Origin: Gillisia sp. Hel1_33_143
GTDB lineage: Bacteria > Bacteroidota > Bacteroidia > Flavobacteriales > Flavobacteriaceae
Reading direction: 5' to 3'
NCBI RefSeq assembly: GCF_900104765.1
Contig: NZ_LT629737.1
Location: 2,170,001 to 2,234,000, forward strand
Length of the DNA: 64,000 bases
Shown: positions 1 to 64,000 of the stretch, piece by piece
How the letters are laid out: every line of letters begins with the position of its first letter
Position numbering within the stretch: the first letter of the stretch is position 1
Made by a program: the position numbers and the translations under genes
Notes under the pieces: generated by a model
The model's database searches: none
What the model was told of the DNA's origin: nothing
What the model saw: only the letters and a program-made list of their open reading frames with translations

Positions 1-2093
1 TCCCAGTTAAAATCTGCATATAGAACTTCTTGCTGAATTCCGAAATGCTTAAGTATTGAATTTTTTAATACTCCAAATTCAACCAGTTTAGATTTTCCTG
101 AGGAAATAGCAAGGCCTTCAGAAAATATATCTCCTTTTACAGAAGAATTTTTGAGAGATATAATCCCAAGACGCTCTAAAATATTCTCTATTATACCTTT
201 AATGTAAAAGAAATTTCCAGGAGTTTGAGTAGTATTCCAAGATTCAGAAAACCTGTTGCCCGAAACAAATAGGTTTAAATGCTTTTTCTCCTCACGGCCG
301 CTAGGATAATTATGATACGTTTTACCAAATTCAAAGAATTTAAGGTCACTTCTCTTTCTATTTAAATTATAGCTTATCGCCTCTAATCCTGAGAATAATA
401 ATGACTGACGCATAACAGACAGATCCTGACTTAGCGGATTAAGCATTCTTACGCTTTGCTCATCACTAATATGATCAGTTAATTTTGTATAACTAGCGGT
501 AGTTAAGGAGTTAGCCATGGTTTCAAAAAAACCTTGTCCTACCAATTGATTTGCGATATGATTTTGAAGTTTATAATCTTCAAATTTTGAAGAATTTGAA
601 ATGGAGGCATTTAATTTCGTTCCAAATTCTATGTTGTTATATCCGTAAACTCTTAAGATCTCTTCAATAACATCTGCTTCTCTTTGAACATCTACTCTAT
701 AAGAAGGAATGGTTAGCCCCATTCCAGATTCTGTAACATTGTTAACTCGAATCTCCAAAGAAGCTAAGATAGATTTGATGGTTTCCTCAGCAAGATTCTG
801 GCCTATAAGCTTATTAACTTTTTCAAAGGTTAGAAAAACCTGAAAGTCTTCTATTTTTTTGAAATATAGATCATCTACATCACTAGTTATTTCACCTCCG
901 GCAATCTCTTTAATAAGCACTGCCGCACGTTTTAAGGCGTATTCTGTAATGTTTGGATCTATTCCTCTTTCAAATCTAAATGATGCATCTGTGTTAAGAG
1001 CATGTCTTTTAGCTGTTTTTCTTATACTAACAGGATTAAAGTAGGCACTTTCTATAAAAATTTTAGAAGTTGTTTCTTTAACACCGCTAGAAATTCCTCC
1101 AAATACTCCGGCTATACATAAAGGTCCTTGAGTATCACAGATCATAAGATCTTCTTCATGAAGTTCTCTTTCTACTTCATCTAGCGTAGTGAATTTGGTG
1201 CCCGCAGGAAGGGTCTTTACGTGAATCTCATTTCCTACTATGCTATCTGCATCAAAGGCATGTAAAGGCTGTCCAAGTTCATGCATAACGTAATTGGTAG
1301 CATCTACAATATTGTTCTTCGGATTTATTCCTATAGCTTTTAATCTATTCTGAAGCCATTTTGGTGAAGGTTTTACCTTGATTTCAGACATAGTTATTCC
1401 GCAATATCTAGGCGCAAGGTTAGAATCATCTACAAATATCGGAATTCTTAGACTTCTACTGTCTACATTAAAACCACTTACAGAAGGAGTAATAAGTTCT
1501 AGGCTAAGATCTTGTTGCTGGTATCCAGCCTTAAGATCTCTTGCAACTCCCCAGTGGCTCATTGCGTCTGCTCTATTTGGAGTAAGACCTATTTCAAAGA
1601 CTTGATCATTTTCAACTTCAAAAATTTCGGCTATAGCTTTTCCTGGTTCCAGATCGCTCTTTAGAACCATGATACCATCATGGCTTGCACCAAGTCCCAG
1701 CTCCTGCTCAGAACATACCATTCCAAAACTTTCTTCTCCGCGTATCTTGCCTTTTTTTATCTCCCAAGATTCCCCTTTTTCATCATAAAGAACGGTGCCT
1801 ATGGTTGCTACCGGTACTTTTTGACCTTCGGCAATATTTGGTGCACCACAAACTATTTGAAGTGTCTCATTATATCCAATTTCAATCTTACATAATTTAA
1901 GTCGATCTGCATTAGGATGCGGAATACAACTTAATACCTGGCCAACTACAATTCCTTCTAAACCTCCTTTTACACTTTGAAAGCTTTGGATACCTTCTAC
2001 TTCCAGCCCAAGGTCTGTAAGTAAATGTCCCGTCTTTTCTGGGTTATTTGGTAGTTTTATAAATTGCTTAAGCCAATTGTATGAAATTTTCAT
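1..2093 (-). CDS. pheT: Phenylalanine--tRNA ligase beta subunit (C-terminus cut by window edge)
   Basis: This gene encodes the beta chain of the cytoplasmic alpha2beta2 enzyme that charges tRNA-Phe. The reading frame stays open from an ATG at 2091-2093 to position 1, giving about 697 codons of the usual roughly 800. The N-terminus MKISYNWLKQFIKLP is typical of PheT. It is followed by the EMAP/OB tRNA-binding domain (about residues 40-150, with PHPNADRLK), the B3/B4 editing domain (about 210-390, with NNIVDATNYVMHELGQPLHAFDAD), B5 (about 400-475) and the start of the catalytic-like core (FRFERGIDPN, SDLKFFEFGKTYHNYP). The C-terminal FDX-ACB anticodon-binding domain lies outside the window. No frame disruption is visible. 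pheS is not in the window. The identification is very secure. Confidence 0.97.
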   Translation of the reverse strand, partial: MKISYNWLKQFIKLPNNPEKTGHLLTDLGLEVEGIQSFQSVKGGLEGIVVGQVLSCIPHPNADRLKLCKIEIGYNETLQIVCGAPNIAEGQKVPVATIGTVLYDEKGESWEIKKGKIRGEESFGMVCSEQELGLGASHDGIMVLKSDLEPGKAIAEIFEVENDQVFEIGLTPNRADAMSHWGVARDLKAGYQQQDLSLELITPSVSGFNVDSRSLRIPIFVDDSNLAPRYCGITMSEIKVKPSPKWLQNRLKAIGINPKNNIVDATNYVMHELGQPLHAFDADSIVGNEIHVKTLPAGTKFTTLDEVERELHEEDLMICDTQGPLCIAGVFGGISSGVKETTSKIFIESAYFNPVSIRKTAKRHALNTDASFRFERGIDPNITEYALKRAAVLIKEIAGGEITSDVDDLYFKKIEDFQVFLTFEKVNKLIGQNLAEETIKSILASLEIRVNNVTESGMGLTIPSYRVDVQREADVIEEILRVYGYNNIEFGTKLNASISNSSKFEDYKLQNHIANQLVGQGFFETMANSLTTASYTKLTDHISDEQSVRMLNPLSQDLSVMRQSLLFSGLEAISYNLNRKRSDLKFFEFGKTYHNYPSGREEKKHLNLFVSGNRFSESWNTTQTPGNFFYIKGIIENILERLGIISLKNSSVKGDIFSEGLAISSGKSKLVEFGVLKNSILKHFGIQQEVLYADFNW

Positions 2094-2113
2094 AGGTTCC
2101 TTTTTTCCGTGGG

Positions 2114-2121
2114 CAAAGATA
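2114..2121 (-). promoter_or_regulatory. Putative -7 box (TATCTTTG) of pheT
   Basis: The minus strand reads TATCTTTG, a perfect match to the Bacteroidetes -7 consensus TAnnTTTG, about 20 nt upstream of the pheT ATG. No TTG is seen at the expected -33 distance, so the call rests on the -7 box and its position. Confidence 0.45.
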
Positions 2122-2372
2122 GTATTACGAATGGTTTTGGCATAATTTGCCCTTTGTTTTTAGAGATAAAATATCAATAGATTCTAATTTAAGTCAAATA
2201 AGCGTTCTTATCCAAGATTAATGATAAAACGTCAAAATGCAATTCTAAGGATGCAGTCTAAAGTAGTATTTAAATTGAATGAATCTTGTATTTTCTCAAC
2301 TCTGCTGTACAGTTTAATTATTCTGAAATATGATTGTTAGTAAAATTAATTGAGGGCGTGCTCGGAGTCATG

Positions 2373-4478
2373 TTAGCTAATATAGTTCCAAATATTCTTG
2401 TGTTTAGCCACTTGCGCATAGGTGTATCTAATAGCTTTATTCTTTTCAAGTTTTAGATCTGGATCCTCGGTAAGTATTTGTTTAGCATAATATCTGGCCG
2501 TTTGTAGTATCTGATTGTCCTTTATGATATCTGCAATTTTTAGAACAAGTACTCCACTTTGTTGCGTTCCCATAAGATCTCCGGGACCTCTAAGTTTTAG
2601 ATCTACTTCTGCAATTTCAAAACCATCACTAGAAGTGGTCATTGTTTGAAGTCTAGTTTTTGCATCTTCTGAAAGTTTATGGCTTGTCATTAAAATACAA
2701 TAGCTCTGTTCTGCTCCTCTACCAACTCTACCTCTAAGTTGATGTAATTGGGAAAGTCCAAATCTTTCGGCGCTTTCAATAATCATAACGCTGGCATTAG
2801 GAACATTTACCCCTACTTCTATAACAGTGGTTGCAACCATGATTTGTGTTTCACCTTGTACAAATCTATTCATCTCAAATTCTTTGTCGGCTGGCTTCAT
2901 TTGTCCGTGTACTATAGAGATTTGAAATTCCGGCATAGGGAATTCTCTTGCAATACTTTCATAACCATCCATGAGATCTTTATAATCCATTTTTTCTGAC
3001 TCCTGGATGAGAGGATAAACCACATAAACCTGTCTCCCTTTTGCAATCTCATCTCTTATAAATCTAAAAACTTTTAGACGATTACTATCGTATCTATGAA
3101 CTGTTTTTATCTCTTGTCTTCCGGGTGGTAATTCGTCTATTACAGAAACATCTAAATCGCCATATAGACTCATTGCTAAAGTTCTGGGAATAGGGGTGGC
3201 GGTCATCACTAAAACATGTGGGGGGAGATGATTTTTTTGCCATAATTTTGCTCTTTGAGCAACGCCAAATCTGTGTTGTTCATCTATGATTGCCAGTCCT
3301 AAATTTTTGAATTTAACCTTGTCTTCAAGAAGCGCATGAGTTCCAATTAGGATGTTTATTTCACCATTTTCAAGTTTTTCATGGATCTCTCTTCTCTTTG
3401 AAGCTTTTGTTGAGCCAGTTAAAATGAAAATACTGGTATTCAGTTCTTTACATAGTTCAATTAATCCGTGATAGTGTTGTACTGACAAAATTTCAGTAGG
3501 AGCCATAAGACAAGCTTGAAAATCGTTGTCAAGTGCTATTAACATTGACATTAAGGCAACTATCGTCTTCCCAGAGCCTACATCTCCCTGTAAGAGCCTG
3601 TTCATTTGTGCTCCACTACCCATATCGCTCCTAATTTCTTTGATCACTCTCTTTTGCGCACCGGTTAATTCGAACGGTAAATATTGATTATAAAACTCTC
3701 CAAAATTCTCTCCTATCTGATCGAAAATAAAACCTTTGATTCGTTTTTTATGAAGCATATTTTTAACCAAAAGTTGAAGCTGAACATAGAATAATTCTTC
3801 AAATTTAAGTCTGAATTGTGCTCTTGCAAGTAGCTCTTGGCTGGTAGGAAAATGTACATTAAAAAGTGCTTCTGCTCTTGATATTAATTTTAATTCACCT
3901 CTTAGATCATCGTTCAAAGTGTCGTAAAATTTTCCCTTGGTTTCCAGAAAAAGTTGCTGCATTATTTTGGTGATCACTCTATTTGTGATCCCAGATCTTG
4001 CTAATTTTTCTGTAGAAGGATAGATAGGTTGCATGGCAATTCTAAGATTTTTTTCATGCTCTTCCAGCAATTCTATTTCTGGATGTGGCATGCTAAAAAC
4101 TCCATTGAACCAATTTGTCTTTCCAAATATTACATAGGGTGTATTTATCTTTAAACTTTCTCGAATCCATTTTTGACCTCTAAACCAAACCAGTTCCATT
4201 TTACCGGTATCATCAATAAATTCTGCTACCAATCTACTTCCTCGCTTTTGTTCAACAGTTTTGATATTGATTATCTTACCAATAATTTGAATGTCTGCAG
4301 AGTTTTGTTGCAATTGGGAGATCTTGTAATATTTCGTCTTATCAAGGTATCTGTTTGGAAAGAAATTTATTAGATCTTGATAGGTATGAATTCCAATCTC
4401 CTTGCGAAGTAGTTCTGCTCTAGCGGGTCCTACGCCTTTTAAATAATCTATGGGAGTCTGTAACAGGTTTGAATTCAT
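2373..4478 (-). CDS. recG: ATP-dependent DNA helicase RecG
   Basis: RecG is the cytoplasmic branch-migrating helicase that remodels stalled replication forks and Holliday junctions. The 701-aa length matches the family. An N-terminal helical/wedge OB-fold region (about 1-170, beginning with LQTPIDYLKGVGP) precedes the helicase core. Walker A is GDVGSGKT at 298-305, the DEAH-type box is DEQH at 399-402, and motif III is TATPIPRTL at 426-434. The second RecA domain carries the RecG-typical HGQMKPADKE, TTVIEVGVNVPNA and QLRGRVGRG. It is transcribed alone, divergent from the M1 peptidase gene to its right; the 115-bp gap between them should hold both promoters. No terminator hairpin is obvious between its stop and pheT. 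Confidence 0.97.
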   Translation of the reverse strand: MNSNLLQTPIDYLKGVGPARAELLRKEIGIHTYQDLINFFPNRYLDKTKYYKISQLQQNSADIQIIGKIINIKTVEQKRGSRLVAEFIDDTGKMELVWFRGQKWIRESLKINTPYVIFGKTNWFNGVFSMPHPEIELLEEHEKNLRIAMQPIYPSTEKLARSGITNRVITKIMQQLFLETKGKFYDTLNDDLRGELKLISRAEALFNVHFPTSQELLARAQFRLKFEELFYVQLQLLVKNMLHKKRIKGFIFDQIGENFGEFYNQYLPFELTGAQKRVIKEIRSDMGSGAQMNRLLQGDVGSGKTIVALMSMLIALDNDFQACLMAPTEILSVQHYHGLIELCKELNTSIFILTGSTKASKRREIHEKLENGEINILIGTHALLEDKVKFKNLGLAIIDEQHRFGVAQRAKLWQKNHLPPHVLVMTATPIPRTLAMSLYGDLDVSVIDELPPGRQEIKTVHRYDSNRLKVFRFIRDEIAKGRQVYVVYPLIQESEKMDYKDLMDGYESIAREFPMPEFQISIVHGQMKPADKEFEMNRFVQGETQIMVATTVIEVGVNVPNASVMIIESAERFGLSQLHQLRGRVGRGAEQSYCILMTSHKLSEDAKTRLQTMTTSSDGFEIAEVDLKLRGPGDLMGTQQSGVLVLKIADIIKDNQILQTARYYAKQILTEDPDLKLEKNKAIRYTYAQVAKHKNIWNYIS

Positions 4479-4507
4479 AAAACGAAGATATTAAAAAACC
4501 ATTAAAG

Positions 4508-4527
4508 CTATCTTCTTATCAAGATAG
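4508..4527. other. Short perfect inverted repeat in the recG/M1-peptidase divergent gap
   Basis: Seven-base arms CTATCTT (4508-4514) and AAGATAG (4521-4527) flank a 6-nt spacer in the gap between two divergent genes. It could be an operator for either gene or chance in AT-rich DNA. No protein can be assigned. Confidence 0.25.
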
Positions 4528-4617
4528 TATGAATTGTGAAGCGTGAATTGTATTTTTATACGCTAATCTAATATAGATAGGGTGTAAAAGCCTATGTATT
4601 TTTATTATCCCCCTGCT

Positions 4618-6732
4618 ATGAAAGCTTTGCTGCTGCTAGTGTTCTTACATATTAATTTTAATATCTACTCTCAAGACAATGTAAAATTGGAGCAGATACA
4701 AACCGTAGATTTTAAGACAACGGCTGCAGAAATAGCAATCTTGCCAGAAACTAATACCGTTAAAGGTAAAATGATCTATTCTTTAGAAGTGATTAAAAAC
4801 ACGGATTCTATTTATATAGATGCTCAAAATATGGAATTTGAGAATGTGCTTTTGAATGGTGAAAAAGTAAATTATTATTATAATAAATCTAAGATATGGC
4901 TAATTTCAGATTTTAGATCATCAGATATAGATACCATTAGTTTCAACTATATCGCAAGTCCTAGACAGGCTATGTATTTTATTAACTGGCAATATTCAGA
5001 TCAAAATTTAAGGAAACAAGTTTGGACCCAGGGTCAGGGTAAGAATACATCGCACTGGATGCCTGTTGTGGATGATATGAGAGAGAAAACAATTTTCGAT
5101 CTTAAGATAAGTTTCCGTAATGGATATGATGTGTTTGCTAATGGTGAGTTTCAAGATAAATTAACGCTAGATAATAATTCTACCCAATGGCATTATAAAA
5201 TGCAGCAGCCTATGAGCAGTTATTTGGCGGCAGTAGCAATTGGGGAATACCGGTTAAAGAGTGAGAGATCTAAATCTGGAATTCCTTTACAGCTGTATTA
5301 TTATCCTGAAGATTCTCTTAAGGTATCACCTACCTATAAGCATACAAAGAAAATCTTCGATTTTTTAGAGAAAGAAATTGGAGTGCCTTACCAATGGCAA
5401 AATTACAAACAACTACCGGTTCAGGATTTTCTATATACCGGAATGGAAAATACGAGCATCACTCTTTTTGCAGATATGATGATGGTAGATAGCATTGGGT
5501 TTAATGATAGAAATTATATTTCTGTAAATGCTCATGAACTGGCTCATCAATGGTTTGGGAATCTCATCACAGAAAGATCTGGAAAAGATCATTGGTTGCA
5601 AGAAGGTTTTGCAACATATTACGCATTGCTGGCTGAACGCGATATTTTTGGAGAAGATTATTACTATTGGAAATTATATGAAAGTGCAGAGCAATTAAAA
5701 GCGTTAAGTGATAAAGGCAAAGGTGAATTATTAGTGAGCCCTAGATCTAGTTCAATTACATATTATCAAAAAGGTGCATGGGCATTGCATATGCTTAGAG
5801 AGCGAGTAGGAGATGCTATCTTTAAAAAGGCCATTCAGAATTATTTGGAAAAATATAAGTTTAGCAATGTTACAACCGCTAATTTCATGGAGGAAGTGGA
5901 ATTAGTGTATGGTAATAAATTGGATGGTTTTAAGAAAAACTGGTTACAGCAAACTGCATTTCAGGGTACCGCGGCGTTAAACTCTTTAAAGAAATCTAAG
6001 TTCATAACAGACTATTTAAAGATAGCGGCTTTAAGAGAAACCCCTTTAATAAATAAGCAAGAAATTTTGAGGAAAGCTTTAGAATTTCCGGTGAATGATT
6101 ATATAGGTCAGGAAGTGATCATTCAACTATCCGGCCAGAAAAGTTTAATAGCTCGAGAGTTATATAAAAAGGCGTTTCAGAGCGGTAATCTGTATGTAAG
6201 GCAGGCTATTGCAGCAAGTATTAAAAATATACCGGATGGCTTGAAGACTAATTTTGAAGGGCTACTTAAAGATGATTCTTACCTAACTAAAGAGCAGGCT
6301 TTAATGGAGCTTTGGTTGCGCTATCCAGATAAAATTCAAAATTATCTGAATGTTACAAGTACTGTACAGGGTTTCTCTAATAAAAATGTTAGGTTGCTTT
6401 GGCTAACACTAAATCTAGTGAGTCCTGCGGTAGATGCAGAGAAGTCAGAAATTTATTATAAAGAACTTAGTTCCTATACTTATCCTTCGTATCCATTTGA
6501 GCTTAGGCAAAATGCTTTTGGTTATCTATATCAGATAGACACTTTTACAAATCAAAATTTAATAGATCTGGTGCAGGGCGCTCAGCATTACAACTATAGA
6601 TTTAGAGATTATTGCAGAGATTTACTATATAAGCTCTTAGAAAATCAGGTTTATCGAGAAAAATATGTAGCTTTATTAGATAGTTTGAAAGAAGTAGATA
6701 AAGAATTCTTAAATAAAAAGCTCAAAATCTAA
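4618..6732 (+). CDS. Secreted M1-family (gluzincin) aminopeptidase
   Basis: This is a zinc aminopeptidase that removes N-terminal residues from peptides, probably in the periplasm. I chose the ATG at 4618 (704 aa) because it directly opens a signal peptide (MKALLLLVFLHINFNIYSQ); an ATG at 4594 would add eight residues in front. The M1 N-terminal beta-domain is followed by the exopeptidase motif GMEN (about 275-278), the zinc site HELAH (306-310) and the third ligand Glu in LQEGFATYY (about 329), then a helical C-terminal domain. All catalytic residues are intact. Its TAA abuts the ATG of a patatin-like gene with no gap, so the three genes 4618-8558 form one translationally coupled operon. It differs clearly from the second M1 peptidase at 23366. 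Confidence 0.92.
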   Translation: MKALLLLVFLHINFNIYSQDNVKLEQIQTVDFKTTAAEIAILPETNTVKGKMIYSLEVIKNTDSIYIDAQNMEFENVLLNGEKVNYYYNKSKIWLISDFRSSDIDTISFNYIASPRQAMYFINWQYSDQNLRKQVWTQGQGKNTSHWMPVVDDMREKTIFDLKISFRNGYDVFANGEFQDKLTLDNNSTQWHYKMQQPMSSYLAAVAIGEYRLKSERSKSGIPLQLYYYPEDSLKVSPTYKHTKKIFDFLEKEIGVPYQWQNYKQLPVQDFLYTGMENTSITLFADMMMVDSIGFNDRNYISVNAHELAHQWFGNLITERSGKDHWLQEGFATYYALLAERDIFGEDYYYWKLYESAEQLKALSDKGKGELLVSPRSSSITYYQKGAWALHMLRERVGDAIFKKAIQNYLEKYKFSNVTTANFMEEVELVYGNKLDGFKKNWLQQTAFQGTAALNSLKKSKFITDYLKIAALRETPLINKQEILRKALEFPVNDYIGQEVIIQLSGQKSLIARELYKKAFQSGNLYVRQAIAASIKNIPDGLKTNFEGLLKDDSYLTKEQALMELWLRYPDKIQNYLNVTSTVQGFSNKNVRLLWLTLNLVSPAVDAEKSEIYYKELSSYTYPSYPFELRQNAFGYLYQIDTFTNQNLIDLVQGAQHYNYRFRDYCRDLLYKLLENQVYREKYVALLDSLKEVDKEFLNKKLKI

Positions 6733-7635
6733 ATGCGGGCACTTGTTATATCTGGAGGTGGTAGTAAAGGTGCTTTTGCCGGCGGTGTAGCGCAGTATTT
6801 AATAGAAGCTCAGGGCCATGATTATGATATGTATTTGGGAACTTCTACGGGAAGCTTGCTAATATCTCATTTGGCGCTTAATAAAACTCAGAAGATAAAG
6901 AATATCTATACTTCGGTTACTCAAAAAAGTATCTTTAGCAATAGGCCTTTTATGGTGAAAAGAAAACATGGGTACGATCAAATTTCCATCAATCACTTTA
7001 ATGTTCTCAAAAACTTTTTTAAAGGAGGAAAGACCTTTGGTGAGAGTTATAATCTTAAAAAACTTATTTTAGAGACCATCACTCCCGAAGAATTTGAGAC
7101 TTTGAAGAAAAGTAATAAAGAGATAATTGTTACTGTTTCTAATCTTTCTATGAACGAGGTGGAATACAAGTCTATAAACGATTTTGGATATGAAGATTTC
7201 TGTGAATGGATATGGATTTCTTGCAATTATACCCCATTTATGAGTTTAGTACGCAAGAATGGATGTGAGTACGCTGATGGAGGATTAGGATCTATGGTTC
7301 CAATAGAAGAAGCTATTAAGAGAGGCGCAACAGAAATAGATGCTATTATATTACAAACAGAAGTAACCTATTTTAATAGACTCCCTTCTAAAAATGTTTT
7401 TTCGCTTATTACGCATCTCTTCAGTTTTATGTTAGATAGAATTGAAAATCAGAATATAAGAATAGGGAAATTTGTAGCGGCAAATAAAAATGTGATCGTA
7501 AATTTTTATTATACACCAACAGTATTAACTACCAATTCTCTTATTTTTGATAAGGAGAAGATGGAGAGATGGTGGGAAAGTGGTTATAGTTTTGCCAAAT
7601 ATAAAAATGAAGATTTAAATCAAATTCAACCTTAA
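6733..7635 (+). CDS. Patatin-like phospholipase, copy 1
   Basis: This is a predicted acyl-ester hydrolase with a Ser-Asp dyad acting on membrane lipids. The 300-aa protein has the oxyanion-hole motif GGGSKGAF (8-15), the nucleophile elbow GTSTG with Ser38, and the catalytic Asp in ADGGLG (Asp182). There is no signal peptide, so it is probably cytoplasmic or peripheral to the membrane. Its ATG follows the stop of the aminopeptidase directly, and its TAA overlaps the ATG of the next gene (TAATG), so translation is probably coupled. The next gene is a clear paralogue: the first 23 residues are the same and the dyad positions coincide. The substrate is unknown. Confidence 0.9.
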   Translation: MRALVISGGGSKGAFAGGVAQYLIEAQGHDYDMYLGTSTGSLLISHLALNKTQKIKNIYTSVTQKSIFSNRPFMVKRKHGYDQISINHFNVLKNFFKGGKTFGESYNLKKLILETITPEEFETLKKSNKEIIVTVSNLSMNEVEYKSINDFGYEDFCEWIWISCNYTPFMSLVRKNGCEYADGGLGSMVPIEEAIKRGATEIDAIILQTEVTYFNRLPSKNVFSLITHLFSFMLDRIENQNIRIGKFVAANKNVIVNFYYTPTVLTTNSLIFDKEKMERWWESGYSFAKYKNEDLNQIQP

Positions 7636-8558
7636 TGCGTGCATTGGTAATATCTGGAGGCGGTAGTAAAGGAGCGTTTGCTGGAGGAGTAGCTCAATAT
7701 TTAATGGAGGAAGAAGGAAAGAAATATGATCTTTTTCTGGGAACTTCTACCGGAAGCTTGTTAATTCCTCATTTAGCAGATGGAAATATCACGAAAGTGT
7801 ATGATATCTATACGAACGTAACTCAACGAAAAATCTTTAGTCTTAACCCTTTTATAGTAAAGAAGAAAGACGGAAGGGAATATGTTACCATCAATTATTT
7901 TAATATGTTCTGGCAGTTCGTAAAGAAAAAAAGAACTTTTGGAGAAAGTAAGAACTTGCGCAAACATATACGAAAGAACTTTTCAGAAGAAAATTTTAAC
8001 TCAGTAAAAGCCAACGCAAAAGATGTAGTAGTTACAGTATCTAACCTATCTAAAAATCGGGTGGAGTATAAATCTATCCACGATTTTTCTTATGATGATT
8101 TTTGTGATTGGATATGGATAAGCTGTAACTATATTCCGTTTATGAGTTTAGCAACTAAGAATGGTTATGAATATGCAGATGGTGGTCTAGGTTGCGTGGT
8201 ACCAATTAGAGAGGCTATTAAAAGAGGTGCTACAGAGGTGGATGCAATAATTCTGGAAGCTGAAAATATGGAATACAATAAAGTTCTTGGAAAAAATCCT
8301 TTTTCGCTAATGATCAATCTGTTCGGGTTTTTATTAGATCAGGTAGAATATCACGATGTGGTTGAAGGGAAATTAGCTGCCTTAAACAAAAATGTGAAGT
8401 TGAATACATATTATACCCCAGTGCAACTTACAGAAAATTCTCTAGTCTTTAATAAAAAAGCCATGACACAATGGTGGAAACAAGGCTTTGAATATGCTAA
8501 AGAAAAGGGGCTTCAAAAAAAAGGAGATCCAATATTAGCTTTTAAGAAGTTGATCTAA
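7635..8558 (+). CDS. Patatin-like phospholipase, copy 2 (tandem paralogue)
   Basis: This 307-aa protein is paralogous to the gene before it along its whole length. It carries the same GGGSKGAF, GTSTG (Ser38) and ADGGLG (Asp182) motifs at identical positions. The two differ mainly between about 45 and 135 and in the last 80 residues, which suggests an old duplication followed by divergence of the lipid-contact region. Its start overlaps the previous stop by one base. Its stop overlaps the stop of the convergent gene on the other strand by 4 bp, so no terminator separates them. The predicted activity is lipid acyl hydrolysis, and both copies look catalytically competent. Confidence 0.9.
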   Translation: MRALVISGGGSKGAFAGGVAQYLMEEEGKKYDLFLGTSTGSLLIPHLADGNITKVYDIYTNVTQRKIFSLNPFIVKKKDGREYVTINYFNMFWQFVKKKRTFGESKNLRKHIRKNFSEENFNSVKANAKDVVVTVSNLSKNRVEYKSIHDFSYDDFCDWIWISCNYIPFMSLATKNGYEYADGGLGCVVPIREAIKRGATEVDAIILEAENMEYNKVLGKNPFSLMINLFGFLLDQVEYHDVVEGKLAALNKNVKLNTYYTPVQLTENSLVFNKKAMTQWWKQGFEYAKEKGLQKKGDPILAFKKLI

Positions 8559-9076
8559 ATAATACTTCTAACTTCTTTTTTAATATAGTCTAGTGCAGTT
8601 TCTGTTGGGGCTTGCTGCTCCATTAATCCAGCCAAAATAACCTCTCGCAATTTATCTGCAGATGTAACCCCTTCTTGTTTTAAGGTTTTTCTAATAATGC
8701 CTATGGTTGCGTTCTTAGATGTCTTTATAACATTCCAACACTCTCCGGTAATATAGATTTGCTGTGCTAAATTATGCTCAAATTCTATTTCAATGTTGCT
8801 TGTAAGTACATTGGAATATTCTTCTGCAGTAAGATTATCTGTTTTAATGCGAATCAATAATTTACCAAATGAAATCCTTTCAAGATAAAGTGCCATACGC
8901 TCATAAGCTTGTAATCTTAGGGGTAATGCTTCTTTTTGATTCTCTTTTCTAATTAGAAACATTCGTCTTTTTTCTTCATTTAGCATGTACATTCTAAAGA
9001 AATAAAATGCAACTAAGCCAACAATTATGGCAGGTAAAATATAGAAGAAAAGCTGAATTATATTGATATCATTCAT
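8555..9076 (-). CDS. Membrane-anchored protein of unknown function
   Basis: I do not recognise a named family. From the ATG at 9076 the protein is 173 aa. It has one N-terminal transmembrane helix (about 5-25, IIQLFFYILPAIIVGLVAFYFF), a basic stretch (LNEEKRRMFLIRKENQ) that should face the cytoplasm, and a soluble alpha/beta-looking domain with YERMALYLERI and QIYITGECWNVIK. An upstream ATG at 9154 would add 26 residues with a second hydrophobic stretch; the shorter start places the helix normally. The stop overlaps that of the patatin gene on the opposite strand. Genes of this form are common in Flavobacteriaceae as conserved hypotheticals, which is my recollection rather than something the sequence shows. 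Confidence 0.65.
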   Translation of the reverse strand: MNDINIIQLFFYILPAIIVGLVAFYFFRMYMLNEEKRRMFLIRKENQKEALPLRLQAYERMALYLERISFGKLLIRIKTDNLTAEEYSNVLTSNIEIEFEHNLAQQIYITGECWNVIKTSKNATIGIIRKTLKQEGVTSADKLREVILAGLMEQQAPTETALDYIKKEVRSII

Positions 9077-9232
9077 AGAGTAACACAAATAGTACGCACT
9101 GTTTATAATGCTAATGTAAAAGTAATATTTTAAGATTAGACTGTAGCTTCTCAATAGAACTAAAGTCAGTGCTAAGCATTTAAAGAGCTAACGCAATTTC
9201 TATTAAAATTAGTACATTCTACAAGGCAATAC

Positions 9233-9778
9233 TTAGAAGTTTATAAGTTGGTAGCCTTCATTTTGAAGTTGAACCAGCGCATTCATTGCAGATAAAGCCA
9301 TTTTTACCTCTGGTAACATTTGTGATTTTAAAATATTTGCTGCTGCTGCCGTTTGGCCGCATACAATGACATCTACTCCAAAATCTGCTAGTTCTGACAC
9401 TAATTTAGTATTAGGATTTCCATTGGTTGCCTCGCTATTCTTAGTTGCATAATCTTCATCTAATAACACATCGTTAACGGCAGCAGAATGGAGTACAAGT
9501 GCAACTTTTATGTTTTTAGGAGCAACCCCATGCTTCACGTTCATATTTATAAATCTTGCAGCACTTTCAATATATCTATTTATATCATTTGGGTCTTTAG
9601 ATTTTGCAGTAATATCGAAAACGATCTTAAGTTCTGTGCTTTTGTCTGTCTCAAAATCTAGGTTAGGAACCTCAAAGGTAGGGCCATAGTTTGGTATTGC
9701 ATCACTTTCTTGAGAGAAGCCAAAATAAGAGGTGCCTATAAATAGAATGGTGAATATTGATTTTGGAATAAAGTTCAT
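9233..9778 (-). CDS. Periplasmic DsrE/DsrF-like family protein
   Basis: The 181-aa protein begins with a signal peptide (cleavage near FGFSQ, about residue 23) and continues with a DsrE-type alpha/beta fold. Visible family marks are the strand KVALVLHSAAVNDVLL (about 91-106) and the C-terminal element VDVIVCGQTA with a single conserved-type Cys140. DsrE family proteins take part in sulfur relay in the cytoplasm; the secreted Bacteroidetes versions have no assigned role. Lying 156 bp upstream of, and on the same strand as, the membrane protein gene at 8555, it may or may not be co-transcribed. The family is well supported and the function unknown. Confidence 0.8.
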   Translation of the reverse strand: MNFIPKSIFTILFIGTSYFGFSQESDAIPNYGPTFEVPNLDFETDKSTELKIVFDITAKSKDPNDINRYIESAARFINMNVKHGVAPKNIKVALVLHSAAVNDVLLDEDYATKNSEATNGNPNTKLVSELADFGVDVIVCGQTAAAANILKSQMLPEVKMALSAMNALVQLQNEGYQLINF

Positions 9779-9929
9779 GGTAGGAAGAATAATGAATTAG
9801 ATTTTTTAAAGATATTTAAAATTTTAGTAGGCTTGCCACAATAGCTGAAATGTTTCAAAGTATGCGGGCTTCAGATTTTAATTTGACCCGATTTTTGGTT
9901 AAATTCACGGCTTAAAATAAAGAGGAAAA

Positions 9930-12254
9930 TTGGAATCATATTTAGCTGAATTGAATGATGCCCAAAGGGCGCCCGTTCTTCAAAAAGACGGGGCGATGAT
10001 AGTAATTGCAGGTGCTGGATCTGGAAAAACGAGAGTGCTTACCTATAGAATTGCCTATTTAATGAGTAAGGGGGTAGATCCATTTAATATTCTATCACTC
10101 ACCTTTACCAATAAAGCTGCAAGAGAAATGAAAAAGCGTATTTCTCAGATCGTAGGTAGTAGTGAAGCGAAAAATCTTTGGATGGGTACATTTCATTCCA
10201 TTTTTGCAAAGATGCTTAGAATGGAGGCAGACAAATTAGGATATCCATCCAATTTCACTATTTATGATACTCAGGATTCTCAACGTCTTATTTCTGCTAT
10301 TATCAAAGAAATGGGACTAGATAAGGATGTTTATAAATACAAACAGGTTTATTCTAGAATCTCCTCTTATAAGAATAGTCTTATTACGGTTAAGGCATAT
10401 TTTCAAAATCCGGAGCTAAAAGAGGCAGACGCTATGTCTAAAAAGCCTCGAATGGGTGAGATATATAAAGAATATGTAGAGAGATGTTTTAAAGCCGGTG
10501 CTATGGATTTTGATGACCTGCTGCTAAAGACCAATGAGTTGTTGAATAGGTTTCCGGAAGTTCTTCAAAAATATCAAAATAGATTTAGATATATTCTGGT
10601 TGATGAGTATCAGGATACCAATCACTCTCAATATTTAATTGTAAAGGCATTATCAGATAAATTCCAAAATATATGCGTTGTGGGAGATGATGCACAGAGT
10701 ATTTACGCATTTAGAGGTGCTAACATCAACAACATTCTAAACTTTCAGAAAGATTATGATAATGTGGAGATGTATAGATTGGAGCAAAATTATAGGTCTA
10801 CCAGAAATATAGTAAATGCTGCAAATTCAATAATAGATAAGAATAAGACCAAATTAGAGAAAGTTGTATGGACCGCCAATGATGATGGAGCAAAGATCAT
10901 CGTTAATAGACTGCTTACAGATGGAGAAGAAGGTAGATATGTAGCCAGTTCTATTTTTGAAAATAGAATGAATCACCAACTAAGTAATGGAGATTTTGCT
11001 ATTCTTTATAGAACCAATGCTCAAAGTAGGGCTATGGAAGACGCACTTAGAAAGCGTGATATACCGTATAGGATCTATGGCGGACTTTCTTTCTATCAGC
11101 GTAAAGAGATAAAAGATGTGATCTATTATTTAAGGCTACTTATTAATTACAATGATGAGGAAGCACTTAAAAGGATAATTAATTTTCCCGCTAGAGGAAT
11201 TGGAGGCACTACAATAGATAGATTAACTATTGCAGCCAATCAATATGGAAAATCTATTTTCGAGATCATTGAAAATATAGATCAATTAGATCTAAAGATC
11301 AATTCTGGTACTAGAAATAAGCTTACCAATTTTGTGAATATGATTAAGAGTTTTAGAATTCTTAATGAGAATGCTGATGCTTTTACTGTTGCAGATACCG
11401 TTGCAAAGAAAACGGGACTTATTCAGGAATTAAAAAAAGATACTACTCCAGAAGGTGTTGCTAGAATAGAGAATATTGAAGAATTACTTAACGGGATAAG
11501 AGACTTTGTTGAAGGTCAAAAAGAATTAGCAGATGCTACCGGCTCGCTGTCAGAATTTTTAGAAGACGTTGCATTAGCAACAGATCTAGATAAAGATACT
11601 GGAGATGATGATAGAGTGGCTTTAATGACCATTCACTTAGCTAAAGGATTAGAATTTCCATATGTATATATTGTAGGTATGGAAGAAGATCTTTTTCCTT
11701 CTGGAATGAGCATGAATACGAGATCTGAACTTGAGGAGGAGCGTAGATTGTTCTATGTGGCTTTAACAAGAGCAGAAAAACAAGCCTACCTAACCTATAC
11801 GCAATCTAGGTATAGATGGGGAAAGTTAGTAGATGCGGAGCCAAGTAGATTTATAGAGGAAATAGATGATGTTTATAAGCATTACATGATTCCTCAAGAC
11901 GATTATAAATATAAGCCTCTAATAGATGCAGATATTTTTGGAGAAGTAGATAAGAGTAAATTTAGACAGACCAAACCAAGATCCAGCTCACCTCCACCCG
12001 CGCATAAACCTAGTGAGGAGCAATTAAGAAAACTAAGGAAATTGAGACCTGCTACCACTTCACGAGAGACAGCTTCGGTAAAAGATACAATTCAATTGCA
12101 AGAAGGGGATCAAGTAGAACATATAAGATTTGGAAAAGGGCATGTTATTAAAATAGATGGTAACGGCCAGGATAAAAAAGCAGAGATCAATTTTGAGAAC
12201 GGAGGGATTAAAAAATTACTCTTAAGGTTTGCTAAGCTGAAACTGCTTTCATAA
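9930..12254 (+). CDS. UvrD/PcrA-type superfamily 1 DNA helicase
   Basis: This is a 3'-5' SF1A helicase expected to act in nucleotide excision repair, mismatch repair and replication-fork clearing. The start is a TTG at 9930 preceded by AGAGGA, giving the normal N-terminus ESYLAELNDAQRAPV. Motifs are Walker A GAGSGKT (28-34), motif Ia LTFTNKAAREM, motif II VDEYQDTN (about 224-231), motif III QSIYAFRGA (256-264), motif IV QNYRST, motif V TIHLAKGLEFP and motif VI VALTRAEK. The 774-aa length fits PcrA/UvrD. The C-terminal tail after about 700 has the Tudor-like EGDQVEHIRFGKGHVIKIDG seen in PcrA, where it contacts RNA polymerase. The gene is followed by a DUF2945 gene on the same strand. Confidence 0.95.
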   Translation: MESYLAELNDAQRAPVLQKDGAMIVIAGAGSGKTRVLTYRIAYLMSKGVDPFNILSLTFTNKAAREMKKRISQIVGSSEAKNLWMGTFHSIFAKMLRMEADKLGYPSNFTIYDTQDSQRLISAIIKEMGLDKDVYKYKQVYSRISSYKNSLITVKAYFQNPELKEADAMSKKPRMGEIYKEYVERCFKAGAMDFDDLLLKTNELLNRFPEVLQKYQNRFRYILVDEYQDTNHSQYLIVKALSDKFQNICVVGDDAQSIYAFRGANINNILNFQKDYDNVEMYRLEQNYRSTRNIVNAANSIIDKNKTKLEKVVWTANDDGAKIIVNRLLTDGEEGRYVASSIFENRMNHQLSNGDFAILYRTNAQSRAMEDALRKRDIPYRIYGGLSFYQRKEIKDVIYYLRLLINYNDEEALKRIINFPARGIGGTTIDRLTIAANQYGKSIFEIIENIDQLDLKINSGTRNKLTNFVNMIKSFRILNENADAFTVADTVAKKTGLIQELKKDTTPEGVARIENIEELLNGIRDFVEGQKELADATGSLSEFLEDVALATDLDKDTGDDDRVALMTIHLAKGLEFPYVYIVGMEEDLFPSGMSMNTRSELEEERRLFYVALTRAEKQAYLTYTQSRYRWGKLVDAEPSRFIEEIDDVYKHYMIPQDDYKYKPLIDADIFGEVDKSKFRQTKPRSSSPPPAHKPSEEQLRKLRKLRPATTSRETASVKDTIQLQEGDQVEHIRFGKGHVIKIDGNGQDKKAEINFENGGIKKLLLRFAKLKLLS

Positions 12255-12340
12255 AACATTAATATATCTTCATCATCCGTTAAACTTCTGTTATTGATTA
12301 AGTTCATACCAAGGCTTTTTTATAATTTGAAAATAAAAAA

Positions 12341-12553
12341 ATGGTAAGAGAAGGAAGTTCTGTAAAATGGAAATGGGGAAATGGTTACGCTGAAGGCAAA
12401 GTAATTGAAACTTATACCGAAGAAGTAACAAAGCAAATTAAAGGTTCTGAGGTAACACGAAAGGGTAGTAGTGGCAACAAGGCACTTTATATTGAGCAGG
12501 AAGATGGTGCCAAGGTATTGAAGTTAGAGCAGGAGGTAGAGCACATTGAATAA
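12341..12553 (+). CDS. DUF2945 / hypervirulence-associated Tudor-domain small protein
   Basis: The 70-aa acidic-basic protein matches the DUF2945 (HVA1-type Tudor) pattern: GSSVKWKWGNGYAEGKV near the start, a central Lys/Thr-rich turn (TRKGSSGNKALYIEQEDG) and a C-terminal KVLKLEQEVEHIE. It is a small cytoplasmic beta-barrel of unknown biochemical role. It lies 86 bp after the uvrD-like gene and 68 bp before sua5, all on the plus strand, and may be co-transcribed. The neighbouring helicase also ends in a Tudor-like module, but there is no evidence that the two interact. Confidence 0.8.
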   Translation: MVREGSSVKWKWGNGYAEGKVIETYTEEVTKQIKGSEVTRKGSSGNKALYIEQEDGAKVLKLEQEVEHIE

Positions 12554-12621
12554 ATATTTAAATTTTTCGAAATTAAGTTTTAGAAATTCGTAAATTTTGA
12601 GAAGCTTAAAAATATATCAGT

Positions 12622-13242
12622 ATGGCAGAATTAATTAGAATTTACGAAGAGAACCCAAATCAGAAAGATATAAAACGGGTTGTAGATGTTTTACGAAATG
12701 GTGGATTGATAATCTATCCTACAGATACCGTTTATGGATTAGGATGTGATATTACTAATACTTCAGCTTTAGAAAAGATTGCGCAGATTAAAGGCGTTAA
12801 GCTCGAAAAGGCTAATTTTTCATTTATATGTGAAGATCTAAGCAATTTATCAGATTATGTTAAGCAAATAGATACACGAACATTTAAAATTTTAAAACGC
12901 AGCCTCCCGGGACCTTATACTTTTATTTTGCCTGGTAATAATACCTTGCCTTCAGTTTTCAAAAAGAAAAAAACAGTTGGGATTAGGGTGCCAGATAACA
13001 ACATTTGCAATGCTATAGTAAAAGCCTTAGGCAATCCAATTGTTTCTACATCTATTAGAGATGAAGATGAGGTTATTGAGTATACTACAGATCCAGAATT
13101 GATTCTAGAAAAATGGAATAAGCTTGTAGATATAGTTATAGATGGTGGATATGGAGATAATATTCCTTCCACTGTTATTGATCTTTCGGGTGCGGAGCCT
13201 GAAATTATAAGAGAAGGAAAAGGAAGTACTGAAATTATGTAA
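12622..13242 (+). CDS. L-threonylcarbamoyladenylate synthase (Sua5/YrdC family)
   Basis: The enzyme makes threonylcarbamoyl-AMP from Thr, bicarbonate and ATP, the first step of t6A37 modification of ANN-decoding tRNAs, in the cytoplasm. The 206-aa length is that of the single-domain YrdC/YciO group rather than full Sua5. Visible motifs are GGLIIYPTDTVYGLGCD (about 28-44), the KGVKLEKANFSF substrate region, PGPYTFILPG, VGIRVPD and the C-terminal STVIDLSGAEPEIIREGKGS. The signature KR of classical YrdC is replaced by KxEKANFSF, as in the YciO branch, so a YciO-like variant function is possible. A strong bidirectional terminator follows at once. Confidence 0.88.
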   Translation: MAELIRIYEENPNQKDIKRVVDVLRNGGLIIYPTDTVYGLGCDITNTSALEKIAQIKGVKLEKANFSFICEDLSNLSDYVKQIDTRTFKILKRSLPGPYTFILPGNNTLPSVFKKKKTVGIRVPDNNICNAIVKALGNPIVSTSIRDEDEVIEYTTDPELILEKWNKLVDIVIDGGYGDNIPSTVIDLSGAEPEIIREGKGSTEIM

Positions 13243-13273
13243 ATATTTGAATTTGTTTAAATATTAATAATAG

Positions 13274-13303
13274 AAAAAAAGCCTCGCACTGCGAGGCTTT
13301 TTT
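13274..13303. terminator. Bidirectional rho-independent terminator
   Basis: The stem GCCTCGC-ACT-GCGAGGC is flanked by an A run on the left and a T run on the right, so it can end transcription from both the Sua5-type gene (+) and the metallopeptidase gene (-). Confidence 0.92.
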
Positions 13304-13331
13304 CGTGGTTATGAATTAATCTTTTTTCAAA

Positions 13332-14444
13332 TTACAAGATACCTGCAACATTAGCAACAAAATACTCATGAGCTTGTTGTTGTGTCATTATATGACCTTG
13401 TTTTTGAGCACTGTTTGCGAGATCGAAACCTAGATTTGCAGCTCTCATTCTTTGTGCAGGTGTTCCGTGGTGTCCAGCACTTTTAAATCCGCAATCTCCT
13501 ATTTGGAAGAATAAACTGTAAAACTCTTCAACTCGTTTTTGATGGTAAGTAGCTCCTCTTTTGTGTGTCATGTAATAAGCCGCTAAGAAATCTGCCTCTA
13601 ACTCTGTGTAACGAGTTGCAGTTGCTTGATCTGGATCTGCTCCTTGTGGATACCAAGTTGGGTAGTTTAAAAATTGTACTTGATGTGCCCATTCGTGAGC
13701 TAAAATACCAGTCCATACAATTCCTTCATCAACTCCAGCTTCTGCAAGCCATGTTACTAAACCGTCTCCTATAACAATTGTTTTATTTCCAGAAGCAAAA
13801 CCATCTGTAGCAAAATATGGATTTTCAGGTAAGTTTGGTGATAGTTCGTTATATCCCAAATATTCGTCTGCAATTTGAGAAGCTTGTTCAATAGTTAGAT
13901 TTACAAAAGTACCATCTGGTTGGCTATATCCGTAGAAAGTAGAAAGTACCTCCACCCAAATGTCTTTATTGTCTAAGCTTTCGGTATGTTGTCCTTTCAC
14001 GGTGATCATTCCCTGCATATCCCAGAAAGAAGCTAATTCTCTTTCGCGTTTCACCATTAATTTGGTATAATCTCCGTCATTCCCAAAATATTGATCACTA
14101 TTATCTAATAAGAAGCTGTAGTAATAATTTACGTTAGAGTAAATTCCATTTTCTGATAAGGCTAAAGGATCAGCAATAATTTGTTGGATGTATTTACTTG
14201 AAACACTATTAAATGCGGTAGGTCCACATTCGCTTGGTGCGACAGCGTTAAAGATGTCACCCATATTTTCACTCATTTCTTTCTCAGCAAATTTATTACT
14301 GTTTGGAAGAAGCACTAATTCTGTTCTGGACTTTAAAGCATTGTTATTAGAGGTATCGAAATTTTGAACATTATCTTCTGTTTGACACGAAACAATTGCC
14401 GATCCCACAGCACATAACGTGATAAAGTTTTTAATCTTTCCCAT
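13332..14444 (-). CDS. YpfJ-like neutral zinc metallopeptidase, lipoprotein
   Basis: This is a 370-aa exported lipoprotein with a lipobox ending at Cys20 (GSAIVSC). The C-terminal half carries the marks of the YpfJ/PF04228-type zinc peptidases: HEWAHQVQF with zinc ligands at 250 and 254, YTELEADFLAAYY (about 279-291) supplying the third acidic ligand, and the family-typical tail GHHGTPAQRMRAANLGF (about 324-340). The N-terminal 200 residues have no recognisable domain, unlike short YpfJ proteins that start with a membrane helix. It is probably anchored in the outer or inner membrane facing the periplasm or outside. No substrate can be inferred. It is a single gene; the 464-bp gap upstream should contain its promoter. 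Confidence 0.8.
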   Translation of the reverse strand: MGKIKNFITLCAVGSAIVSCQTEDNVQNFDTSNNNALKSRTELVLLPNSNKFAEKEMSENMGDIFNAVAPSECGPTAFNSVSSKYIQQIIADPLALSENGIYSNVNYYYSFLLDNSDQYFGNDGDYTKLMVKRERELASFWDMQGMITVKGQHTESLDNKDIWVEVLSTFYGYSQPDGTFVNLTIEQASQIADEYLGYNELSPNLPENPYFATDGFASGNKTIVIGDGLVTWLAEAGVDEGIVWTGILAHEWAHQVQFLNYPTWYPQGADPDQATATRYTELEADFLAAYYMTHKRGATYHQKRVEEFYSLFFQIGDCGFKSAGHHGTPAQRMRAANLGFDLANSAQKQGHIMTQQQAHEYFVANVAGIL

Positions 14445-14861
14445 TCTTATAATTAGTTATTTTAGTTAATGATAGGTTAAATATATCATTATAATTGTAT
14501 TATATCGGCTTTATAAAGTTTTTCATCGAGTATTAATTGATAACATCAGTATCTATGCGAAAAACATTAAATAGTATTATAATTGATATTCTCTACTAAA
14601 CGTATATATTTTGAATTATTGATAGTTTATTGGTTAATAAACTAAATTTTAATTTGAATAAATAGCAAAAGCATTAATATTACATGCGCTTTTCCTTTAC
14701 TTTATTAATAACATTCTTATGTTTCAAACTTTTAAGTGATTAATGGACATGATGATACATTATATGATATTACCTTTTCTGTAATACATAGGAGATTATT
14801 GGTTGCCTTAAGAATTCGGGTTTGATGAATAAGCTATAGGATAAAATTAATTTGAATAAAA
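14445..14861. other. Long AT-rich intergenic region with no recognisable gene
   Basis: Between the metallopeptidase start and the OmpA-gene terminator lie over 400 bases that are extremely AT-rich and hold no convincing ORF. The minus-strand promoter of the metallopeptidase gene must lie at its left end, but I see no full TTG/TAnnTTTG pair. The 14-mer TTAATTTGAATAAA occurs twice, at 14649-14662 and 14847-14860. Confidence 0.6.
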
Positions 14862-14886
14862 AAAAGCCTCGCATTGCGAGGCTTTT
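14862..14886 (-). terminator. Terminator downstream of the OmpA-family gene
   Basis: The stem AAAAGCCTCGC-ATT-GCGAGGCTTTT is followed on the minus strand by a long T run (A run at 14858-14865 on the plus strand). The core is nearly identical to the terminator at 13274. Confidence 0.92.
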
Positions 14887-14908
14887 ATATTTAATAAGAA
14901 TTGCTAGA

Positions 14909-15742
14909 TTATTTAGCTTCTTTCATTCCTTCATCAATCAGGTTGTAGAACTGATCTAATTTTGGAAGAATAACAATTCTTGTTCTTCTATTCTTAGCAC
15001 GACCTTCTTTAGTATCGTTAGTTGCTACTGGAATATAGTAACTTCTTCCTGCTGCAGTCATTCTTTCTGGTGGTACACCAAATTCATTTTGAAGTATTCT
15101 TACTACAGAAGTTGCACGTTTAACACTTAGATCCCAGTTATCTTCAATAACTCCACCTTTCATAGCTTGATCATCTGTGTGTCCTTCAACCATAAATTCA
15201 ATCTCTGGTTTGTTTTTCACAACAGTAGCAACCTTTCCTAATACTTCTTTAGCACGAGAAGTTACATTGTATTTACCGCTTTCAAATAATAATTTATCTG
15301 AAATTGATACATAAACCACACCTTTTTCAACATTAATGCTAATGTCTTCGTCGCTCATGTTACCAAGAACTCCTTTTAAGCTAGTTACTAAAGCAAGAGT
15401 TACAGAATCTTTCTTAGTAATAGCATCTTGCATGCGTGTTATTTTGATCTCTTTTTCTTTGATACTCTCCAAAGATTTTTCAAGATTTAAAGCTTCTTGC
15501 TTAGAAAGTGTTGCTAAATCTCCCACATTGTTTAATAAAGCAGTGTTTTGATTGCTTAATGTTTTAATGTGATCACCTAGTCTATCTTTTTCTTCTAAAC
15601 AAGAGTTCAACTTCACAGTAGCTGTGTTTAATTGATCTTGAGTTTCTTTGTGTGCGGCTTCAAGCTCTGAATATTTCTTTTGTGAAACACAAGAAGAAAG
15701 TAATAAGGCAGCGGTGGCCGATAAAAGCAAAATTTTCTTCAT
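14909..15742 (-). CDS. OmpA-family peptidoglycan-binding lipoprotein
   Basis: The 277-aa protein links the outer membrane to peptidoglycan. It has a lipoprotein signal (LLLSSC, Cys18), then a heptad-rich coiled coil (about 22-110, KKYSELEAAHKETQDQL onwards). The C-terminal OmpA domain (about 130-265) includes the entry motif LLFESGKYNV, the peptidoglycan-binding EGHTDDQ and the end motif NRRTRIVI. The key Asp and Arg that bind diaminopimelate are present. The layout (lipid anchor, coiled coil, OmpA) resembles Pal/YiaD-type lipoproteins. A TAAATTTG box lies 33 bp upstream of the ATG and a strong terminator follows, so it is probably transcribed alone. Confidence 0.93.
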   Translation of the reverse strand: MKKILLLSATAALLLSSCVSQKKYSELEAAHKETQDQLNTATVKLNSCLEEKDRLGDHIKTLSNQNTALLNNVGDLATLSKQEALNLEKSLESIKEKEIKITRMQDAITKKDSVTLALVTSLKGVLGNMSDEDISINVEKGVVYVSISDKLLFESGKYNVTSRAKEVLGKVATVVKNKPEIEFMVEGHTDDQAMKGGVIEDNWDLSVKRATSVVRILQNEFGVPPERMTAAGRSYYIPVATNDTKEGRAKNRRTRIVILPKLDQFYNLIDEGMKEAK

Positions 15743-15774
15743 AATTAGATTTTTATTATTAATTGTTAGAACTT

Positions 15775-15782
15775 CAAATTTA
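15775..15782 (-). promoter_or_regulatory. Putative -7 box (TAAATTTG) of the OmpA-family gene
   Basis: The minus strand reads TAAATTTG, matching TAnnTTTG, 32 nt before the ATG. No TTG stands at the right -33 distance, so the support is partial. Confidence 0.4.
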
Positions 15783-15794
15783 TCAAATCTGATG

Positions 15795-15817
15795 CCAGAA
15801 AACTATTTTTTTTCTGG
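15795..15817. other. Hairpin between the GT2 and OmpA-family genes
   Basis: Arms CCAGAAAA and TTTTCTGG form a perfect 8-bp stem with a 7-nt loop six bases after the glycosyltransferase stop. There is no T run after it on the minus strand, so it may be a weak terminator or an RNA-stability hairpin. Confidence 0.35.
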
Positions 15818-15822
15818 AAACC

Positions 15823-16815
15823 TCATAAATTTGAAAACTTTTTTATTCCCTGCACAAAGTGCTTATAAACAATAGACAAGACAGTTGAATAATTTTCTAG
15901 TTTATGTGTATTTTTTCTCTTGTCATACATAGATAGGATATTCCCATAAAAGTGGAAGTGAGCCCTAAGAACAGCTGTAAAATGAGATAGTTTCCCTTCT
16001 GCCAAAAATTTTAATCCAGCAATTCCATCTAGTGTCATCCTACCAAAAAGCACCCATATAAGATCGTTCTTTGGGATATTCTTGATAATGTTGTATAAAC
16101 TATTTCTAAAATTATAATACGTTTTCTTTGGATTCATGGCATTAAGTGTACCTCCGCCCAAATGATACACAACAGAGTGTGGAGTATACCTAATTTTGTA
16201 ACCGGCTGCATTAATCCTCCAACAAAGATCTATCTCTTCCTGATGTGCGAAATAGTCTTCATCTAAGCCTCCAACTTTTTTATATATTTCAGATCTTATG
16301 GCAAGGCAAGCGCCACTAGCCCAAAAAATCTCTATTTCATCATCATATTGTCCTTCATCCTTTTCCTTAGAATCAAATATTCTACCTCTGCAATACGGAT
16401 ATCCAAATCTATCTATAAATCCTCCGGCAGCACCAGCATATTCAAAACAATCTGGGTCTTTAAGATCTAATATCTTAGGTTGTACTGCACCAACCTTAGG
16501 TTGATTTTTAAAAATATCTGTTACAGCATCTAACCAATGAGGAGTTACCTGTACATCACTATTCAATAGAACATAAACTTCTTCATCAATTTGAGACAAA
16601 GCATCATTATAGCCTTTAGCAAAACCTCCATTCTCAGGATTTTCAATGATCTGTACTTCAGGAAAATTTTCTTGGGTATATTTTATAGAAGTATCTGTAG
16701 AAGCATTATCTGCTAAATAAATAGTAGCTTCTGGAGAAAATTTAAGTATTTCTGGAAGAAACTGTTTTAAAAGTTCCAATCCATTCCAATTGAGGATAAC
16801 TACTCCTATGGTCAT
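15823..16815 (-). CDS. Glycosyltransferase family 2 (rhamnosyltransferase-like)
   Basis: This 330-aa enzyme is predicted to transfer a sugar from a nucleotide donor onto a polysaccharide or lipid-linked acceptor at the cytoplasmic face. The GT-A fold is visible from VVILNWNGLELLKQFLPEIL (about 5-24) through LADNASTDTS (34-43), ENPENGGFAKGYNDAL and the DxD-type VLLNSDVQVTP. The acceptor region has ASGACLAIRSEIYKKVGGLDEDYFAHQEEIDLCWR, whose ED is the usual catalytic-base position. The C-terminal part (FRNSLYNIIKNIP) is typical of WbbL-like GT2 proteins. No other surface-polysaccharide genes are nearby, so the product cannot be specified. It is upstream of, and on the same strand as, the OmpA-family gene. 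Confidence 0.9.
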   Translation of the reverse strand: MTIGVVILNWNGLELLKQFLPEILKFSPEATIYLADNASTDTSIKYTQENFPEVQIIENPENGGFAKGYNDALSQIDEEVYVLLNSDVQVTPHWLDAVTDIFKNQPKVGAVQPKILDLKDPDCFEYAGAAGGFIDRFGYPYCRGRIFDSKEKDEGQYDDEIEIFWASGACLAIRSEIYKKVGGLDEDYFAHQEEIDLCWRINAAGYKIRYTPHSVVYHLGGGTLNAMNPKKTYYNFRNSLYNIIKNIPKNDLIWVLFGRMTLDGIAGLKFLAEGKLSHFTAVLRAHFHFYGNILSMYDKRKNTHKLENYSTVLSIVYKHFVQGIKKFSNL

Positions 16816-16870
16816 GCAGTAAATTTTTAGAGTACAAAAATACTCTTAATTATTAAGTCGGTTAGATCTC

Positions 16871-17326
16871 CTACAGATCGTTCATGTTATATATCGGTAT
16901 TTCTGCAAGGAAATTGTACTGCTCTTTATTATAATCCATATTACAATAATAATGATCCAAACCATTGGTGACCATTAGAAAATCTGCCTTTAATTGCATA
17001 TTATATCTGGCGATCTGATCAAAGGTATCTTGTGTGATCTTAATTTTTGGGGCTTTGCATTCCACTATGATGTAGATCTCGCCATTAGGTTTATATACTA
17101 CAATATCATAGCGTTTAATCATTTTACCTAATTTTAATTGCTTCTCTACATTAATTAGGGTTTTTGGATATCCTTTTTGCTGAATTAAATATTGAACGGT
17201 ATGCAATCTTACCCATTCTTCAGGAGTAAGAAGGATAAATTTTTTCCTGATTTCATCAAAAGCTGCCGTTTTATTTTCGCTATTTTTGAACCGAAAAGAA
17301 TATTCTGGAAAATTAAGTTTTTGCAT
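16871..17326 (-). CDS. Stand-alone type I restriction HsdR N-terminal-like nuclease domain protein
   Basis: The 151-aa protein consists only of the HsdR_N (HSDR_N_2) fold. The PD-(D/E)xK core is visible: TPEEWVRLHTVQYL (about 34-47), catalytic Asp74 in KRYDIVVY and the E89-C90-K91 pair in YIIVECKAPK. No HsdM, HsdS or helicase domain is near, so it is not part of a restriction enzyme here. A role in DNA metabolism is only an inference from its position: it is divergently transcribed from holA across 116 bp. To my knowledge such single-domain proteins recur next to holA in Bacteroidetes. Catalytic residues look intact, so it could be a real nuclease. Confidence 0.82.
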   Translation of the reverse strand: MQKLNFPEYSFRFKNSENKTAAFDEIRKKFILLTPEEWVRLHTVQYLIQQKGYPKTLINVEKQLKLGKMIKRYDIVVYKPNGEIYIIVECKAPKIKITQDTFDQIARYNMQLKADFLMVTNGLDHYYCNMDYNKEQYNFLAEIPIYNMNDL

Positions 17327-17389
17327 TGTTCAGATCAATATGATTATATTCTGATTGGCATCATGGATGCTGAACTCCAATCACCACTT

Positions 17390-17403
17390 CTGAATAAATT
17401 CAG
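17390..17403. other. Short palindrome in the divergent gap before holA
   Basis: CTGAAT-AA-ATTCAG is a perfect 14-bp palindrome about 40 bp before the holA start and within the divergent intergenic gap. It may be an operator; no regulator is known to me. Confidence 0.25.
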
Positions 17404-17442
17404 CTTCAAAAGTAACATATTCAGAACCTTTTTAAAACCATT

Positions 17443-18447
17443 ATGGAAGAAGCATTACAAATAGTTAAAACAATAAAAAGCGGAGATATAAAGCCGATCT
17501 ACTTTTTAATGGGGGAAGAACCTTACTATATAGATAAAATAGCAGATTATATAGAAAAGAATCTTTTAGCGGAAGAGGAAAAAGGGTTTAACCAGATGAT
17601 GATGTATGGTAGAGATGCCACTATAGATGAAATTGTAAGCAATGCCAAACGTTTTCCTATGATGGCCGAAAGGCAGGTAATCATTGTTAAGGAGGCTCAA
17701 GATCTTTCCAGAACTATAGAAAAATTAGACTCTTATGCAGAAAATCCTCAGCCTACTACAGTTTTAGTGATCTGTTATAAGTATAAGAAAATAGATAAGC
17801 GAAAGAAGTTATATAAGACCATTTCAAAATCTGGGGTAATTTTTGAAAGTAAAAGGCTCTATGAAAATCAGGTTGCAGATTGGATACAAAAAACCTTAAA
17901 ATCTAGAGATTATGGAATCTCACCAAAAGCAGCTCAAATGCTGGTAGAATTTTTAGGAATAGATCTTAGTAAGATAGATAATGAGCTGCAAAAACTTCAG
18001 CTTATTTCTCCTGCGGGAACAACTATTACTCCAGAGCTTATTGAAGAGAATATAGGAATAAGTAAAGATTTTAATAATTTTGAGCTTCGAAAGGCTATTG
18101 GAGAAAGAGATCAATTAAAAGCACATAGAATTATCAAATATTTCGGACAAAATCCGAAAGATAATCCAATGGTAGTCACAGTTTCTTTGCTCTTCTCTTA
18201 TTTTTCGCAAATATTACAGTACCATGGTTTAGCAGATAAGTCTAAGCCTAATGTTGCTAAATATCTAAGAATAAGTCCTTATTTTGTAAATGATTACGTG
18301 ATAGCGGCAAGAAATTTTCCGATGAGAAAGGTGAGTCAGATTATTAGTTTGTTGCGAGATGCAGATGTAAAAAGTAAAGGTGTGGGAGCAGCGAGTGTTT
18401 CACAGGAAGATCTTTTAAAAGAACTTGTAGTAAAAATAATGAATTAA
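17443..18447 (+). CDS. holA: DNA polymerase III subunit delta
   Basis: This is the delta subunit of the clamp loader, which opens the beta sliding clamp so it can be put on primed DNA. The 334-aa length is standard. Visible family features are the N-terminal PIYFLMGEEPYYIDKIADYIE (clamp-interacting region), ERQVIIVKEAQDL (about 87-99) and the AAA-like degenerate domain without Walker A, as expected for delta. The helical C-terminal domain has FNNFELRKAIGERD and GVGAASVSQEDLLKELV. It opens a plus-strand operon: menA starts one base after its stop, so menA is probably transcribed from the holA promoter. Confidence 0.95.
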   Translation: MEEALQIVKTIKSGDIKPIYFLMGEEPYYIDKIADYIEKNLLAEEEKGFNQMMMYGRDATIDEIVSNAKRFPMMAERQVIIVKEAQDLSRTIEKLDSYAENPQPTTVLVICYKYKKIDKRKKLYKTISKSGVIFESKRLYENQVADWIQKTLKSRDYGISPKAAQMLVEFLGIDLSKIDNELQKLQLISPAGTTITPELIEENIGISKDFNNFELRKAIGERDQLKAHRIIKYFGQNPKDNPMVVTVSLLFSYFSQILQYHGLADKSKPNVAKYLRISPYFVNDYVIAARNFPMRKVSQIISLLRDADVKSKGVGAASVSQEDLLKELVVKIMN

Positions 18448-18448
18448 T

Positions 18449-19351
18449 ATGGGAAGTTTAAGATCATGGATAGGAGCAGCAAGACTTAGAACGTTGCCAT
18501 TGTCCATATCAGGAATAATTGTAGGTACTACCATGGCTGCGTCTCAAGGTTACTTTAATATCGTGGTTTTTAGCTTGGCTTTAGGTACTACTTTAGGCTT
18601 ACAGGTGTTATCTAATTTTGCCAATGATTATGGAGATGGTGTAAAGGGAACAGATAACGCAGATAGAATAGGTCCTGCACGCGCTATACAAAGTGGGCTT
18701 ATTACTCATAAGGAGATGAAACAAGGAATTGCACTTACAGCAATTGCGACTCTTGTTATTGCGGTTCTATTGATATATACTGCATTTGGCAATGATAATT
18801 TTCTCTATACTTTAATATTTTTTGCCTTAGGCATTGCAGCAATTGTTGCAGCAATTAAATACACCGTTGGCAACAATGCTTATGGATATAGAGGTCTTGG
18901 AGATCTTTATGTATTTCTATTCTTTGGATTAGTAGGGGTTTATGGTTCTTATTTTTTATATGTTCACGAGCTAGATGCAATAGCTCTTTTACCAGCTTTT
19001 GGGATCGGTTTTTTAAGTACAGGAGTCCTTAATTTAAATAATATGAGGGATAGAGAGTCTGATAAGAAAGCAGGAAAAAATACTTTAGTAGTGAAGATGG
19101 GTGCAGCAAATGCCAAGACCTATCATTATATGCTTATTATAATTGCAATTTTATGTTTTGTTATCTACAGTGTTCTAACTGCTGCACATTGGAATGAATT
19201 TCTTTATTTAATTGCTCTAGTACCATTATTATTACATTTAAAAAGAGTTGTACAAAATGAAAGTGCAGTTTTGCTAGATCCTGAATTAAAGGTTTTAGCC
19301 TTATCTACTTTCTTTTTATCTGTTCTATTTGGAGTTGGGCTTATCTTATAG
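18449..19351 (+). CDS. menA: 1,4-dihydroxy-2-naphthoate polyprenyltransferase
   Basis: This integral inner-membrane UbiA-family enzyme attaches the polyprenyl tail to 1,4-dihydroxy-2-naphthoate to give demethylmenaquinone. The 300-aa protein shows about eight hydrophobic helices. The first Asp-rich motif is FANDYGDGVKGTDNADRIGP (about 52-71); the second is NNMRDRESDKKAGKNTL (about 196-212). Both bind Mg-pyrophosphate, and their key Asp residues are present. The start is one base after holA. menC and menE lie downstream, which supports assignment to menaquinone rather than to another UbiA branch. Confidence 0.95.
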   Translation: MGSLRSWIGAARLRTLPLSISGIIVGTTMAASQGYFNIVVFSLALGTTLGLQVLSNFANDYGDGVKGTDNADRIGPARAIQSGLITHKEMKQGIALTAIATLVIAVLLIYTAFGNDNFLYTLIFFALGIAAIVAAIKYTVGNNAYGYRGLGDLYVFLFFGLVGVYGSYFLYVHELDAIALLPAFGIGFLSTGVLNLNNMRDRESDKKAGKNTLVVKMGAANAKTYHYMLIIIAILCFVIYSVLTAAHWNEFLYLIALVPLLLHLKRVVQNESAVLLDPELKVLALSTFFLSVLFGVGLIL

Positions 19352-19431
19352 CCTCAGACTCTGTTTTAACAAAATAATATCATTGGTATAAAGAGAAGTG
19401 TTTGGTGATTGTTTATTTTTAAGGTCAATAT

Positions 19432-19443
19432 AATTACTTTACA
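19432..19443 (+). promoter_or_regulatory. AATTACTTTACA repeat, first copy (before the MBL hydrolase)
   Basis: This 12-mer occurs here 2 bp before the ATG and again 9 bp before menC (20138-20149). It contains TACTTTAC, a partial -7 box, and a TTG lies about 23 nt upstream. It could be a promoter element or a ribosome-access sequence. Confidence 0.3.
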
Positions 19444-19445
19444 AT

Positions 19446-20126
19446 ATGAAAATCACTTTCTACGGACAGAACTCTTTCGGAATTAAAATTGGAGATATTA
19501 ATTTACTAGTAGATCCTTTTATCACAGGAAATGAATTAGCAAAAGATAAGATCGATATTAAAGATCTTAAAGCAGATTACATACTTCTAACACATGCGCA
19601 TCAAGATCATACTTTAGATGCTGAAGCGATCGCTAAAAATACCGGGGCAGTGATAGTTAGTAATTTTGAAATTGTAAATCATTACGAAGAGAAAGGTTTG
19701 GAATGTCACCCTATGAACCACGGAGGGAGTTGGGATTTTGAATTTGGTAAACTTAAATATGTAAACGCAATTCACACTAGTTCTTTTCCAGATGGAAGTT
19801 ATGGCGGGCAACCCGGAGGATTTGTGATTGAGAGCGAACATAAGAATATTTATATAGCTGGAGATACTGCTCTTACTATGGATATGAAACTTATTCCAAT
19901 GCACACAAAATTAGACTTGGCAATACTGCCAATAGGAGATAATTTCACCATGGGCGTTGACGATGCTATCTTAGCCAGTGATTTTGTTGAGTGTGACAAG
20001 ATAATTGGTTGTCACTACGACACTTTTGGTTACATAGAAATAAATCATGAAGAGGCTAAGCGCAAATTCTATGAAAAAGGTAAAGACTTAATGTTATTGG
20101 GAATAGGCGAAAGCATAGAACTATAA
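19446..20126 (+). CDS. MBL-fold metal-dependent hydrolase (UPF0173 type)
   Basis: This is a 226-aa cytoplasmic metallo-beta-lactamase-fold hydrolase. The metal-binding signature THAHQDH (49-55; His50, His52, Asp54, His55) is intact, followed by IAGDTALTMDM (about 138-148) and the C-terminal GCHYDTFGYIEIN supplying the last His. It matches the YtkL/UPF0173 branch, whose substrate is unknown. It sits inside a menaquinone gene cluster (menA before, menC after). MBL-fold enzymes include thioesterases such as glyoxalase II, so a role in thioester hydrolysis in this pathway is possible but only inferred. Confidence 0.9.
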   Translation: MKITFYGQNSFGIKIGDINLLVDPFITGNELAKDKIDIKDLKADYILLTHAHQDHTLDAEAIAKNTGAVIVSNFEIVNHYEEKGLECHPMNHGGSWDFEFGKLKYVNAIHTSSFPDGSYGGQPGGFVIESEHKNIYIAGDTALTMDMKLIPMHTKLDLAILPIGDNFTMGVDDAILASDFVECDKIIGCHYDTFGYIEINHEEAKRKFYEKGKDLMLLGIGESIEL

Positions 20127-20137
20127 AACTTTATTAC

Positions 20138-20149
20138 AATTACTTTACA
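20138..20149 (+). promoter_or_regulatory. AATTACTTTACA repeat, second copy (before menC)
   Basis: This is an exact copy of the 12-mer at 19432-19443, placed 9 bp before the menC ATG. It is probably the same kind of signal; function not proven. Confidence 0.3.
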
Positions 20150-20158
20150 TAATAATTA

Positions 20159-21214
20159 ATGCTTAAGGCAACTTATAAAAAATACACCCTACACTTTAAG
20201 CGCCCTAGCGGAACTTCACGCGGTGTACTTACCACTAAAGAAACCTGGTTTTTAGTAATTACTGATGGTAATAAGCTAGGCATAGGAGAATGCGGTATAC
20301 TTCGCTCACTTAGTATTGATGACAGGCCAGATTACGAGGAGAAATTAAACTGGGTTTGTGAAAATATTGCTTTAGGGGAAGCAGCTCTTTGGATGCAATT
20401 ACGCGAATTTCCTTCTATACAACTTGGCGTGGAAATGGCATTTCAATCTTTTAAGGCTCAAGATTCTTTAGTATTATTTCCTTCAAAATTTACCTCCGGT
20501 GAGAATAATATTCCTATTAATGGTTTGGTTTGGATGGGAACTAAAGAATATATGAAGGAGCAGATCTCTCAGAAGATAGAAGCTGGTTTTGATTGCATTA
20601 AACTTAAGATAGGAGCTATAGATTTTCAGGCAGAACTAGATCTTTTAAAATATATAAGGAGCGAGTTTTCTGCTGATGATATTGAACTTAGGGTAGATGC
20701 TAATGGTGCATTTGCTATAGATGATGCATTAGATAAGTTAGAGCAACTTAGCGCCTATCAACTTCATAGTATAGAACAACCCATAAAACAGGGTAATTGG
20801 GAATTTATGGCTAAGCTTTGTGCTCATACGCCATTTCCAATTGCTCTAGATGAAGAACTTCTAGGTATTATAGAAGTGTCAGATAAAAGAGATCTACTTA
20901 AAGCTATAAAGCCTCAATATATAATTTTTAAGCCTAGTTTAATTGGAGGATTCAAAGGAACTAAAGAATGGATAGATCTGGCAGAGGAGCTGAAAATTGG
21001 CTGGTGGGTAACGAGTGCTCTGGAAAGTAATATTGGATTAAATGCAATTAGCCAATGGACCTATTTACAAAATTCACCAATGCCACAAGGTTTGGGAACT
21101 GGGGGGCTATACACAAATAACTTTGAAAGTCCGTTAGAGGTAAAAAAAGGAAAAATTGAATACAATCCTGAGAACATTTGGGATTTAGATACTATTTACA
21201 AAAATGTTTATTGA
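20159..21214 (+). CDS. menC: o-Succinylbenzoate synthase
   Basis: This enolase-superfamily enzyme dehydrates SHCHC to o-succinylbenzoate in menaquinone synthesis. The 351-aa protein has the N-terminal capping domain (about 1-100) and a TIM barrel. Catalytic Lys residues are in CIKLKIG (Lys148, Lys150); Mg ligands are Asp180 (RVDANG), Glu206 (SIEQP) and Asp231 (ALDEE); Lys258 in IIFKPSLIGG is the second catalytic lysine. The enolase superfamily also includes dipeptide epimerases, but the pathway neighbours menA and menE decide the call. The stop lies 11 bp inside the next gene, so the two are probably translationally coupled. Confidence 0.94.
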   Translation: MLKATYKKYTLHFKRPSGTSRGVLTTKETWFLVITDGNKLGIGECGILRSLSIDDRPDYEEKLNWVCENIALGEAALWMQLREFPSIQLGVEMAFQSFKAQDSLVLFPSKFTSGENNIPINGLVWMGTKEYMKEQISQKIEAGFDCIKLKIGAIDFQAELDLLKYIRSEFSADDIELRVDANGAFAIDDALDKLEQLSAYQLHSIEQPIKQGNWEFMAKLCAHTPFPIALDEELLGIIEVSDKRDLLKAIKPQYIIFKPSLIGGFKGTKEWIDLAEELKIGWWVTSALESNIGLNAISQWTYLQNSPMPQGLGTGGLYTNNFESPLEVKKGKIEYNPENIWDLDTIYKNVY

Positions 21215-22142
21215 ACAAGCCCTAAAAAACTATCACGAATTTTGGAGATACCTCATTGGTCTAATGCTGATAATTTTAGCAGTTGTGATTGGTCAGGTGC
21301 CATTAACAATTGCATTATTTCTCAATGGGAGTTTAGATCCAAATATGGATCAGATGGAGATGTTGAACAGTCTAGACTCTAATTATTCATTTTTTTTGAT
21401 GCTTCTAACCTTCGCAGTGGGGCTAATAGGGATATTTTTCGTTGCCAAGAATATCCATTATCAATCTATAAGATCGTTAACCACAGCAAGAGATAAAGTA
21501 GATTGGAGTAGGATAGGCTTCGGATTTGGAATAATAGCTTTAATTTCTGTGAGCACTGTGTTAATAGATTACTTCTCCAATCCACAAGATTATGTTGTGA
21601 ATTTTGAACCTACAAAATTCTATATAATGTTGGTTATAGCTGTGATCTTTGTTCCAATTCAAACAAGTTTTGAAGAATATCTTTTTAGAGGTTATTTAAT
21701 GCAGGGATTTGGAGTTTTATCTAAAACTCGATGGTTGCCGCTCATAATAACTTCGGTAATATTTGGTGGACTTCACTTCTTTAATCCTGAAGTTACCAAA
21801 CTAGGTAACATCATAATGATCTATTATATAGGAACAGGATTTTTATTGGGAATAATGACGTTAATGGATGATGGCATGGAACTAGCTTTGGGCTTTCATG
21901 CTGGAAATAATTTGATTACAGCTGTACTAGTAACCGCAGATTGGACTGCCTTTCAAACCAATTCATTATTAAAAGATATTTCTGAACCTGGAACAGGATG
22001 GGAAAATGTTTATCCAATATTGATCATGTATCCTATCATCTTATTTATAATGGCTAGGAAATATAAATGGACTAACTGGAAAGATAAGCTGTTTGGGAGT
22101 GTAAAAGAAGATACGAATCTAGATTCCCAGATAAGTTCTTAA
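21204..22142 (+). CDS. CPBP-family intramembrane metalloprotease (CaaX-protease-like)
   Basis: This 312-aa polytopic membrane protein has about eight hydrophobic helices. The Abi/CPBP motifs are EEYLFRG (Glu157, Glu158, Arg162), FGGLHFFNP (His191, Asn194) and GFHAGNN (about 233-239), so the glutamate-histidine site of the Rce1-like family is complete. Family members cleave or bind membrane-associated proteins; no substrate can be named. It overlaps menC by 11 bp and precedes menE by 61 bp. It is an unexpected member of a menaquinone operon, perhaps a matter of convenience of expression. Confidence 0.9.
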   Translation: MFIEQALKNYHEFWRYLIGLMLIILAVVIGQVPLTIALFLNGSLDPNMDQMEMLNSLDSNYSFFLMLLTFAVGLIGIFFVAKNIHYQSIRSLTTARDKVDWSRIGFGFGIIALISVSTVLIDYFSNPQDYVVNFEPTKFYIMLVIAVIFVPIQTSFEEYLFRGYLMQGFGVLSKTRWLPLIITSVIFGGLHFFNPEVTKLGNIIMIYYIGTGFLLGIMTLMDDGMELALGFHAGNNLITAVLVTADWTAFQTNSLLKDISEPGTGWENVYPILIMYPIILFIMARKYKWTNWKDKLFGSVKEDTNLDSQISS

Positions 22143-22203
22143 AAAATTGAATTTAAATTATTAGATTAGAGATTAAATAATAATTACTGTTTATTCTAGC
22201 AAC

Positions 22204-23307
22204 ATGATTGAGAAATTTAAAGTTCCTGAAACACATCCTGCTTTTAAACTGAATAAACAACACTATACCAATACCGAATTAAGACAAGCTGCTTACAATT
22301 TAATAAAAGAGGGAGAACCCTATGAGGAAGCTGTTGGAGATTTTATTTTAGATTGGTTAAAGCCATCTGCGTTTTTAGAAGTTCAAACTTCGGGCTCTAC
22401 AGGAACGCCAAAGAAATATAAGATTAGAAAAGAATTCATGATTAATTCTGCACTTGCTACCGGGAAGTTTTTTGAGTTAGAAGCTGGGTCTCATTCGCTA
22501 TTGTGTCTTCCTGTAAACTTCATAGCAGGTAAGATGATGATGGTTAGGGCTATGACTTTGGGCTGGGAATTAGATCTTGTGGTGCCGTCTTCCAATCCTT
22601 TAGATCAGGTTTATAAGATCTATGATTTTTGTGCAATGACGCCTTTTCAGTTAGATAATTCTATTGGAAGACTTCATCTTATTAAAAAGTTGATAGTTGG
22701 TGGAGGGGCTGTAAGTCTTAATTTACAGAAAATGGTACAAGGACTTCAAACTAAGGTCTACGAAACTTTTGGAATGACAGAAACCTTGTCTCACATTGCC
22801 GCACGTAGATTAAATCCGAAGAAAAAGAAAAAGCAAAAACAATATACTCCTTTTAAGGTATTGCCTAATGTAAACATCTCTAAAGATGATAGAGATTGTT
22901 TAGTTATTAAAGCCCCTTTAGTCTCTAAGGAGACTATAGTTACCAATGATGTGGTTGAGATAATTACCTATAAAAAGTTTTTATGGAAAGGAAGGTATGA
23001 TAACGTAGTAAATTCGGGAGGAGTTAAATTGTTTCCAGAGGCAATAGAGCGAAAAATTAGCAAGGTTATCAATAATAGGATTTTTGTAATTGGAATTCCG
23101 GATGACGCTTTAGGAGAAAAATTGATACTCTTTGTAGAAGCAGATTTTTCTGAAGAGTTACTCATAGAACTTCAGGAGAAAGTTGCGAAACTTAAATCTT
23201 TAGAACGATTTGAGGTGCCTAAAAAGATCTACTTAATTGGGAAATTTGAAGAAACTCCCAACGGAAAAATTCATAGATTGAATACACTTAGAAGCAAAAT
23301 AGGATAA
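22204..23307 (+). CDS. menE: o-Succinylbenzoate--CoA ligase-like AMP-binding enzyme (short form)
   Basis: The enzyme activates o-succinylbenzoate to its CoA thioester with ATP. At 367 aa it is shorter than Bacillus or E. coli MenE (about 450-490 aa) and lacks much of the N-terminal subdomain, as is usual in Bacteroidetes. Visible motifs are the P-loop TSGSTGTPKK (62-71), the adenylate motif YETFGMTETLSH, the hinge VVNSGGVKLFPEAIE and the C-terminal catalytic lysine region TPNGKIHRLN. It is the last gene of the cluster and is followed by a long perfect palindromic terminator. menB, menD, menF and menH are not in the window. Confidence 0.92.
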   Translation: MIEKFKVPETHPAFKLNKQHYTNTELRQAAYNLIKEGEPYEEAVGDFILDWLKPSAFLEVQTSGSTGTPKKYKIRKEFMINSALATGKFFELEAGSHSLLCLPVNFIAGKMMMVRAMTLGWELDLVVPSSNPLDQVYKIYDFCAMTPFQLDNSIGRLHLIKKLIVGGGAVSLNLQKMVQGLQTKVYETFGMTETLSHIAARRLNPKKKKKQKQYTPFKVLPNVNISKDDRDCLVIKAPLVSKETIVTNDVVEIITYKKFLWKGRYDNVVNSGGVKLFPEAIERKISKVINNRIFVIGIPDDALGEKLILFVEADFSEELLIELQEKVAKLKSLERFEVPKKIYLIGKFEETPNGKIHRLNTLRSKIG

Positions 23308-23349
23308 AACAGAAAGAGCTTTTTGATATCAAAAAGCTCTTTCTGTTTT
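23306..23349. terminator. 44-bp perfect palindromic bidirectional terminator
   Basis: Arms 23306-23327 and 23328-23349 are exact reverse complements meeting at GATATC, with A and T runs at the ends. It separates the convergent menE (+) and M1 peptidase (-) genes. Confidence 0.93.
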
Positions 23350-23365
23350 TAGTAGTTAGTAACTA

Positions 23366-25012
23366 TTAATTTACAAATTCAGAATCGACATAGTATTTAA
23401 GGTCGTTAACTCTTATTTGATCTTTGCGCTTTATATTTTCCTTTAAACTTTGCCATTTTGAGGTGGGAGTAATTCGAATTTCTTTATTTTTTACAAAGAC
23501 AGAGACCGGCATCTTAAAGTTTTCTACATCTGCCTGCCATCTATATAAAACCTTATTCCCATTCATTTTAAATTGTAGAACAGGTAATTTAGAATGCCTA
23601 AGATATTGATCGAAAATAGGAGCGAGATCTTCTTTTATAGGTGCATTGAAATAGTCTTCTACGGTTTTTGTCTCTATTATTTTATGTCTGTAGGTTTTTG
23701 TGTAGGCTCTTAAAGTATTCCACCATAGCTCATCATTGTTATAAATACTTCTTAGATTGTTAAGAAGATTAGCTCCTTTAAAATACATGTCTCCAGAACC
23801 TTCAGAATTTACTCCGTAATCCCCAATTATAGGAGCTGTATTTCTTACGCCTTTACGGGTTCCTCTAAGATATTCTAGTGATTTATCTTTTCCCCATCTA
23901 CATTCAACATAAATAGCTTCAGTATAAGAGGTGAAGCTCTCATGTATCCACATATCTGCAATATCTTTAGCAGTGATACTATTTCCATACCACTCATGTC
24001 CAGATTCATGAATTATTATATAATCCCAGTTCATACCGATTGCTGTACCGGAAAGATCTCTACCTAAATAACCATAACCATAATTATTACCATAAGCTAC
24101 AGCACTTTGATGTTCCATTCCCAGATAAGGTGTTTCTACCAGTTTGTAACCATCCTCTTCAAATGGATAGGGTCCCATTTTGTTATAGAAACAATCCATC
24201 ATCAACTTCACTTCTTCAAATTCTTTCTTTGCTTTTTCTAAATTATAAGGCAGTACATAATAGTCTAGATCTAAGTTTTTATAAGTGTCATGAAAATGCT
24301 CATAATTAGCAATATTAACCACTATATCGTAGTTGTTGATAGGGCTATTAACTTTCCAGCTCCATTGGGTGTAACCATCACCAAGATCTTGTTTTCCAAT
24401 AAATCTTCCGTTAGATACATTTATAAGATCATTAGGAACCGCAATTTCAATTAATGCTTCCTCCGGCTCATCACTTTGATGATCTTTATTAGGATACCAA
24501 AGACTGGCTCCTGTTCCTTGAACAGCAACAGCTATCCATGGATCTCCATTTTCATCGGTTTTCCAGACAAATCCCCCATCCCAAGGAGCATTTTTAGCAA
24601 CTATAGGATTTCCAGAATAAAAGAACTGTATAGAGTCTTTAGCTGAAGCACTGGTTTTTTTATTAAGATCTATAAAAACCGCATTATATTCTCTTCTATA
24701 ATCAAGCTTTTTACCTAGATGTATTATTGAATCTACCTGCATATTCTCAAAAAGATCTACCTGCATTATCGGTAATTCTTGGGCTGCTTGAAAGGTGATC
24801 GTATTAGAACCAGAAATAAATTTCTTTTCAGGATTTACTCTTACCTGCAAATGATATTTGAGAACTTCATAATTTCGTTCTGCTCTTAAACTTCCTCTAA
24901 GCGTATCACCAGCATTATAATTTTGTTGTTTATCGCTCAAAACTTGTGCGCAACTTGAATTGAATATAGAAATGCAAATTGCAAATATGATAATAGAAAT
25001 CGTATTCTTCAT
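23366..25012 (-). CDS. Secreted M1-family metallopeptidase
   Basis: This is a 548-aa exported gluzincin peptidase. The N-terminus is a signal sequence (IIIFAICISIFNSSCAQ), possibly a lipoprotein with Cys21. The beta-domain is followed by the GAMEN-equivalent LGMEHQSAVAYG (298-309), the zinc site HESGH (335-339) and the third ligand in WIHESF (Glu358). It lacks the long helical C-terminal domain of full aminopeptidase N, so it is of the short M1 type. It lies 2 bp after a gene for an unknown secreted protein and shares an operon with a carboxylase subunit. It is a different subfamily from the M1 enzyme at 4618. Confidence 0.92.
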   Translation of the reverse strand: MKNTISIIIFAICISIFNSSCAQVLSDKQQNYNAGDTLRGSLRAERNYEVLKYHLQVRVNPEKKFISGSNTITFQAAQELPIMQVDLFENMQVDSIIHLGKKLDYRREYNAVFIDLNKKTSASAKDSIQFFYSGNPIVAKNAPWDGGFVWKTDENGDPWIAVAVQGTGASLWYPNKDHQSDEPEEALIEIAVPNDLINVSNGRFIGKQDLGDGYTQWSWKVNSPINNYDIVVNIANYEHFHDTYKNLDLDYYVLPYNLEKAKKEFEEVKLMMDCFYNKMGPYPFEEDGYKLVETPYLGMEHQSAVAYGNNYGYGYLGRDLSGTAIGMNWDYIIIHESGHEWYGNSITAKDIADMWIHESFTSYTEAIYVECRWGKDKSLEYLRGTRKGVRNTAPIIGDYGVNSEGSGDMYFKGANLLNNLRSIYNNDELWWNTLRAYTKTYRHKIIETKTVEDYFNAPIKEDLAPIFDQYLRHSKLPVLQFKMNGNKVLYRWQADVENFKMPVSVFVKNKEIRITPTSKWQSLKENIKRKDQIRVNDLKYYVDSEFVN

Positions 25013-25014
25013 TT

Positions 25015-25908
25015 TTATAAAGTATGGTCTATGTATAATTCTGCATTTGGATGTTGGCGTAATGTGCTTCTCATTTTTCTATGCATTTTTTCAAAATTAT
25101 CTCTAGTAGTTCCTTTATACACACCATAAGAGTAATGATATTTTAACAGCTCCAGATCTAAAGGTATTAGACTTCTTATAACCGGGCAGTTAGAGAAGTA
25201 GCTATTACATTCTAATGAGGCATCTTCTCCAAAATAGCCTAAAGTTCTAACTAAATTGAATTTTAAGTTGGCAATCTGATATTCACTGCTTTTTACGTTT
25301 ATTGCATTGATCTTTAATGAAGCACTCGTAATTTGTTGTTTGCTATTCCAGGTAACATGATATCCGCCGTTCTTATTTACTATTTTAGGCTCAAAATCTT
25401 TATCACTCTTATCGTTCAGGTAATAAATGAAGTAATTTGAATCTTTCTTAGTGTCTACTTTTCTTATAGTTAAAGAATCTATCTCATTAGAAATTCCTTC
25501 AGCAAAATTCATTAAAGATTTTTGATGCAATTCTGGAACTGAAGGATCAAAATAAATTTTCACATCGTCTTTCCAAATCTTTAAAGTAGATTTAGCATTC
25601 TTATTTTTTCCAAAAACAATGTTTTTATAGGTTTCCAAAAAGAGTGAATCTTTTGGTTCATATTTCACACTTACTTTGCGTGTATTTACAGTTTTTAGAT
25701 TTTTTAAATATTTCTTATCTACCGCAAGCAACGTATCTTCACCCTCAATAACAAAATTTAGGCTATCTTTTTTTGTTAAAATATAGCCTGTACTCCGAAT
25801 GGTATTTATATTGATAAAAGTGCTTGAATGCCATTTCTCCATGGTAGTATCTTGAGAGAAACTGTTGAAACTACCAAGTAAAAACAAAGCACATAAAAAT
25901 AATTTCAT
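25015..25908 (-). CDS. Secreted protein of unknown function, possible degenerate metzincin-like domain
   Basis: This is a 297-aa protein with a signal peptide (MKLFLCALFLLGSFNSFSQ) and no family I can name. The N-terminal 130 residues look like beta structure. The region from about 135 on recalls the DUF2927/metzincin arrangement: a strand, YFIYYL, then LKFNLVRTLGYFGE where a protease would have HExxHxLG, then SLIPLDLELLKYHYSYGV like the DLxxLxxLY segment. The zinc histidines are absent, so it would be inactive; this is inference. Two cysteines (ECNSYFSNC) may form a disulfide. It sits 4 bp after the carboxylase gene and 2 bp before the M1 peptidase gene, so it is certainly in one transcription unit with them. 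Confidence 0.75.
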   Translation of the reverse strand: MKLFLCALFLLGSFNSFSQDTTMEKWHSSTFININTIRSTGYILTKKDSLNFVIEGEDTLLAVDKKYLKNLKTVNTRKVSVKYEPKDSLFLETYKNIVFGKNKNAKSTLKIWKDDVKIYFDPSVPELHQKSLMNFAEGISNEIDSLTIRKVDTKKDSNYFIYYLNDKSDKDFEPKIVNKNGGYHVTWNSKQQITSASLKINAINVKSSEYQIANLKFNLVRTLGYFGEDASLECNSYFSNCPVIRSLIPLDLELLKYHYSYGVYKGTTRDNFEKMHRKMRSTLRQHPNAELYIDHTL

Positions 25909-25912
25909 AGAA

Positions 25913-27541
25913 TTAGGTTTGGATCACTCCAAGATTAAAATCTTTTGTAATTGGGGCGTGGTTTGCAGCCTCAATTCCAGTAGAGATCCATTTTCTGGTA
26001 TCTAGAGGATTGATAATAGCATCTGTCCATAACCTAGCAGCCGCATAATATGGTGAAGTTTGCTCATCATATCTGGCTTTTATCTTATCAAATACCTCTT
26101 TTTCTTTCTCTTCGTCTACTGTTTCCCCTTTCTTTGCCATAGAGGCAGTTTCAATTTGAGCAAGCACCTTTGCTGCTTGGGTTCCACCCATAACGGCTAA
26201 TTCTGCGCTAGGCCAAGCGAAGATCAATCTAGGGTCATAAGCTTTTCCACACATAGCATAGTTCCCAGCTCCATAAGAATTTCCTATAAGAACCGTAAAT
26301 TTTGGAACTACAGAATTACTTACGGCATTCACCATTTTGGCACCATCTTTTATAATTCCTCCTTGTTCACTTTTGCTACCTACCATAAATCCTGTAACAT
26401 CTTGAACAAAAACTAAAGGGATCTTTTTCTGATTACAATTAGCTATAAATCTTGTGGCTTTATCTGCAGAGTCTGAATAGATAACTCCACCAAACTGCAT
26501 TTCCCCTTTTTTAGTCTTAACTATTTTACGCTGATTGGCAACTATCCCTACTGCCCAACCGTCTATTCTAGCATATCCTGTAATAATGGTCTGTCCATAA
26601 CCTTCTTTATATTCTTCAAATTCAGAATTATCCACCAATCTGCTAATTATTTCATGCATGTCATATTGGTCGCTTCGCTTCTTTGGTAGAAATCCAAAGA
26701 TCTCATTTGGATCTTTTGCAGGTTTTACGGAAGGTTTTCTGCTATATCCGGCTTTATCAAAATCACCAATCTTATCCATGATGTTTTTGATGGTATCTAA
26801 AGCATCTTTATCATCTTTTGCTTTATAATCTGTAACACCACTAATTTCAGAGTGTGTAGTTGCACCTCCTAGAGTTTCATTATCTACAGATTCTCCAATA
26901 GCTGCCTTTACCAAATAACTACCTGCTAAAAATATACTACCTGTTTTCTCAACGATGATAGCCTCGTCACTCATAATAGGTAAATAAGCACCTCCGGCAA
27001 CACAGCTACCCATTACAGCAGAGATCTGGGTGATTCCCATACTGCTCATCACCGCATTGTTTCTAAATATTCTTCCAAAATGTTCCTTATCTGGAAAGAT
27101 CTCATCCTGAAGTGGTAAATAAACTCCTGCACTATCTACAAGGTAAATTATTGGTAACCTGTTTTCTATAGAAATTTCCTGTGCTCTTAAATTCTTTTTA
27201 GCTGTTATTGGAAACCAAGCTCCTGCTTTTACAGTAGCATCATTGGCAACAACTATACATTGTTTGCCAGAAACGTGGCCTATCTTAACTACCACACCGG
27301 CACTAGGACATCCTCCATGTTCCTCATACATTTTATCCCCGGCAATGGCACCAATCTCGATAGCTTTATCTTTATCGTCCAGTAAATAATCTATACGTTC
27401 TCTAGCAGTCATTTTACCTTTAGAATGATGCTTTTCAATACGTTTTTCTCCTCCACCCAGACTAATCTTAGACAATTTGTGTTTTAGTGTAGAAAGTAAT
27501 AATTTATTGTGATCTTCGTTTTTATTAAAGCTGATATCCAT
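25913..27541 (-). CDS. Acyl-CoA carboxylase beta subunit (methylcrotonyl-CoA carboxylase type)
   Basis: This is the carboxyltransferase subunit that moves CO2 from biotin to an acyl-CoA. The 542-aa length and motifs point to the MccB/LiuB branch: EHGGCPSAGVVVKIG, FPDKEHFGRIFRNNAVMSS, AVMGSCVAGGAYLPIMSDE and GSIFLAGSYLVKAAIGE, with the second crotonase half at QKKIPLVFVQDVTGFMVG and GNSYGAGNYAMCGKAYDPR. The likely substrate is 3-methylcrotonyl-CoA from leucine breakdown, with propionyl-CoA or geranyl-CoA as alternatives. The partner biotin carboxylase subunit is not adjacent. It is the first gene of a minus-strand operon with a secreted protein and an M1 peptidase. Confidence 0.93.
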   Translation of the reverse strand: MDISFNKNEDHNKLLLSTLKHKLSKISLGGGEKRIEKHHSKGKMTARERIDYLLDDKDKAIEIGAIAGDKMYEEHGGCPSAGVVVKIGHVSGKQCIVVANDATVKAGAWFPITAKKNLRAQEISIENRLPIIYLVDSAGVYLPLQDEIFPDKEHFGRIFRNNAVMSSMGITQISAVMGSCVAGGAYLPIMSDEAIIVEKTGSIFLAGSYLVKAAIGESVDNETLGGATTHSEISGVTDYKAKDDKDALDTIKNIMDKIGDFDKAGYSRKPSVKPAKDPNEIFGFLPKKRSDQYDMHEIISRLVDNSEFEEYKEGYGQTIITGYARIDGWAVGIVANQRKIVKTKKGEMQFGGVIYSDSADKATRFIANCNQKKIPLVFVQDVTGFMVGSKSEQGGIIKDGAKMVNAVSNSVVPKFTVLIGNSYGAGNYAMCGKAYDPRLIFAWPSAELAVMGGTQAAKVLAQIETASMAKKGETVDEEKEKEVFDKIKARYDEQTSPYYAAARLWTDAIINPLDTRKWISTGIEAANHAPITKDFNLGVIQT

Positions 27542-27815
27542 AAGTTATTCGCAGTTTTGCTGTAAAAATACGTTTATTTATTAATGAAAAAAAAGCGGAA
27601 TCAAGAAAGAGCTGACTTTTTATCAAATTGAAATACATATTTTTTTAGCTTAACTTATTGGGTATTATAGATTTTGATCCCAACTTCATATATTTGAGGT
27701 ATGCCTTTAAATGTTGGAGTTTTAGAACTAATAAGATATCTTTAGTTGCCGAGCAAAAGCTTTATTTTCTTAGCGTTAACTTTAATAAATAATAACTTTA
27801 AAAATCGAGATAACT

Positions 27816-27995
27816 ATGGCAATGAATAAGAACAGCATATTTGCATGGGGATCTTTCTTTATGCTATTAATTGGCATCGCTCTAATTTTACTTGGAGTTT
27901 TAAAATATAAGGAATATGCTATTGGGTTTTCTACAGTAGGAATTGGATTTATTGTGGTTTCATGGGCCTTTAATGCGTTAAAAGGTCGTGTGTAA
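27816..27995 (+). CDS. Small two-helix membrane protein (59 aa)
   Basis: An ORF of 59 codons runs from ATG 27816 to TAA 27993-27995. The product begins MAMNKNSIFAWG and has two predicted transmembrane helices (about 9-27 and 35-53, FFMLLIGIALILLGVL and GFSTVGIGFIVVSWAF) joined by a short KYKEY loop, ending in KGRV. The DinB-family gene begins one base after its stop, so the pair is probably co-translated. No family is recognised. Hydrophobicity, good start and tight spacing make it a credible real gene. Confidence 0.7.
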   Translation: MAMNKNSIFAWGSFFMLLIGIALILLGVLKYKEYAIGFSTVGIGFIVVSWAFNALKGRV

Positions 27996-27996
27996 T

Positions 27997-28476
27997 ATGG
28001 AAGATGTTACTTTTATTAAACAAAGATTAGCTAAACATGTAAAGGGAGGAGAAGCTTTTATGCCTGTAGAGGAAATGTTGAAATTTGCTGAGTTTAATAT
28101 GTTAGGCGTAAGGCCAGAGCATTTACCTTATTCATTTTATGAGATCTTTCATCATATAAGATTTACTCAAAAGGATATTTTAGATTATTATAAAGATCCT
28201 TCTTATAAAGCTCCCAGCTGGCCTAAAGACTATTGGCCAGATCATAAGGCACCACCATCTAGCAAGGAATGGGAAGTACTGAAGGATTCTTATTTTGAAG
28301 AGAGAGCAATTTTAATTCAGCTCATTTTGAATGAAGAAAATGAGCTCTTCGCTCCCTTTAATCAAGAAACAGATCACACCCTTTTTAGAGAAGTATTATT
28401 AATTATTGAGCACACTGCTTATCACACCGGTCAGCTTTTATTAATACTAAGAGAATTAGGCAGATATCCTGCCTAA
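27997..28476 (+). CDS. DinB-family (four-helix, metal-binding) protein
   Basis: The 159-aa protein fits the DinB/YfiT-like fold, a four-helix bundle with a three-histidine metal site. Candidate ligands are in YEIFHHIRFTQ (about 46-56) and in IIEHTAYHTGQLLLI (about 137-151). Family members include bacillithiol-S-transferases and isomerases, and this genome makes bacillithiol (bshB1 and ytxJ are in the window), so a thiol-transferase role is possible but not shown. I prefer the ATG at 27997 over a GTG three codons upstream because the latter overlaps the stop of the small membrane protein. Confidence 0.85.
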   Translation: MEDVTFIKQRLAKHVKGGEAFMPVEEMLKFAEFNMLGVRPEHLPYSFYEIFHHIRFTQKDILDYYKDPSYKAPSWPKDYWPDHKAPPSSKEWEVLKDSYFEERAILIQLILNEENELFAPFNQETDHTLFREVLLIIEHTAYHTGQLLLILRELGRYPA

Positions 28477-28592
28477 TTTTTGATGCAATTTTACGCTTCA
28501 TACTATCAAAAATTCAGATATTTGCATTCTGAACTTTTTACCTTGAAAATTGCTTTAGGGTACATTCAATTTAATTTTAAAATCACATAATA

Positions 28593-30284
28593 ATGGCAGA
28601 TGACAATAAGGTGATATTTTCCATGTCTGGGTTAACCAAAACCTATCCCGGAGCAAATACACCAGTTCTTAAAAATATATATCTAAGTTTTTTCTACGGC
28701 GCTAAAATTGGAATTCTTGGTCTTAACGGCTCTGGGAAATCTACTTTACTGAAGATCATTGCCGGAATGGAAAAGAACTATCAGGGAGATGTGGTTTTTT
28801 CTCCTGGATATACCGTGGGAATGTTGGAGCAGGAACCACAATTAGATAATGATAAGACAGTTTTAGAAGTTGTAAAAGAAGGAGTTGCTGCAACAGTAGC
28901 AATTTTAGATGAATACAATAAGATCAACGATATGTTCGGGCTTCCGGAAGTTTATGAAGATGCAGATAAAATGCAAAAACTCATGGACAAGCAGGCAGCT
29001 CTACAAGATGAGATAGATGCTTCTAATGCATGGGAATTAGATACTAAATTGGAGATCGCCATGGACGCACTTCGAACTCCAGATTCTGATAAGAAAATTG
29101 GAGTTTTATCTGGAGGGGAACGCAGAAGAGTTGCGCTATGTAGATTGTTATTACAAGAACCGGATGTTCTATTATTGGATGAACCTACCAACCACCTCGA
29201 TGCAGAATCTGTACATTGGTTGGAACATCACTTATCTCAATACAAAGGAACAGTAATAGCTGTAACTCACGATAGATATTTCTTAGACAATGTAGCTGGA
29301 TGGATCTTAGAATTAGATAGAGGAGAAGGAATTCCTTGGAAAGGAAACTACTCTTCTTGGTTAGATCAAAAATCGAAACGTTTGGCTCAGGAGCAGAAAA
29401 CTGCAAGTAAGCGTCAAAAAACATTAGAGCGAGAATTAGAATGGTCTCGTATGTCTCCAAAAGGTAGACAGACCAAGCAAAAAGCGAGATTGAACAATTA
29501 TGATAAATTGTTGAGTCAGGATCAAAAGAAAATGGATGAGCAACTGGAGATCTATATCCCTAACGGACCTCGATTAGGAACCAATGTTATAGATGCCAAA
29601 GGAGTTAGTAAGGCTTTTGATGATAAATTACTTTATGAAGATCTAAATTTTACCTTACCGCAAGCAGGTATTGTTGGAGTTATTGGACCTAACGGTGCTG
29701 GTAAAACCACGATCTTTAAAATGATCATGGGGGAAATTAAACCAGATCAAGGAAGTTTTGAAGTAGGAGATACAGCAAAGATCGCTTATGTAGATCAAAG
29801 CCACTCAAATATGGATCCGGACAAAACTATATGGCAAAACTTTAGCGATGGCCAAGAGCTTATAAATATGGGAGGGAAGCAAGTGAATTCCAGAGCATAT
29901 TTAAGCAGATTTAATTTTGGTGGTGGAGAACAGAATAAAAAAGTGAGCATGCTTTCTGGTGGAGAACGTAACCGTTTACACCTTGCAATGACCCTTAAGG
30001 AAGAAGGTAACGTATTGTTATTGGATGAGCCAACAAACGATTTAGATGTGAATACGCTGCGTGCGCTTGAAGAAGGTTTAGACAACTTTGCTGGCTGTGC
30101 GGTAGTGATCTCTCACGATAGATGGTTCTTAGATAGAATATGTACTCATATTTTAGCTTTTGAAGGTGATTCTCAAGTTTATTTCTTTGAAGGTGGATTC
30201 TCAGATTATGAAGAGAATAAGAAGAAACGATTGGGTGGTGATCTTATGCCGAAGCGTATTAAGTACAAGAAATTGACTCGATAA
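28593..30284 (+). CDS. ettA: Energy-dependent translational throttle protein EttA (ABC-F)
   Basis: This soluble ABC-F ATPase binds the ribosomal E site and gates entry into elongation according to the ATP/ADP ratio. The 563-aa protein has two ABC domains. The first has Walker A GLNGSGKST (about 45-53), signature LSGGERRRVALCRLL and Walker B VLLLDEPTNHLD. The linker (about 250-320) contains the arm and basic SKRQKTLERELEWSRMSP. The second has GPNGAGKTT, LSGGERNRLHLA and LLLDEPTNDLD. The ending KRIKYKKLTR is typical of EttA. It appears to be a single transcription unit with its own terminator. Confidence 0.96.
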   Translation: MADDNKVIFSMSGLTKTYPGANTPVLKNIYLSFFYGAKIGILGLNGSGKSTLLKIIAGMEKNYQGDVVFSPGYTVGMLEQEPQLDNDKTVLEVVKEGVAATVAILDEYNKINDMFGLPEVYEDADKMQKLMDKQAALQDEIDASNAWELDTKLEIAMDALRTPDSDKKIGVLSGGERRRVALCRLLLQEPDVLLLDEPTNHLDAESVHWLEHHLSQYKGTVIAVTHDRYFLDNVAGWILELDRGEGIPWKGNYSSWLDQKSKRLAQEQKTASKRQKTLERELEWSRMSPKGRQTKQKARLNNYDKLLSQDQKKMDEQLEIYIPNGPRLGTNVIDAKGVSKAFDDKLLYEDLNFTLPQAGIVGVIGPNGAGKTTIFKMIMGEIKPDQGSFEVGDTAKIAYVDQSHSNMDPDKTIWQNFSDGQELINMGGKQVNSRAYLSRFNFGGGEQNKKVSMLSGGERNRLHLAMTLKEEGNVLLLDEPTNDLDVNTLRALEEGLDNFAGCAVVISHDRWFLDRICTHILAFEGDSQVYFFEGGFSDYEENKKKRLGGDLMPKRIKYKKLTR

Positions 30285-30303
30285 GTACTTTATATTTTAA
30301 CAG

Positions 30304-30337
30304 AAAAAACTCCGTAGATTTCTCTTCGGAGTTTTTT
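30304..30337. terminator. Bidirectional terminator after ettA
   Basis: Arms AAAAAACTCCG and CGGAGTTTTTT flank a 12-nt loop between convergent ettA and a minus-strand lipoprotein gene. Confidence 0.88.
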
Positions 30338-30355
30338 TATGTTTAAAAAATAAGA

Positions 30356-30736
30356 TTAATCTTTTTTGTAGATCAATGTTAATTCATCATCTGCAATTTG
30401 TGGTTCATCAAGAAAGTTTAAAATAAGAACATCGCTATCCTTCTTAAATTTAAAGCTCATGTTATTTATTGTAAGGATATCTCCATTAATAGAATAATCA
30501 TAAGTTCCATTTGGTGCAATAAAATAGGTGCCTTCCATTGGACTTTCTAATTTAACTTTTGAACTTCCTTCTGTAAAGGATAATTTAAAGCCTTTAAAAT
30601 TAAAATCAGGTTCATAGAAACAAAAACAGATTGCTTGATCGAGACTATAATCTTCCGTTAATTGTTCTTGTGGATCTTCATCTTTAGAACAGGAAACCAT
30701 CGAGATTAAAAACAACATTAAAACAAGCTTTTTCAT
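30356..30736 (-). CDS. Small lipoprotein of unknown function
   Basis: From the ATG at 30736 the product is 126 aa and starts with a lipoprotein signal (MKKLVLMLFLISMVSC). The earlier ATG at 30775 would overlap the helicase gene and spoil the signal, so it is not preferred. The mature part is acidic at first (SKDEDPQEQLTEDY), then looks like an eight-strand lipocalin-like beta-sheet (NGTYDYSINGDILTINNMSFKFKK). Such proteins are common in Flavobacteriaceae, without known ligand. It lies 29 bp after the helicase stop and may be read from the helicase transcript. Confidence 0.75.
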   Translation of the reverse strand: MKKLVLMLFLISMVSCSKDEDPQEQLTEDYSLDQAICFCFYEPDFNFKGFKLSFTEGSSKVKLESPMEGTYFIAPNGTYDYSINGDILTINNMSFKFKKDSDVLILNFLDEPQIADDELTLIYKKD

Positions 30737-30765
30737 ACTTTCAAGGTTTATAAATCTTAATATTG

Positions 30766-32004
30766 CTAATACCAACGTTTCTTATTAGCCTTTGAGCCGC
30801 TTCCTTTTCTTCCTTTTTTATGCTTACTTCCTTTCTTTTTATGAACGGCTGGTTTTGCTTCAGAATCCATTGGATAAGGATTCTCATTGTCTATAGGAAT
30901 TTTAGTTCCTATTAATTTTTCAATACTTTTTATATATTCCTTCTCATCTGCACTGCAAAAAGAAATGGAACTCCCAATATTTCCTGCACGTCCCGTTCTT
31001 CCAATTCTATGTACGTAGACTTCAGGAAGATTGGGTATATCAAAGTTTAAAACAAAATCTAAGAGATCTATATCCAATCCTCGAGCAGCAACATCTGTAG
31101 CTACAAGAATATTTACTTCATTATTCTTAAATTTATTTAGCGCTAAGGTACGATCAGATTGTGTTTTATCCCCATGTAATGAGTCTGCTTTATATCCATT
31201 CTTTACTAAAGAATTCAGAGCTTTCTCTACGCCATTTTTGGTTCTCCTAAAGATCAATACAGATTTATCTTTAATGATGTTTCTCATTAAATAAAGCATC
31301 AATTCTGTCTTATCCGGTTTGGGTACTAAAAATAAACGCTGATTTACTTCTGGTGCTGCAGATGAATTTGCGGCTACTTCAATTCTTTCCGGATCTTTTA
31401 ATAAAGATTTTGCAAGATCCTGCACCTTTGCCGGGATGGTGGCAGAAAACATAAGGCGCTGCTCTAAATTAGGTGAAAGTCTTATGATCTTCTGCACTTC
31501 ATCTATAAAGCCCATATCTAACATTAGATCTGCCTCATCTAAAACTAAAATTTCAATTTTATCTAAGTTAATATAACCTTGTTTTCTAAGGTCTAACAAC
31601 CTCCCTGGAGTAGCAACCAAAATATGAAGACCTTTTTTCAACATATTTATTTGAGGCTGCATAGAAGTTCCGCCAAAAACAACTCCAGATTTTATTGAAG
31701 TAAATTTTGCATAAGCTTTTATATTTTCCTCTATCTGTACAGCCAATTCTCTAGTAGGGCTCACTATCAACATAGTTAGCTCTTCTACGTATTGAGGATT
31801 TTCTATCTTTTTGTTCAATAGATTTAATAGCGGTATTGCAAAGGCTCCAGTTTTTCCTGTTCCAGTCTGTGCGCTTGCAATAACATCATTTCGTCTTAAA
31901 ATTTCAGGAATTACTTTTTCCTGAATAGGAGTAGGGGTAACATATCCAATTTCTGCAATTCCTTGCTGAATTGGTTTTGATAAGGGTAGATCTTCAAAAT
32001 GCAT
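30766..32004 (-). CDS. DEAD-box RNA helicase (RhlE-like)
   Basis: This is an ATP-dependent RNA helicase of 412 aa, with roles in RNA degradation, ribosome assembly or cold adaptation. Motifs in order are the Q motif region YVTPTPIQEKVIP (about 22-34), Walker A AQTGTGKT, Ib TPGR, II VLDEADLMLDMGF, III SAT, IV VLIFRRTK, V ATDVAARGLD and VI HRIGRTGRAG. A Lys/Gly/Ser-rich basic tail (KKKGSKHKKGRKGS) should bind RNA. Nothing in the sequence tells which RhlE paralogue it is. The upstream -7 box TATCTTTG is perfect, which suggests its own promoter. Confidence 0.95.
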   Translation of the reverse strand: MHFEDLPLSKPIQQGIAEIGYVTPTPIQEKVIPEILRRNDVIASAQTGTGKTGAFAIPLLNLLNKKIENPQYVEELTMLIVSPTRELAVQIEENIKAYAKFTSIKSGVVFGGTSMQPQINMLKKGLHILVATPGRLLDLRKQGYINLDKIEILVLDEADLMLDMGFIDEVQKIIRLSPNLEQRLMFSATIPAKVQDLAKSLLKDPERIEVAANSSAAPEVNQRLFLVPKPDKTELMLYLMRNIIKDKSVLIFRRTKNGVEKALNSLVKNGYKADSLHGDKTQSDRTLALNKFKNNEVNILVATDVAARGLDIDLLDFVLNFDIPNLPEVYVHRIGRTGRAGNIGSSISFCSADEKEYIKSIEKLIGTKIPIDNENPYPMDSEAKPAVHKKKGSKHKKGRKGSGSKANKKRWY

Positions 32005-32021
32005 AAACTCAATTTAGATAG

Positions 32022-32029
32022 CAAAGATA
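32022..32029 (-). promoter_or_regulatory. Putative -7 box (TATCTTTG) of the DEAD-box helicase gene
   Basis: The minus strand reads TATCTTTG 17 nt before the ATG, matching TAnnTTTG. No clear -33 TTG is present, and the predicted leader would be very short. Confidence 0.45.
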
Positions 32030-32056
32030 CCTCAAAAATAATTTGTTATATATATC

Positions 32057-32082
32057 AGTCTAATTTTGGAGGAGATTAGACT
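32057..32082. other. Inverted repeat after the histidine-phosphatase gene
   Basis: Arms AGTCTAAT and ATTAGACT flank a 10-nt loop between the phosphatase stop and the helicase promoter. There is no T run on the minus strand, so it may be a weak terminator or an operator. Confidence 0.3.
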
Positions 32083-32130
32083 TTTAATCCTAAATGTAGC
32101 AATGTAAAATAGATTTCTCTTTTAATTAAG

Positions 32131-32694
32131 CTACCATTGATTGATGTAAAGTGTCTTTATGTTCTTGCTTTGATTTGGTAATATATTTAAGATATACATG
32201 GCGCCATTTTCGTTATCCGGAATATCTTTAAATTTCTCAGATCCTAAAATTTTGTTTACAAGTTGTGGAGTTGTGTTGCTATGTCCAACTATCAATACCG
32301 TTTTGCCCTCTGTCTTCTTTTTAAAATCATCATTAAAAAGATTTTCAGGATCGTAAGTTTCCACTTTTAAAGATTGGGAAATTGCAGTAGGTTGAGCAGT
32401 CTGCTTGGTTCTATTATAATCTGTACTATAAATAGCGTCAAAATCTACTTCTTTAAAAACCTTTGCCCAATTCTCTGCTCTTAACTTCCCATCCTTATTA
32501 AGTTCTGGGTTTTTATTCTTGCTGTCTGTTCTATCTTTTTCTGCATGACGTATCATATAATACGTGGTCATGCTCTTTGTATTTTGAATAGCCTCTTTTT
32601 TCTGTTCAGATACTGCTTGCAGCGATTCTTCAGTTTGTGAAAAATTGCATCCTGCCAAGAGAATTGGTAGTATTAATAGAAGAAGCTTTTTCAT
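32131..32694 (-). CDS. Histidine phosphatase (phosphoglycerate-mutase-like) lipoprotein
   Basis: This 187-aa exported protein has a lipobox (ILLAGC, Cys16). The histidine-phosphatase core shows the catalytic RHAEKDR (His50 region), a second Arg in YSTDYNRTKQTAQPTA and the late catalytic His in VLIVGHSNTTP. It resembles SixA-type small phosphatases but is lipid-anchored, so it must act on extracytoplasmic phosphoesters or phosphoproteins. It is on the minus strand downstream of a phytase-like esterase gene (62 bp gap); both could work on phosphorylated nutrients, which is an inference. Confidence 0.88.
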   Translation of the reverse strand: MKKLLLLILPILLAGCNFSQTEESLQAVSEQKKEAIQNTKSMTTYYMIRHAEKDRTDSKNKNPELNKDGKLRAENWAKVFKEVDFDAIYSTDYNRTKQTAQPTAISQSLKVETYDPENLFNDDFKKKTEGKTVLIVGHSNTTPQLVNKILGSEKFKDIPDNENGAMYILNILPNQSKNIKTLYINQW

Positions 32695-32756
32695 AATTCT
32701 AGATATTTTGATCCTAATTTAGCATTAATTCTTATAACTGAATTAATTCAATTTTA

Positions 32757-33857
32757 TTATTTAAGATCAACTTCTAAAAGTATGATCTGGCTTAATTGCT
32801 TCCCCATACTATTAAAATTATTATCTGAGATAAGAATTAAGGTGCTATTGCCATTAGGCAATTTTGGTCCAAAACTCATTCCCTCTATATTATCTATAAT
32901 ATTTTCAGTAAGCTTATCTTTTATAGAATCGAAATTAAACACCAATTTTTTAGTGGCGGTATTAATTTTAGCGTGTTTTATGTTTTGGATAAGAAGAGTA
33001 TTAGAGGCTGAACTGGCGTCTACATCAAATATTCTTACCGTATTCCCTGTACTTCCATGTCCTGCAGAAAAAGCTCTTTCTAATACCAAAAATTTGTTTG
33101 GTGCATATTCAATAAGATCTGTAAGTCCATTAACCGCAAAATATTTCCACGGAATTTTAGATATAGATTCTAGCTTAAATGCAAATTGAGAAACAGGTTT
33201 TTTAGATACTAGGTTAAAATTTGTGATCCTAACCAAAGAATTAGTAGGGTATAATTTAGGTTTAGGCCCATCCTTCTCTAAAGGCAATTCCATGCCTGCC
33301 CAATATCCTTTTTTATCAAAACTCTCACTCAAACCTTCAAACACTCCATTATTTCTTGGTTTTTGGCATCCATCCACCTTAAAATAATCCGGCATCTCAA
33401 AGTTAGAAATGTATTTACCTTCTGGAGTTACACTAAATATAGATGGATTTTTATTTTTTTTAATAGATCCTTCACTTGTTAACCACAGATTGCCTGAAGT
33501 GGTATTATATCTAATAGCTTCTAGATCTAAGGTGTTATCCTTAAAGAAATTAGCATCTTGTTGAATCATTACAGTATTCTTAAAAATTACCGTATCAATT
33601 TTGGTATTGCTTAACTCTACAGACGCTACATAAAATCTAGGATTACCGGGATGATCGCAGACTAAGTAGAAATTATCATTGTGATAATCTATCCCGGAGA
33701 GACCGCCAACCTTAGTGCCATCTATCTCAAGATCTGCAGGGATTATATAATCATCTAAAAATTTTAATGTAATATTTTCTGTGCTTATCTTTTTAGAAGT
33801 TCCACAGCTGGTTAAAATTAGTATTGAGAATAGTGCTAAAAGAAGGTAATTTTTCAT
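32757..33857 (-). CDS. Esterase-like activity of phytase family lipoprotein
   Basis: This is a 366-aa protein with a lipoprotein signal (LILTSC, Cys18) and a beta-propeller of the phytase-like PF13449 type. Visible features are GGLSGIDYHNDNFYLVCDHP (about 52-71, split here by description), LDLEAIRYN, VFEGLSESFD, FLVLERAFSAGHGSTGNTV and IEGMSFGP near the end; these are the usual conserved acidic and glycine turns. It is predicted to act on phosphoesters outside the cytoplasm or just to be a propeller scaffold. The order phytase-like then histidine phosphatase suggests one transcript. Confidence 0.85.
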   Translation of the reverse strand: MKNYLLLALFSILILTSCGTSKKISTENITLKFLDDYIIPADLEIDGTKVGGLSGIDYHNDNFYLVCDHPGNPRFYVASVELSNTKIDTVIFKNTVMIQQDANFFKDNTLDLEAIRYNTTSGNLWLTSEGSIKKNKNPSIFSVTPEGKYISNFEMPDYFKVDGCQKPRNNGVFEGLSESFDKKGYWAGMELPLEKDGPKPKLYPTNSLVRITNFNLVSKKPVSQFAFKLESISKIPWKYFAVNGLTDLIEYAPNKFLVLERAFSAGHGSTGNTVRIFDVDASSASNTLLIQNIKHAKINTATKKLVFNFDSIKDKLTENIIDNIEGMSFGPKLPNGNSTLILISDNNFNSMGKQLSQIILLEVDLK

Positions 33858-33975
33858 GGCTAAGAGCTATTTGGCAAAAATAACAAATCCTTAAGATAAA
33901 TATGGGAGTTTGTTGAGACAATTCCCTGCGGCTTAGCGGTACATTTATTCTTATTAACAACAAAAACCAAATATT

Positions 33976-34161
33976 ATGAATAATGATCAGTTAGAAGGAA
34001 AGTGGAAACAAATAAAAGGTGAATTCAAACAGAAGTACGGTAAAGTTACTGATGATGATGCTACTTATACAGAAGGTAAATTTGATGAAATGATGGGACG
34101 TCTTCAAGAGAAAACTGGAAAGACTAAAGAAGAATTACAAGATGAAATTGATAAGTGGTAG
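33976..34161 (+). CDS. CsbD-family stress protein
   Basis: The 61-aa hydrophilic protein has the CsbD pattern: NNDQLEGKWKQIKGEFKQKYG at the N-terminus (about 2-22), D/E-rich TDDDATYTEGKFDEMMG, then LQEKTGKTKEELQDEI. Members are induced by general stress in other bacteria; their molecular role is unclear. A partial -7 box (TACATTTA) with a TTG 24 nt further upstream lies 30 bp before the ATG. It is transcribed alone and has a strong terminator. Confidence 0.93.
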   Translation: MNNDQLEGKWKQIKGEFKQKYGKVTDDDATYTEGKFDEMMGRLQEKTGKTKEELQDEIDKW

Positions 34162-34178
34162 GAATTACCATATAAATG

Positions 34179-34212
34179 AAAAAGGGCTGTTTTATAACAG
34201 CCCTTTTTTTTT
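34179..34212. terminator. Bidirectional terminator between csbD-like gene and clpB
   Basis: Stem GGGCTGTT-TTAT-AACAGCCC is flanked by an A run on the left and nine T on the right; the convergent clpB also ends here. Confidence 0.93.
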
Positions 34213-34228
34213 GCTCATATTTTCTAAT

Positions 34229-36832
34229 TTAATTTTCTTTTAATTCCTCTTGGTTTCTAAAAACAAGTTGATCATCAAAAGCGTCTAATAAAATAATGCT
34301 ATTTACATGTACGTTCCCGGAAAGGATCTCCTTAGAAAGTTTGTTCAAAACTTCTTTTTGAATCACTCTTTTAACGGGTCTTGCACCAAAATGAGGATCA
34401 TATCCACGTTCAGCAAGAAATTTAATAGCGTCTTCTGTGGCATCCAATAGAATTCCTTGTTTAGACAGCATTTTTTTAATTCCTCTAAGTTGAAGATCTA
34501 CAATTCTTTTAATATCCTTTTTGGTTAAAGGAGTAAACATAACAATATCATCTATTCTATTGATGAATTCTGGTCTCACACTTTGCTTTAATATGGCAAG
34601 CACATCATCTTTAGCAGATTCCATTGCTGTTTGAACATCCTGAATAGCTTCAAATCGTTCTTGAATTATATCAGAACCCATATTACTTGTCATTATAATA
34701 ATGGTATTCTTAAAGTCTGCAAGTCTACCTTTATTGTCTGTAAGTCTACCTTCATCTAATACTTGGAGTAAAATATTAAAGGTATCTGGGTGCGCTTTTT
34801 CGATCTCATCTAGTAGCACGACAGAATAGGGTTTTCTTCTTACCGCTTCTGTTAACTGTCCACCTTCATCATATCCCACATATCCTGGGGGAGCTCCAAC
34901 TAATCTACTAACAGAATGGCGTTCTTGATATTCACTCATATCAATTCTCGTCATAGATGCTTCATCATCAAAAAGATATTCTGCTAAAGCTTTAGCCAAT
35001 TCTGTTTTTCCTACTCCCGTAGTACCTAAAAATAGAAAGGAACCTATAGGTTTTTTTTGATCTTGAAGTCCGGCTCTACTTCTACGCACGGCATCACTAA
35101 CAGCGGTAATGGCTTCTTCCTGCCCAACCACTCGTTTGTGTAGTTCGTCTTCTAATTTTAAAAGCTTTTCTCTATCGCTCTGTAACATCTTAGTTAAAGG
35201 TACTCCTGTCCATTTTGCCACAACTTCAGCAATATCTTCATAGGTAACTTCTTCTTTAATAAGAGTGTGATTTTCATCATTCTCATTATGATCTATTTGC
35301 AGTTTTTCTAACTTTTCTTGAGCTTCTTTGATTTTGCCATATCTTAACTCTGCCACCTTCCCGTAATCTCCGTCGCGCTCTGCTTTCTCAGCTTCCATTT
35401 TAAAATGTTCAATGTCAGATTTTGCAGCTTGAATATTATCTACAACTTCCTTCTCATTTTTCCATTTTGCATTCAGTTCATTTCGATCCTCTTTTAGGTT
35501 AGCTAAGTCTGCACGTAAAGATTTCAGTTTAACTTCATCATCTTCTCGTTTTATAGCTTCAATCTCAATTTCTAATTGGGTCACCTTTCTGTCTAATACA
35601 TCTAACTCTTCCGGCTTAGAATTTATCTCCATTCTAAGCTTCGCTGCAGCTTCATCCATAAGATCTATTGCCTTATCTGGCAAAAATCTATTGGTTATAT
35701 AACGTTGAGAAAGCTCTACGGCACCTATAATAGCTTCATCTTTAATCCTAACTTTGTGGTGAGTTTCATACTTTTCTTTAATACCTCTTAAAATAGAAAT
35801 AGCACTTTCTGTATCTGGCTCATCTACAAGAATTTTCTGAAACCTTCTTTCCAAGGCTTTATCTTTTTCGAAATATTTTTGATATTCATCTAAGGTAGTG
35901 GCTCCTATAGCTCTAAGTTCTCCACGGGCTAAAGCCGGTTTTAAGATATTGGCTGCATCCATAGCGCCTTGTCCGCCACCTGCACCTACCAGTGTGTGTA
36001 TCTCATCTATAAAAAGAACAATATCACCTTCACTACTGGTTACTTCTTTGATAACAGCTTTTAATCTTTCTTCAAATTCCCCTTTATATTTAGCTCCTGC
36101 AATTAGAGCTCCCATATCTAGAGAGTAGATCTGTTTATCTTTTAGGTTCTCCGGAATATCTCCCGAAATAATTCTATGTGCTAATCCTTCTGCAATTGCT
36201 GTTTTACCAACTCCCGGTTCACCAACCAACATAGGATTGTTCTTGGTTCTTCTAGAAAGGATCTGTAAAACACGTCTTATTTCCTCATCTCTACCAATAA
36301 CCGGATCTAATTTGCCTTCCTCAGCCATTTTATTGAGGTTTTTGGCGTATTTATTAAGTGAATTATAAGTGTCTTCAGCACTTTGAGAAGTAACTCTATC
36401 TCCTTTTCTCAACTCATCTATAGCTGCTTTTAAATTCTTTTCTGAAGCTCCCTGATCTTTAAGGATCTGAGCTACCTTACTGTTAGAATTAAATATTGCT
36501 AAAACTAGATGTTCTACTGAGACGTACTCATCATTCATCTTTTTAGCAATACTACTTGCTTCGTTGAGCGTTTTTGAAGCTTCTCTAGAAAGCATGATCT
36601 CTCCTCCAGTAACCTTTGGAAAACTAGTAAGCGTATTATCTAGAATTTGATTGAACAAATTCACATTTATGTTTAATTTTTTTAAAAGGAATGGAGCAAC
36701 ATTTTCGTCTACCATAGTGATAGCCTTAAATATATGCTCATTCTCTATTTGTTGATGTCCCATTTCTTGAGCGAGCTGTTGCGCTTGCTGGATAGCCTCC
36801 TGAGATTTTATGGTGAAATTATTTAGATTCAT
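34229..36832 (-). CDS. clpB: ATP-dependent chaperone ClpB
   Basis: This hexameric AAA+ disaggregase works with DnaK to rescue aggregated proteins. The start at 36832 ([18 protein letters not shown], 867 aa) is the standard ClpB N-terminus; an in-frame ATG 17 codons upstream overlaps a likely promoter. The order is the Clp_N repeats (about 1-145), NBD1 with GEPGVGKT and [15 protein letters not shown], the ClpB-specific coiled-coil middle domain (about 400-540), NBD2 with [12 protein letters not shown] and [13 protein letters not shown], and the C-terminal domain ending in [10 protein letters not shown]. No frame breaks are visible. The gene is convergent with the csbD-like stress gene. Confidence 0.97.
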
Positions 36833-36863
36833 TACTGTAAATTTTGAGTTCAATATAAATAAG

Positions 36864-36894
36864 CAAACTGCGAGCCACTGCAATAAATTGTCAA
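36864..36894 (-). promoter_or_regulatory. Possible promoter of clpB (TTG-N20-GCAGTTTG)
   Basis: On the minus strand a TTG (36892-36894) is followed after 20 nt by GCAGTTTG (36864-36871), which keeps the TTTG half of the -7 box. It predicts a leader of about 26 nt for the ATG at 36832. The missing TA makes this tentative. Confidence 0.4.
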
Positions 36895-37068
36895 AAAGTC
36901 AGTTAATTTAAAAGATTTAGTGACAATATGTCCTGTATTAGCTATTCTATTTATAAATTTACTTTTTTAAAAACCAAAGTTGGCAACTTGTTATAGAAAC
37001 TTTAGTATTTCTATTGGAATAGGTTTTTAAATGAAAATGTATTTTTACCTTCTAAAAATTTACACATC

Positions 37069-37464
37069 ATGGGAATATTTGATAAGATCTTTAAGAGCGA
37101 TAATGAAGAAAAGAATGTTGAGAAAAAACAAATTTCATGGATTGAGATAAAGCAAATGGAAATGTTAGACGAAATTGTGGAGGCAAGTAAACATCACCCA
37201 GTTGCAATATTAAAACACTCTACCAGCTGTGGAATTAGTAGGATGGTCCTACGTCAATTTGAAGCAACTTATGATATAAGAGAAGAAGATATGAAATTGT
37301 ATTTTCTTGACCTTTTAAGTTATAGAGAGATCTCCAATAAAATTGCTTCTAGATTTAATGTGCCTCACCAAAGTCCGCAACTCATTGTTTTAAGTGAAGG
37401 AAAGGTTATTTACGATGCTTCTCATAGTGAGATCTCTGCAGATAAACTTAAGTCTATTGCGTAA
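37069..37464 (+). CDS. ytxJ: Bacillithiol system redox-active protein YtxJ
   Basis: The 131-aa monothiol bacilliredoxin-like protein has a thioredoxin fold. The active-site segment is HSTSCGISRMVLRQFE (about 46-61) with one Cys and Ser in place of the second Cys, as in YtxJ. Further family marks are FLDLLSYREISNKIASRFNVPHQSPQ with the cis-Pro region and LIVLSEGKVIYDASHSEIS. It probably reverses bacillithiolation or reacts with bacillithiol mixed disulfides in the cytoplasm. bshB1 at 52300 shows that the cell makes bacillithiol. A 52-aa disordered ORF follows at 24 bp. Confidence 0.92.
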   Translation: MGIFDKIFKSDNEEKNVEKKQISWIEIKQMEMLDEIVEASKHHPVAILKHSTSCGISRMVLRQFEATYDIREEDMKLYFLDLLSYREISNKIASRFNVPHQSPQLIVLSEGKVIYDASHSEISADKLKSIA

Positions 37465-37487
37465 TAGTTTTTAAAGCATCATTAATT

Positions 37488-37646
37488 ATGGATGAGAAGC
37501 CGAGTCAAAATAAAGGAGAAGAAAAAGAAGGGAAGGATCAAGATCGTAACCCTAAGAATTCTGGGAGAAATAAGATAAGTAAAGAGTCTCAAGAGTCGGA
37601 GCGAACAGATCAAAATACTTCTCCGCAAGATGATCAAATAGGTTAA
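37488..37646 (+). CDS. Putative 52-aa disordered hydrophilic protein
   Basis: An ORF runs from ATG 37488 to TAA 37644-37646. Its product (MDEKPSQNKGEEKEGKDQDR at the start, SPQDDQIG at the end) has almost no hydrophobic residues and is rich in Glu, Lys, Asp, Gln and Asn. It sits 24 bp after ytxJ and before a strong terminator, which supports its being in the ytxJ transcript. It resembles small stress-type disordered proteins in composition only. Coding status is plausible, not certain. Confidence 0.5.
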   Translation: MDEKPSQNKGEEKEGKDQDRNPKNSGRNKISKESQESERTDQNTSPQDDQIG

Positions 37647-37682
37647 TTCATTAGAATTGAAACCATGCATAATTTTATAAAT

Positions 37683-37719
37683 AAAAAAGTCCGATCTAAA
37701 TTTTAGATCGGACTTTTTT
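37683..37719. terminator. Bidirectional terminator before fahA
   Basis: Arms AAAAAAGTCCGATCTAAA and TTTAGATCGGACTTTTTT are complementary around a single central base. It serves the ytxJ side (+) and fahA (-). Confidence 0.93.
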
Positions 37720-37737
37720 ATTTGTGATAGCTTTTAA

Positions 37738-39027
37738 CTATTTCTTTTTAGGCTCGTATACCGGTAATAATTTAGTGCTCACTTCTCCAAATCCAATTCT
37801 TCTGGTTTTGTTCTCACAATATCCTCTAAGAATTACCGTATCATTATCTTCTATAAATTTTCTTTCGGAACCATCGTTGAGTTTTACTGGTTTCTCACCT
37901 CTCCAGGAAAGCTCTAACATAGATCCAAAAGTATCTGGAGTTGGTCCTGAGATCGTTCCAGATCCCATCATGTCTCCAGAGTTTACAGGACAACCATTAA
38001 TGGTGTGGTGTGCAAGTTGCTGACTCATATTCCAATACATGTATTTGAAATTTGAATTTGTGATCACCGTTTCTTCCTTATCCTCAGGTTTTATGGCTAC
38101 TTGTAATTTAATATCAAAACTCTTTTTACCCTCAAATTGTAAATATGGTAAAAGTTCTTTTTCAGGTTCTGGACCTTTAGTTCTAAAAGGCTCTAAAGCA
38201 TCTAAAGTAACTATCCATGGTGAAACAGAAGAAGCAAAGTTCTTAGCCAAGAATGGTCCTAGAGGTACATATTCCCACTTTTGAATATCTCTGGCACTCC
38301 AATCATTAAATAATACCAATCCAAAAATATAATCTTCGGCATCCTCAATAGGAATAGGTTCTCCTAATAAATTGGCATCTGTAGTAATGAATGCCATTTC
38401 CAATTCAAAATCTATAAGTCTGGATGGCCCAAATACAGGTTCTGTAGCTCCATTAGGCAATTTTTGTCCTTGTGGCCTATGTACAGGAATCCCACTTGGA
38501 ATAATGGAGGAACTTCTTCCATGATAACCCACAGGAATGTGTAGCCAATTTGGTAATAATGCATTCTCAGGATCACGGAACATTGTTCCTACATTGGTAG
38601 CATGCTCTTTACTAGAATAAAAATCTGTATAATCTCCTACCTGCACCGGTAATTGCATTTCAATTTCATCTAGGGTGAAAAGCACGATATTTCGATGATC
38701 TTGATTGTTCTTTAATTTCGAATTCTTTTCATCAAAAACTTCGGCAATTCTATTTCTAACCAGTCTCCATGTTTTCTTTCCATCAGAAATAAAATCGTTT
38801 AGCGTGTCTTGTAAAAAGATATCATCAGTTAATGGTATATCCTCAAAATACCCCAGTTGGTGAAGTGCACCCAGATCTATGGCGTAATCTCCAATTCGGG
38901 TTCCTATGGTCACAATATCATCTCTTGTCAAAAATACTCCAAAAGGTATATTTTGAATAGGAAAATCTGTGTCTTTAGGGGTGTCCAGCCACGTTTTTCT
39001 GTTAGGGTCATTTGCTGTAATTGGCAT
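37738..39027 (-). CDS. fahA: Fumarylacetoacetase
   Basis: This enzyme splits fumarylacetoacetate into fumarate and acetoacetate, the last step of tyrosine/phenylalanine degradation through homogentisate. The 429-aa length fits the FahA family. The N-terminal SH3-like domain (FPIQNIPFGVFLTRDD, about 22-37) is followed by the C-terminal beta-roll with the metal and active-site motifs YTDFYSSKEHATNVGTMFR (about 137-155), PVGYHGRSSSI, RLIDFELEMAFI (acidic ligands), LFNDWSARDIQKWEY and LAKNFASSVSPW. All key residues are present. hmgA and hppD are not in the window. Divergent from glyA, with a well-formed -7 box. Confidence 0.96.
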   Translation of the reverse strand: MPITANDPNRKTWLDTPKDTDFPIQNIPFGVFLTRDDIVTIGTRIGDYAIDLGALHQLGYFEDIPLTDDIFLQDTLNDFISDGKKTWRLVRNRIAEVFDEKNSKLKNNQDHRNIVLFTLDEIEMQLPVQVGDYTDFYSSKEHATNVGTMFRDPENALLPNWLHIPVGYHGRSSSIIPSGIPVHRPQGQKLPNGATEPVFGPSRLIDFELEMAFITTDANLLGEPIPIEDAEDYIFGLVLFNDWSARDIQKWEYVPLGPFLAKNFASSVSPWIVTLDALEPFRTKGPEPEKELLPYLQFEGKKSFDIKLQVAIKPEDKEETVITNSNFKYMYWNMSQQLAHHTINGCPVNSGDMMGSGTISGPTPDTFGSMLELSWRGEKPVKLNDGSERKFIEDNDTVILRGYCENKTRRIGFGEVSTKLLPVYEPKKK

Positions 39028-39061
39028 ATTTCTTTGGTTTTATTCTTAAATCTATTGATTT

Positions 39062-39069
39062 CAAATATA
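39062..39069 (-). promoter_or_regulatory. Putative -7 box (TATATTTG) of fahA
   Basis: The minus strand reads TATATTTG 34 nt before the fahA ATG. The triplet 20 nt upstream is TTC instead of TTG, so the -33 element is near consensus. Confidence 0.5.
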
Positions 39070-39101
39070 TTATTTTCCCTTCATTAACCGAATGTTATTC
39101 T

Positions 39102-39109
39102 TACTTTTG
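39102..39109 (+). promoter_or_regulatory. Putative -7 box (TACTTTTG) of glyA
   Basis: TACTTTTG matches TAnnTTTG and lies 26 nt before the glyA ATG. No TTG is found at the -33 distance. It is back-to-back with the fahA -7 box. Confidence 0.45.
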
Positions 39110-39135
39110 AGGAATATTTAACGTAAAAAATTAAT

Positions 39136-40410
39136 ATGCAACGAGATACGGAAATTTTTGATTTGATAGAAGCGGAAAAAACCCGTCAAACCAATGGTTT
39201 AGAATTAATTGCGAGTGAAAATTTTGTAAGTGAACAAGTACTGGAAGCAGCCGGATCTGTACTTACAAATAAATATGCTGAAGGATATCCTGGAAAGAGA
39301 TATTATGGAGGTTGTGAGATTGTAGATGAAGTAGAGCTTTTAGCTATTTCTCGCTTAAAGGAATTATTTAATGCAGAATATGCTAACGTGCAACCACACT
39401 CAGGATCACAAGCAAATACAGCAGTTTTTCATGCTTGCTTAAAGCCTGGAGATAAATTTTTAGGTTTTGATCTTTCTCATGGAGGTCACCTTACTCATGG
39501 TTCTCCTGTTAATTTCTCAGGAAGATTGTATGAGCCGGTATTTTACGGTGTAGATGAAAAAACAGGATTAATAGATTACGACAAAGTTGAAGAAATTGCG
39601 CTCAAAGAAAAGCCGAAACTAATTATTGCAGGGGCTTCAGCATATTCTAGAGAGATAGATTATAAAAGATTTAGAGAAATAGCAGACAGCGTTGGGGCAA
39701 TTCTTTTTGCAGACATTGCACATCCTGCAGGGTTAATAGCTAAAGGATTATTAGAAGATCCATTACCATATTGCCATGTGGTAACTTCAACAACACATAA
39801 AACTTTACGCGGGCCTCGTGGTGGAATTATCATGATGGGGAAAGATTTTGACAATCCATTTGGAGAAAAATTAAAAAATGGAAACTTAAAGAAAATGTCT
39901 GCTATGTTAGATAGTGGTGTTTTTCCAGGAAACCAAGGTGGACCTTTAGAACATATTATAGCAGCTAAAGCTGTAGCTTTTGGAGAGGCACTTACAGATG
40001 AATTCTTATATTATATGGTGCAGGTTAAGAAAAATGCAAAAGCATTGGCCCAAGCCTTTATGGATAAAGATTACAATGTTATATCTGGAGGAACAGATAA
40101 CCATATGATGCTAATAGATCTTAGAAATAAGAATATTAATGGAAAACAGGCAGAGGAAGCACTTGGAAAAGCTGAAATTACGGTGAATAAGAATATGGTT
40201 CCTTTTGATGATAAATCTCCATTTGTAACTTCAGGAATTAGAATAGGTACTCCGGCAATCACCACAAGATGCTTAAAAGAAGGAGATATGGCTCAAATTG
40301 TATCATTTATAGATACGGTAATATCAAATTTTGAAAACGAAGAGAAACTAGAGGAAGTTAAGGAAGAGGTAGTCGCTTTAATGAAGGATAAACCACTTTT
40401 TAATTTCTAG
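39136..40410 (+). CDS. glyA: Serine hydroxymethyltransferase
   Basis: This PLP enzyme interconverts serine and glycine with tetrahydrofolate and supplies one-carbon units. The 424-aa protein has the N-terminal [20 protein letters not shown] (about 22-41), [18 protein letters not shown], the PLP-contact [13 protein letters not shown] and the Schiff-base lysine in [16 protein letters not shown]. The C-terminal part ([11 protein letters not shown]) is as expected. It appears monocistronic, with its own promoter and terminator. Confidence 0.97.
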
Positions 40411-40430
40411 ATACCAATAAAATTTTATTT

Positions 40431-40463
40431 AAAAAGGCTAATTGTAAATCAATTAGCCTTTTT
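40431..40463 (+). terminator. Terminator after glyA
   Basis: Arms AAAAAGGCTAATTG and CAATTAGCCTTTTT flank a 5-nt loop, followed by more T; it starts about 20 bp after the glyA stop. Confidence 0.92.
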
Positions 40464-40578
40464 TGATGATTGTGATGTGTTCTTATTAAGCGCTTGAATT
40501 GAAATAATTGGAATAGCTATTGTATAAGGAATATCGTTCTTTAAGGTTAAAATAAAATACAATAGAAAAATTGTAAAG

Positions 40579-40586
40579 TAACTTTG
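40579..40586 (+). promoter_or_regulatory. Putative -7 box (TAACTTTG) of the thioredoxin-apbE operon
   Basis: TAACTTTG matches TAnnTTTG about 58 nt before the thioredoxin ATG. A second match, TAAATTTG, is at 40630-40637, too close to the start unless the mRNA is nearly leaderless. Neither has a TTG at the -33 distance. Confidence 0.4.
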
Positions 40587-40644
40587 GTAAAAGAGACTGT
40601 AAAGAACTTCTATAACATGTATCAATAATTAAATTTGAAGAAAT

Positions 40645-41085
40645 ATGAGAAAGTATGTAATTTTTTGTCTTTTGCTTATGGGAACTACCTTCAGTATAAA
40701 TGCTCAAGAGTGGCAATTAGATCTTAAAACTGCAGAAGAGACTGCATCAAAAGATCATAAAAATATCATTTTAGTTTTTCAGGGTTCAGATTGGTGTGCA
40801 CCATGTATGAAACTTGAAAAGCAAGTTTGGAGTACTGATGAATTTAAGGCATATGCAAAATCCAATTTTGTAATGTTGAAAGCAGATTTTCCTAAGAGAA
40901 AGAAAAATGCACTTTCTGAAGCGCAACAAGCTAAGAACGATAAACTTGCACAAAAATATAATTCAGAAGGGTATTTTCCGTTAGTAGTTATACTGAATGA
41001 AAATGGAAAAGTTCTGGGTAAAACAGGGTATAAGAATATAACGCCTTCAGAATACATCAAACATTTGAATTCTTTTAAAGGATAG
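40645..41085 (+). CDS. Periplasmic thioredoxin-family protein
   Basis: The 146-aa protein has a signal peptide (MRKYVIFCLLLMGTTFSINA, cleavage near 20) and a thioredoxin fold of the DUF255/Thioredoxin_7 type. The redox motif is DWCAPC (Cys51, Cys54), preceded by NIILVFQGS and followed by MKLEKQVW. The long insertion with PKRKKNALSEAQQAKN and the cis-Pro region YFPLVVIL are typical of this subgroup. It is the first gene of a four-gene operon with ApbE, DUF4266 and DUF3570 proteins. Its likely role is keeping cysteines of an exported partner reduced; the two cysteines of the DUF4266 lipoprotein are an obvious candidate (inference). Confidence 0.9.
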   Translation: MRKYVIFCLLLMGTTFSINAQEWQLDLKTAEETASKDHKNIILVFQGSDWCAPCMKLEKQVWSTDEFKAYAKSNFVMLKADFPKRKKNALSEAQQAKNDKLAQKYNSEGYFPLVVILNENGKVLGKTGYKNITPSEYIKHLNSFKG

Positions 41086-41090
41086 TTCTT

Positions 41091-42074
41091 TTGAGAAAAT
41101 TAATTACCATAACGTTTGTGCTTTGTATTGCTATAAGTACTAATGCTCAAAACATTCAGAAGCGTACCTTAAAACTTATGGGTAGTAGGTTTGATATTAC
41201 GGTGGTGGCTGAAGATTCTACTAAAGCTGTTTTTTATATTGATCTTGCAATAGAGGAAATGACGCGAATAGAAAAGCTTATATCTTCTTGGGATCCAAAT
41301 TCTCAAACTTCAGAGATCAATAGGAGTTCTGGAATAAAACCAGTAAAAGTTGATAAAGAGCTTTTTGATCTTATAGCGAGATCAATTGCAATCTCTAAAC
41401 TCACAGATGGTGCTTTTGATATAAGTTACGCTTCTATGGATAAGATCTGGAAGTTTGACGGTTCTATGAAAACAATGCCTTCAGAAGCAGATATTAAGGC
41501 TTCTGTTTCTAAGGTTGGATACCAGAATATAATTTTAGATAAAGAAAACACTACGGTTTTTCTAAAAATCCCTGAAAGCAAGATAGGGTTTGGAGCTATA
41601 GGCAAAGGTTACGCTGCAGATAAGGCAAAAGCGCTGTTGATGTCTAAAGGTGTTTCTGCCGGTATTATTAATGCAAGTGGAGATATGAATACCTGGGGAA
41701 AACAACCAAATGGAGATGAATGGAAGGTTGCAATTACAAATCCGTTAAATAAAAATAAAGCGTTCGCATTGTTACCAATTAATGAAGGTGCAGTTGTAAC
41801 TTCTGGTAATTATGAAAAGTATGTGAATTTTAATGGAAAGCAATATACGCACATCATAGATCCAAGAACTGGATATCCTTCCACCGGAATTATTAGTGCT
41901 ACGGTGTTTGCTCCTAAAGCGGAATTGGCAGATGCTTTGGCAACGTCTGTATTTGTGATGGGGAAAGAAGTTGGTTTAAATAGGATCAATCAATTACCTC
42001 AAATAGAATGTATCATAATTGATGATAAAGGAAATATATTTACTTCAGAAAATATTAAAATAGATAAAAAATGA
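41091..42074 (+). CDS. apbE: Exported FAD:protein FMN transferase (ApbE family)
   Basis: The enzyme transfers FMN from FAD to a Thr of an exported protein with Mg. The 327-aa product starts at a TTG (41091) with AAAGGA upstream, and has a signal peptide (RKLITITFVLCIAISTNAQ). Family motifs are LMGSRFDITV (about 29-38), LISSWDPNSQTSEINR, DGAFDISYASMDKIWKF, GFGAIGKGYAADKAKALL, the glycine-rich NASGDMNTWG and the metal region THIIDPRTGYPS. The lipobox seen in many ApbE proteins is absent. It lies 5 bp after the thioredoxin gene and overlaps the next gene by 4 bp. No standard flavin acceptor (RnfG/NqrC/FMN-bind) is near, so the target is unknown. Confidence 0.93.
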   Translation: MRKLITITFVLCIAISTNAQNIQKRTLKLMGSRFDITVVAEDSTKAVFYIDLAIEEMTRIEKLISSWDPNSQTSEINRSSGIKPVKVDKELFDLIARSIAISKLTDGAFDISYASMDKIWKFDGSMKTMPSEADIKASVSKVGYQNIILDKENTTVFLKIPESKIGFGAIGKGYAADKAKALLMSKGVSAGIINASGDMNTWGKQPNGDEWKVAITNPLNKNKAFALLPINEGAVVTSGNYEKYVNFNGKQYTHIIDPRTGYPSTGIISATVFAPKAELADALATSVFVMGKEVGLNRINQLPQIECIIIDDKGNIFTSENIKIDKK

Positions 42075-42283
42075 TCAAGAGAATTTTATTCTGTTGTTTG
42101 ATTGCGGGCTACTTTAGCTCCTGTACTGCGGTTAAGGAGTATGAAAAGGTAAAAATCAACGATCCAGACATGGTATTATCAACTAAAGGCGTTGATAGAT
42201 TTGAAACAAATTTCCAGGCGTATAGAGAAGCTGCGGCAGGAGCTAATGGCGGAAAGACCGGTGGTGGTTGTGGTTGTAATTAA
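42071..42283 (+). CDS. DUF4266 small lipoprotein with C-terminal CxC
   Basis: This 70-aa protein consists of a lipoprotein signal (ILFCCLIAGYFSSC, Cys18), a central helix-like segment (VDRFETNFQAYREAAAG, about 41-57) and a glycine-rich C-terminus GGKTGGGCGCN with Cys67 and Cys69. This matches DUF4266. The mature protein is only about 50 residues, so it may act as a carrier or metal/flavin/thiol site rather than an enzyme. The start codon overlaps the apbE stop by 4 bp (ATGA), so translation is coupled. Thr63 in the tail is a possible flavinylation site; the SGAT-type consensus of known acceptors is absent, so this is speculation. Confidence 0.88.
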   Translation: MIKRILFCCLIAGYFSSCTAVKEYEKVKINDPDMVLSTKGVDRFETNFQAYREAAAGANGGKTGGGCGCN

Positions 42284-42292
42284 AATTTTAAA

Positions 42293-43609
42293 ATGAAAAA
42301 TAATTTATTGATAGGTTTGTTCGTGATCTCTTCTTCAATTGCTTTTGCACAAGATGGTGATTCTACAAAAACTTATAAGAAGAGAGTATTAGAGAATACA
42401 GAAGTAGATTTTTTAGCCAGTTATTATACGCAGGAAGGTGATAATGCTGCTGTAAGTGGTGGTATAGGTACAGAGCATCTTACCAATGTTACTCCCACTG
42501 TTGTGGTTTCTATACCTTTAAATGCAGATGATGTATTAACTATAGATGGAGAGGTATCTGCTTATACTTCGGCCTCGTCTAGCAATGTTAATCCATTTGA
42601 TGGAGATCAGGCTGCAGATCCATTTGTGGCATCTACGGGAGCATCTTCTAGCGATACCTGGACAAATCTTACAGGAACCTTCACCCATAACTCAGATGAT
42701 AGGAATGATATTTGGAGTGCTAAATTAGCGGTTTCTACAGAATATGATTATTTCTCACTAGGTTTAGGTGGAAGTTATACAAAGCTTTTTAATGAGAAGA
42801 ATACAGAAGTTAGTGTTACTGCTAATGTCTATTTAGACAATTGGAAAACTATTTACCCCTATGAACTTAGACCTTTTGAAGATGGAGGTAGAGGCTTAAC
42901 CGACGGACTTTTTAGAAGATATACAATTACAGGAAATCAAAATTATAATCCAGATTTTGTTGCTTTAGATGGAACTTCAAGAAATTCATATTCTGTAGGA
43001 ATTGGGTTCTCTCAAATACTTTCCGAAAGATTTCAGGGTTCTTTGGCTTTAGATTTTGTTCAACAAGAAGGGCTCCTTTCTACACCTTTCCAAAGAGTAT
43101 ATTTTAAAGATGTGGAAGATTCATTTATAGAGAATTTTCAATTAGCAGATGATATTGAAAGATTACCAGACACTAGATTTAAGGTTGCAGTAGGAGGTAG
43201 GTTAAATTATTATTTAAATGAGACCTTTGTAGTTAGAACTTATTATAGATACTACACAGACGATTGGGGAATTAGATCCAACACCGCAAGTATTGAAGTA
43301 CCTATTAAAATAGCTCAAAAATTCACGCTCTATCCATCTTATAGATATTATGATCAAACTGCGGCAGATTATTTTGCTCCTTATGAAGAGCATGTGTCCA
43401 CAGATGAGTTCTATTCTTCAGATTATGATTTGTCTGAATTCAGTGCAAACCAATATGGATTTGGAGTGACTTATACTGATATTTTTACACAATTTCATCT
43501 TTGGCAATTTGGGTTAAAAAGTATAGATCTGAAATATCACTATTACGAAAGAAATACCGGATTGCAAGCAAACATCATAGCAGCAGGAATTAAATTTGTT
43601 CTAGACTAA
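42293..43609 (+). CDS. DUF3570 outer-membrane beta-barrel protein
   Basis: This is a 438-aa protein with a signal peptide (MKNNLLIGLFVISSSIAFAQ). The rest alternates aromatic and polar residues with many short strand-like stretches (YFSLGLGGSYTKLF, FVVRTYYRYYTDDWG, FTLYPSYRYYDQT, DLKYHYYERN) and ends AAGIKFVLD. This fits a beta-barrel of the DUF3570 family of unknown function. Early loops contain an odd Ser/Ala/Asp-rich stretch (about 95-130). It is nine bases after the DUF4266 gene and ends the operon, with a terminator 22 bp on. It may form the outer-membrane partner of the small lipoprotein. Confidence 0.9.
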   Translation: MKNNLLIGLFVISSSIAFAQDGDSTKTYKKRVLENTEVDFLASYYTQEGDNAAVSGGIGTEHLTNVTPTVVVSIPLNADDVLTIDGEVSAYTSASSSNVNPFDGDQAADPFVASTGASSSDTWTNLTGTFTHNSDDRNDIWSAKLAVSTEYDYFSLGLGGSYTKLFNEKNTEVSVTANVYLDNWKTIYPYELRPFEDGGRGLTDGLFRRYTITGNQNYNPDFVALDGTSRNSYSVGIGFSQILSERFQGSLALDFVQQEGLLSTPFQRVYFKDVEDSFIENFQLADDIERLPDTRFKVAVGGRLNYYLNETFVVRTYYRYYTDDWGIRSNTASIEVPIKIAQKFTLYPSYRYYDQTAADYFAPYEEHVSTDEFYSSDYDLSEFSANQYGFGVTYTDIFTQFHLWQFGLKSIDLKYHYYERNTGLQANIIAAGIKFVLD

Positions 43610-43631
43610 ATTACAGAGCATCTCGAAATGA

Positions 43632-43663
43632 AAAAATCCGACTCAGTAATGGGTCGGATTTTT
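43632..43663. terminator. Terminator between the DUF3570 gene and the MBL-fold lipoprotein gene
   Basis: Arms AAAAATCCGAC and GTCGGATTTTT flank a loop of about 10 nt in a convergent gap. Confidence 0.88.
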
Positions 43664-43685
43664 GTTTTGGATATGTATGATAAGA

Positions 43686-44492
43686 TTATCCTTTTGTTGG
43701 ATACCACTCTAACAATTCAACGGTAATATCTTTGTTCTCTTTATTAACCAATTCCTTAAATTTTTCTACATCAGCTAGTCCGTCTTTACCTCTATAGTGG
43801 TAAGGGATGACTTTCTTAGGTTGGAAAGCAAGTACTCCTTTTGCAGCATCTTCAACCGTCATTGTGTAAGGTAAGTTCATAGGTACCAGTGCTACATCAA
43901 TATTCTTAAGGTTTCTCATCTCTGGAATATCTTCAGTATCTCCGGCTATATAAAGTCTTTGGCCATCTTTCTCCAAAACATAGCCATTTCCTCTCCCTTT
44001 AGTATGCATCGCGTCTGGACTTTCCGGCAAATTATACATAGGAATTGCAGTAATATTGAATCCCATAAAGTCTTGAGAATCTCCATTATTCATTACTATA
44101 AGATTTTTTTGAAGATCTTGAGGTAATTTTTCCTGAACTGCTTTAGGTACTATGATCTTTGTTTCTCCTAATTGTAAAGCCTTTAAAGTTTCGGCCTCCA
44201 TATGATCTTGATGAATATCTGTGATCAATACAAAACTTGGTTTAGCTTGACCTTCAAAACCGGCAGCTCCTCCTACTGGATCTGTATAGATAATAGTTTT
44301 ATCCCATAGAATAACTGATGTCGCATGAGATATTGGAGTAATATTTATACTAGCCTTATTCTCCATTTCATCTTGACGTGTTTCCGCCGGAGTCATAACT
44401 TCAGAACTCATTTCTTCAGTAGAGTCTTTAGCTTCATTTTTACAAGAAGTGAATACGGCTGCTAGAGCCAAAATTGTAACTATTTTCTTCAT
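43686..44492 (-). CDS. MBL-fold metallo-hydrolase, lipoprotein
   Basis: This is a 268-aa exported MBL-fold hydrolase with a lipobox (AVFTSC, Cys17). The metal motif is TDIHQDHM (91-98): Asp92 stands where the first His of HxHxDH usually is, with His94, Asp96 and His97 present. Later parts include LYIAGDTEDIPEM and the final ligand in VIPYHYRGKDG. It belongs to the same broad group as the cytoplasmic MBL enzyme at 19446 (UPF0173-like), but is exported. Substrate unknown. It is transcribed alone, divergent from the trehalase gene across 161 bp. Confidence 0.87.
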   Translation of the reverse strand: MKKIVTILALAAVFTSCKNEAKDSTEEMSSEVMTPAETRQDEMENKASINITPISHATSVILWDKTIIYTDPVGGAAGFEGQAKPSFVLITDIHQDHMEAETLKALQLGETKIIVPKAVQEKLPQDLQKNLIVMNNGDSQDFMGFNITAIPMYNLPESPDAMHTKGRGNGYVLEKDGQRLYIAGDTEDIPEMRNLKNIDVALVPMNLPYTMTVEDAAKGVLAFQPKKVIPYHYRGKDGLADVEKFKELVNKENKDITVELLEWYPTKG

Positions 44493-44653
44493 TTTGTTAA
44501 TTTTGGAATAAAGTTACTGTTCTAAATAGATAATATAGTGGGTATTAGTATAAATTTAGCAATAGTTCAATCTCAAAACTAGGTCATTTATACGGTATTT
44601 GTTTAACTTTAAATGCTAATCGGCATTTTCCAAATTTCAATCTCAAAATCTCT

Positions 44654-46261
44654 ATGTTGCATACAGATCTTCGTTATTTTTTATACCCTGGTTTATTAGT
44701 GCTATTTATTTCATGTTCTGGAGGTAAGGTTGTGACAGATAAATCTGTGAAGATCCTACCACCGGAAGAGTTGTATGGCAAACTTTTCTATGACGTACAG
44801 GAAAGACAGATCTTTGAGGATAGTAAAACTTTTGTAGATGCCATTCCCCTTGGTAATGTAGATACCATCGTTAAATTATACTTCAATAAAGGAAAATTGA
44901 ATAATACAGATCTGCGGTATTTCGTATTAGATAACTATGAAATTCCTCAAAATGATATCAATTTCATTTCAGATTCAGTATCCATAAATAATCATATAAA
45001 ACAATTATGGAAAACTTTAAAAAGACCTTATGATGAAAAGATCTCAGGAACTTTATTGCCGCTTCCAAATCCGTATATAATTCCAGGAGGAAGGTTTAGA
45101 GAGATCTACTATTGGGACAGTTATTTTACAATGTTAGGTTTGCGTGTAGACGGGGAGAAGGAGACTATAAAGCATATGGTAGACAACTTTACGTATCTTA
45201 TAGAAACAAACGGTTTTATACCAAATGGGAATAGATCTTATTATTTAGGAAGATCACAACCTCCATTCTTCGCAAATATGGTTCAAATCTTAGTAGATAC
45301 CGAAGGAGAGCAGGTGTATGAAAATTATATGCCCGCATTAGAAAAAGAATATCTTTTTTGGATGAATGGTGAAGATTGTATAGATGAATTAGAACCTACT
45401 AATAGAAGAGTGGTTCGATTAAAAGATGGGGAGATCTTAAACAGGTATTGGGATGATTTTGACACTCCACGTCCAGAGAGTTATAGGGAAGATGTGATAA
45501 CTGCCAATAAAGCTTTAAAGAAATATCCGGAACTAAGTAGAGAGAATGTGTATCGTAATTTAAGAGCCGGAGCAGAATCTGGTTGGGATTTTTCTAGTAG
45601 ATGGCTAATTAAAGATATGAAAGGAGAGTATGATCTATCTACAATTAGAACTACTCATATAATTCCTGTAGATCTTAATGTATTGCTTTTTAATGTGGAA
45701 AGAACATTGGCTAAGGGCTATAAATTTAATGAAAATCTTTCTAAAGCTAATTATTATAAAGCTAAATACTTAGCAAGGCGTAAAGCTATAAATAAGTATT
45801 TGTGGAGCAGGCAGGAAGGTTTTTTTATGGATTACAATTTTATCTTGGAAGCACAAACCGAAACTCTTTCCTTAGCGGGTGTTTACCCCTTATTCTTTAA
45901 TCTTGCTACTGAGGCTCAGGCGAGATCTATTTCAGAGAAATTAGAAACTATTTTTCTAAGACCAGGAGGATTGGTTACCACCCCTTATCATACAGGAGAA
46001 CAATGGGATGCTCCTAATGGTTGGGCTCCATTGCAATACATGAGTATCGAGGGCTTAAAAAATTATTCTTATAAAGATCTCGCAGATAAGATTGCAAAAA
46101 GATGGACTAGCCTTAATGAAAAGGTGTACTCACAAAATTACAAGATGCTAGAGAAATACAATGTAGAAGATCTATCCAAAAAAAGTGGAGGAGGAGAATA
46201 TCCTACGCAAGATGGTTTTGGATGGACAAATGGCGTATATCAGGCGCTTACGAAAGATTAA
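44654..46261 (+). CDS. Trehalase (GH37)
   Basis: The enzyme hydrolyses trehalose to two glucose molecules. The 535-aa protein contains both GH37 signatures: PGGRFREIYYWDSYF (144-158) and QWDAPNGWAPLQY near 446-458. The catalytic Asp is in ESGWDFSSRW and the catalytic Glu region is GGGEYPTQDGFGWTNGV close to the C-terminus. A hydrophobic N-terminus with LFISC suggests a lipoprotein, so it should act in the periplasm. It is alone on the plus strand; its stop overlaps the convergent GNAT gene by 4 bp. Confidence 0.95.
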   Translation: MLHTDLRYFLYPGLLVLFISCSGGKVVTDKSVKILPPEELYGKLFYDVQERQIFEDSKTFVDAIPLGNVDTIVKLYFNKGKLNNTDLRYFVLDNYEIPQNDINFISDSVSINNHIKQLWKTLKRPYDEKISGTLLPLPNPYIIPGGRFREIYYWDSYFTMLGLRVDGEKETIKHMVDNFTYLIETNGFIPNGNRSYYLGRSQPPFFANMVQILVDTEGEQVYENYMPALEKEYLFWMNGEDCIDELEPTNRRVVRLKDGEILNRYWDDFDTPRPESYREDVITANKALKKYPELSRENVYRNLRAGAESGWDFSSRWLIKDMKGEYDLSTIRTTHIIPVDLNVLLFNVERTLAKGYKFNENLSKANYYKAKYLARRKAINKYLWSRQEGFFMDYNFILEAQTETLSLAGVYPLFFNLATEAQARSISEKLETIFLRPGGLVTTPYHTGEQWDAPNGWAPLQYMSIEGLKNYSYKDLADKIAKRWTSLNEKVYSQNYKMLEKYNVEDLSKKSGGGEYPTQDGFGWTNGVYQALTKD

Positions 46262-46728
46262 GATCTTAGATCTAGTTTCATTTTTATATCCCCTCGAGAA
46301 TAAGGATTTTTCTCTTCAATGGGTATTTCTTTAAAGCCATATTTAAAATAGATATAAATTGCGTTCTCCAGCTTTCGGTTAGAATACAGAATCAATTCTT
46401 TCCAATTTTGAGCTTTCGCATACGCTATTGCATGATTCATTAATTTCTGACCTAGGTGTTTTCCTTGATGTGATGGCATAATAGCCATTTTTGTGAGTTC
46501 GTAAATACCGTCTTCAATTTTCATTAAAGCTACAGTACCAACGATCTTGTCATTCTCCTGAATGAAAAAAATAGTTCCACCTGGGGTAATTATATATTTT
46601 TCAGGATCACTTAATACCTCTTCATCATGAGGTTCTACATAAAAATACTTCTCTAACCACGCAATATTAAGCTCCTTGAATTCTTTGGAAAATTTTTTCT
46701 CAAAAGGAATAATACTTATACTCATCAT
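46258..46728 (-). CDS. GNAT-family N-acetyltransferase
   Basis: The 156-aa protein (start ATG-ATG at 46728) has the GNAT acetyl-CoA motif MAIMPSHQGKHLGQKLMNHA (about 81-100) and a typical final strand YFKYGFKEIPIE. Its start overlaps the stop of the DUF1622 gene (TAATG), so I prefer it over an ATG six codons upstream. The acceptor substrate is unknown. It is the last gene of a run hutI-hutG-DUF1622-GNAT in which every junction overlaps, so it is translated from the histidine-degradation transcript. Confidence 0.9.
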   Translation of the reverse strand: MMSISIIPFEKKFSKEFKELNIAWLEKYFYVEPHDEEVLSDPEKYIITPGGTIFFIQENDKIVGTVALMKIEDGIYELTKMAIMPSHQGKHLGQKLMNHAIAYAKAQNWKELILYSNRKLENAIYIYFKYGFKEIPIEEKNPYSRGDIKMKLDLRS

Positions 46729-47069
46729 TAATCTGTCTTTTGCCAAGGAAATTTGCCTTCCAATTCTACCTGAAGAGAAAGGCTTAAAAATGTTCTAATT
46801 AAAACAATAAGGCCTAGAGATAGTACTTGTTGAATAGTTGGATCTATAACCACAGTACCAATTATATCTCCTGCTACCAAAAATTCTAAACCTAATAGTA
46901 TGGCCTTACCTAATTCTTGCCTTAATATTTTATAAGATCTATTCGCTGCCTGAAGCTTAAATGCATACCTCACCAAGGCAATAGCTGCGCCTATGATTAT
47001 TGTGAGTATACCTGTTACTTCTATAACATTAGCCATGATCTCTATAAAATATAGCAAGTCCTTATCCAT
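46728..47069 (-). CDS. DUF1622 integral membrane protein
   Basis: The 113-aa protein has three hydrophobic helices (about 8-35, 52-75 and 80-99) and the DUF1622 pattern: EVTGILTIIIGAAIAL, the RQELGKAILLGLEFLVAGDII segment with conserved Glu and Asp inside the membrane, and VLIRTFLSLSLQVELEG. Function is unknown; family resemblance to small transport or channel-like proteins is only impression. It overlaps hutG by 8 bp and the GNAT gene by one base. Confidence 0.88.
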   Translation of the reverse strand: MDKDLLYFIEIMANVIEVTGILTIIIGAAIALVRYAFKLQAANRSYKILRQELGKAILLGLEFLVAGDIIGTVVIDPTIQQVLSLGLIVLIRTFLSLSLQVELEGKFPWQKTD

Positions 47070-48072
47070 AACTTTCAGCTGTTATAAAATCTGTGATCAA
47101 ATAGCTGATGGATTTTCCAACCTGTACGGCATTGGTACTATCGGCAGAAGCTTCGCAAATATGTAGGTATTTTATTTTTTCCTCTTCAGAAGCTAGCCAG
47201 ATAAAATTTCTAACCATATTAATAGGCAAGCCTGTTGGACTTTGTGCACTGCTAGAAAAATCTTTTATAGCATCACAATCCAATTCAAGCCCAAATTCAT
47301 CATGAGAGACCATTTCCAATTCTTCTAAAAATGCTTTTTTGATCTTTTCTGAAGACATTAAGATGAGGTGCTCAAACAATCTAAAACTGTCATTAGCAGA
47401 TTTTTTCATCTCATCGAAGATATATTGTGGTGTATAATTTTGATGAACCCCAAATACGCGATATTTCCCTAGGATCTTATCCTTTCTAGCAAAGCTAAAA
47501 CCATTGCCACTGTGGCGATAGTCTGTAGTCCTAAGATCTGTATGAGCATCTATATTTAAAACATTTATAGGTTTTTCTAAAGCATTAAAAGCTCCTCTAA
47601 TATTACCATAGGCATTATTATGACCCCCACCTATGATAATAGGTACTTTACCGGCAGCAATAATTTTTTGCACCACCAAGCTCACTATATCATCTAAATG
47701 ACTTACCAGTTCTCCCATTTTTATATGGTAATTAGGATCTTGAGAATCTAGGTTAGATGCCTTTTGCATTAAACCTTCACAACTTATTTCTCCTAATAGA
47801 ATTAGATTCTCTGGTCTGGTATATAAATTAGCTTGAATATTTAGCAGAGCAGCCAAAGTTGCTTCCCAGGCTTTTGAAGCTCCATCTTTTCCATAATTAG
47901 CTCTTACTCCAATATCTTCTGGTATTCCGAAAAGTACATATTTTGCGTTTGAAGTTGCAAGTGTTCCAAGATCATCTAAGAATTGAACTTTTTCTCCAAA
48001 TTTCACTTCTCCCTTTCTAAGGGCAATTAATTTTTCTATAGACTTAAAACTGTATAACGTAAATCCTTCCAT
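47062..48072 (-). CDS. hutG: Formimidoylglutamase (arginase family)
   Basis: The enzyme hydrolyses N-formimidoyl-glutamate to glutamate and formamide, the last step of one histidine-degradation route. The 336-aa ureohydrolase-fold protein has the binuclear Mn motifs GGGHNNAYG (about 146-154), NIDAHTDLR (about 172-180) and the third site ELDCDAIKD (about 265-273). The position next to hutI decides between HutG and agmatinase or arginase. Start and the hutI stop overlap by one base (TAATG). hutH and hutU are outside the window. Confidence 0.92.
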   Translation of the reverse strand: MEGFTLYSFKSIEKLIALRKGEVKFGEKVQFLDDLGTLATSNAKYVLFGIPEDIGVRANYGKDGASKAWEATLAALLNIQANLYTRPENLILLGEISCEGLMQKASNLDSQDPNYHIKMGELVSHLDDIVSLVVQKIIAAGKVPIIIGGGHNNAYGNIRGAFNALEKPINVLNIDAHTDLRTTDYRHSGNGFSFARKDKILGKYRVFGVHQNYTPQYIFDEMKKSANDSFRLFEHLILMSSEKIKKAFLEELEMVSHDEFGLELDCDAIKDFSSSAQSPTGLPINMVRNFIWLASEEEKIKYLHICEASADSTNAVQVGKSISYLITDFITAESYG

Positions 48073-49310
48073 TAATTTAAAATATTACCATTTATGTATA
48101 CAGATGCTATCTTATTACTTCCGAAGGAATAAGGCAGGTATGCGTAAGATGGTATTGGTTCTGTAATTATAAAATTTGCTGATTTTCCTTTGGTGATGCT
48201 TCCATGAGTAGTGCTTAATCCCATTGCATAAGCTCCATTGATAGTAGCTGCATTTATAGCCTCTTCCGGAGTCATATTCATTTTTATACAAGCTAAAGAA
48301 ACCACTAAATTCATATTTCCGCTAGGTGCACTTCCTGGATTATAATCTGTAGCCAAGGCCAACGGTAAACCTGTATCAATGATCTCTCTTCCCGGTGTAT
48401 AAGGAATACTAAGAAAAAGCGAACATCCTGGCAATGCAACAGGAATGGTTTTCGAGTTCTTTAAACACTCAATATCTTCTGGCCTCATTACTTCTAAATG
48501 ATCTACACTTAAAGCTCCATTTTCAACCCCTGCTTGAACTCCGCCAATAGCGTGAAATTGATTTACATGGATCTTTGCTTGTAAGCCTAGTTTTTTTGCT
48601 GCTGCCAATAGCGTATTAGTATCGTCTACATCAAAATATCCTTGCTCGCAAAAGATGTCTATATATTCTGCTAATTTCTGATCAACTACTTCAGGAAGAA
48701 TTTCTTCAATCACGTAATTAATATATTCCTTCCTTTTTGTCTTATATTCTGTAGGTAGGGCATGAGCTCCTAAAAAAGTAGCTTTAATGGGAAGATCAAA
48801 TTCCTCTTTCAGTTTTTGGATGACTCTTAAAAGTTTTAACTCTCCTTCTTTTTTAAGTCCGTAGCCCGATTTTATTTCGATAGCGCCGGTTCCTAAGCTC
48901 ATTACTTCTTTTAATCTTTGAGCAGATTGTTCGTAAACATCTTCTTCAGAAGTGTTTTCCAAAGTTTTTGCGCTATTAAGGATCCCGCCTCCACGATTAG
49001 CGATTTCTTCATAGGTAAGTCCGCTAATTCTATCTGCAAATTCCTGTTCTCTATTTCCTGCATAAACCAAATGGGTATGAGAATCGCACCATGTTGGTAA
49101 TACAATTCTCCCTGTAAGATCTATGGTTTTTTCAACATTAATTTCCGGGAGTGCATTCATTTCTCCAAAATCTTCTATTTTCTCATTATTAATCAACAAC
49201 CAGGCATTTTTAAGGGTAGGAAGTATGTTCATCTCCTTTCCGCTAACTTTTTCTACGGAAGAATCCCGAATTTGCACAAGTTCTTGAATGTTGGTAAATA
49301 GTATTTTCAT
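48072..49310 (-). CDS. hutI: Imidazolonepropionase
   Basis: This amidohydrolase opens the imidazolone ring of 4-imidazolone-5-propionate to N-formimidoyl-glutamate. The 412-aa protein shows the metal motif CDSHTHLVYAGNREQEF (about 74-90), YGLKKEGELKLL, the second His site KIHVNQFHAIGG, SVDHLE and the catalytic Asp in LATDYNPGSAPS. It is the first gene of a minus-strand operon with hutG, DUF1622 and GNAT genes. A promoter should lie in the 160-bp region upstream, but I see no good TAnnTTTG box. Confidence 0.95.
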   Translation of the reverse strand: MKILFTNIQELVQIRDSSVEKVSGKEMNILPTLKNAWLLINNEKIEDFGEMNALPEINVEKTIDLTGRIVLPTWCDSHTHLVYAGNREQEFADRISGLTYEEIANRGGGILNSAKTLENTSEEDVYEQSAQRLKEVMSLGTGAIEIKSGYGLKKEGELKLLRVIQKLKEEFDLPIKATFLGAHALPTEYKTKRKEYINYVIEEILPEVVDQKLAEYIDIFCEQGYFDVDDTNTLLAAAKKLGLQAKIHVNQFHAIGGVQAGVENGALSVDHLEVMRPEDIECLKNSKTIPVALPGCSLFLSIPYTPGREIIDTGLPLALATDYNPGSAPSGNMNLVVSLACIKMNMTPEEAINAATINGAYAMGLSTTHGSITKGKSANFIITEPIPSYAYLPYSFGSNKIASVYINGNILN

Positions 49311-49409
49311 AGTGTAAAGATAGAAAAGTAGGGAAGAATTTTATGAAGTAAATGAGTTAAGTTACTATGAAAAATGTGATGTAATTATCAAAATTCTTGA
49401 AGTTAGCGC

Positions 49410-49446
49410 AAAAAAAAATCGGATAGATTCTTAGAATCCATCCGAT
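49410..49446 (-). terminator. Terminator after the PH-domain gene
   Basis: Arms ATCGGATAGATTC and GAATCCATCCGAT (one mismatch) flank TTA; on the minus strand a run of nine T follows. Confidence 0.9.
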
Positions 49447-49471
49447 CATATAATTTTAAATTAAGTTCAAT

Positions 49472-49849
49472 TTATAATGTGAACTCTGCTAATAATTGTT
49501 GCACTTCATAAATATTAACATTCCTATTAAAACGCTTAGAAATTGAAGGACTTTGTTCTCCGGAGATCCAGATTTTTAATTCTGCATCCAGGTCAAAACT
49601 GCCCGCAGTTTCTATGCTAAATCTACTAATGCTCTTATAACTAACAGAGAAATATTCGATCTTTCTCCCTGTAAGTCCTTGAACGTCTACAATAATGAGT
49701 CTTTTATTGGTGAAGATAAAAGTGTCTCTAATGATCTTAAAACCAGCTTCTATACCTTCTGATGGTATTAAAAGCTTAGCATAATCTTTCTCTAGTACAC
49801 TTTTTTCTATTGCACCTGCGTTCCCTAACAGGGAAGAGATCAAACTCAT
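49472..49849 (-). CDS. Bacterial PH-domain protein
   Basis: The 125-aa protein is a single bacterial pleckstrin-homology-like domain (bPH_3/DUF1696): LLIPSEGIEAGFKIIRDTFIFTNKRLIIVD (about 27-56) has the typical paired strands, followed by KIEYFSVSYKSISRFSIET and a C-terminal helix NIYEVQQLLAEFTL. Cytoplasmic, role unknown. It begins one base after the alcohol dehydrogenase stop, on the same strand, and ends with a terminator. Confidence 0.9.
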   Translation of the reverse strand: MSLISSLLGNAGAIEKSVLEKDYAKLLIPSEGIEAGFKIIRDTFIFTNKRLIIVDVQGLTGRKIEYFSVSYKSISRFSIETAGSFDLDAELKIWISGEQSPSISKRFNRNVNIYEVQQLLAEFTL

Positions 49850-49850
49850 A

Positions 49851-50903
49851 TTAAGAATTTTTAAGAGATTTCATATCGATCACAAATCTGTATTTTACAT
49901 CAGATTTCACTACGCGATCATAAGCTTTATTGATATTTTGAATGTCTATCATCTCCACATCCGAAACTATGTTATGCTCACCACAGAAATCTAACATTTC
50001 TTGAGTTTCTTCTATTCCACCAATTAGTGAGCCAGCTATTCTCTTTCTTGAGGCGATCAATCCACCTCCATGAATTGGATCTAAAGGTTCTATTGCTCCA
50101 ACAAGTACCATAGTTGCATCTCTTTTTAACAAAGCAATATAAGGGTTCACATCATGACCAACAGGAACTGTATTCAGTAAAAAGTCAAAAGAGTTCTTAT
50201 GTTTATCCATCTCTTTTTCATCTTTAGAGATCAAAACTTCTGCAGCTCCCAATTTCTTAGCATCCTGACTTTTATCTGGAGAAGTGGTTATCATCACCAC
50301 ATGAGCTCCCATAGCGTTCGCTAATTTTATTCCCATATGTCCTAATCCTCCAAGACCAATAACTCCAACTTTATCACCCTTCTTCACATTCCATTGTCTT
50401 AAAGGAGAATACGTGGTAATTCCTGCACACAACAGAGGAGCTACCGCTTTAATGTCAAGATTTTCTGGAACCTGTAATACAAATTTTCGATCTACTACAA
50501 TTTTTTCAGAATAACCACCAAAAGTGTGGCCACCTAAATGCTCATCCGGACTATTGTAAGTATAGGTAGCACCGTTCTCGCAATATTGTTCTAAACCTTC
50601 TTTACAGGAGTCACAGTGCTGGCAGGAGTCTACCATACATCCTACCCCTACAAGATCTCCTTTTTCAAATTTGTTGGCATTCTTTCCAGCTTTTACTACT
50701 CTACCAATAATCTCATGACCGGGTACAGATGGATATTTTGCATTTTTCCAATCATTTCTCACAGTATGAATATCAGAATGACAAACCCCACAATACAGAA
50801 TATCTATTTCAACATCTTCTTCAGTGATTTCTCTTCTAGTAATATCAAAAGGTTTTAAATCTGCAGTACTAGACTGCGCAGCATATGCTTTTACTTCGCT
50901 CAT
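49851..50903 (-). CDS. Zinc NAD(P)-dependent alcohol dehydrogenase (YahK/cinnamyl type)
   Basis: This medium-chain dehydrogenase reduces aldehydes to alcohols, probably with NADPH. From the ATG at 50903 it has 350 aa (a TTG two codons upstream is less likely). Catalytic zinc ligands are in YCGVCHSDIHT and GHEIIGRV; the structural zinc site is CMVDSCQHCDSCKEGLEQYC. The nucleotide fold is VGVIGLGGLGHMGIKLA. The end SDVKYRFVIDMKSL is typical of the YahK/AdhC-like group. Physiological substrate unknown. It is co-transcribed with the PH-domain gene. Confidence 0.93.
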   Translation of the reverse strand: MSEVKAYAAQSSTADLKPFDITRREITEEDVEIDILYCGVCHSDIHTVRNDWKNAKYPSVPGHEIIGRVVKAGKNANKFEKGDLVGVGCMVDSCQHCDSCKEGLEQYCENGATYTYNSPDEHLGGHTFGGYSEKIVVDRKFVLQVPENLDIKAVAPLLCAGITTYSPLRQWNVKKGDKVGVIGLGGLGHMGIKLANAMGAHVVMITTSPDKSQDAKKLGAAEVLISKDEKEMDKHKNSFDFLLNTVPVGHDVNPYIALLKRDATMVLVGAIEPLDPIHGGGLIASRKRIAGSLIGGIEETQEMLDFCGEHNIVSDVEMIDIQNINKAYDRVVKSDVKYRFVIDMKSLKNS

Positions 50904-51040
50904 TTTCAATTTTTTTTAAGAATATAAATTTAATCATTAGTAGGTCGCTTACTCTACTTTGGGCTTACTTTAAAACAAGTTTAACTTTAGCTTCATTATA
51001 ATTCCCGGAGCTATTGCCTTATCTCATAGCGCAATAAATT

Positions 51041-51072
51041 TTGCAAGCGTACAAATATTCTTTTTACCTTGG
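51041..51072 (+). promoter_or_regulatory. Putative promoter of the trans-sulfuration gene
   Basis: TTG at 51041-51043 and TACCTTGG at 51065-51072 are 21 nt apart, near the TTG-N20-TAnnTTTG pattern; the -7 box has one mismatch. The predicted leader is about 28 nt. No riboswitch structure is seen in the gap. Confidence 0.45.
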
Positions 51073-51106
51073 ATGAAAATTTGCAATTACAAAAGAATCA
51101 ATATTT

Positions 51107-52261
51107 ATGAAAGAGAATAAATTAGGTCTTAATACAATATGTACACATACAGGAGAGCTGGAAGATACTCAGTTTAAAGGAGCCATTTCTCCATTGTTTA
51201 TGTCTACTTCTTATGCCTTTGAAGATGTTGAGGTAAAGAGATATCCAAGATATTTTAATACTCCAAACCAAGTGGCGCTAGCAAAAAAAATGGCCGCTTT
51301 AGAACATGGCGAAGCAGCGCTAATTTTTGGAAGTGGAATGGCGGCGGTAAGTACTTCTATGTTCGCCTTTTTACATAAAGGAGATCACGTGGTGCTTCAA
51401 AATACGCTTTATGGTGGAACTAGTAACTTAGTGGTAGAAGAGTTTGAGAAATTTGGAATAGAATATTCGTTTACAGAAGATCTTAAGATTGAGAGTTTCA
51501 AGGCCCAGATTCAAGATAACACAAAGGTGATCTATATTGAAACTCCATCCAACCCACTATTAACCGTTACCGATATTAAAGCGGTTGCGGAACTTGCTAA
51601 AGAACATAACTTGGTAAGTATGATAGATAACACATTTGCTTCTCCGGTGAATCAAAATCCTATAGATTTTGGAATAGACATAGTTATTCACTCTGCAACC
51701 AAATACATGGGTGGGCACAGTGATATTTTAGCAGGAACGGTGATCTCTTCTGAAGAGCATATCAATACTATTTTTCAGATGGCTAAGAACTTTGGAGGAA
51801 GTTTAAGTGATTATACCGTTTGGTTATTAGAACGCAGTTTAAAGACAATGGGAATTCGTGTGAAGGCTCAGAATAAGAATGCTAAGAAATTGGCTAAATT
51901 TTTAGAAAAGCATGAAGATATTGGTCAGGTATATTATCCGGGTTTAAAATCTCATCCAGATCATAAGTTAGCAAAATCTCAGATGCATGGTTTTGGAGGA
52001 ATGATGTCTTTTGAGCTAAGGGAAGGATTAGATGCAGATTTATTTCAGAAAAAATTAAAACTAATTAAATCTTCTATGAGTTTGGCAGGGGTAGAGTCTA
52101 CTATTCTTTCACCTACAAAAACATCTCATGCGTTGTTAACTCCGGAAGAAAGAGAGAAACAAGGTATAAGAGACGGCCTTCTAAGATTCTCTGTAGGGAT
52201 AGAAGAAAAGGAAGATCTTATAGCTGATATTGAGCAAGCGCTAAAAGAGTTGAAAGGTTAA
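51107..52261 (+). CDS. PLP-dependent trans-sulfuration enzyme (methionine/cystathionine gamma-lyase type)
   Basis: This Cys/Met-metabolism PLP enzyme of 384 aa has the family motifs ALEHGEAALIFGSGMAAVST (about 65-84), the PLP-stacking QNTLYGGT, MIDNTFASPVNQNP and the Schiff-base lysine in HSATKYMGGHSD (about Lys201). The tail carries LLRFSVGIEEKEDLIADIEQAL. Motifs alone do not distinguish methionine gamma-lyase, cystathionine gamma-lyase and cystathionine gamma-synthase. bshB1 follows at 38 bp; a cysteine-forming lyase would suit a bacillithiol gene neighbour, since bacillithiol contains cysteine (inference). Confidence 0.9.
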   Translation: MKENKLGLNTICTHTGELEDTQFKGAISPLFMSTSYAFEDVEVKRYPRYFNTPNQVALAKKMAALEHGEAALIFGSGMAAVSTSMFAFLHKGDHVVLQNTLYGGTSNLVVEEFEKFGIEYSFTEDLKIESFKAQIQDNTKVIYIETPSNPLLTVTDIKAVAELAKEHNLVSMIDNTFASPVNQNPIDFGIDIVIHSATKYMGGHSDILAGTVISSEEHINTIFQMAKNFGGSLSDYTVWLLERSLKTMGIRVKAQNKNAKKLAKFLEKHEDIGQVYYPGLKSHPDHKLAKSQMHGFGGMMSFELREGLDADLFQKKLKLIKSSMSLAGVESTILSPTKTSHALLTPEEREKQGIRDGLLRFSVGIEEKEDLIADIEQALKELKG

Positions 52262-52299
52262 GTGTCTAAGTCGACCAATTTGTAAGTAAAATTTTATAT

Positions 52300-53016
52300 A
52301 TGAAATTAGATATCTTAGCTATAGGTGCACATCCAGATGATGTAGAATTAAGTTGTTCTGGAACACTTGCTAAAGAAATATCCAAAGGAAAAAAAGTAGG
52401 AATTCTAGACCTTACCAGAGGAGAATTAGGAACTCGAGGTACTGCGATAACAAGAAGGGAAGAGGCAGAAAGTGCTGCAAAAATTCTCGGAGTATCGGTG
52501 AGAGAAAATCTAGGTTTTAGTGATGGTTTTTTTGAAAATAATAAAGAGCATCAACTAAAAATCATAGAGATTTTAAGAAAATATAAACCAGAAATAGTTT
52601 TTTGTAACGCTATAGAAGATAGGCATATAGATCACGGTAAAGGCTCTAAACTTGTGAGTGATGCTTGTTTTTTAAGTGGATTACGCCGAATAGAGACTCT
52701 AGATGAAAATGGGGAACAAGAGGCTTGGAGACCTAAACAGGTTTTTCATTATATACAATGGAAAAACTTGGTACCGGATGTAGTAGTAGATATTTCAGGG
52801 TTTATGGATGTAAAGCTAAAGTCTGTAAAAGCGTATAAGACGCAGTTCTATGATAAGGATAGCTCAGAGCCTAAAACTCCCATCTCTAGCGATAATTTTT
52901 TAGATAGTATTACCTACAGAGCGCGTGATTTAGGTAGGATAATTGGTACGGATCATGCTGAAGGATTCACTGTAGAACGCTATGTAGCAGTAGATTCCAT
53001 TTTTGACCTAATTTAA
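52300..53016 (+). CDS. bshB1: Bacillithiol biosynthesis deacetylase BshB1
   Basis: The enzyme removes the acetyl group from GlcNAc-malate, the second step of bacillithiol synthesis. The 238-aa LmbE-type protein has the zinc and catalytic motif AIGAHPDDVELSCSGTL (about 6-22), GELGTRG (about 46-52) and the second site DRHIDHGKGS. The ending FTVERYVAVDSIFDLI matches BshB1. The presence of ytxJ supports bacillithiol use in this cell. It probably shares a promoter with the PLP enzyme gene before it. Confidence 0.95.
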   Translation: MKLDILAIGAHPDDVELSCSGTLAKEISKGKKVGILDLTRGELGTRGTAITRREEAESAAKILGVSVRENLGFSDGFFENNKEHQLKIIEILRKYKPEIVFCNAIEDRHIDHGKGSKLVSDACFLSGLRRIETLDENGEQEAWRPKQVFHYIQWKNLVPDVVVDISGFMDVKLKSVKAYKTQFYDKDSSEPKTPISSDNFLDSITYRARDLGRIIGTDHAEGFTVERYVAVDSIFDLI

Positions 53017-53029
53017 TTTTATTTTTTTC

Positions 53030-53060
53030 TTGGTAGAAATGTAGAAATGATATACATTTG
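53030..53060 (+). promoter_or_regulatory. Promoter of tRNA-His (TTG-N20-TACATTTG)
   Basis: TTG at 53030-53032 and TACATTTG at 53053-53060 are separated by exactly 20 nt, a full match to the Bacteroidetes housekeeping consensus. The predicted start of transcription is about 10 bases before the mature tRNA. Confidence 0.85.
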
Positions 53061-53075
53061 CAACCGCGAATAAAT

Positions 53076-53150
53076 GGTGGTTGTAGCTCAGCTGGTTAGA
53101 GCATCGGTTTGTGGTACCGAGGGTCGCCGGTTCGAACCCGGTCTTCCACC
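53076..53150 (+). tRNA. tRNA-His (GTG)
   Basis: The cloverleaf is clear: D arm GCTC-loop-GAGC, anticodon arm TCGGT-TTGTGGT-ACCGA with anticodon GTG, and T arm GCCGG-TTCGAAC-CCGGT. The extra G at 53076 pairs with C73 (53150), which is the identity element of tRNA-His. The acceptor stem GTGGTTG/CTTCCAC leaves two adjacent U-U pairs at 5:68 and 6:67. CCA is not encoded. Confidence 0.96.
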
Positions 53151-53156
53151 CTTTTT

Positions 53157-53187
53157 AAACTCCTTAGGAAACTAAGGAGTTTTTTTA
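53157..53187 (+). terminator. Terminator after tRNA-His
   Basis: Stem AAACTCCTTAG-GAAA-CTAAGGAGTTT followed by a T run starts 6 bases after the tRNA; the GAAA tetraloop adds stability. Confidence 0.94.
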
Positions 53188-53221
53188 TGTCTTAAATCGA
53201 GGTGCTTAGAGTTCTAGCGTT

Positions 53222-53770
53222 CTAAGGAACAACAAAATCTCCTTGCCATGTATTGATAGTTCTATTAAAAATAAGCCTTGTATGGTCTGAATCTTTATGT
53301 AGCTGAAGGTAGTCTATAGATGTAATTCTAAATTCGAGAATGCAAAAGTTTATCCTTGAATCTCTTTCAATATAAATAGGCTTTTTAAGCGTAGTGCCTG
53401 GCGGTAACACAGTATTATAGTCGCTTGCAGCTTTTTTATCTATACGTTCTAAATTTTCTTTATAAAGAGCATCCTTAGTATGTATACTCACTTTACCTTG
53501 AAGAGAAAGTTGCAGGCTTTTATCTTGATGGTAAAAAAGTAAACTTCCTCCAGCATTATTAAATACCTGAGTTACCTTATCTGATCTGAAATCTGTATAA
53601 AATATTAGTGTTCTATCTTCTGTTATTCGTCGTAGAACTAAAGTTCGCTGTTTTATCTCGTTCCTATTAATTAGCGTTGCAAGCGTGCAAAATCTAAATG
53701 GATGTCCATGTTCTGAAATACCTTTTTCTAACTCTACCCACGCATTTTCTAAATATGCAGTTTCTTCCAT
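53222..53770 (-). CDS. Pyridoxamine 5'-phosphate oxidase-family flavoprotein
   Basis: The 182-aa protein has the split-barrel FMN-binding fold of the PNPOx family: FRFCTLATLINRNEIKQRTLVLRRI (about 22-46), LIFYTDFRSDKVTQV and SLLFYHQDKSLQLSLQGKV. It lacks the standard PdxH C-terminal RLSP-type ending and instead closes with TWQGDFVVP, so it is probably not the PdxH that makes pyridoxal phosphate but a related reductase or oxidase of unknown substrate. It starts 4 bp after the SIMPL gene on the same strand, thus in one operon. Confidence 0.85.
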   Translation of the reverse strand: MEETAYLENAWVELEKGISEHGHPFRFCTLATLINRNEIKQRTLVLRRITEDRTLIFYTDFRSDKVTQVFNNAGGSLLFYHQDKSLQLSLQGKVSIHTKDALYKENLERIDKKAASDYNTVLPPGTTLKKPIYIERDSRINFCILEFRITSIDYLQLHKDSDHTRLIFNRTINTWQGDFVVP

Positions 53771-53774
53771 ATAA

Positions 53775-54500
53775 CTATTCTATTTCGTATTCTAATCTCA
53801 TGGTTATAGAGGCCGTTTTCTTCTTATCCTGTGTGTTATACGCGCCACTCCAGCTATAGTCTTCACCGCTGTTCTGTCCTGTGATCTGAAATACCCCCAT
53901 ACTCGCATTGTTGAGTTTGCCTAAGGAACCACCACTATTCTCTGCAATCTTTTCTGCTCTTAATCTAGCATCTTCTGTGGCTTTTGAGATCATAGAAATT
54001 TTCAGGTCTGAGATCTTGGTGTAATAATAGCGAGGAGGAGTAGAGTTAAATTGAACACCTTTATTTAAAAGCTCTGTAATTTCTCTTGAAACCTTTTCAA
54101 TTAATTCTACATCTACAGATTCAATTTTCACAGATTGATTAAGTTCGTATCCTTTAAAGATGCTACCTACATAATTTCCATTCTGATATTGATTTTCCTG
54201 CTGTTCAATGGTCTGTACCGAGTTAAATACAATATTTTCAGATTTAATACCTTTACTAATTAAATATTGTTTCACTATTTCCTTGTCAGATTCTAAGTCT
54301 TCAAAGGCCTGTTTTAGATTCGGAAACGTCCTGCTGAATTTACCTTCCCAAACTATAAGATCTGAAGTGAAATTCTCACTACCGGAGCCTGTTACAGAGA
54401 TGACTCCTTTAGGCTGAGCTCTTTCTACGTAAGCATTTCCTAAGAAGTAAGAAGCCAGAACAATGGCAATTGCAAAGATGATAGCACTAATGTATTTCAT
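53775..54500 (-). CDS. SIMPL-domain (DUF541) envelope protein
   Basis: The 241-aa protein has an N-terminal signal or anchor helix (YISAIIFAIAIVLASYFLG, about 3-21) and a SIMPL/BP26-like domain: GVISVTGSGSENFTSDLIVWEGKFS (about 33-57), then QVKIES-like repeats and SKATEDARLRAEKIAENSGGSLGKL near 170-192. Such proteins are periplasmic or secreted and form channel-like oligomers in Brucella BP26; function here is unknown. It opens a two-gene operon with the PNPOx-like gene and is divergent from guaA. Confidence 0.9.
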   Translation of the reverse strand: MKYISAIIFAIAIVLASYFLGNAYVERAQPKGVISVTGSGSENFTSDLIVWEGKFSRTFPNLKQAFEDLESDKEIVKQYLISKGIKSENIVFNSVQTIEQQENQYQNGNYVGSIFKGYELNQSVKIESVDVELIEKVSREITELLNKGVQFNSTPPRYYYTKISDLKISMISKATEDARLRAEKIAENSGGSLGKLNNASMGVFQITGQNSGEDYSWSGAYNTQDKKKTASITMRLEYEIE

Positions 54501-54570
54501 AGAAGACGATTATTTTTCTTTTAAAGATATAAAAATTGATTTCCTCTAACTCATTTTTGCCTCAAATTCT

Positions 54571-54578
54571 TACTTTTG
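54571..54578 (+). promoter_or_regulatory. Possible -7 box (TACTTTTG) directly before guaA
   Basis: TACTTTTG matches TAnnTTTG but ends only 3 bases before the guaA ATG (54582). If used, the transcript would start at or next to the start codon. No -33 TTG is at the right distance. Confidence 0.3.
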
Positions 54579-54581
54579 TGC

Positions 54582-56114
54582 ATGCAACAAAACGTACTTA
54601 TCTTAGACTTCGGCTCGCAGTACACGCAATTAATAGCAAGGCGTGTAAGAGAATTAAATATTTTCTGTGAAATATTTCCTTATAATAATCCTCCAAAAGA
54701 TCTTTCAACTTACAAAGCGGTAATCCTTTCCGGAAGTCCATTTTCTGTAAGAGCAGAAGATGCTCCACATCCAGATCTTTCTGAGATTAGAGGAAAACTG
54801 CCAGTTTTGGCGGTTTGTTATGGAGCTCAATATTTTGCTCATTTTCATGGTGGGAAAGTTGAACCGTCTCAAACAAGAGAATATGGTAGAGCTAATCTAT
54901 CTATCATAAAAGATGCAGAACTTCTATTTGATGGTATTCGTGAGAACTCTCAGGTTTGGATGAGTCATAGTGATACTATAAAAGATCTACCTACTAATGG
55001 AGTGAGATTGGCAAGTACTGCAGATGTTCTAAATGCAGCGTATAGAATTGACGGTGAAGAGACCTACGCCATTCAATTCCACCCAGAAGTTTACCACTCT
55101 ACAGATGGAAAGCAATTGTTAGAAAATTTCCTTGTAAAGATTGCAGATGTACCACAAACTTGGACACCTCATGCTTTTGTGGATATGACGGTAGATGAGT
55201 TAAGAGAAAAGATAGGTGAAGATAAAGTAGTTCTTGGCCTTAGTGGGGGAGTAGATTCTACCGTTGCGGCAGTATTGCTTCATAAAGCTATTGGTAAAAA
55301 CTTATACTGCATTTTCGTTAATAACGGTCTATTAAGAAAAGGAGAGTTTGAAAGTGTACTAGATCAATATAAAGACATGGGCTTGAACGTAAAAGGAGTA
55401 GACGCTTCCGCACGTTTTTTAACAGCTCTTGCCGGAATAAGCGATCCGGAGACTAAACGCAAAAAGATTGGAAATGCTTTTATAGAGGTGTTTGATGATG
55501 AAGCACATTTAATTAAAGATGTAAAATTCCTTGCCCAAGGAACGATTTATCCAGATGTGATTGAATCTGTATCTGTTTCTGGAGGTCCTTCTGCCACGAT
55601 AAAATCTCATCATAATGTTGGTGGATTGCCAGATTTTATGAAACTTAAAATTGTAGAACCTCTAAAGATGTTATTTAAAGATGAGGTAAGAAGAGTAGGA
55701 GCTGAAATGGGCATAGATGCAGAATTATTAGGGAGGCATCCTTTTCCTGGCCCGGGTCTTGCTATTAGAATCTTGGGAGATATCACTGCAGAAAAAGTAA
55801 GGATCTTACAAGAAGTAGACGCTATCTTTATTAATGGTCTTAAAGAATGGATGTTGTATGATAAGGTTTGGCAAGCGGGTGCTATCTTACTTCCTGTAAA
55901 CTCTGTAGGTGTTATGGGAGATGAAAGAACGTATGAGAAAGTAGTTGCTTTACGTGCTGTGGAATCTACAGATGGTATGACCGCAGATTGGGTAAACCTA
56001 CCTTACGACTTTCTTCAAAAGACCTCAAATGATATAATAAATCGTGTTAAGGGCGTTAATAGAGTAGTGTATGACATTAGCTCTAAGCCACCAGCAACTA
56101 TAGAATGGGAGTAG
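54582..56114 (+). CDS. guaA: GMP synthase (glutamine-hydrolysing)
   Basis: The enzyme aminates XMP to GMP with glutamine and ATP. The ATG at 54582 gives [21 protein letters not shown] (510 aa), the standard start; a TTG two codons upstream is not needed. The class I amidotransferase has the nucleophile in [12 protein letters not shown] (Cys about 83) and the His-Glu pair in QFHPEVYHS. The ATP-pyrophosphatase domain has [17 protein letters not shown], and the C-terminal dimer domain ends in [15 protein letters not shown]. It is followed at 53 bp by a LysM protein gene. Confidence 0.97.
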
Positions 56115-56167
56115 AATATCTTTGAACTTTTGATGTTAAGTTTTGAGAATACTGCTTTTTAAATAAT

Positions 56168-58174
56168 ATGAAAATCACGAAAATGAAGTACTTAATTGTT
56201 TTATGTTTATTTTTCCAGGTAGTTACTTCTACCGCTTATGGGCAAGCTTATAAATACCATACGGTGTCTCCGGGGGAAACTGTTTTTAGTATTTCGCAAA
56301 AATATGGAATTAGTGAAGCTGCTATCTATAAATATAATCCAGATGCTAAGAATGGGATACAGATTTCCAGCAAACTAGTAATTCCGGTAGTTGAGGATAA
56401 TACGGTTAATAATAGCGCTGTTGCAGAAAATTCTCCTGTAAGTTTCACTTCGCATAAAGTTGAAAAGAAAGAAACATTATACAGTCTTTCAAAACAATAT
56501 AATGTAGACATTGAAGATATTAAGAAGTATAATAAACAATTATATTCAAAAGAACTTCAGAAGGGAGAAACGGTTCAGATACCTGTATTTGGAAAAGCTC
56601 CATTTAGAAATGTAAAGACGGAAGTACCATCTCAACCAAAATCTGAAATAACCAGAAGTCCTGCTAAAACTCCACAGATCTCTAAGACTAGAGAACATAT
56701 TATTATTCCTAAAGAAACGAAATATGGAATAGCAAGAAAATATGGGATGACTGTTGCAGAGCTAGAGGCTTTAAATCCAACAGTAGATGTGCTACAGCCG
56801 GGTATTATGCTTAAAGTAGGTACTAATGTATTAGATGAACCTGTGATCATTACAGATAATGCATTTGAATTTTATGAAGTTCAACCACAGGAGACTTTAT
56901 ATAGTTTAACAAAAAGATTTCAAATAGAACAAGACTCCTTAATAGCGCTCAACCCAGCTTTAAAAGATGGTTTGAAATATGGAATGGTTCTTAAAGTGCC
57001 TACTAAAGATGCTTATGGAAGAGAATTAAAAGAAGTTCCAGCTGATAAAGCAGAGAATGCCATAACTAGTAAAGTACAATCTTTAAGCTTAGAAAATAAG
57101 ATCAAAGATTTCAAAACAAAGAATATAGTTTTAATGTTGCCTTATGGCTTGAATAAGGTTAGAATAGATTCTACCTCGAATGCTGGAAAGGTGCTGGAGA
57201 GCGATAGGGTAATGAGAATATCTTTAGATTTCTACAGTGGGGTTTTAATGGCCGTTAAGAAAGCAAAAGATCTTGGTATTTCTACAAATTTGAAAATCTA
57301 TGACAGTCAGCAACAAACATCAAGTGTTTCTTCTATTATCAATTCTAATAGTTTTAGTAATGTGGATGCAGTAATAGGACCGCTACTTCAAGCCACTTCA
57401 GAAGAGGCTGCTCAGCTGTTATCCAATAAGAACATTCCAGTGATCTCTCCAATGACAAATAGAGAACTAAGATCAATATCAAATCTATATCAATCTATGC
57501 CTACAGATGATATGTTAAGAGATGCTATGATCTCATATCTTCAAAAGAATTCTCAAGATAAGAACGTATTAGTAATAGCAGATGGAGCCAATACTGCTAC
57601 CAAGAGTAAACTGATGAATGCTATGCCCAATGCAAGAACAGTGAGCGTTTCTGGTAATAATGTTACAGAATCTTCACTTGCATCTCTAATGTCTACCTCT
57701 CGTGAGAATTGGGTAATATTAGAATCTGAAAGTGTTGCACTACTTAGTACGGCAACATCAGCATTGTTTAGACAGGCTAGAAAAAATAATATTACCTTAT
57801 TTACTACCAATAAGAATAAATCTTTTGAGAGTGATGTGCTACTAAATGAGCATCTAGGGAAATTAAAGTTTCACTACCCTTCAGAATATAAAGAATTTGA
57901 TGAAAATAATAGTGATTCTTTTATAGATGCTTATAAAGAAAAATATGGGTATTTGCCTAATAAATATACAACTAGAGGTTATGATCTAACGTTGGATGTA
58001 TTGTTAAGATTGGGAGCAATGGGAACTTTAGAAAAGTCTGTACAAGAGAATATCATTACAGAATATGTGGAAAATGAGTTTCATTACAAGAAAAAAGCCA
58101 ATGGTGGTTTTTACAATAGTGCAGTTTACATTATGGCGCTAGATGAGAACTTAAATTTAAATGTAGCAAACTAA
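56168..58174 (+). CDS. LysM-repeat protein fused to a type 1 periplasmic-binding domain
   Basis: This 668-aa exported protein begins with a signal sequence (YLIVLCLFFQVVTSTAYGQ; a second ATG at 56183 is possible). Four LysM repeats follow: about 28-75 (HTVSPGETVFSISQKYGIS), 96-140 (HKVEKKETLYSLSKQYNVD), 175-217 (HIIIPKETKYGIARKYGMT) and 236-280 (YEVQPQETLYSLTKRFQIE). From about 320 to the end the sequence has a periplasmic-binding type 1 fold, with GVLMAVKKAKDLGI, VDAVIGPLLQATSEEAAQLL and IPVISPMTN. The layout suggests a peptidoglycan-bound sensor or a regulator of wall synthesis, comparable to LpoA (inference). Confidence 0.9.
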   Translation: MKITKMKYLIVLCLFFQVVTSTAYGQAYKYHTVSPGETVFSISQKYGISEAAIYKYNPDAKNGIQISSKLVIPVVEDNTVNNSAVAENSPVSFTSHKVEKKETLYSLSKQYNVDIEDIKKYNKQLYSKELQKGETVQIPVFGKAPFRNVKTEVPSQPKSEITRSPAKTPQISKTREHIIIPKETKYGIARKYGMTVAELEALNPTVDVLQPGIMLKVGTNVLDEPVIITDNAFEFYEVQPQETLYSLTKRFQIEQDSLIALNPALKDGLKYGMVLKVPTKDAYGRELKEVPADKAENAITSKVQSLSLENKIKDFKTKNIVLMLPYGLNKVRIDSTSNAGKVLESDRVMRISLDFYSGVLMAVKKAKDLGISTNLKIYDSQQQTSSVSSIINSNSFSNVDAVIGPLLQATSEEAAQLLSNKNIPVISPMTNRELRSISNLYQSMPTDDMLRDAMISYLQKNSQDKNVLVIADGANTATKSKLMNAMPNARTVSVSGNNVTESSLASLMSTSRENWVILESESVALLSTATSALFRQARKNNITLFTTNKNKSFESDVLLNEHLGKLKFHYPSEYKEFDENNSDSFIDAYKEKYGYLPNKYTTRGYDLTLDVLLRLGAMGTLEKSVQENIITEYVENEFHYKKKANGGFYNSAVYIMALDENLNLNVAN

Positions 58175-58181
58175 TTAAAAG

Positions 58182-58583
58182 ATGACTTCAAAGGTAACTT
58201 ATAAAGGAGATTTGCGCACAGAATGTGAGCATTTACAAAGCAAAAGCAAGTTTATAACAGATGCACCTATAGACAATCAAGGTAAGGGAGAGGCATTCTC
58301 TCCAACAGATACCGTTGCAACGGCAGCGGCCTCCTGTATGCTAACCATTATGGGTATTAAAGCTCGAGATATGGAGATAGATATAGAAGGAACTACTGCA
58401 GAAGTTACTAAAACTATGGCTGCAGATCCTAGAAGAATCTCCGGAATAAAGATCCTTATTGCTGTTATGGGGGATGATCTAAGCGATAAGCAAAGAACTA
58501 TTTTGGAAAACGCAGGAAGAACATGTCCTGTTTTACAAAGTATTCATCCTGATATTGAAAAGGATATTACTTTTAAATACTAA
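58182..58583 (+). CDS. OsmC/Ohr-family peroxiredoxin-like protein
   Basis: This is a 133-aa thiol-dependent peroxidase of the OsmC family, cytoplasmic. The two catalytic-type cysteines are in AAASCMLTIMG (Cys52) and GRTCPVLQS (Cys115), and the central strand and helix (EAFSPTDTVATAAA) are as expected. The N-terminal Arg of the active site is represented by LRTECEH. It detoxifies organic hydroperoxides in related proteins. It begins 7 bp after the LysM gene and so may be read from the guaA-LysM transcript. Confidence 0.9.
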   Translation: MTSKVTYKGDLRTECEHLQSKSKFITDAPIDNQGKGEAFSPTDTVATAAASCMLTIMGIKARDMEIDIEGTTAEVTKTMAADPRRISGIKILIAVMGDDLSDKQRTILENAGRTCPVLQSIHPDIEKDITFKY

Positions 58584-58600
58584 GAATTGGATGGGAACAG

Positions 58601-59542
58601 TTAAAGAAGATTAATTTCTTTTTTAGCTGTTTCAAATTCTGAGATGATATCTTCAACAATTTGTGCTGCTGATTTAATATCGTGAATCAGACCAGCAATT
58701 TGACCGATCTCGAGCTCTCCTTCTACAAGATCTCCTTCAAACATTCCTTTTTTAGCTCTGGCTCTTCCTAAAAGTTCTATTAGGTCTTCTTTGCTTGGAG
58801 CCTGTTGATATAATTCCTGAACATCTTCAAAAAACTTATTTTTAAGCAATCTCACAGGCGCAAGTTCCTTGAGTGTTAATTGAGTGTCTCCTTCTTTTGC
58901 TTGCACTACAAGATCCTTAAAAGACTGGTGAGAAGAGGCTTCATTACTCGCTACAAAACGAGAACCAATTTGTACCGCATCTGCACCTAAAACCATAGCA
59001 GCAAGCATGCCTCTACCGCTGGCAATTCCTCCGGCTGCAATTAGTGGTATCTCAAGTTGCTCTTTAACCATTGGAATAAGTGTAAGGGTAGTTGTTTCAT
59101 CACGCCCATTATGACCTCCTGCTTCAAAACCTTCAGCTACTACTGCATCTACACCAGCTTCCTGAGATTTTAATGCGAACTTAACGCTGCTTACTACGTG
59201 AACTACTTTTATACCGTGTGCTTGCAGGTGATTTGTCCATGTTTTGGGATTACCAGCAGATGTAAACACGATTTTAACTTCTTCTTTAATGATGATCTTC
59301 ATAATCTTCTCTACATCGGGATACAACATAGGAACATTTACACCAAATGGTTTATTAGTGGCCTTTTTACACTTTAGAATATGTTCTCTAAGAACTTCTG
59401 GATACATAGAACCGGCACCAATTATACCTAATCCACCTGCATTGCTAACGGCGCTTGCTAATTTCCATCCACTTGCCCAGATCATACCCGCCTGAATTAA
59501 GGGGTATTCAATATTAAAAAGTTCTGTGATTCTATTTTGCAT
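58601..59542 (-). CDS. Nitronate monooxygenase / FabK-like flavoenzyme
   Basis: The 313-aa TIM-barrel FMN enzyme has IEYPLIQAGMIWASGWKLASAV (about 10-31), NAGGLGIIGAG, a catalytic-type region EGFEAGGHNGRDETTT with His and the phosphate-binding site AAGGIASGRGMLAAMVLGADAVQIGSRF. This is the 2-nitropropane dioxygenase/FabK superfamily. Nitronate monooxygenase is the default name; enoyl-ACP reductase FabK is a real alternative. It overlaps no other gene and ends 17 bp from the OsmC stop on the opposite strand. Confidence 0.88.
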   Translation of the reverse strand: MQNRITELFNIEYPLIQAGMIWASGWKLASAVSNAGGLGIIGAGSMYPEVLREHILKCKKATNKPFGVNVPMLYPDVEKIMKIIIKEEVKIVFTSAGNPKTWTNHLQAHGIKVVHVVSSVKFALKSQEAGVDAVVAEGFEAGGHNGRDETTTLTLIPMVKEQLEIPLIAAGGIASGRGMLAAMVLGADAVQIGSRFVASNEASSHQSFKDLVVQAKEGDTQLTLKELAPVRLLKNKFFEDVQELYQQAPSKEDLIELLGRARAKKGMFEGDLVEGELEIGQIAGLIHDIKSAAQIVEDIISEFETAKKEINLL

Positions 59543-59605
59543 ATCTAATATTTCATTTTATTAAGGTGTAGATCATCTCGATCTTTGAAGTGTCTAAATT
59601 TAAAA

Positions 59606-59652
59606 GCCACGAATCATCGAATATAATAATTTTATATTCGTTGATTTGTGGC
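59606..59652. repeat. Imperfect palindromic element between mnmA and the nitronate monooxygenase gene
   Basis: Arms 59606-59625 (begins GCCACGAATCATCG) and 59633-59652 (ends TTGATTTGTGGC) pair over 20 bases with two mismatched positions around a 7-nt loop. The GCCACGAAT...TTGTGGC ends recall palindromic repeats often scattered in Bacteroidetes genomes (from memory). It may also terminate mnmA, since the minus strand after it is T-rich. Confidence 0.6.
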
Positions 59653-59682
59653 AATTTTATAAATGCACAGGATTTTGACCGA

Positions 59683-60873
59683 TTAAGAAATAACTCCAGA
59701 TCCTACAAGTTCATCTTCTAGATACCAAGCCACAAATTGCCCCTCGGTAATTGCAGATTGCGCTTGCTCAAATTCTATATAAAGTCCGTTCTTTGTTTGA
59801 TATAAGGTAGCATTTTGTAAGTCCTGACGATAGCGTATTCTCGCTTTCACTTTCATTTCTTGATCTGGTTTTAAAGCGAGATCTATTCTTACCCAGTGTA
59901 TTTCTTCTGGTGCCACAAACAGTGCTTTTCTAAACAAGCCAGGATGCTCTTTACCTTGTCCGGTATATATAATATTTTCTTCAACATCTGTATCTATAAC
60001 AAACAATGGCTCTGGTGTTCCTCCCACAGCTAAACCTTTACGTTGCCCTTTAGTAAAATAATGAGCGCCTTGATGTTTACCAACTATAGCACCGTCTTGC
60101 TGAGAATATTTAAATTTATTAGAAAGGTGTTTCAATTCATCTAATTTCGAATTGAACTCGGGAACTTCCACTAGAAATTGATCTATTTCTGACCTTACTT
60201 CTACAATAACTCCTTCTTTCGGTTTCAATTTTTGCTGAAGGAACTCTGGCAATCTTACTTTTCCTATAAAGCAAAGTCCTTGAGAATCCTTTTTGTTAGC
60301 AGTAATTAGATCTTGTTCTGCAGCTATCTTTCTAACTTCGGGCTTTTGTAATTCCCCTATTGGAAATAAGGTTTTAGCTAATTGTTCTTGCGTAAGTTGG
60401 CAAAGAAAATAAGATTGGTCTTTATTATCATCTTTTCCTGCAAGTAGTTGATAGGTAATTTCGCCATTTTTTACGATTTCTTCTTTTCTACAATAATGAC
60501 CTGTTGCGACATAATCTGCACCCAACGAAAGCGCGATCTTCATAAAAACATCAAATTTTATCTCTCTATTACAAAGCACATCTGGATTTGGTGTTCGACC
60601 TCTTTCATATTCACGGAACATATAATCTACAATTCGTTCCTTGTATTGTTCGCTAAGGTCTACCGTCTGAAATGGTATTCCTAGTTTATCTGCCACCATC
60701 ATCGCATCATTGCTATCATCTAACCATGGGCATTCATCAGAAATGGTGACGGTATCATCATGCCAGTTTTTCATGAACAAGCCTATAACCTCATATCCTT
60801 GCTGTTGAAGTAAATACGCGGTAACACTAGAATCTACACCGCCCGATAATCCAACTACTACTTTTTTCTTCAT
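59683..60873 (-). CDS. mnmA: tRNA-specific 2-thiouridylase MnmA
   Basis: MnmA puts the 2-thio group on wobble U34 of Lys, Glu and Gln tRNAs. From the ATG at 60873 it has 396 aa (an in-frame TTG seven codons upstream is less likely). Motifs are the PP-loop [18 protein letters not shown] (about 4-21), the FMKNWHDD region, the first catalytic Cys in [20 protein letters not shown], and the second Cys in [10 protein letters not shown]. The C-terminal beta-barrel includes [17 protein letters not shown]. All catalytic residues are present. It is preceded by a TAATTTTG box and a hairpin. Confidence 0.97.
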
Positions 60874-60937
60874 TTTCTTCACTCGAGATTTCAATAATCA
60901 ATATATTCCTATCCCTTAATTGTCGGATAAGAATGTG

Positions 60938-60945
60938 CAAAATTA
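60938..60945 (-). promoter_or_regulatory. Putative -7 box (TAATTTTG) of mnmA
   Basis: The minus strand reads TAATTTTG about 64 nt before the mnmA ATG at 60873. The -33 triplet is TTT instead of TTG. Confidence 0.4.
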
Positions 60946-60953
60946 CGAAATAA

Positions 60954-60981
60954 AATAGGGCGGTAAAAATACCGCCCTATT
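60954..60981 (-). terminator. Terminator after the lipocalin-like gene
   Basis: Perfect 12-bp arms AATAGGGCGGTA and TACCGCCCTATT flank AAAA; a T-rich stretch follows on the minus strand. It lies just upstream of the mnmA promoter. Confidence 0.85.
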
Positions 60982-61002
60982 AGTAATATACATCTAACGT
61001 AA

Positions 61003-61425
61003 TTACTTTTTAATAAAGACGATATTAGTTTGTTGAGTAGCAAAAACGGTAGGGTAGAACTTAAATGATGTATTATCATCACTGAATTCTACTGTTCCTG
61101 TTAACTGTCCAATATCTTCTACTGGTACATAGAATGAATAATTTCCACCACCTAGGTCACTCCAATCAGATTCCTTTGAAGAGTCTAAAGTACATTCACC
61201 GTCTGTTGTAGTATAGTATTCAGAATTTGCGTCTTGATTCCCTTTAAATTCTATAAAAGATCTTTCATTACATTCTGAAACCTGAAGATTTAACGTACCG
61301 CTATTGTTGATCTCAGATAAATACCATTTACCCACGATTTTATTGTCGCTACTATTGTTATCATCATCCTTATCACAAGACAGTAATGCAGCAGCGGCTA
61401 AAAATAATACTAAGAATTTTTTCAT
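61003..61425 (-). CDS. Lipocalin-like small lipoprotein
   Basis: The 140-aa protein has a lipoprotein signal (FLAAAALLSC, Cys17), an acidic spacer (DKDDDNNSSDNK) and a lipocalin-like domain beginning KIVGKWYLSEINN. The segments ECNERSFIEFKGN and TTDGECTLDSSKESDW, with Cys51 and Cys78, suit a disulfide; the strands GTVEFSDDNTSFKFYP close the barrel. Ligand unknown. It has a good promoter and its own terminator. A related but different lipoprotein is at 30356. Confidence 0.85.
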   Translation of the reverse strand: MKKFLVLFLAAAALLSCDKDDDNNSSDNKIVGKWYLSEINNSGTLNLQVSECNERSFIEFKGNQDANSEYYTTTDGECTLDSSKESDWSDLGGGNYSFYVPVEDIGQLTGTVEFSDDNTSFKFYPTVFATQQTNIVFIKK

Positions 61426-61449
61426 GTTTTTAAGTTTTGATTTGGGATG

Positions 61450-61481
61450 TAAATATATGTATAACGTATTATTGCAGCCAA
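61450..61481 (-). promoter_or_regulatory. Promoter of the lipocalin-like gene (TTG-N21-TATATTTA)
   Basis: On the minus strand TTG (61479-61481) is followed after 21 nt by TATATTTA (61450-61457), one base from TAnnTTTG. The leader would be about 20 nt. Confidence 0.6.
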
Positions 61482-61711
61482 CGATTAAGAATTATTTATA
61501 CAAAATTTGGTATTTAAGAATATAATTAAATCTAGTTTAATACACTTGTTTGTTTAAAATATCATTTTGTAAAAATTTGAAATTAAGTTGGTTGCGTAAT
61601 TATTCAATTAGATATTAAAAGATTTTTTTCAGCCGTTTTATAATTCTTAACAACGATTAAACAAAATCACGAAGCTCACTAATTTATTTTTATAAAGTAA
61701 TAAAAACTTAA

Positions 61712-61969
61712 AAAGTTGTACCATCAGATCTTCTTGCATCTATTCTAAGTTATCATGTGGTATCTGGTTCTAATTATAGATCTTCAGATATAATGGATGG
61801 ATTTACTGTAATTACTTTTGAGACAGGTGATCTTACCTTAAATACAGGAGATAATGTTACAATATTAGATGAACGCGGCAGAACTTCAACTGTTGTAGTT
61901 GTAGGTATACAAGCCAATAATAGGGTAATTCATGCTATAAATAAAGTATTATTACCTGCAGCAGAGTAA
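61712..61969 (+). pseudogene. Decayed fasciclin-domain gene, C-terminal half only
   Basis: An open frame from 61712 (just after an in-frame TAA at 61709) to the stop at 61967-61969 encodes about 85 residues. They match only the second half of a fasciclin (FAS1) domain: VPSDLLASILSYHVVSG, then DGFTVITFETGDLTLNTG, VTILDERGRTSTV and the hallmark end QANNRVIHAINKVLLP. No signal peptide, N-terminal half or good ATG is present; only a GTG at 61757 inside the domain could start. The strand before 61712 is AT-rich and shows no remnant of the missing part. It keeps its terminator. I call it a 5'-deleted pseudogene of a secreted adhesion-type protein. Confidence 0.75.
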
Positions 61970-61984
61970 AATTATATTATATAT

Positions 61985-62017
61985 AAAAAGAAGCCTGGCA
62001 TTGTCAGGCTTCTTTTT
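61985..62017. terminator. Terminator after the fasciclin remnant
   Basis: Perfect arms AAAAAGAAGCCTG and CAGGCTTCTTTTT flank a 7-nt loop, with a T run on the plus strand. Confidence 0.92.
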
Positions 62018-62345
62018 ATGAAACATATTTTTAATAAATCGTAATAATTATAACTATGCTTAAGTTAGTTTAGAAGTGTATTTGAAAATGGTTATACTAT
62101 ATTTAAGATAAATATCTATTCATCAAATTTCCGCCTATCGATAAATATTTACAATTAGATTTCTAAATAACTAAACGGTTCTCTTCTCAAAGTTCAAACG
62201 ATTTAAATTTTAAATATAAATCGTTTTCAAATGAGGAGAGTTCAATTAATATCAAGTTGAGAACATAATTTTTCTATCATTTTTTAATGATTAGATGGAT
62301 CATGAATTTATAGAGTAGAGGTCTAAATTCTTAACTATATGAAAC
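62018..62345. other. AT-rich intergenic region without a recognisable gene
   Basis: Over 300 bases separate the fasciclin remnant from the yidC terminator. I find no ORF of note. The only structure is the inverted repeat at 62181-62240. Together with the fasciclin fragment it gives the impression of decayed sequence. Confidence 0.6.
62181..62240. repeat. 60-bp imperfect inverted repeat
   Basis: The left arm 62181-62205 (CTCTTCTCA ... AAACGATTTA) and the right arm 62217-62240 (TAAATCGTTT ... TGAGGAGAG) are complementary at both ends, with a looser middle. An outer GTTCTC/GAGAAC pair (62178-62183 and 62259-62264) may extend it. Could be a structured RNA, an operator or a decayed mobile-element end. 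Confidence 0.4.
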
Positions 62346-62373
62346 AAAAAAAAGCCCAGCAATGCCGGGCTTT
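62346..62373 (-). terminator. Terminator after yidC
   Basis: Arms AAAGCCCAGC and GCCGGGCTTT (one mismatch) flank AAT; on the minus strand a run of eight T follows, 23 bp after the yidC stop. Confidence 0.9.
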
Positions 62374-62395
62374 GATAATATAACGAAACTAAATT

Positions 62396-64000
62396 TTATT
62401 TTTTAGCGTTTTTTTGTTGTTCTGCTTGCTCCATCATTTCTTGCATCTTTCGAGCAAATTTACCTTGTTTCTTAGGTTTTTTCTTGTTTGCCTGAATCTT
62501 AGCATGAATCTTTTCTTCATCTACAATTACATACTTAATTACTAACATAATACCAATGGTAATAAGGTTAGATGTGAAGTAATACAATGATAATCCACTC
62601 GCATAATTGTTGAAGAATATCAACATCATTAAAGGAGATAGATACATTAAGAATTTCATGTTAGGCATTCCTGGCTGCTGAGCGTTTTGCATATTCTGCC
62701 CCGTGGTCATCATCATATAAACAAAGATGGCAATAGATGCAAGTATAGGGAACAAACTAACGTGATCTCCGTAAAAAGGTATGTTGAATGGAAGTTGAGC
62801 AATAGTATCATAACTAGAAAGGTCATCTGCCCATAAGAATCCTTTCTGTCTTAATTGAAAAGCACTTGGGAAAAACTGAAATAATGCATAGAAGACTGGG
62901 ATCTGCATTAAAGCCGGTAAACAACCGCTTAACGGACTCGCACCTGCCTTACTTTGCAACTTCATTGTTTCTTGTTGCTTTTTCATTGGGTTATCCTTGT
63001 ACTTTTCATTGATTTCATTGATCTCTGGGCGAAGGATCTTCATTTTTGCCTGAGATAAATAAGATTTATAAGTTACAGGAGATAATACCAATCTTACTAC
63101 TATGGTCATAACAATGATTGCAATACCATAACTTGGTAGAAATCCAGATAAGAACGCAAAGAACGGTATGAATATATTTTTGTTGATCCATCCAAATATT
63201 CCCCATCCTAAAGGAACAACTTCATCTAAATTACGGTCATAATCATTTAAGATCTTATAATCTGTAGGGCCATAATACCAATTCATGTTATAATTAAGCT
63301 CACCACCTTTTAAGGCTAGAGGTACAGAAGAACTAAATTCTTTGGTATAAACGGTATCAATATCTTCATCTTCAACTAGATCTTTAGATATAAAATCTGC
63401 TCTTTCAAATGGAGTGTCTGTTAAAAGAATAGAGGAGAAGAAGTGTTGTTTATAAGCAATGTAGGTTACATCTTCTGCATCTTCTTCGTCTAGCTTACCT
63501 TTTCCAACATCGCTATCGTCGCCATCATTATGCTCATAAGACAATTCTGTATATCTGTTTTCATAAGGAATACTTTTACTATGTCTATATCCTTTTAGCT
63601 TCCAGTCCATAACAATTTGAGACGAACCATTAATAACCCCATTTAAACCTTGAGATCTAACTGTAAAGTCCATCATGTATTCTCCCGGCTTTAGTACATA
63701 TCTGTATTCTAAAAATTCATCTGGAGAAACCTTTAACTTCATTGATATCACCTTATTCTCACCACTTTGAGTAAATGTAGGCTCAAAGTACATGTCTTGG
63801 GTGTTAATTACTTTCCCATCTCTCGTTGTAAAATTGATATTGAAAGAAGCATTACCATCTTTTATAGTGTAAACAGGAATAGAATCATAGGTTTTAAATT
63901 TAACCAACCTTGCTTCAGAAATATATCCACCTTTGTTATCAATCTTCAACTCTAAAACATCATTAGAGATGGTGGTAGTATTATTGGTTGCAGATGCTAA
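62396..64000 (-). CDS. yidC: Membrane protein insertase YidC (N-terminus beyond window)
   Basis: YidC inserts and folds inner-membrane proteins with or without SecYEG. The frame is open from the window end (codon at 63998-64000) to the stop at 62396-62398, giving 534 aa; the first membrane helix and true start lie outside. The periplasmic beta-sandwich domain (about 1-260) is followed by the insertase core: KNIFIPFFAFLSGFLPSYG, IIVMTIVVRLVLSPVTYKSY with the groove Arg, GASPLSGCLPALMQIPVFYALFQFF, and two more helices to about 485. The C-terminal tail is highly basic (KKKPKKQGKFARKMQEMMEQ, then KKNAKK), as in ribosome-binding YidC tails. Confidence 0.95.
   Translation of the reverse strand, partial: LASATNNTTTISNDVLELKIDNKGGYISEARLVKFKTYDSIPVYTIKDGNASFNINFTTRDGKVINTQDMYFEPTFTQSGENKVISMKLKVSPDEFLEYRYVLKPGEYMMDFTVRSQGLNGVINGSSQIVMDWKLKGYRHSKSIPYENRYTELSYEHNDGDDSDVGKGKLDEEDAEDVTYIAYKQHFFSSILLTDTPFERADFISKDLVEDEDIDTVYTKEFSSSVPLALKGGELNYNMNWYYGPTDYKILNDYDRNLDEVVPLGWGIFGWINKNIFIPFFAFLSGFLPSYGIAIIVMTIVVRLVLSPVTYKSYLSQAKMKILRPEINEINEKYKDNPMKKQQETMKLQSKAGASPLSGCLPALMQIPVFYALFQFFPSAFQLRQKGFLWADDLSSYDTIAQLPFNIPFYGDHVSLFPILASIAIFVYMMMTTGQNMQNAQQPGMPNMKFLMYLSPLMMLIFFNNYASGLSLYYFTSNLITIGIMLVIKYVIVDEEKIHAKIQANKKKPKKQGKFARKMQEMMEQAEQQKNAKK

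Follow-up and report, generated by a model that had tools for sequence, protein, structure and literature searches.

A gene cluster encoding the FAD:protein FMN transferase ApbE together with exported thiol proteins was described as the DsbD/DUF3570 flavinylation type (Méheust et al., 2021, eLife; PMC8238504). Among the DsbD-type clusters with ApbE, DUF3570 was found in 227, a PF13899 thioredoxin in 183 and DUF4266 in 221, and 316 four-gene clusters were found without a linked DsbD (PMC8238504). For Chlorobium luteolum it was shown that the cognate ApbE flavinylates DUF3570 and that the flavinylation is abolished only when both [S/T]GA[S/T] sites are mutated (PMC8238504). In the published test a signal-less DUF3570, located mostly in the cell pellet, was still flavinylated (PMC8238504). 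Moreover, a CxC motif was noted in DUF4266, for which redox cycling and electron supply from DsbD were suggested, and a role of the clusters in iron assimilation was proposed from their linkage to VIT1 (PMC8238504).

The operon described here lies in a stretch of 64,000 nucleotides, in the following called the window, from the complete 3.48 Mb genome of Gillisia sp. Hel1_33_143 (NZ_LT629737.1, positions 2,170,001 to 2,234,000). The operon belongs to the published DsbD/DUF3570 type, an already known system, and probably encodes a module for extracytosolic electron transfer without heme. It starts with an exported thioredoxin-like protein of 146 residues (Thioredoxin_7, DsbH-like; Pfam Thioredoxin_7, 8e-15) with a WCAPC active site, encoded at 40645..41085 on the plus strand like all features of the operon. 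This is followed by ApbE (41091..42074; 327 residues; Pfam ApbE, 9e-85), which has a TTG start and a signal peptide without lipobox, by a DUF4266 lipoprotein of 70 residues (42071..42283; Pfam DUF4266, 2e-19) with the lipobox FSSC and the C-terminus GGGCGCN, and by a DUF3570 protein of 438 residues (42293..43609; Pfam DUF3570, 1e-41). An intrinsic terminator of 14 pairs is located 3' of the operon (43632..43663). The original prediction was made from the DNA sequence by reading, and much of it is borne out: the ORF coordinates confirm the four genes with their spacings of 5, -4 and 9 bp, the Pfam matches secure the family assignments of all four products, and signal sequences are visible by eye at the N-termini of all four, in agreement with an exported flavin/thiol module. 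Its suggestion of a new redox module does not hold, as the same gene cluster was published in 2021 (PMC8238504). As in the published clusters, the genes for ApbE, DUF3570, a PF13899 thioredoxin-like protein and DUF4266 are adjacent, DUF4266 carries a C-terminal CxC, and the window shows the form of the 316 clusters without linked DsbD. The operon differs from the DsbD-linked clusters in that the DsbD of this genome, which has its own thioredoxin domain, lies at a distance of about 68 kb; given these 316 clusters, linkage is not obligatory. The present analysis adds a predicted barrel topology that places both FMN sites outside, a relaxed form of the site motif, and recurrent Rieske and RND genes as neighbours. 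The barrel topology and both types of neighbours are absent from the main text of PMC8238504, and no earlier description of the outer-side topology of both FMN sites, of the relaxed motif or of the Rieske/RND neighbours was found in the literature searched.

Some further observations concern the surroundings of the operon. A candidate promoter of the pattern TAnnTTTG at 40579-40586 was rejected, since the pattern is no more frequent in the window than expected by chance. A metallo-beta-lactamase-fold lipoprotein (43686-44492, minus strand; Lactamase_B_3, 1e-19) is encoded convergently and has the terminator region in common with the operon. Upstream at 37069-37464 (plus strand), the window encodes the monothiol bacilliredoxin BrxC (Pfam, 4e-36), pointing to the use of bacillithiol in this bacterium.

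In the FMN-bind proteins NqrC and RnfG, ApbE transfers FMN to a serine or threonine of an exported electron carrier, and such a system is also present in this genome. Our operon differs in having no FMN-bind domain, its carrier being a predicted outer-membrane barrel. The genome encodes two ApbE proteins and one FMN_bind protein, NqrC. The operon proteins do not match the FMN-bind domain PF04205, NqrC being the only match in the genome, and the absence of an FMN-bind, RnfG or NqrC gene near the operon is confirmed. The second ApbE gene adjoins nqrA-F (Nqr names from reading of the sequences), in which NqrC carries the motif SGAT. A main role of the operon ApbE in serving Nqr was therefore rejected, and the possibility of a distant ApbE target raised by the original prediction is largely answered, as the second ApbE has its own substrate beside it. 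The operon had furthermore been regarded as lacking a known acceptor, with the small lipoprotein as flavinylation candidate; however, the acceptor lies inside the operon, because DUF3570 is the demonstrated ApbE substrate in C. luteolum (PMC8238504). DUF4266 is small, lipid-anchored and encoded beside ApbE, which would suit a flavin carrier, but the motif [ST]GA[ST] is found in none of 120 DUF4266 proteins, the window's protein included, so that flavinylation of the lipoprotein itself is highly improbable. Since nqr has its own ApbE and DUF4266 lacks the motif, the operon ApbE most likely serves DUF3570.

Two predicted FMN sites were located in the window's DUF3570 by motif and alignment, TSAS at residues 92-95 (codons 42566..42577, plus strand) and TGAS at residues 115-118 (codons 42635..42646, plus strand). 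Both lie at the conserved positions. The first site is relaxed, with the Gly of [S/T]GA[S/T] missing, the second has the strict form, and neither has the -3 Asp that belongs to the canonical D-x-x-[ST]-G-A-[ST], which distinguishes the window's protein from the published motif. Among distant DUF3570 members the canonical D-x-x-[ST]-G-A-S is found at the corresponding position. All 81 close relatives in an alignment have [ST]SAS at site 1; at site 2 Gly and Ser are kept in all of them and Ala in 80, and the stretch between the two sites is variable. Across 121 loci the main site forms are TSAS (98), SGAS (84), SSAS (34) and TGAS (18); a strict GA site is absent in 25 proteins of these loci, and in many relatives both sites are relaxed. 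For another ApbE substrate it was shown that replacement of the Asp has a minor effect and that the exchange of Gly to Ala approximately halves the modification (PMC12052999). Accordingly, the relaxed sites are probably modified as well. Three loci (L054, L060, L065) have degenerate site forms only. Degenerate motifs such as ASAS and SSPS occur in these three and also in L160 and L168, with ApbE still encoded alongside.

Flavinylation of DUF3570 was shown in a homologue; the operon, the barrel, the side of the sites and their conservation have computational support. An AlphaFold2 model built with 81 sequences predicts DUF3570 to be a 16-strand barrel with a mean pLDDT of 89.3 and a pTM of 0.82. 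No sequence relative of DUF3570 was found in the PDB. The model matches outer-membrane barrels in Foldseek and VIA-align, and OmpG aligns over residues 30-437 in the same N-to-C order (Z 17), which supports the outer-membrane barrel proposed originally. The protein has a signal peptide, its predicted strands are antiparallel and even in number, the turns next to the termini are short, and solved barrels are matched. The turns on the termini side have an average length of 6 residues and the opposite loops of 19. In outer-membrane barrels the long-loop side is usually extracellular. The loop of residues 93-121 lies on the long-loop side and contains site 2 completely and site 1 for the most part, although it is modeled at low confidence (residues 116-118 below 50). 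Moreover, 20 of the 23 positions conserved to at least 90% among 33 diverse proteins lie on the long-loop half (p = 0.009), among others E150, D152, Y153, D182, R295, R319, Y321 and D323. From the long loops opposite the termini, taken with the usual rule, we infer that both FMN sites probably lie on the extracellular face of the membrane. Alternatively, the FMN loop might lie in the barrel lumen or be reached from the periplasm; a substrate in the periplasm, for instance a metal ion, would then be reduced and no electrons would leave the cell. The thioredoxin and probably DUF4266 are periplasmic, ApbE acts in this compartment, and the CusA/B and VIT1 proteins encoded near some of the loci move metals across membranes, all of which would suit a periplasm-facing flavin; the position of both sites and most conserved residues at the barrel end opposite the termini argues against it, and we give this possibility about one chance in four.

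The location of DUF4266 was judged from its sequence. The lipoprotein surface-export signal of Capnocytophaga, K-(D/E)2 (PMC5080379), is absent from DUF4266 in 140 of 140 cases, K-E-x-E being common, and because this known signal is absent DUF4266 probably faces the periplasm. The cysteine-bearing tail pointed out originally is universal, as all 120 DUF4266 proteins end in CxC. The model of the lipoprotein is disordered except for the signal and one short helix (pLDDT 58). The WCxxC of the thioredoxin is kept in most of 118 relatives. The solved structure nearest to the operon thioredoxin is chlamydial DsbH (2ju5, 4e-18), which, like DsbD, stands for reducing thiol chemistry in the periplasm; the operon protein differs from it in remaining below the DsbH NCBIfam cut-off (102 of 190 bits).

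These features suggest a model in which ApbE would attach FMN, probably in the periplasm and ahead of barrel folding, to two serines of DUF3570 (predicted S95 and S118). The flavinylation of the signal-less pellet protein (PMC8238504) indicates that the modification seems to be independent of a membrane-folded barrel, and ApbE could act on the DUF3570 precursor in the periplasm. The barrel would then reside in the outer membrane, where loop 2, which carries both FMN sites, would point to the cell exterior. Electrons from the cytoplasm would pass via the DsbD encoded elsewhere in the genome to the periplasmic thioredoxin and from there to the CxC-bearing tail of the lipoprotein DUF4266. This tail might have the flexibility and length needed to extend into the barrel and to hand the electrons on to the FMNs, which would reduce an acceptor outside the cell, the leading guess being a ferric or cupric ion. 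We infer the order and direction of this electron flow, the reach of the tail and the acceptor. The complete path, from DsbD via thioredoxin and the DUF4266 CxC to outward-facing FMNs on the DUF3570 barrel, is regarded as somewhat favored.

A more specific reading concerns the outer membrane itself. The membrane is too thick for electrons to pass directly to an FMN on its outer side, so the model would require the CxC tail to extend into the barrel. It is conceivable, though on balance doubtful, that DUF3570 is a heme-free outer-membrane electron conduit, in which the lipid-anchored tail enters the 16-strand barrel from the periplasmic side and reduces two covalent FMNs at the extracellular loop. 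In porin-cytochrome conduits of the MtrCAB type, a barrel passes electrons across the outer membrane. The comparison is one of function only, i.e., of a barrel that would carry electrons across the outer membrane, and no kinship is claimed; the difference is that the window's operon encodes no heme protein, and thiols and FMN would replace the hemes. If true, this conduit would mean that many Bacteroidota have, in thiol/flavin chemistry, an alternative to multiheme porin-cytochrome complexes. Two covalent flavins that face outward would provide a simple cytochrome-free electron route through the outer membrane, which might serve to reduce metals.

The genomic neighbours were surveyed at 140 loci (60 diverse and 80 close). 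Counted as loci, which are not independent events, and set against no background rate, CusA-family RND metal-efflux genes are near 24 of them, VIT1-family genes near 13 (a linkage noted earlier in PMC8238504), cytochrome b561 near 6, DsbD fused to a thioredoxin is beside the operon in 6 (matches of more than 400 residues only), and a Rieske lipoprotein is found in 13. In 11 of these 13 loci the Rieske gene precedes the operon by 4-130 bp on the same strand, and in the other 2 it falls within the operon span. The electron-transfer neighbours Rieske and b561, the adjoining DsbD fusions and the metal transporters CusA and VIT1 count for the electron-transfer model. The CxC lipoprotein might also be mainly a copper or iron carrier, with the flavin barrel as metal reductase or import partner and the thioredoxin keeping thiols reduced. 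The CusA and VIT1 counts and the presence of CusB 16-175 bp upstream on the same strand in 11 loci would fit such a carrier, as does the iron assimilation already proposed (PMC8238504). However, most loci, including the window, have no adjoining metal gene, and a CxC of two cysteines would suit a redox dithiol as well, so that a carrier role is considered unlikely. The Rieske loci are L044, L049, L050, L162, L038, L040, L045, L046, L054, L160, L171, L043 and L118; the assignment was confirmed by Pfam in four of these loci, plus L043, and in the protein of L054 the usual ligands of the cluster are gone.

Finally, the co-occurrence of the families across genomes, for which the original prediction had suggested a search, is tight. 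Of 296 Bacteroidota genomes, 86 encode DUF3570 and 83 encode DUF4266, and all 83 are within the 86 (hypergeometric p about 1e-70, with the relatedness of the genomes ignored). The pair is thus present in 28% of one Bacteroidota sample, and a sample from the window's class has DUF4266 in 11%. All four genes are present on a single strand and ordered as in the window in 70 of 80 loci around close DUF3570 relatives, 66 of them exactly and 4 with one additional thioredoxin or ApbE match, and in these 80 loci a spacing of -4 between ApbE and DUF4266 is by far the commonest. In another genome (G201:C45:32553-40488) several DUF3570 matches follow one another, and a single open frame of 832 residues contains two of them, which might represent a tandem barrel fusion.
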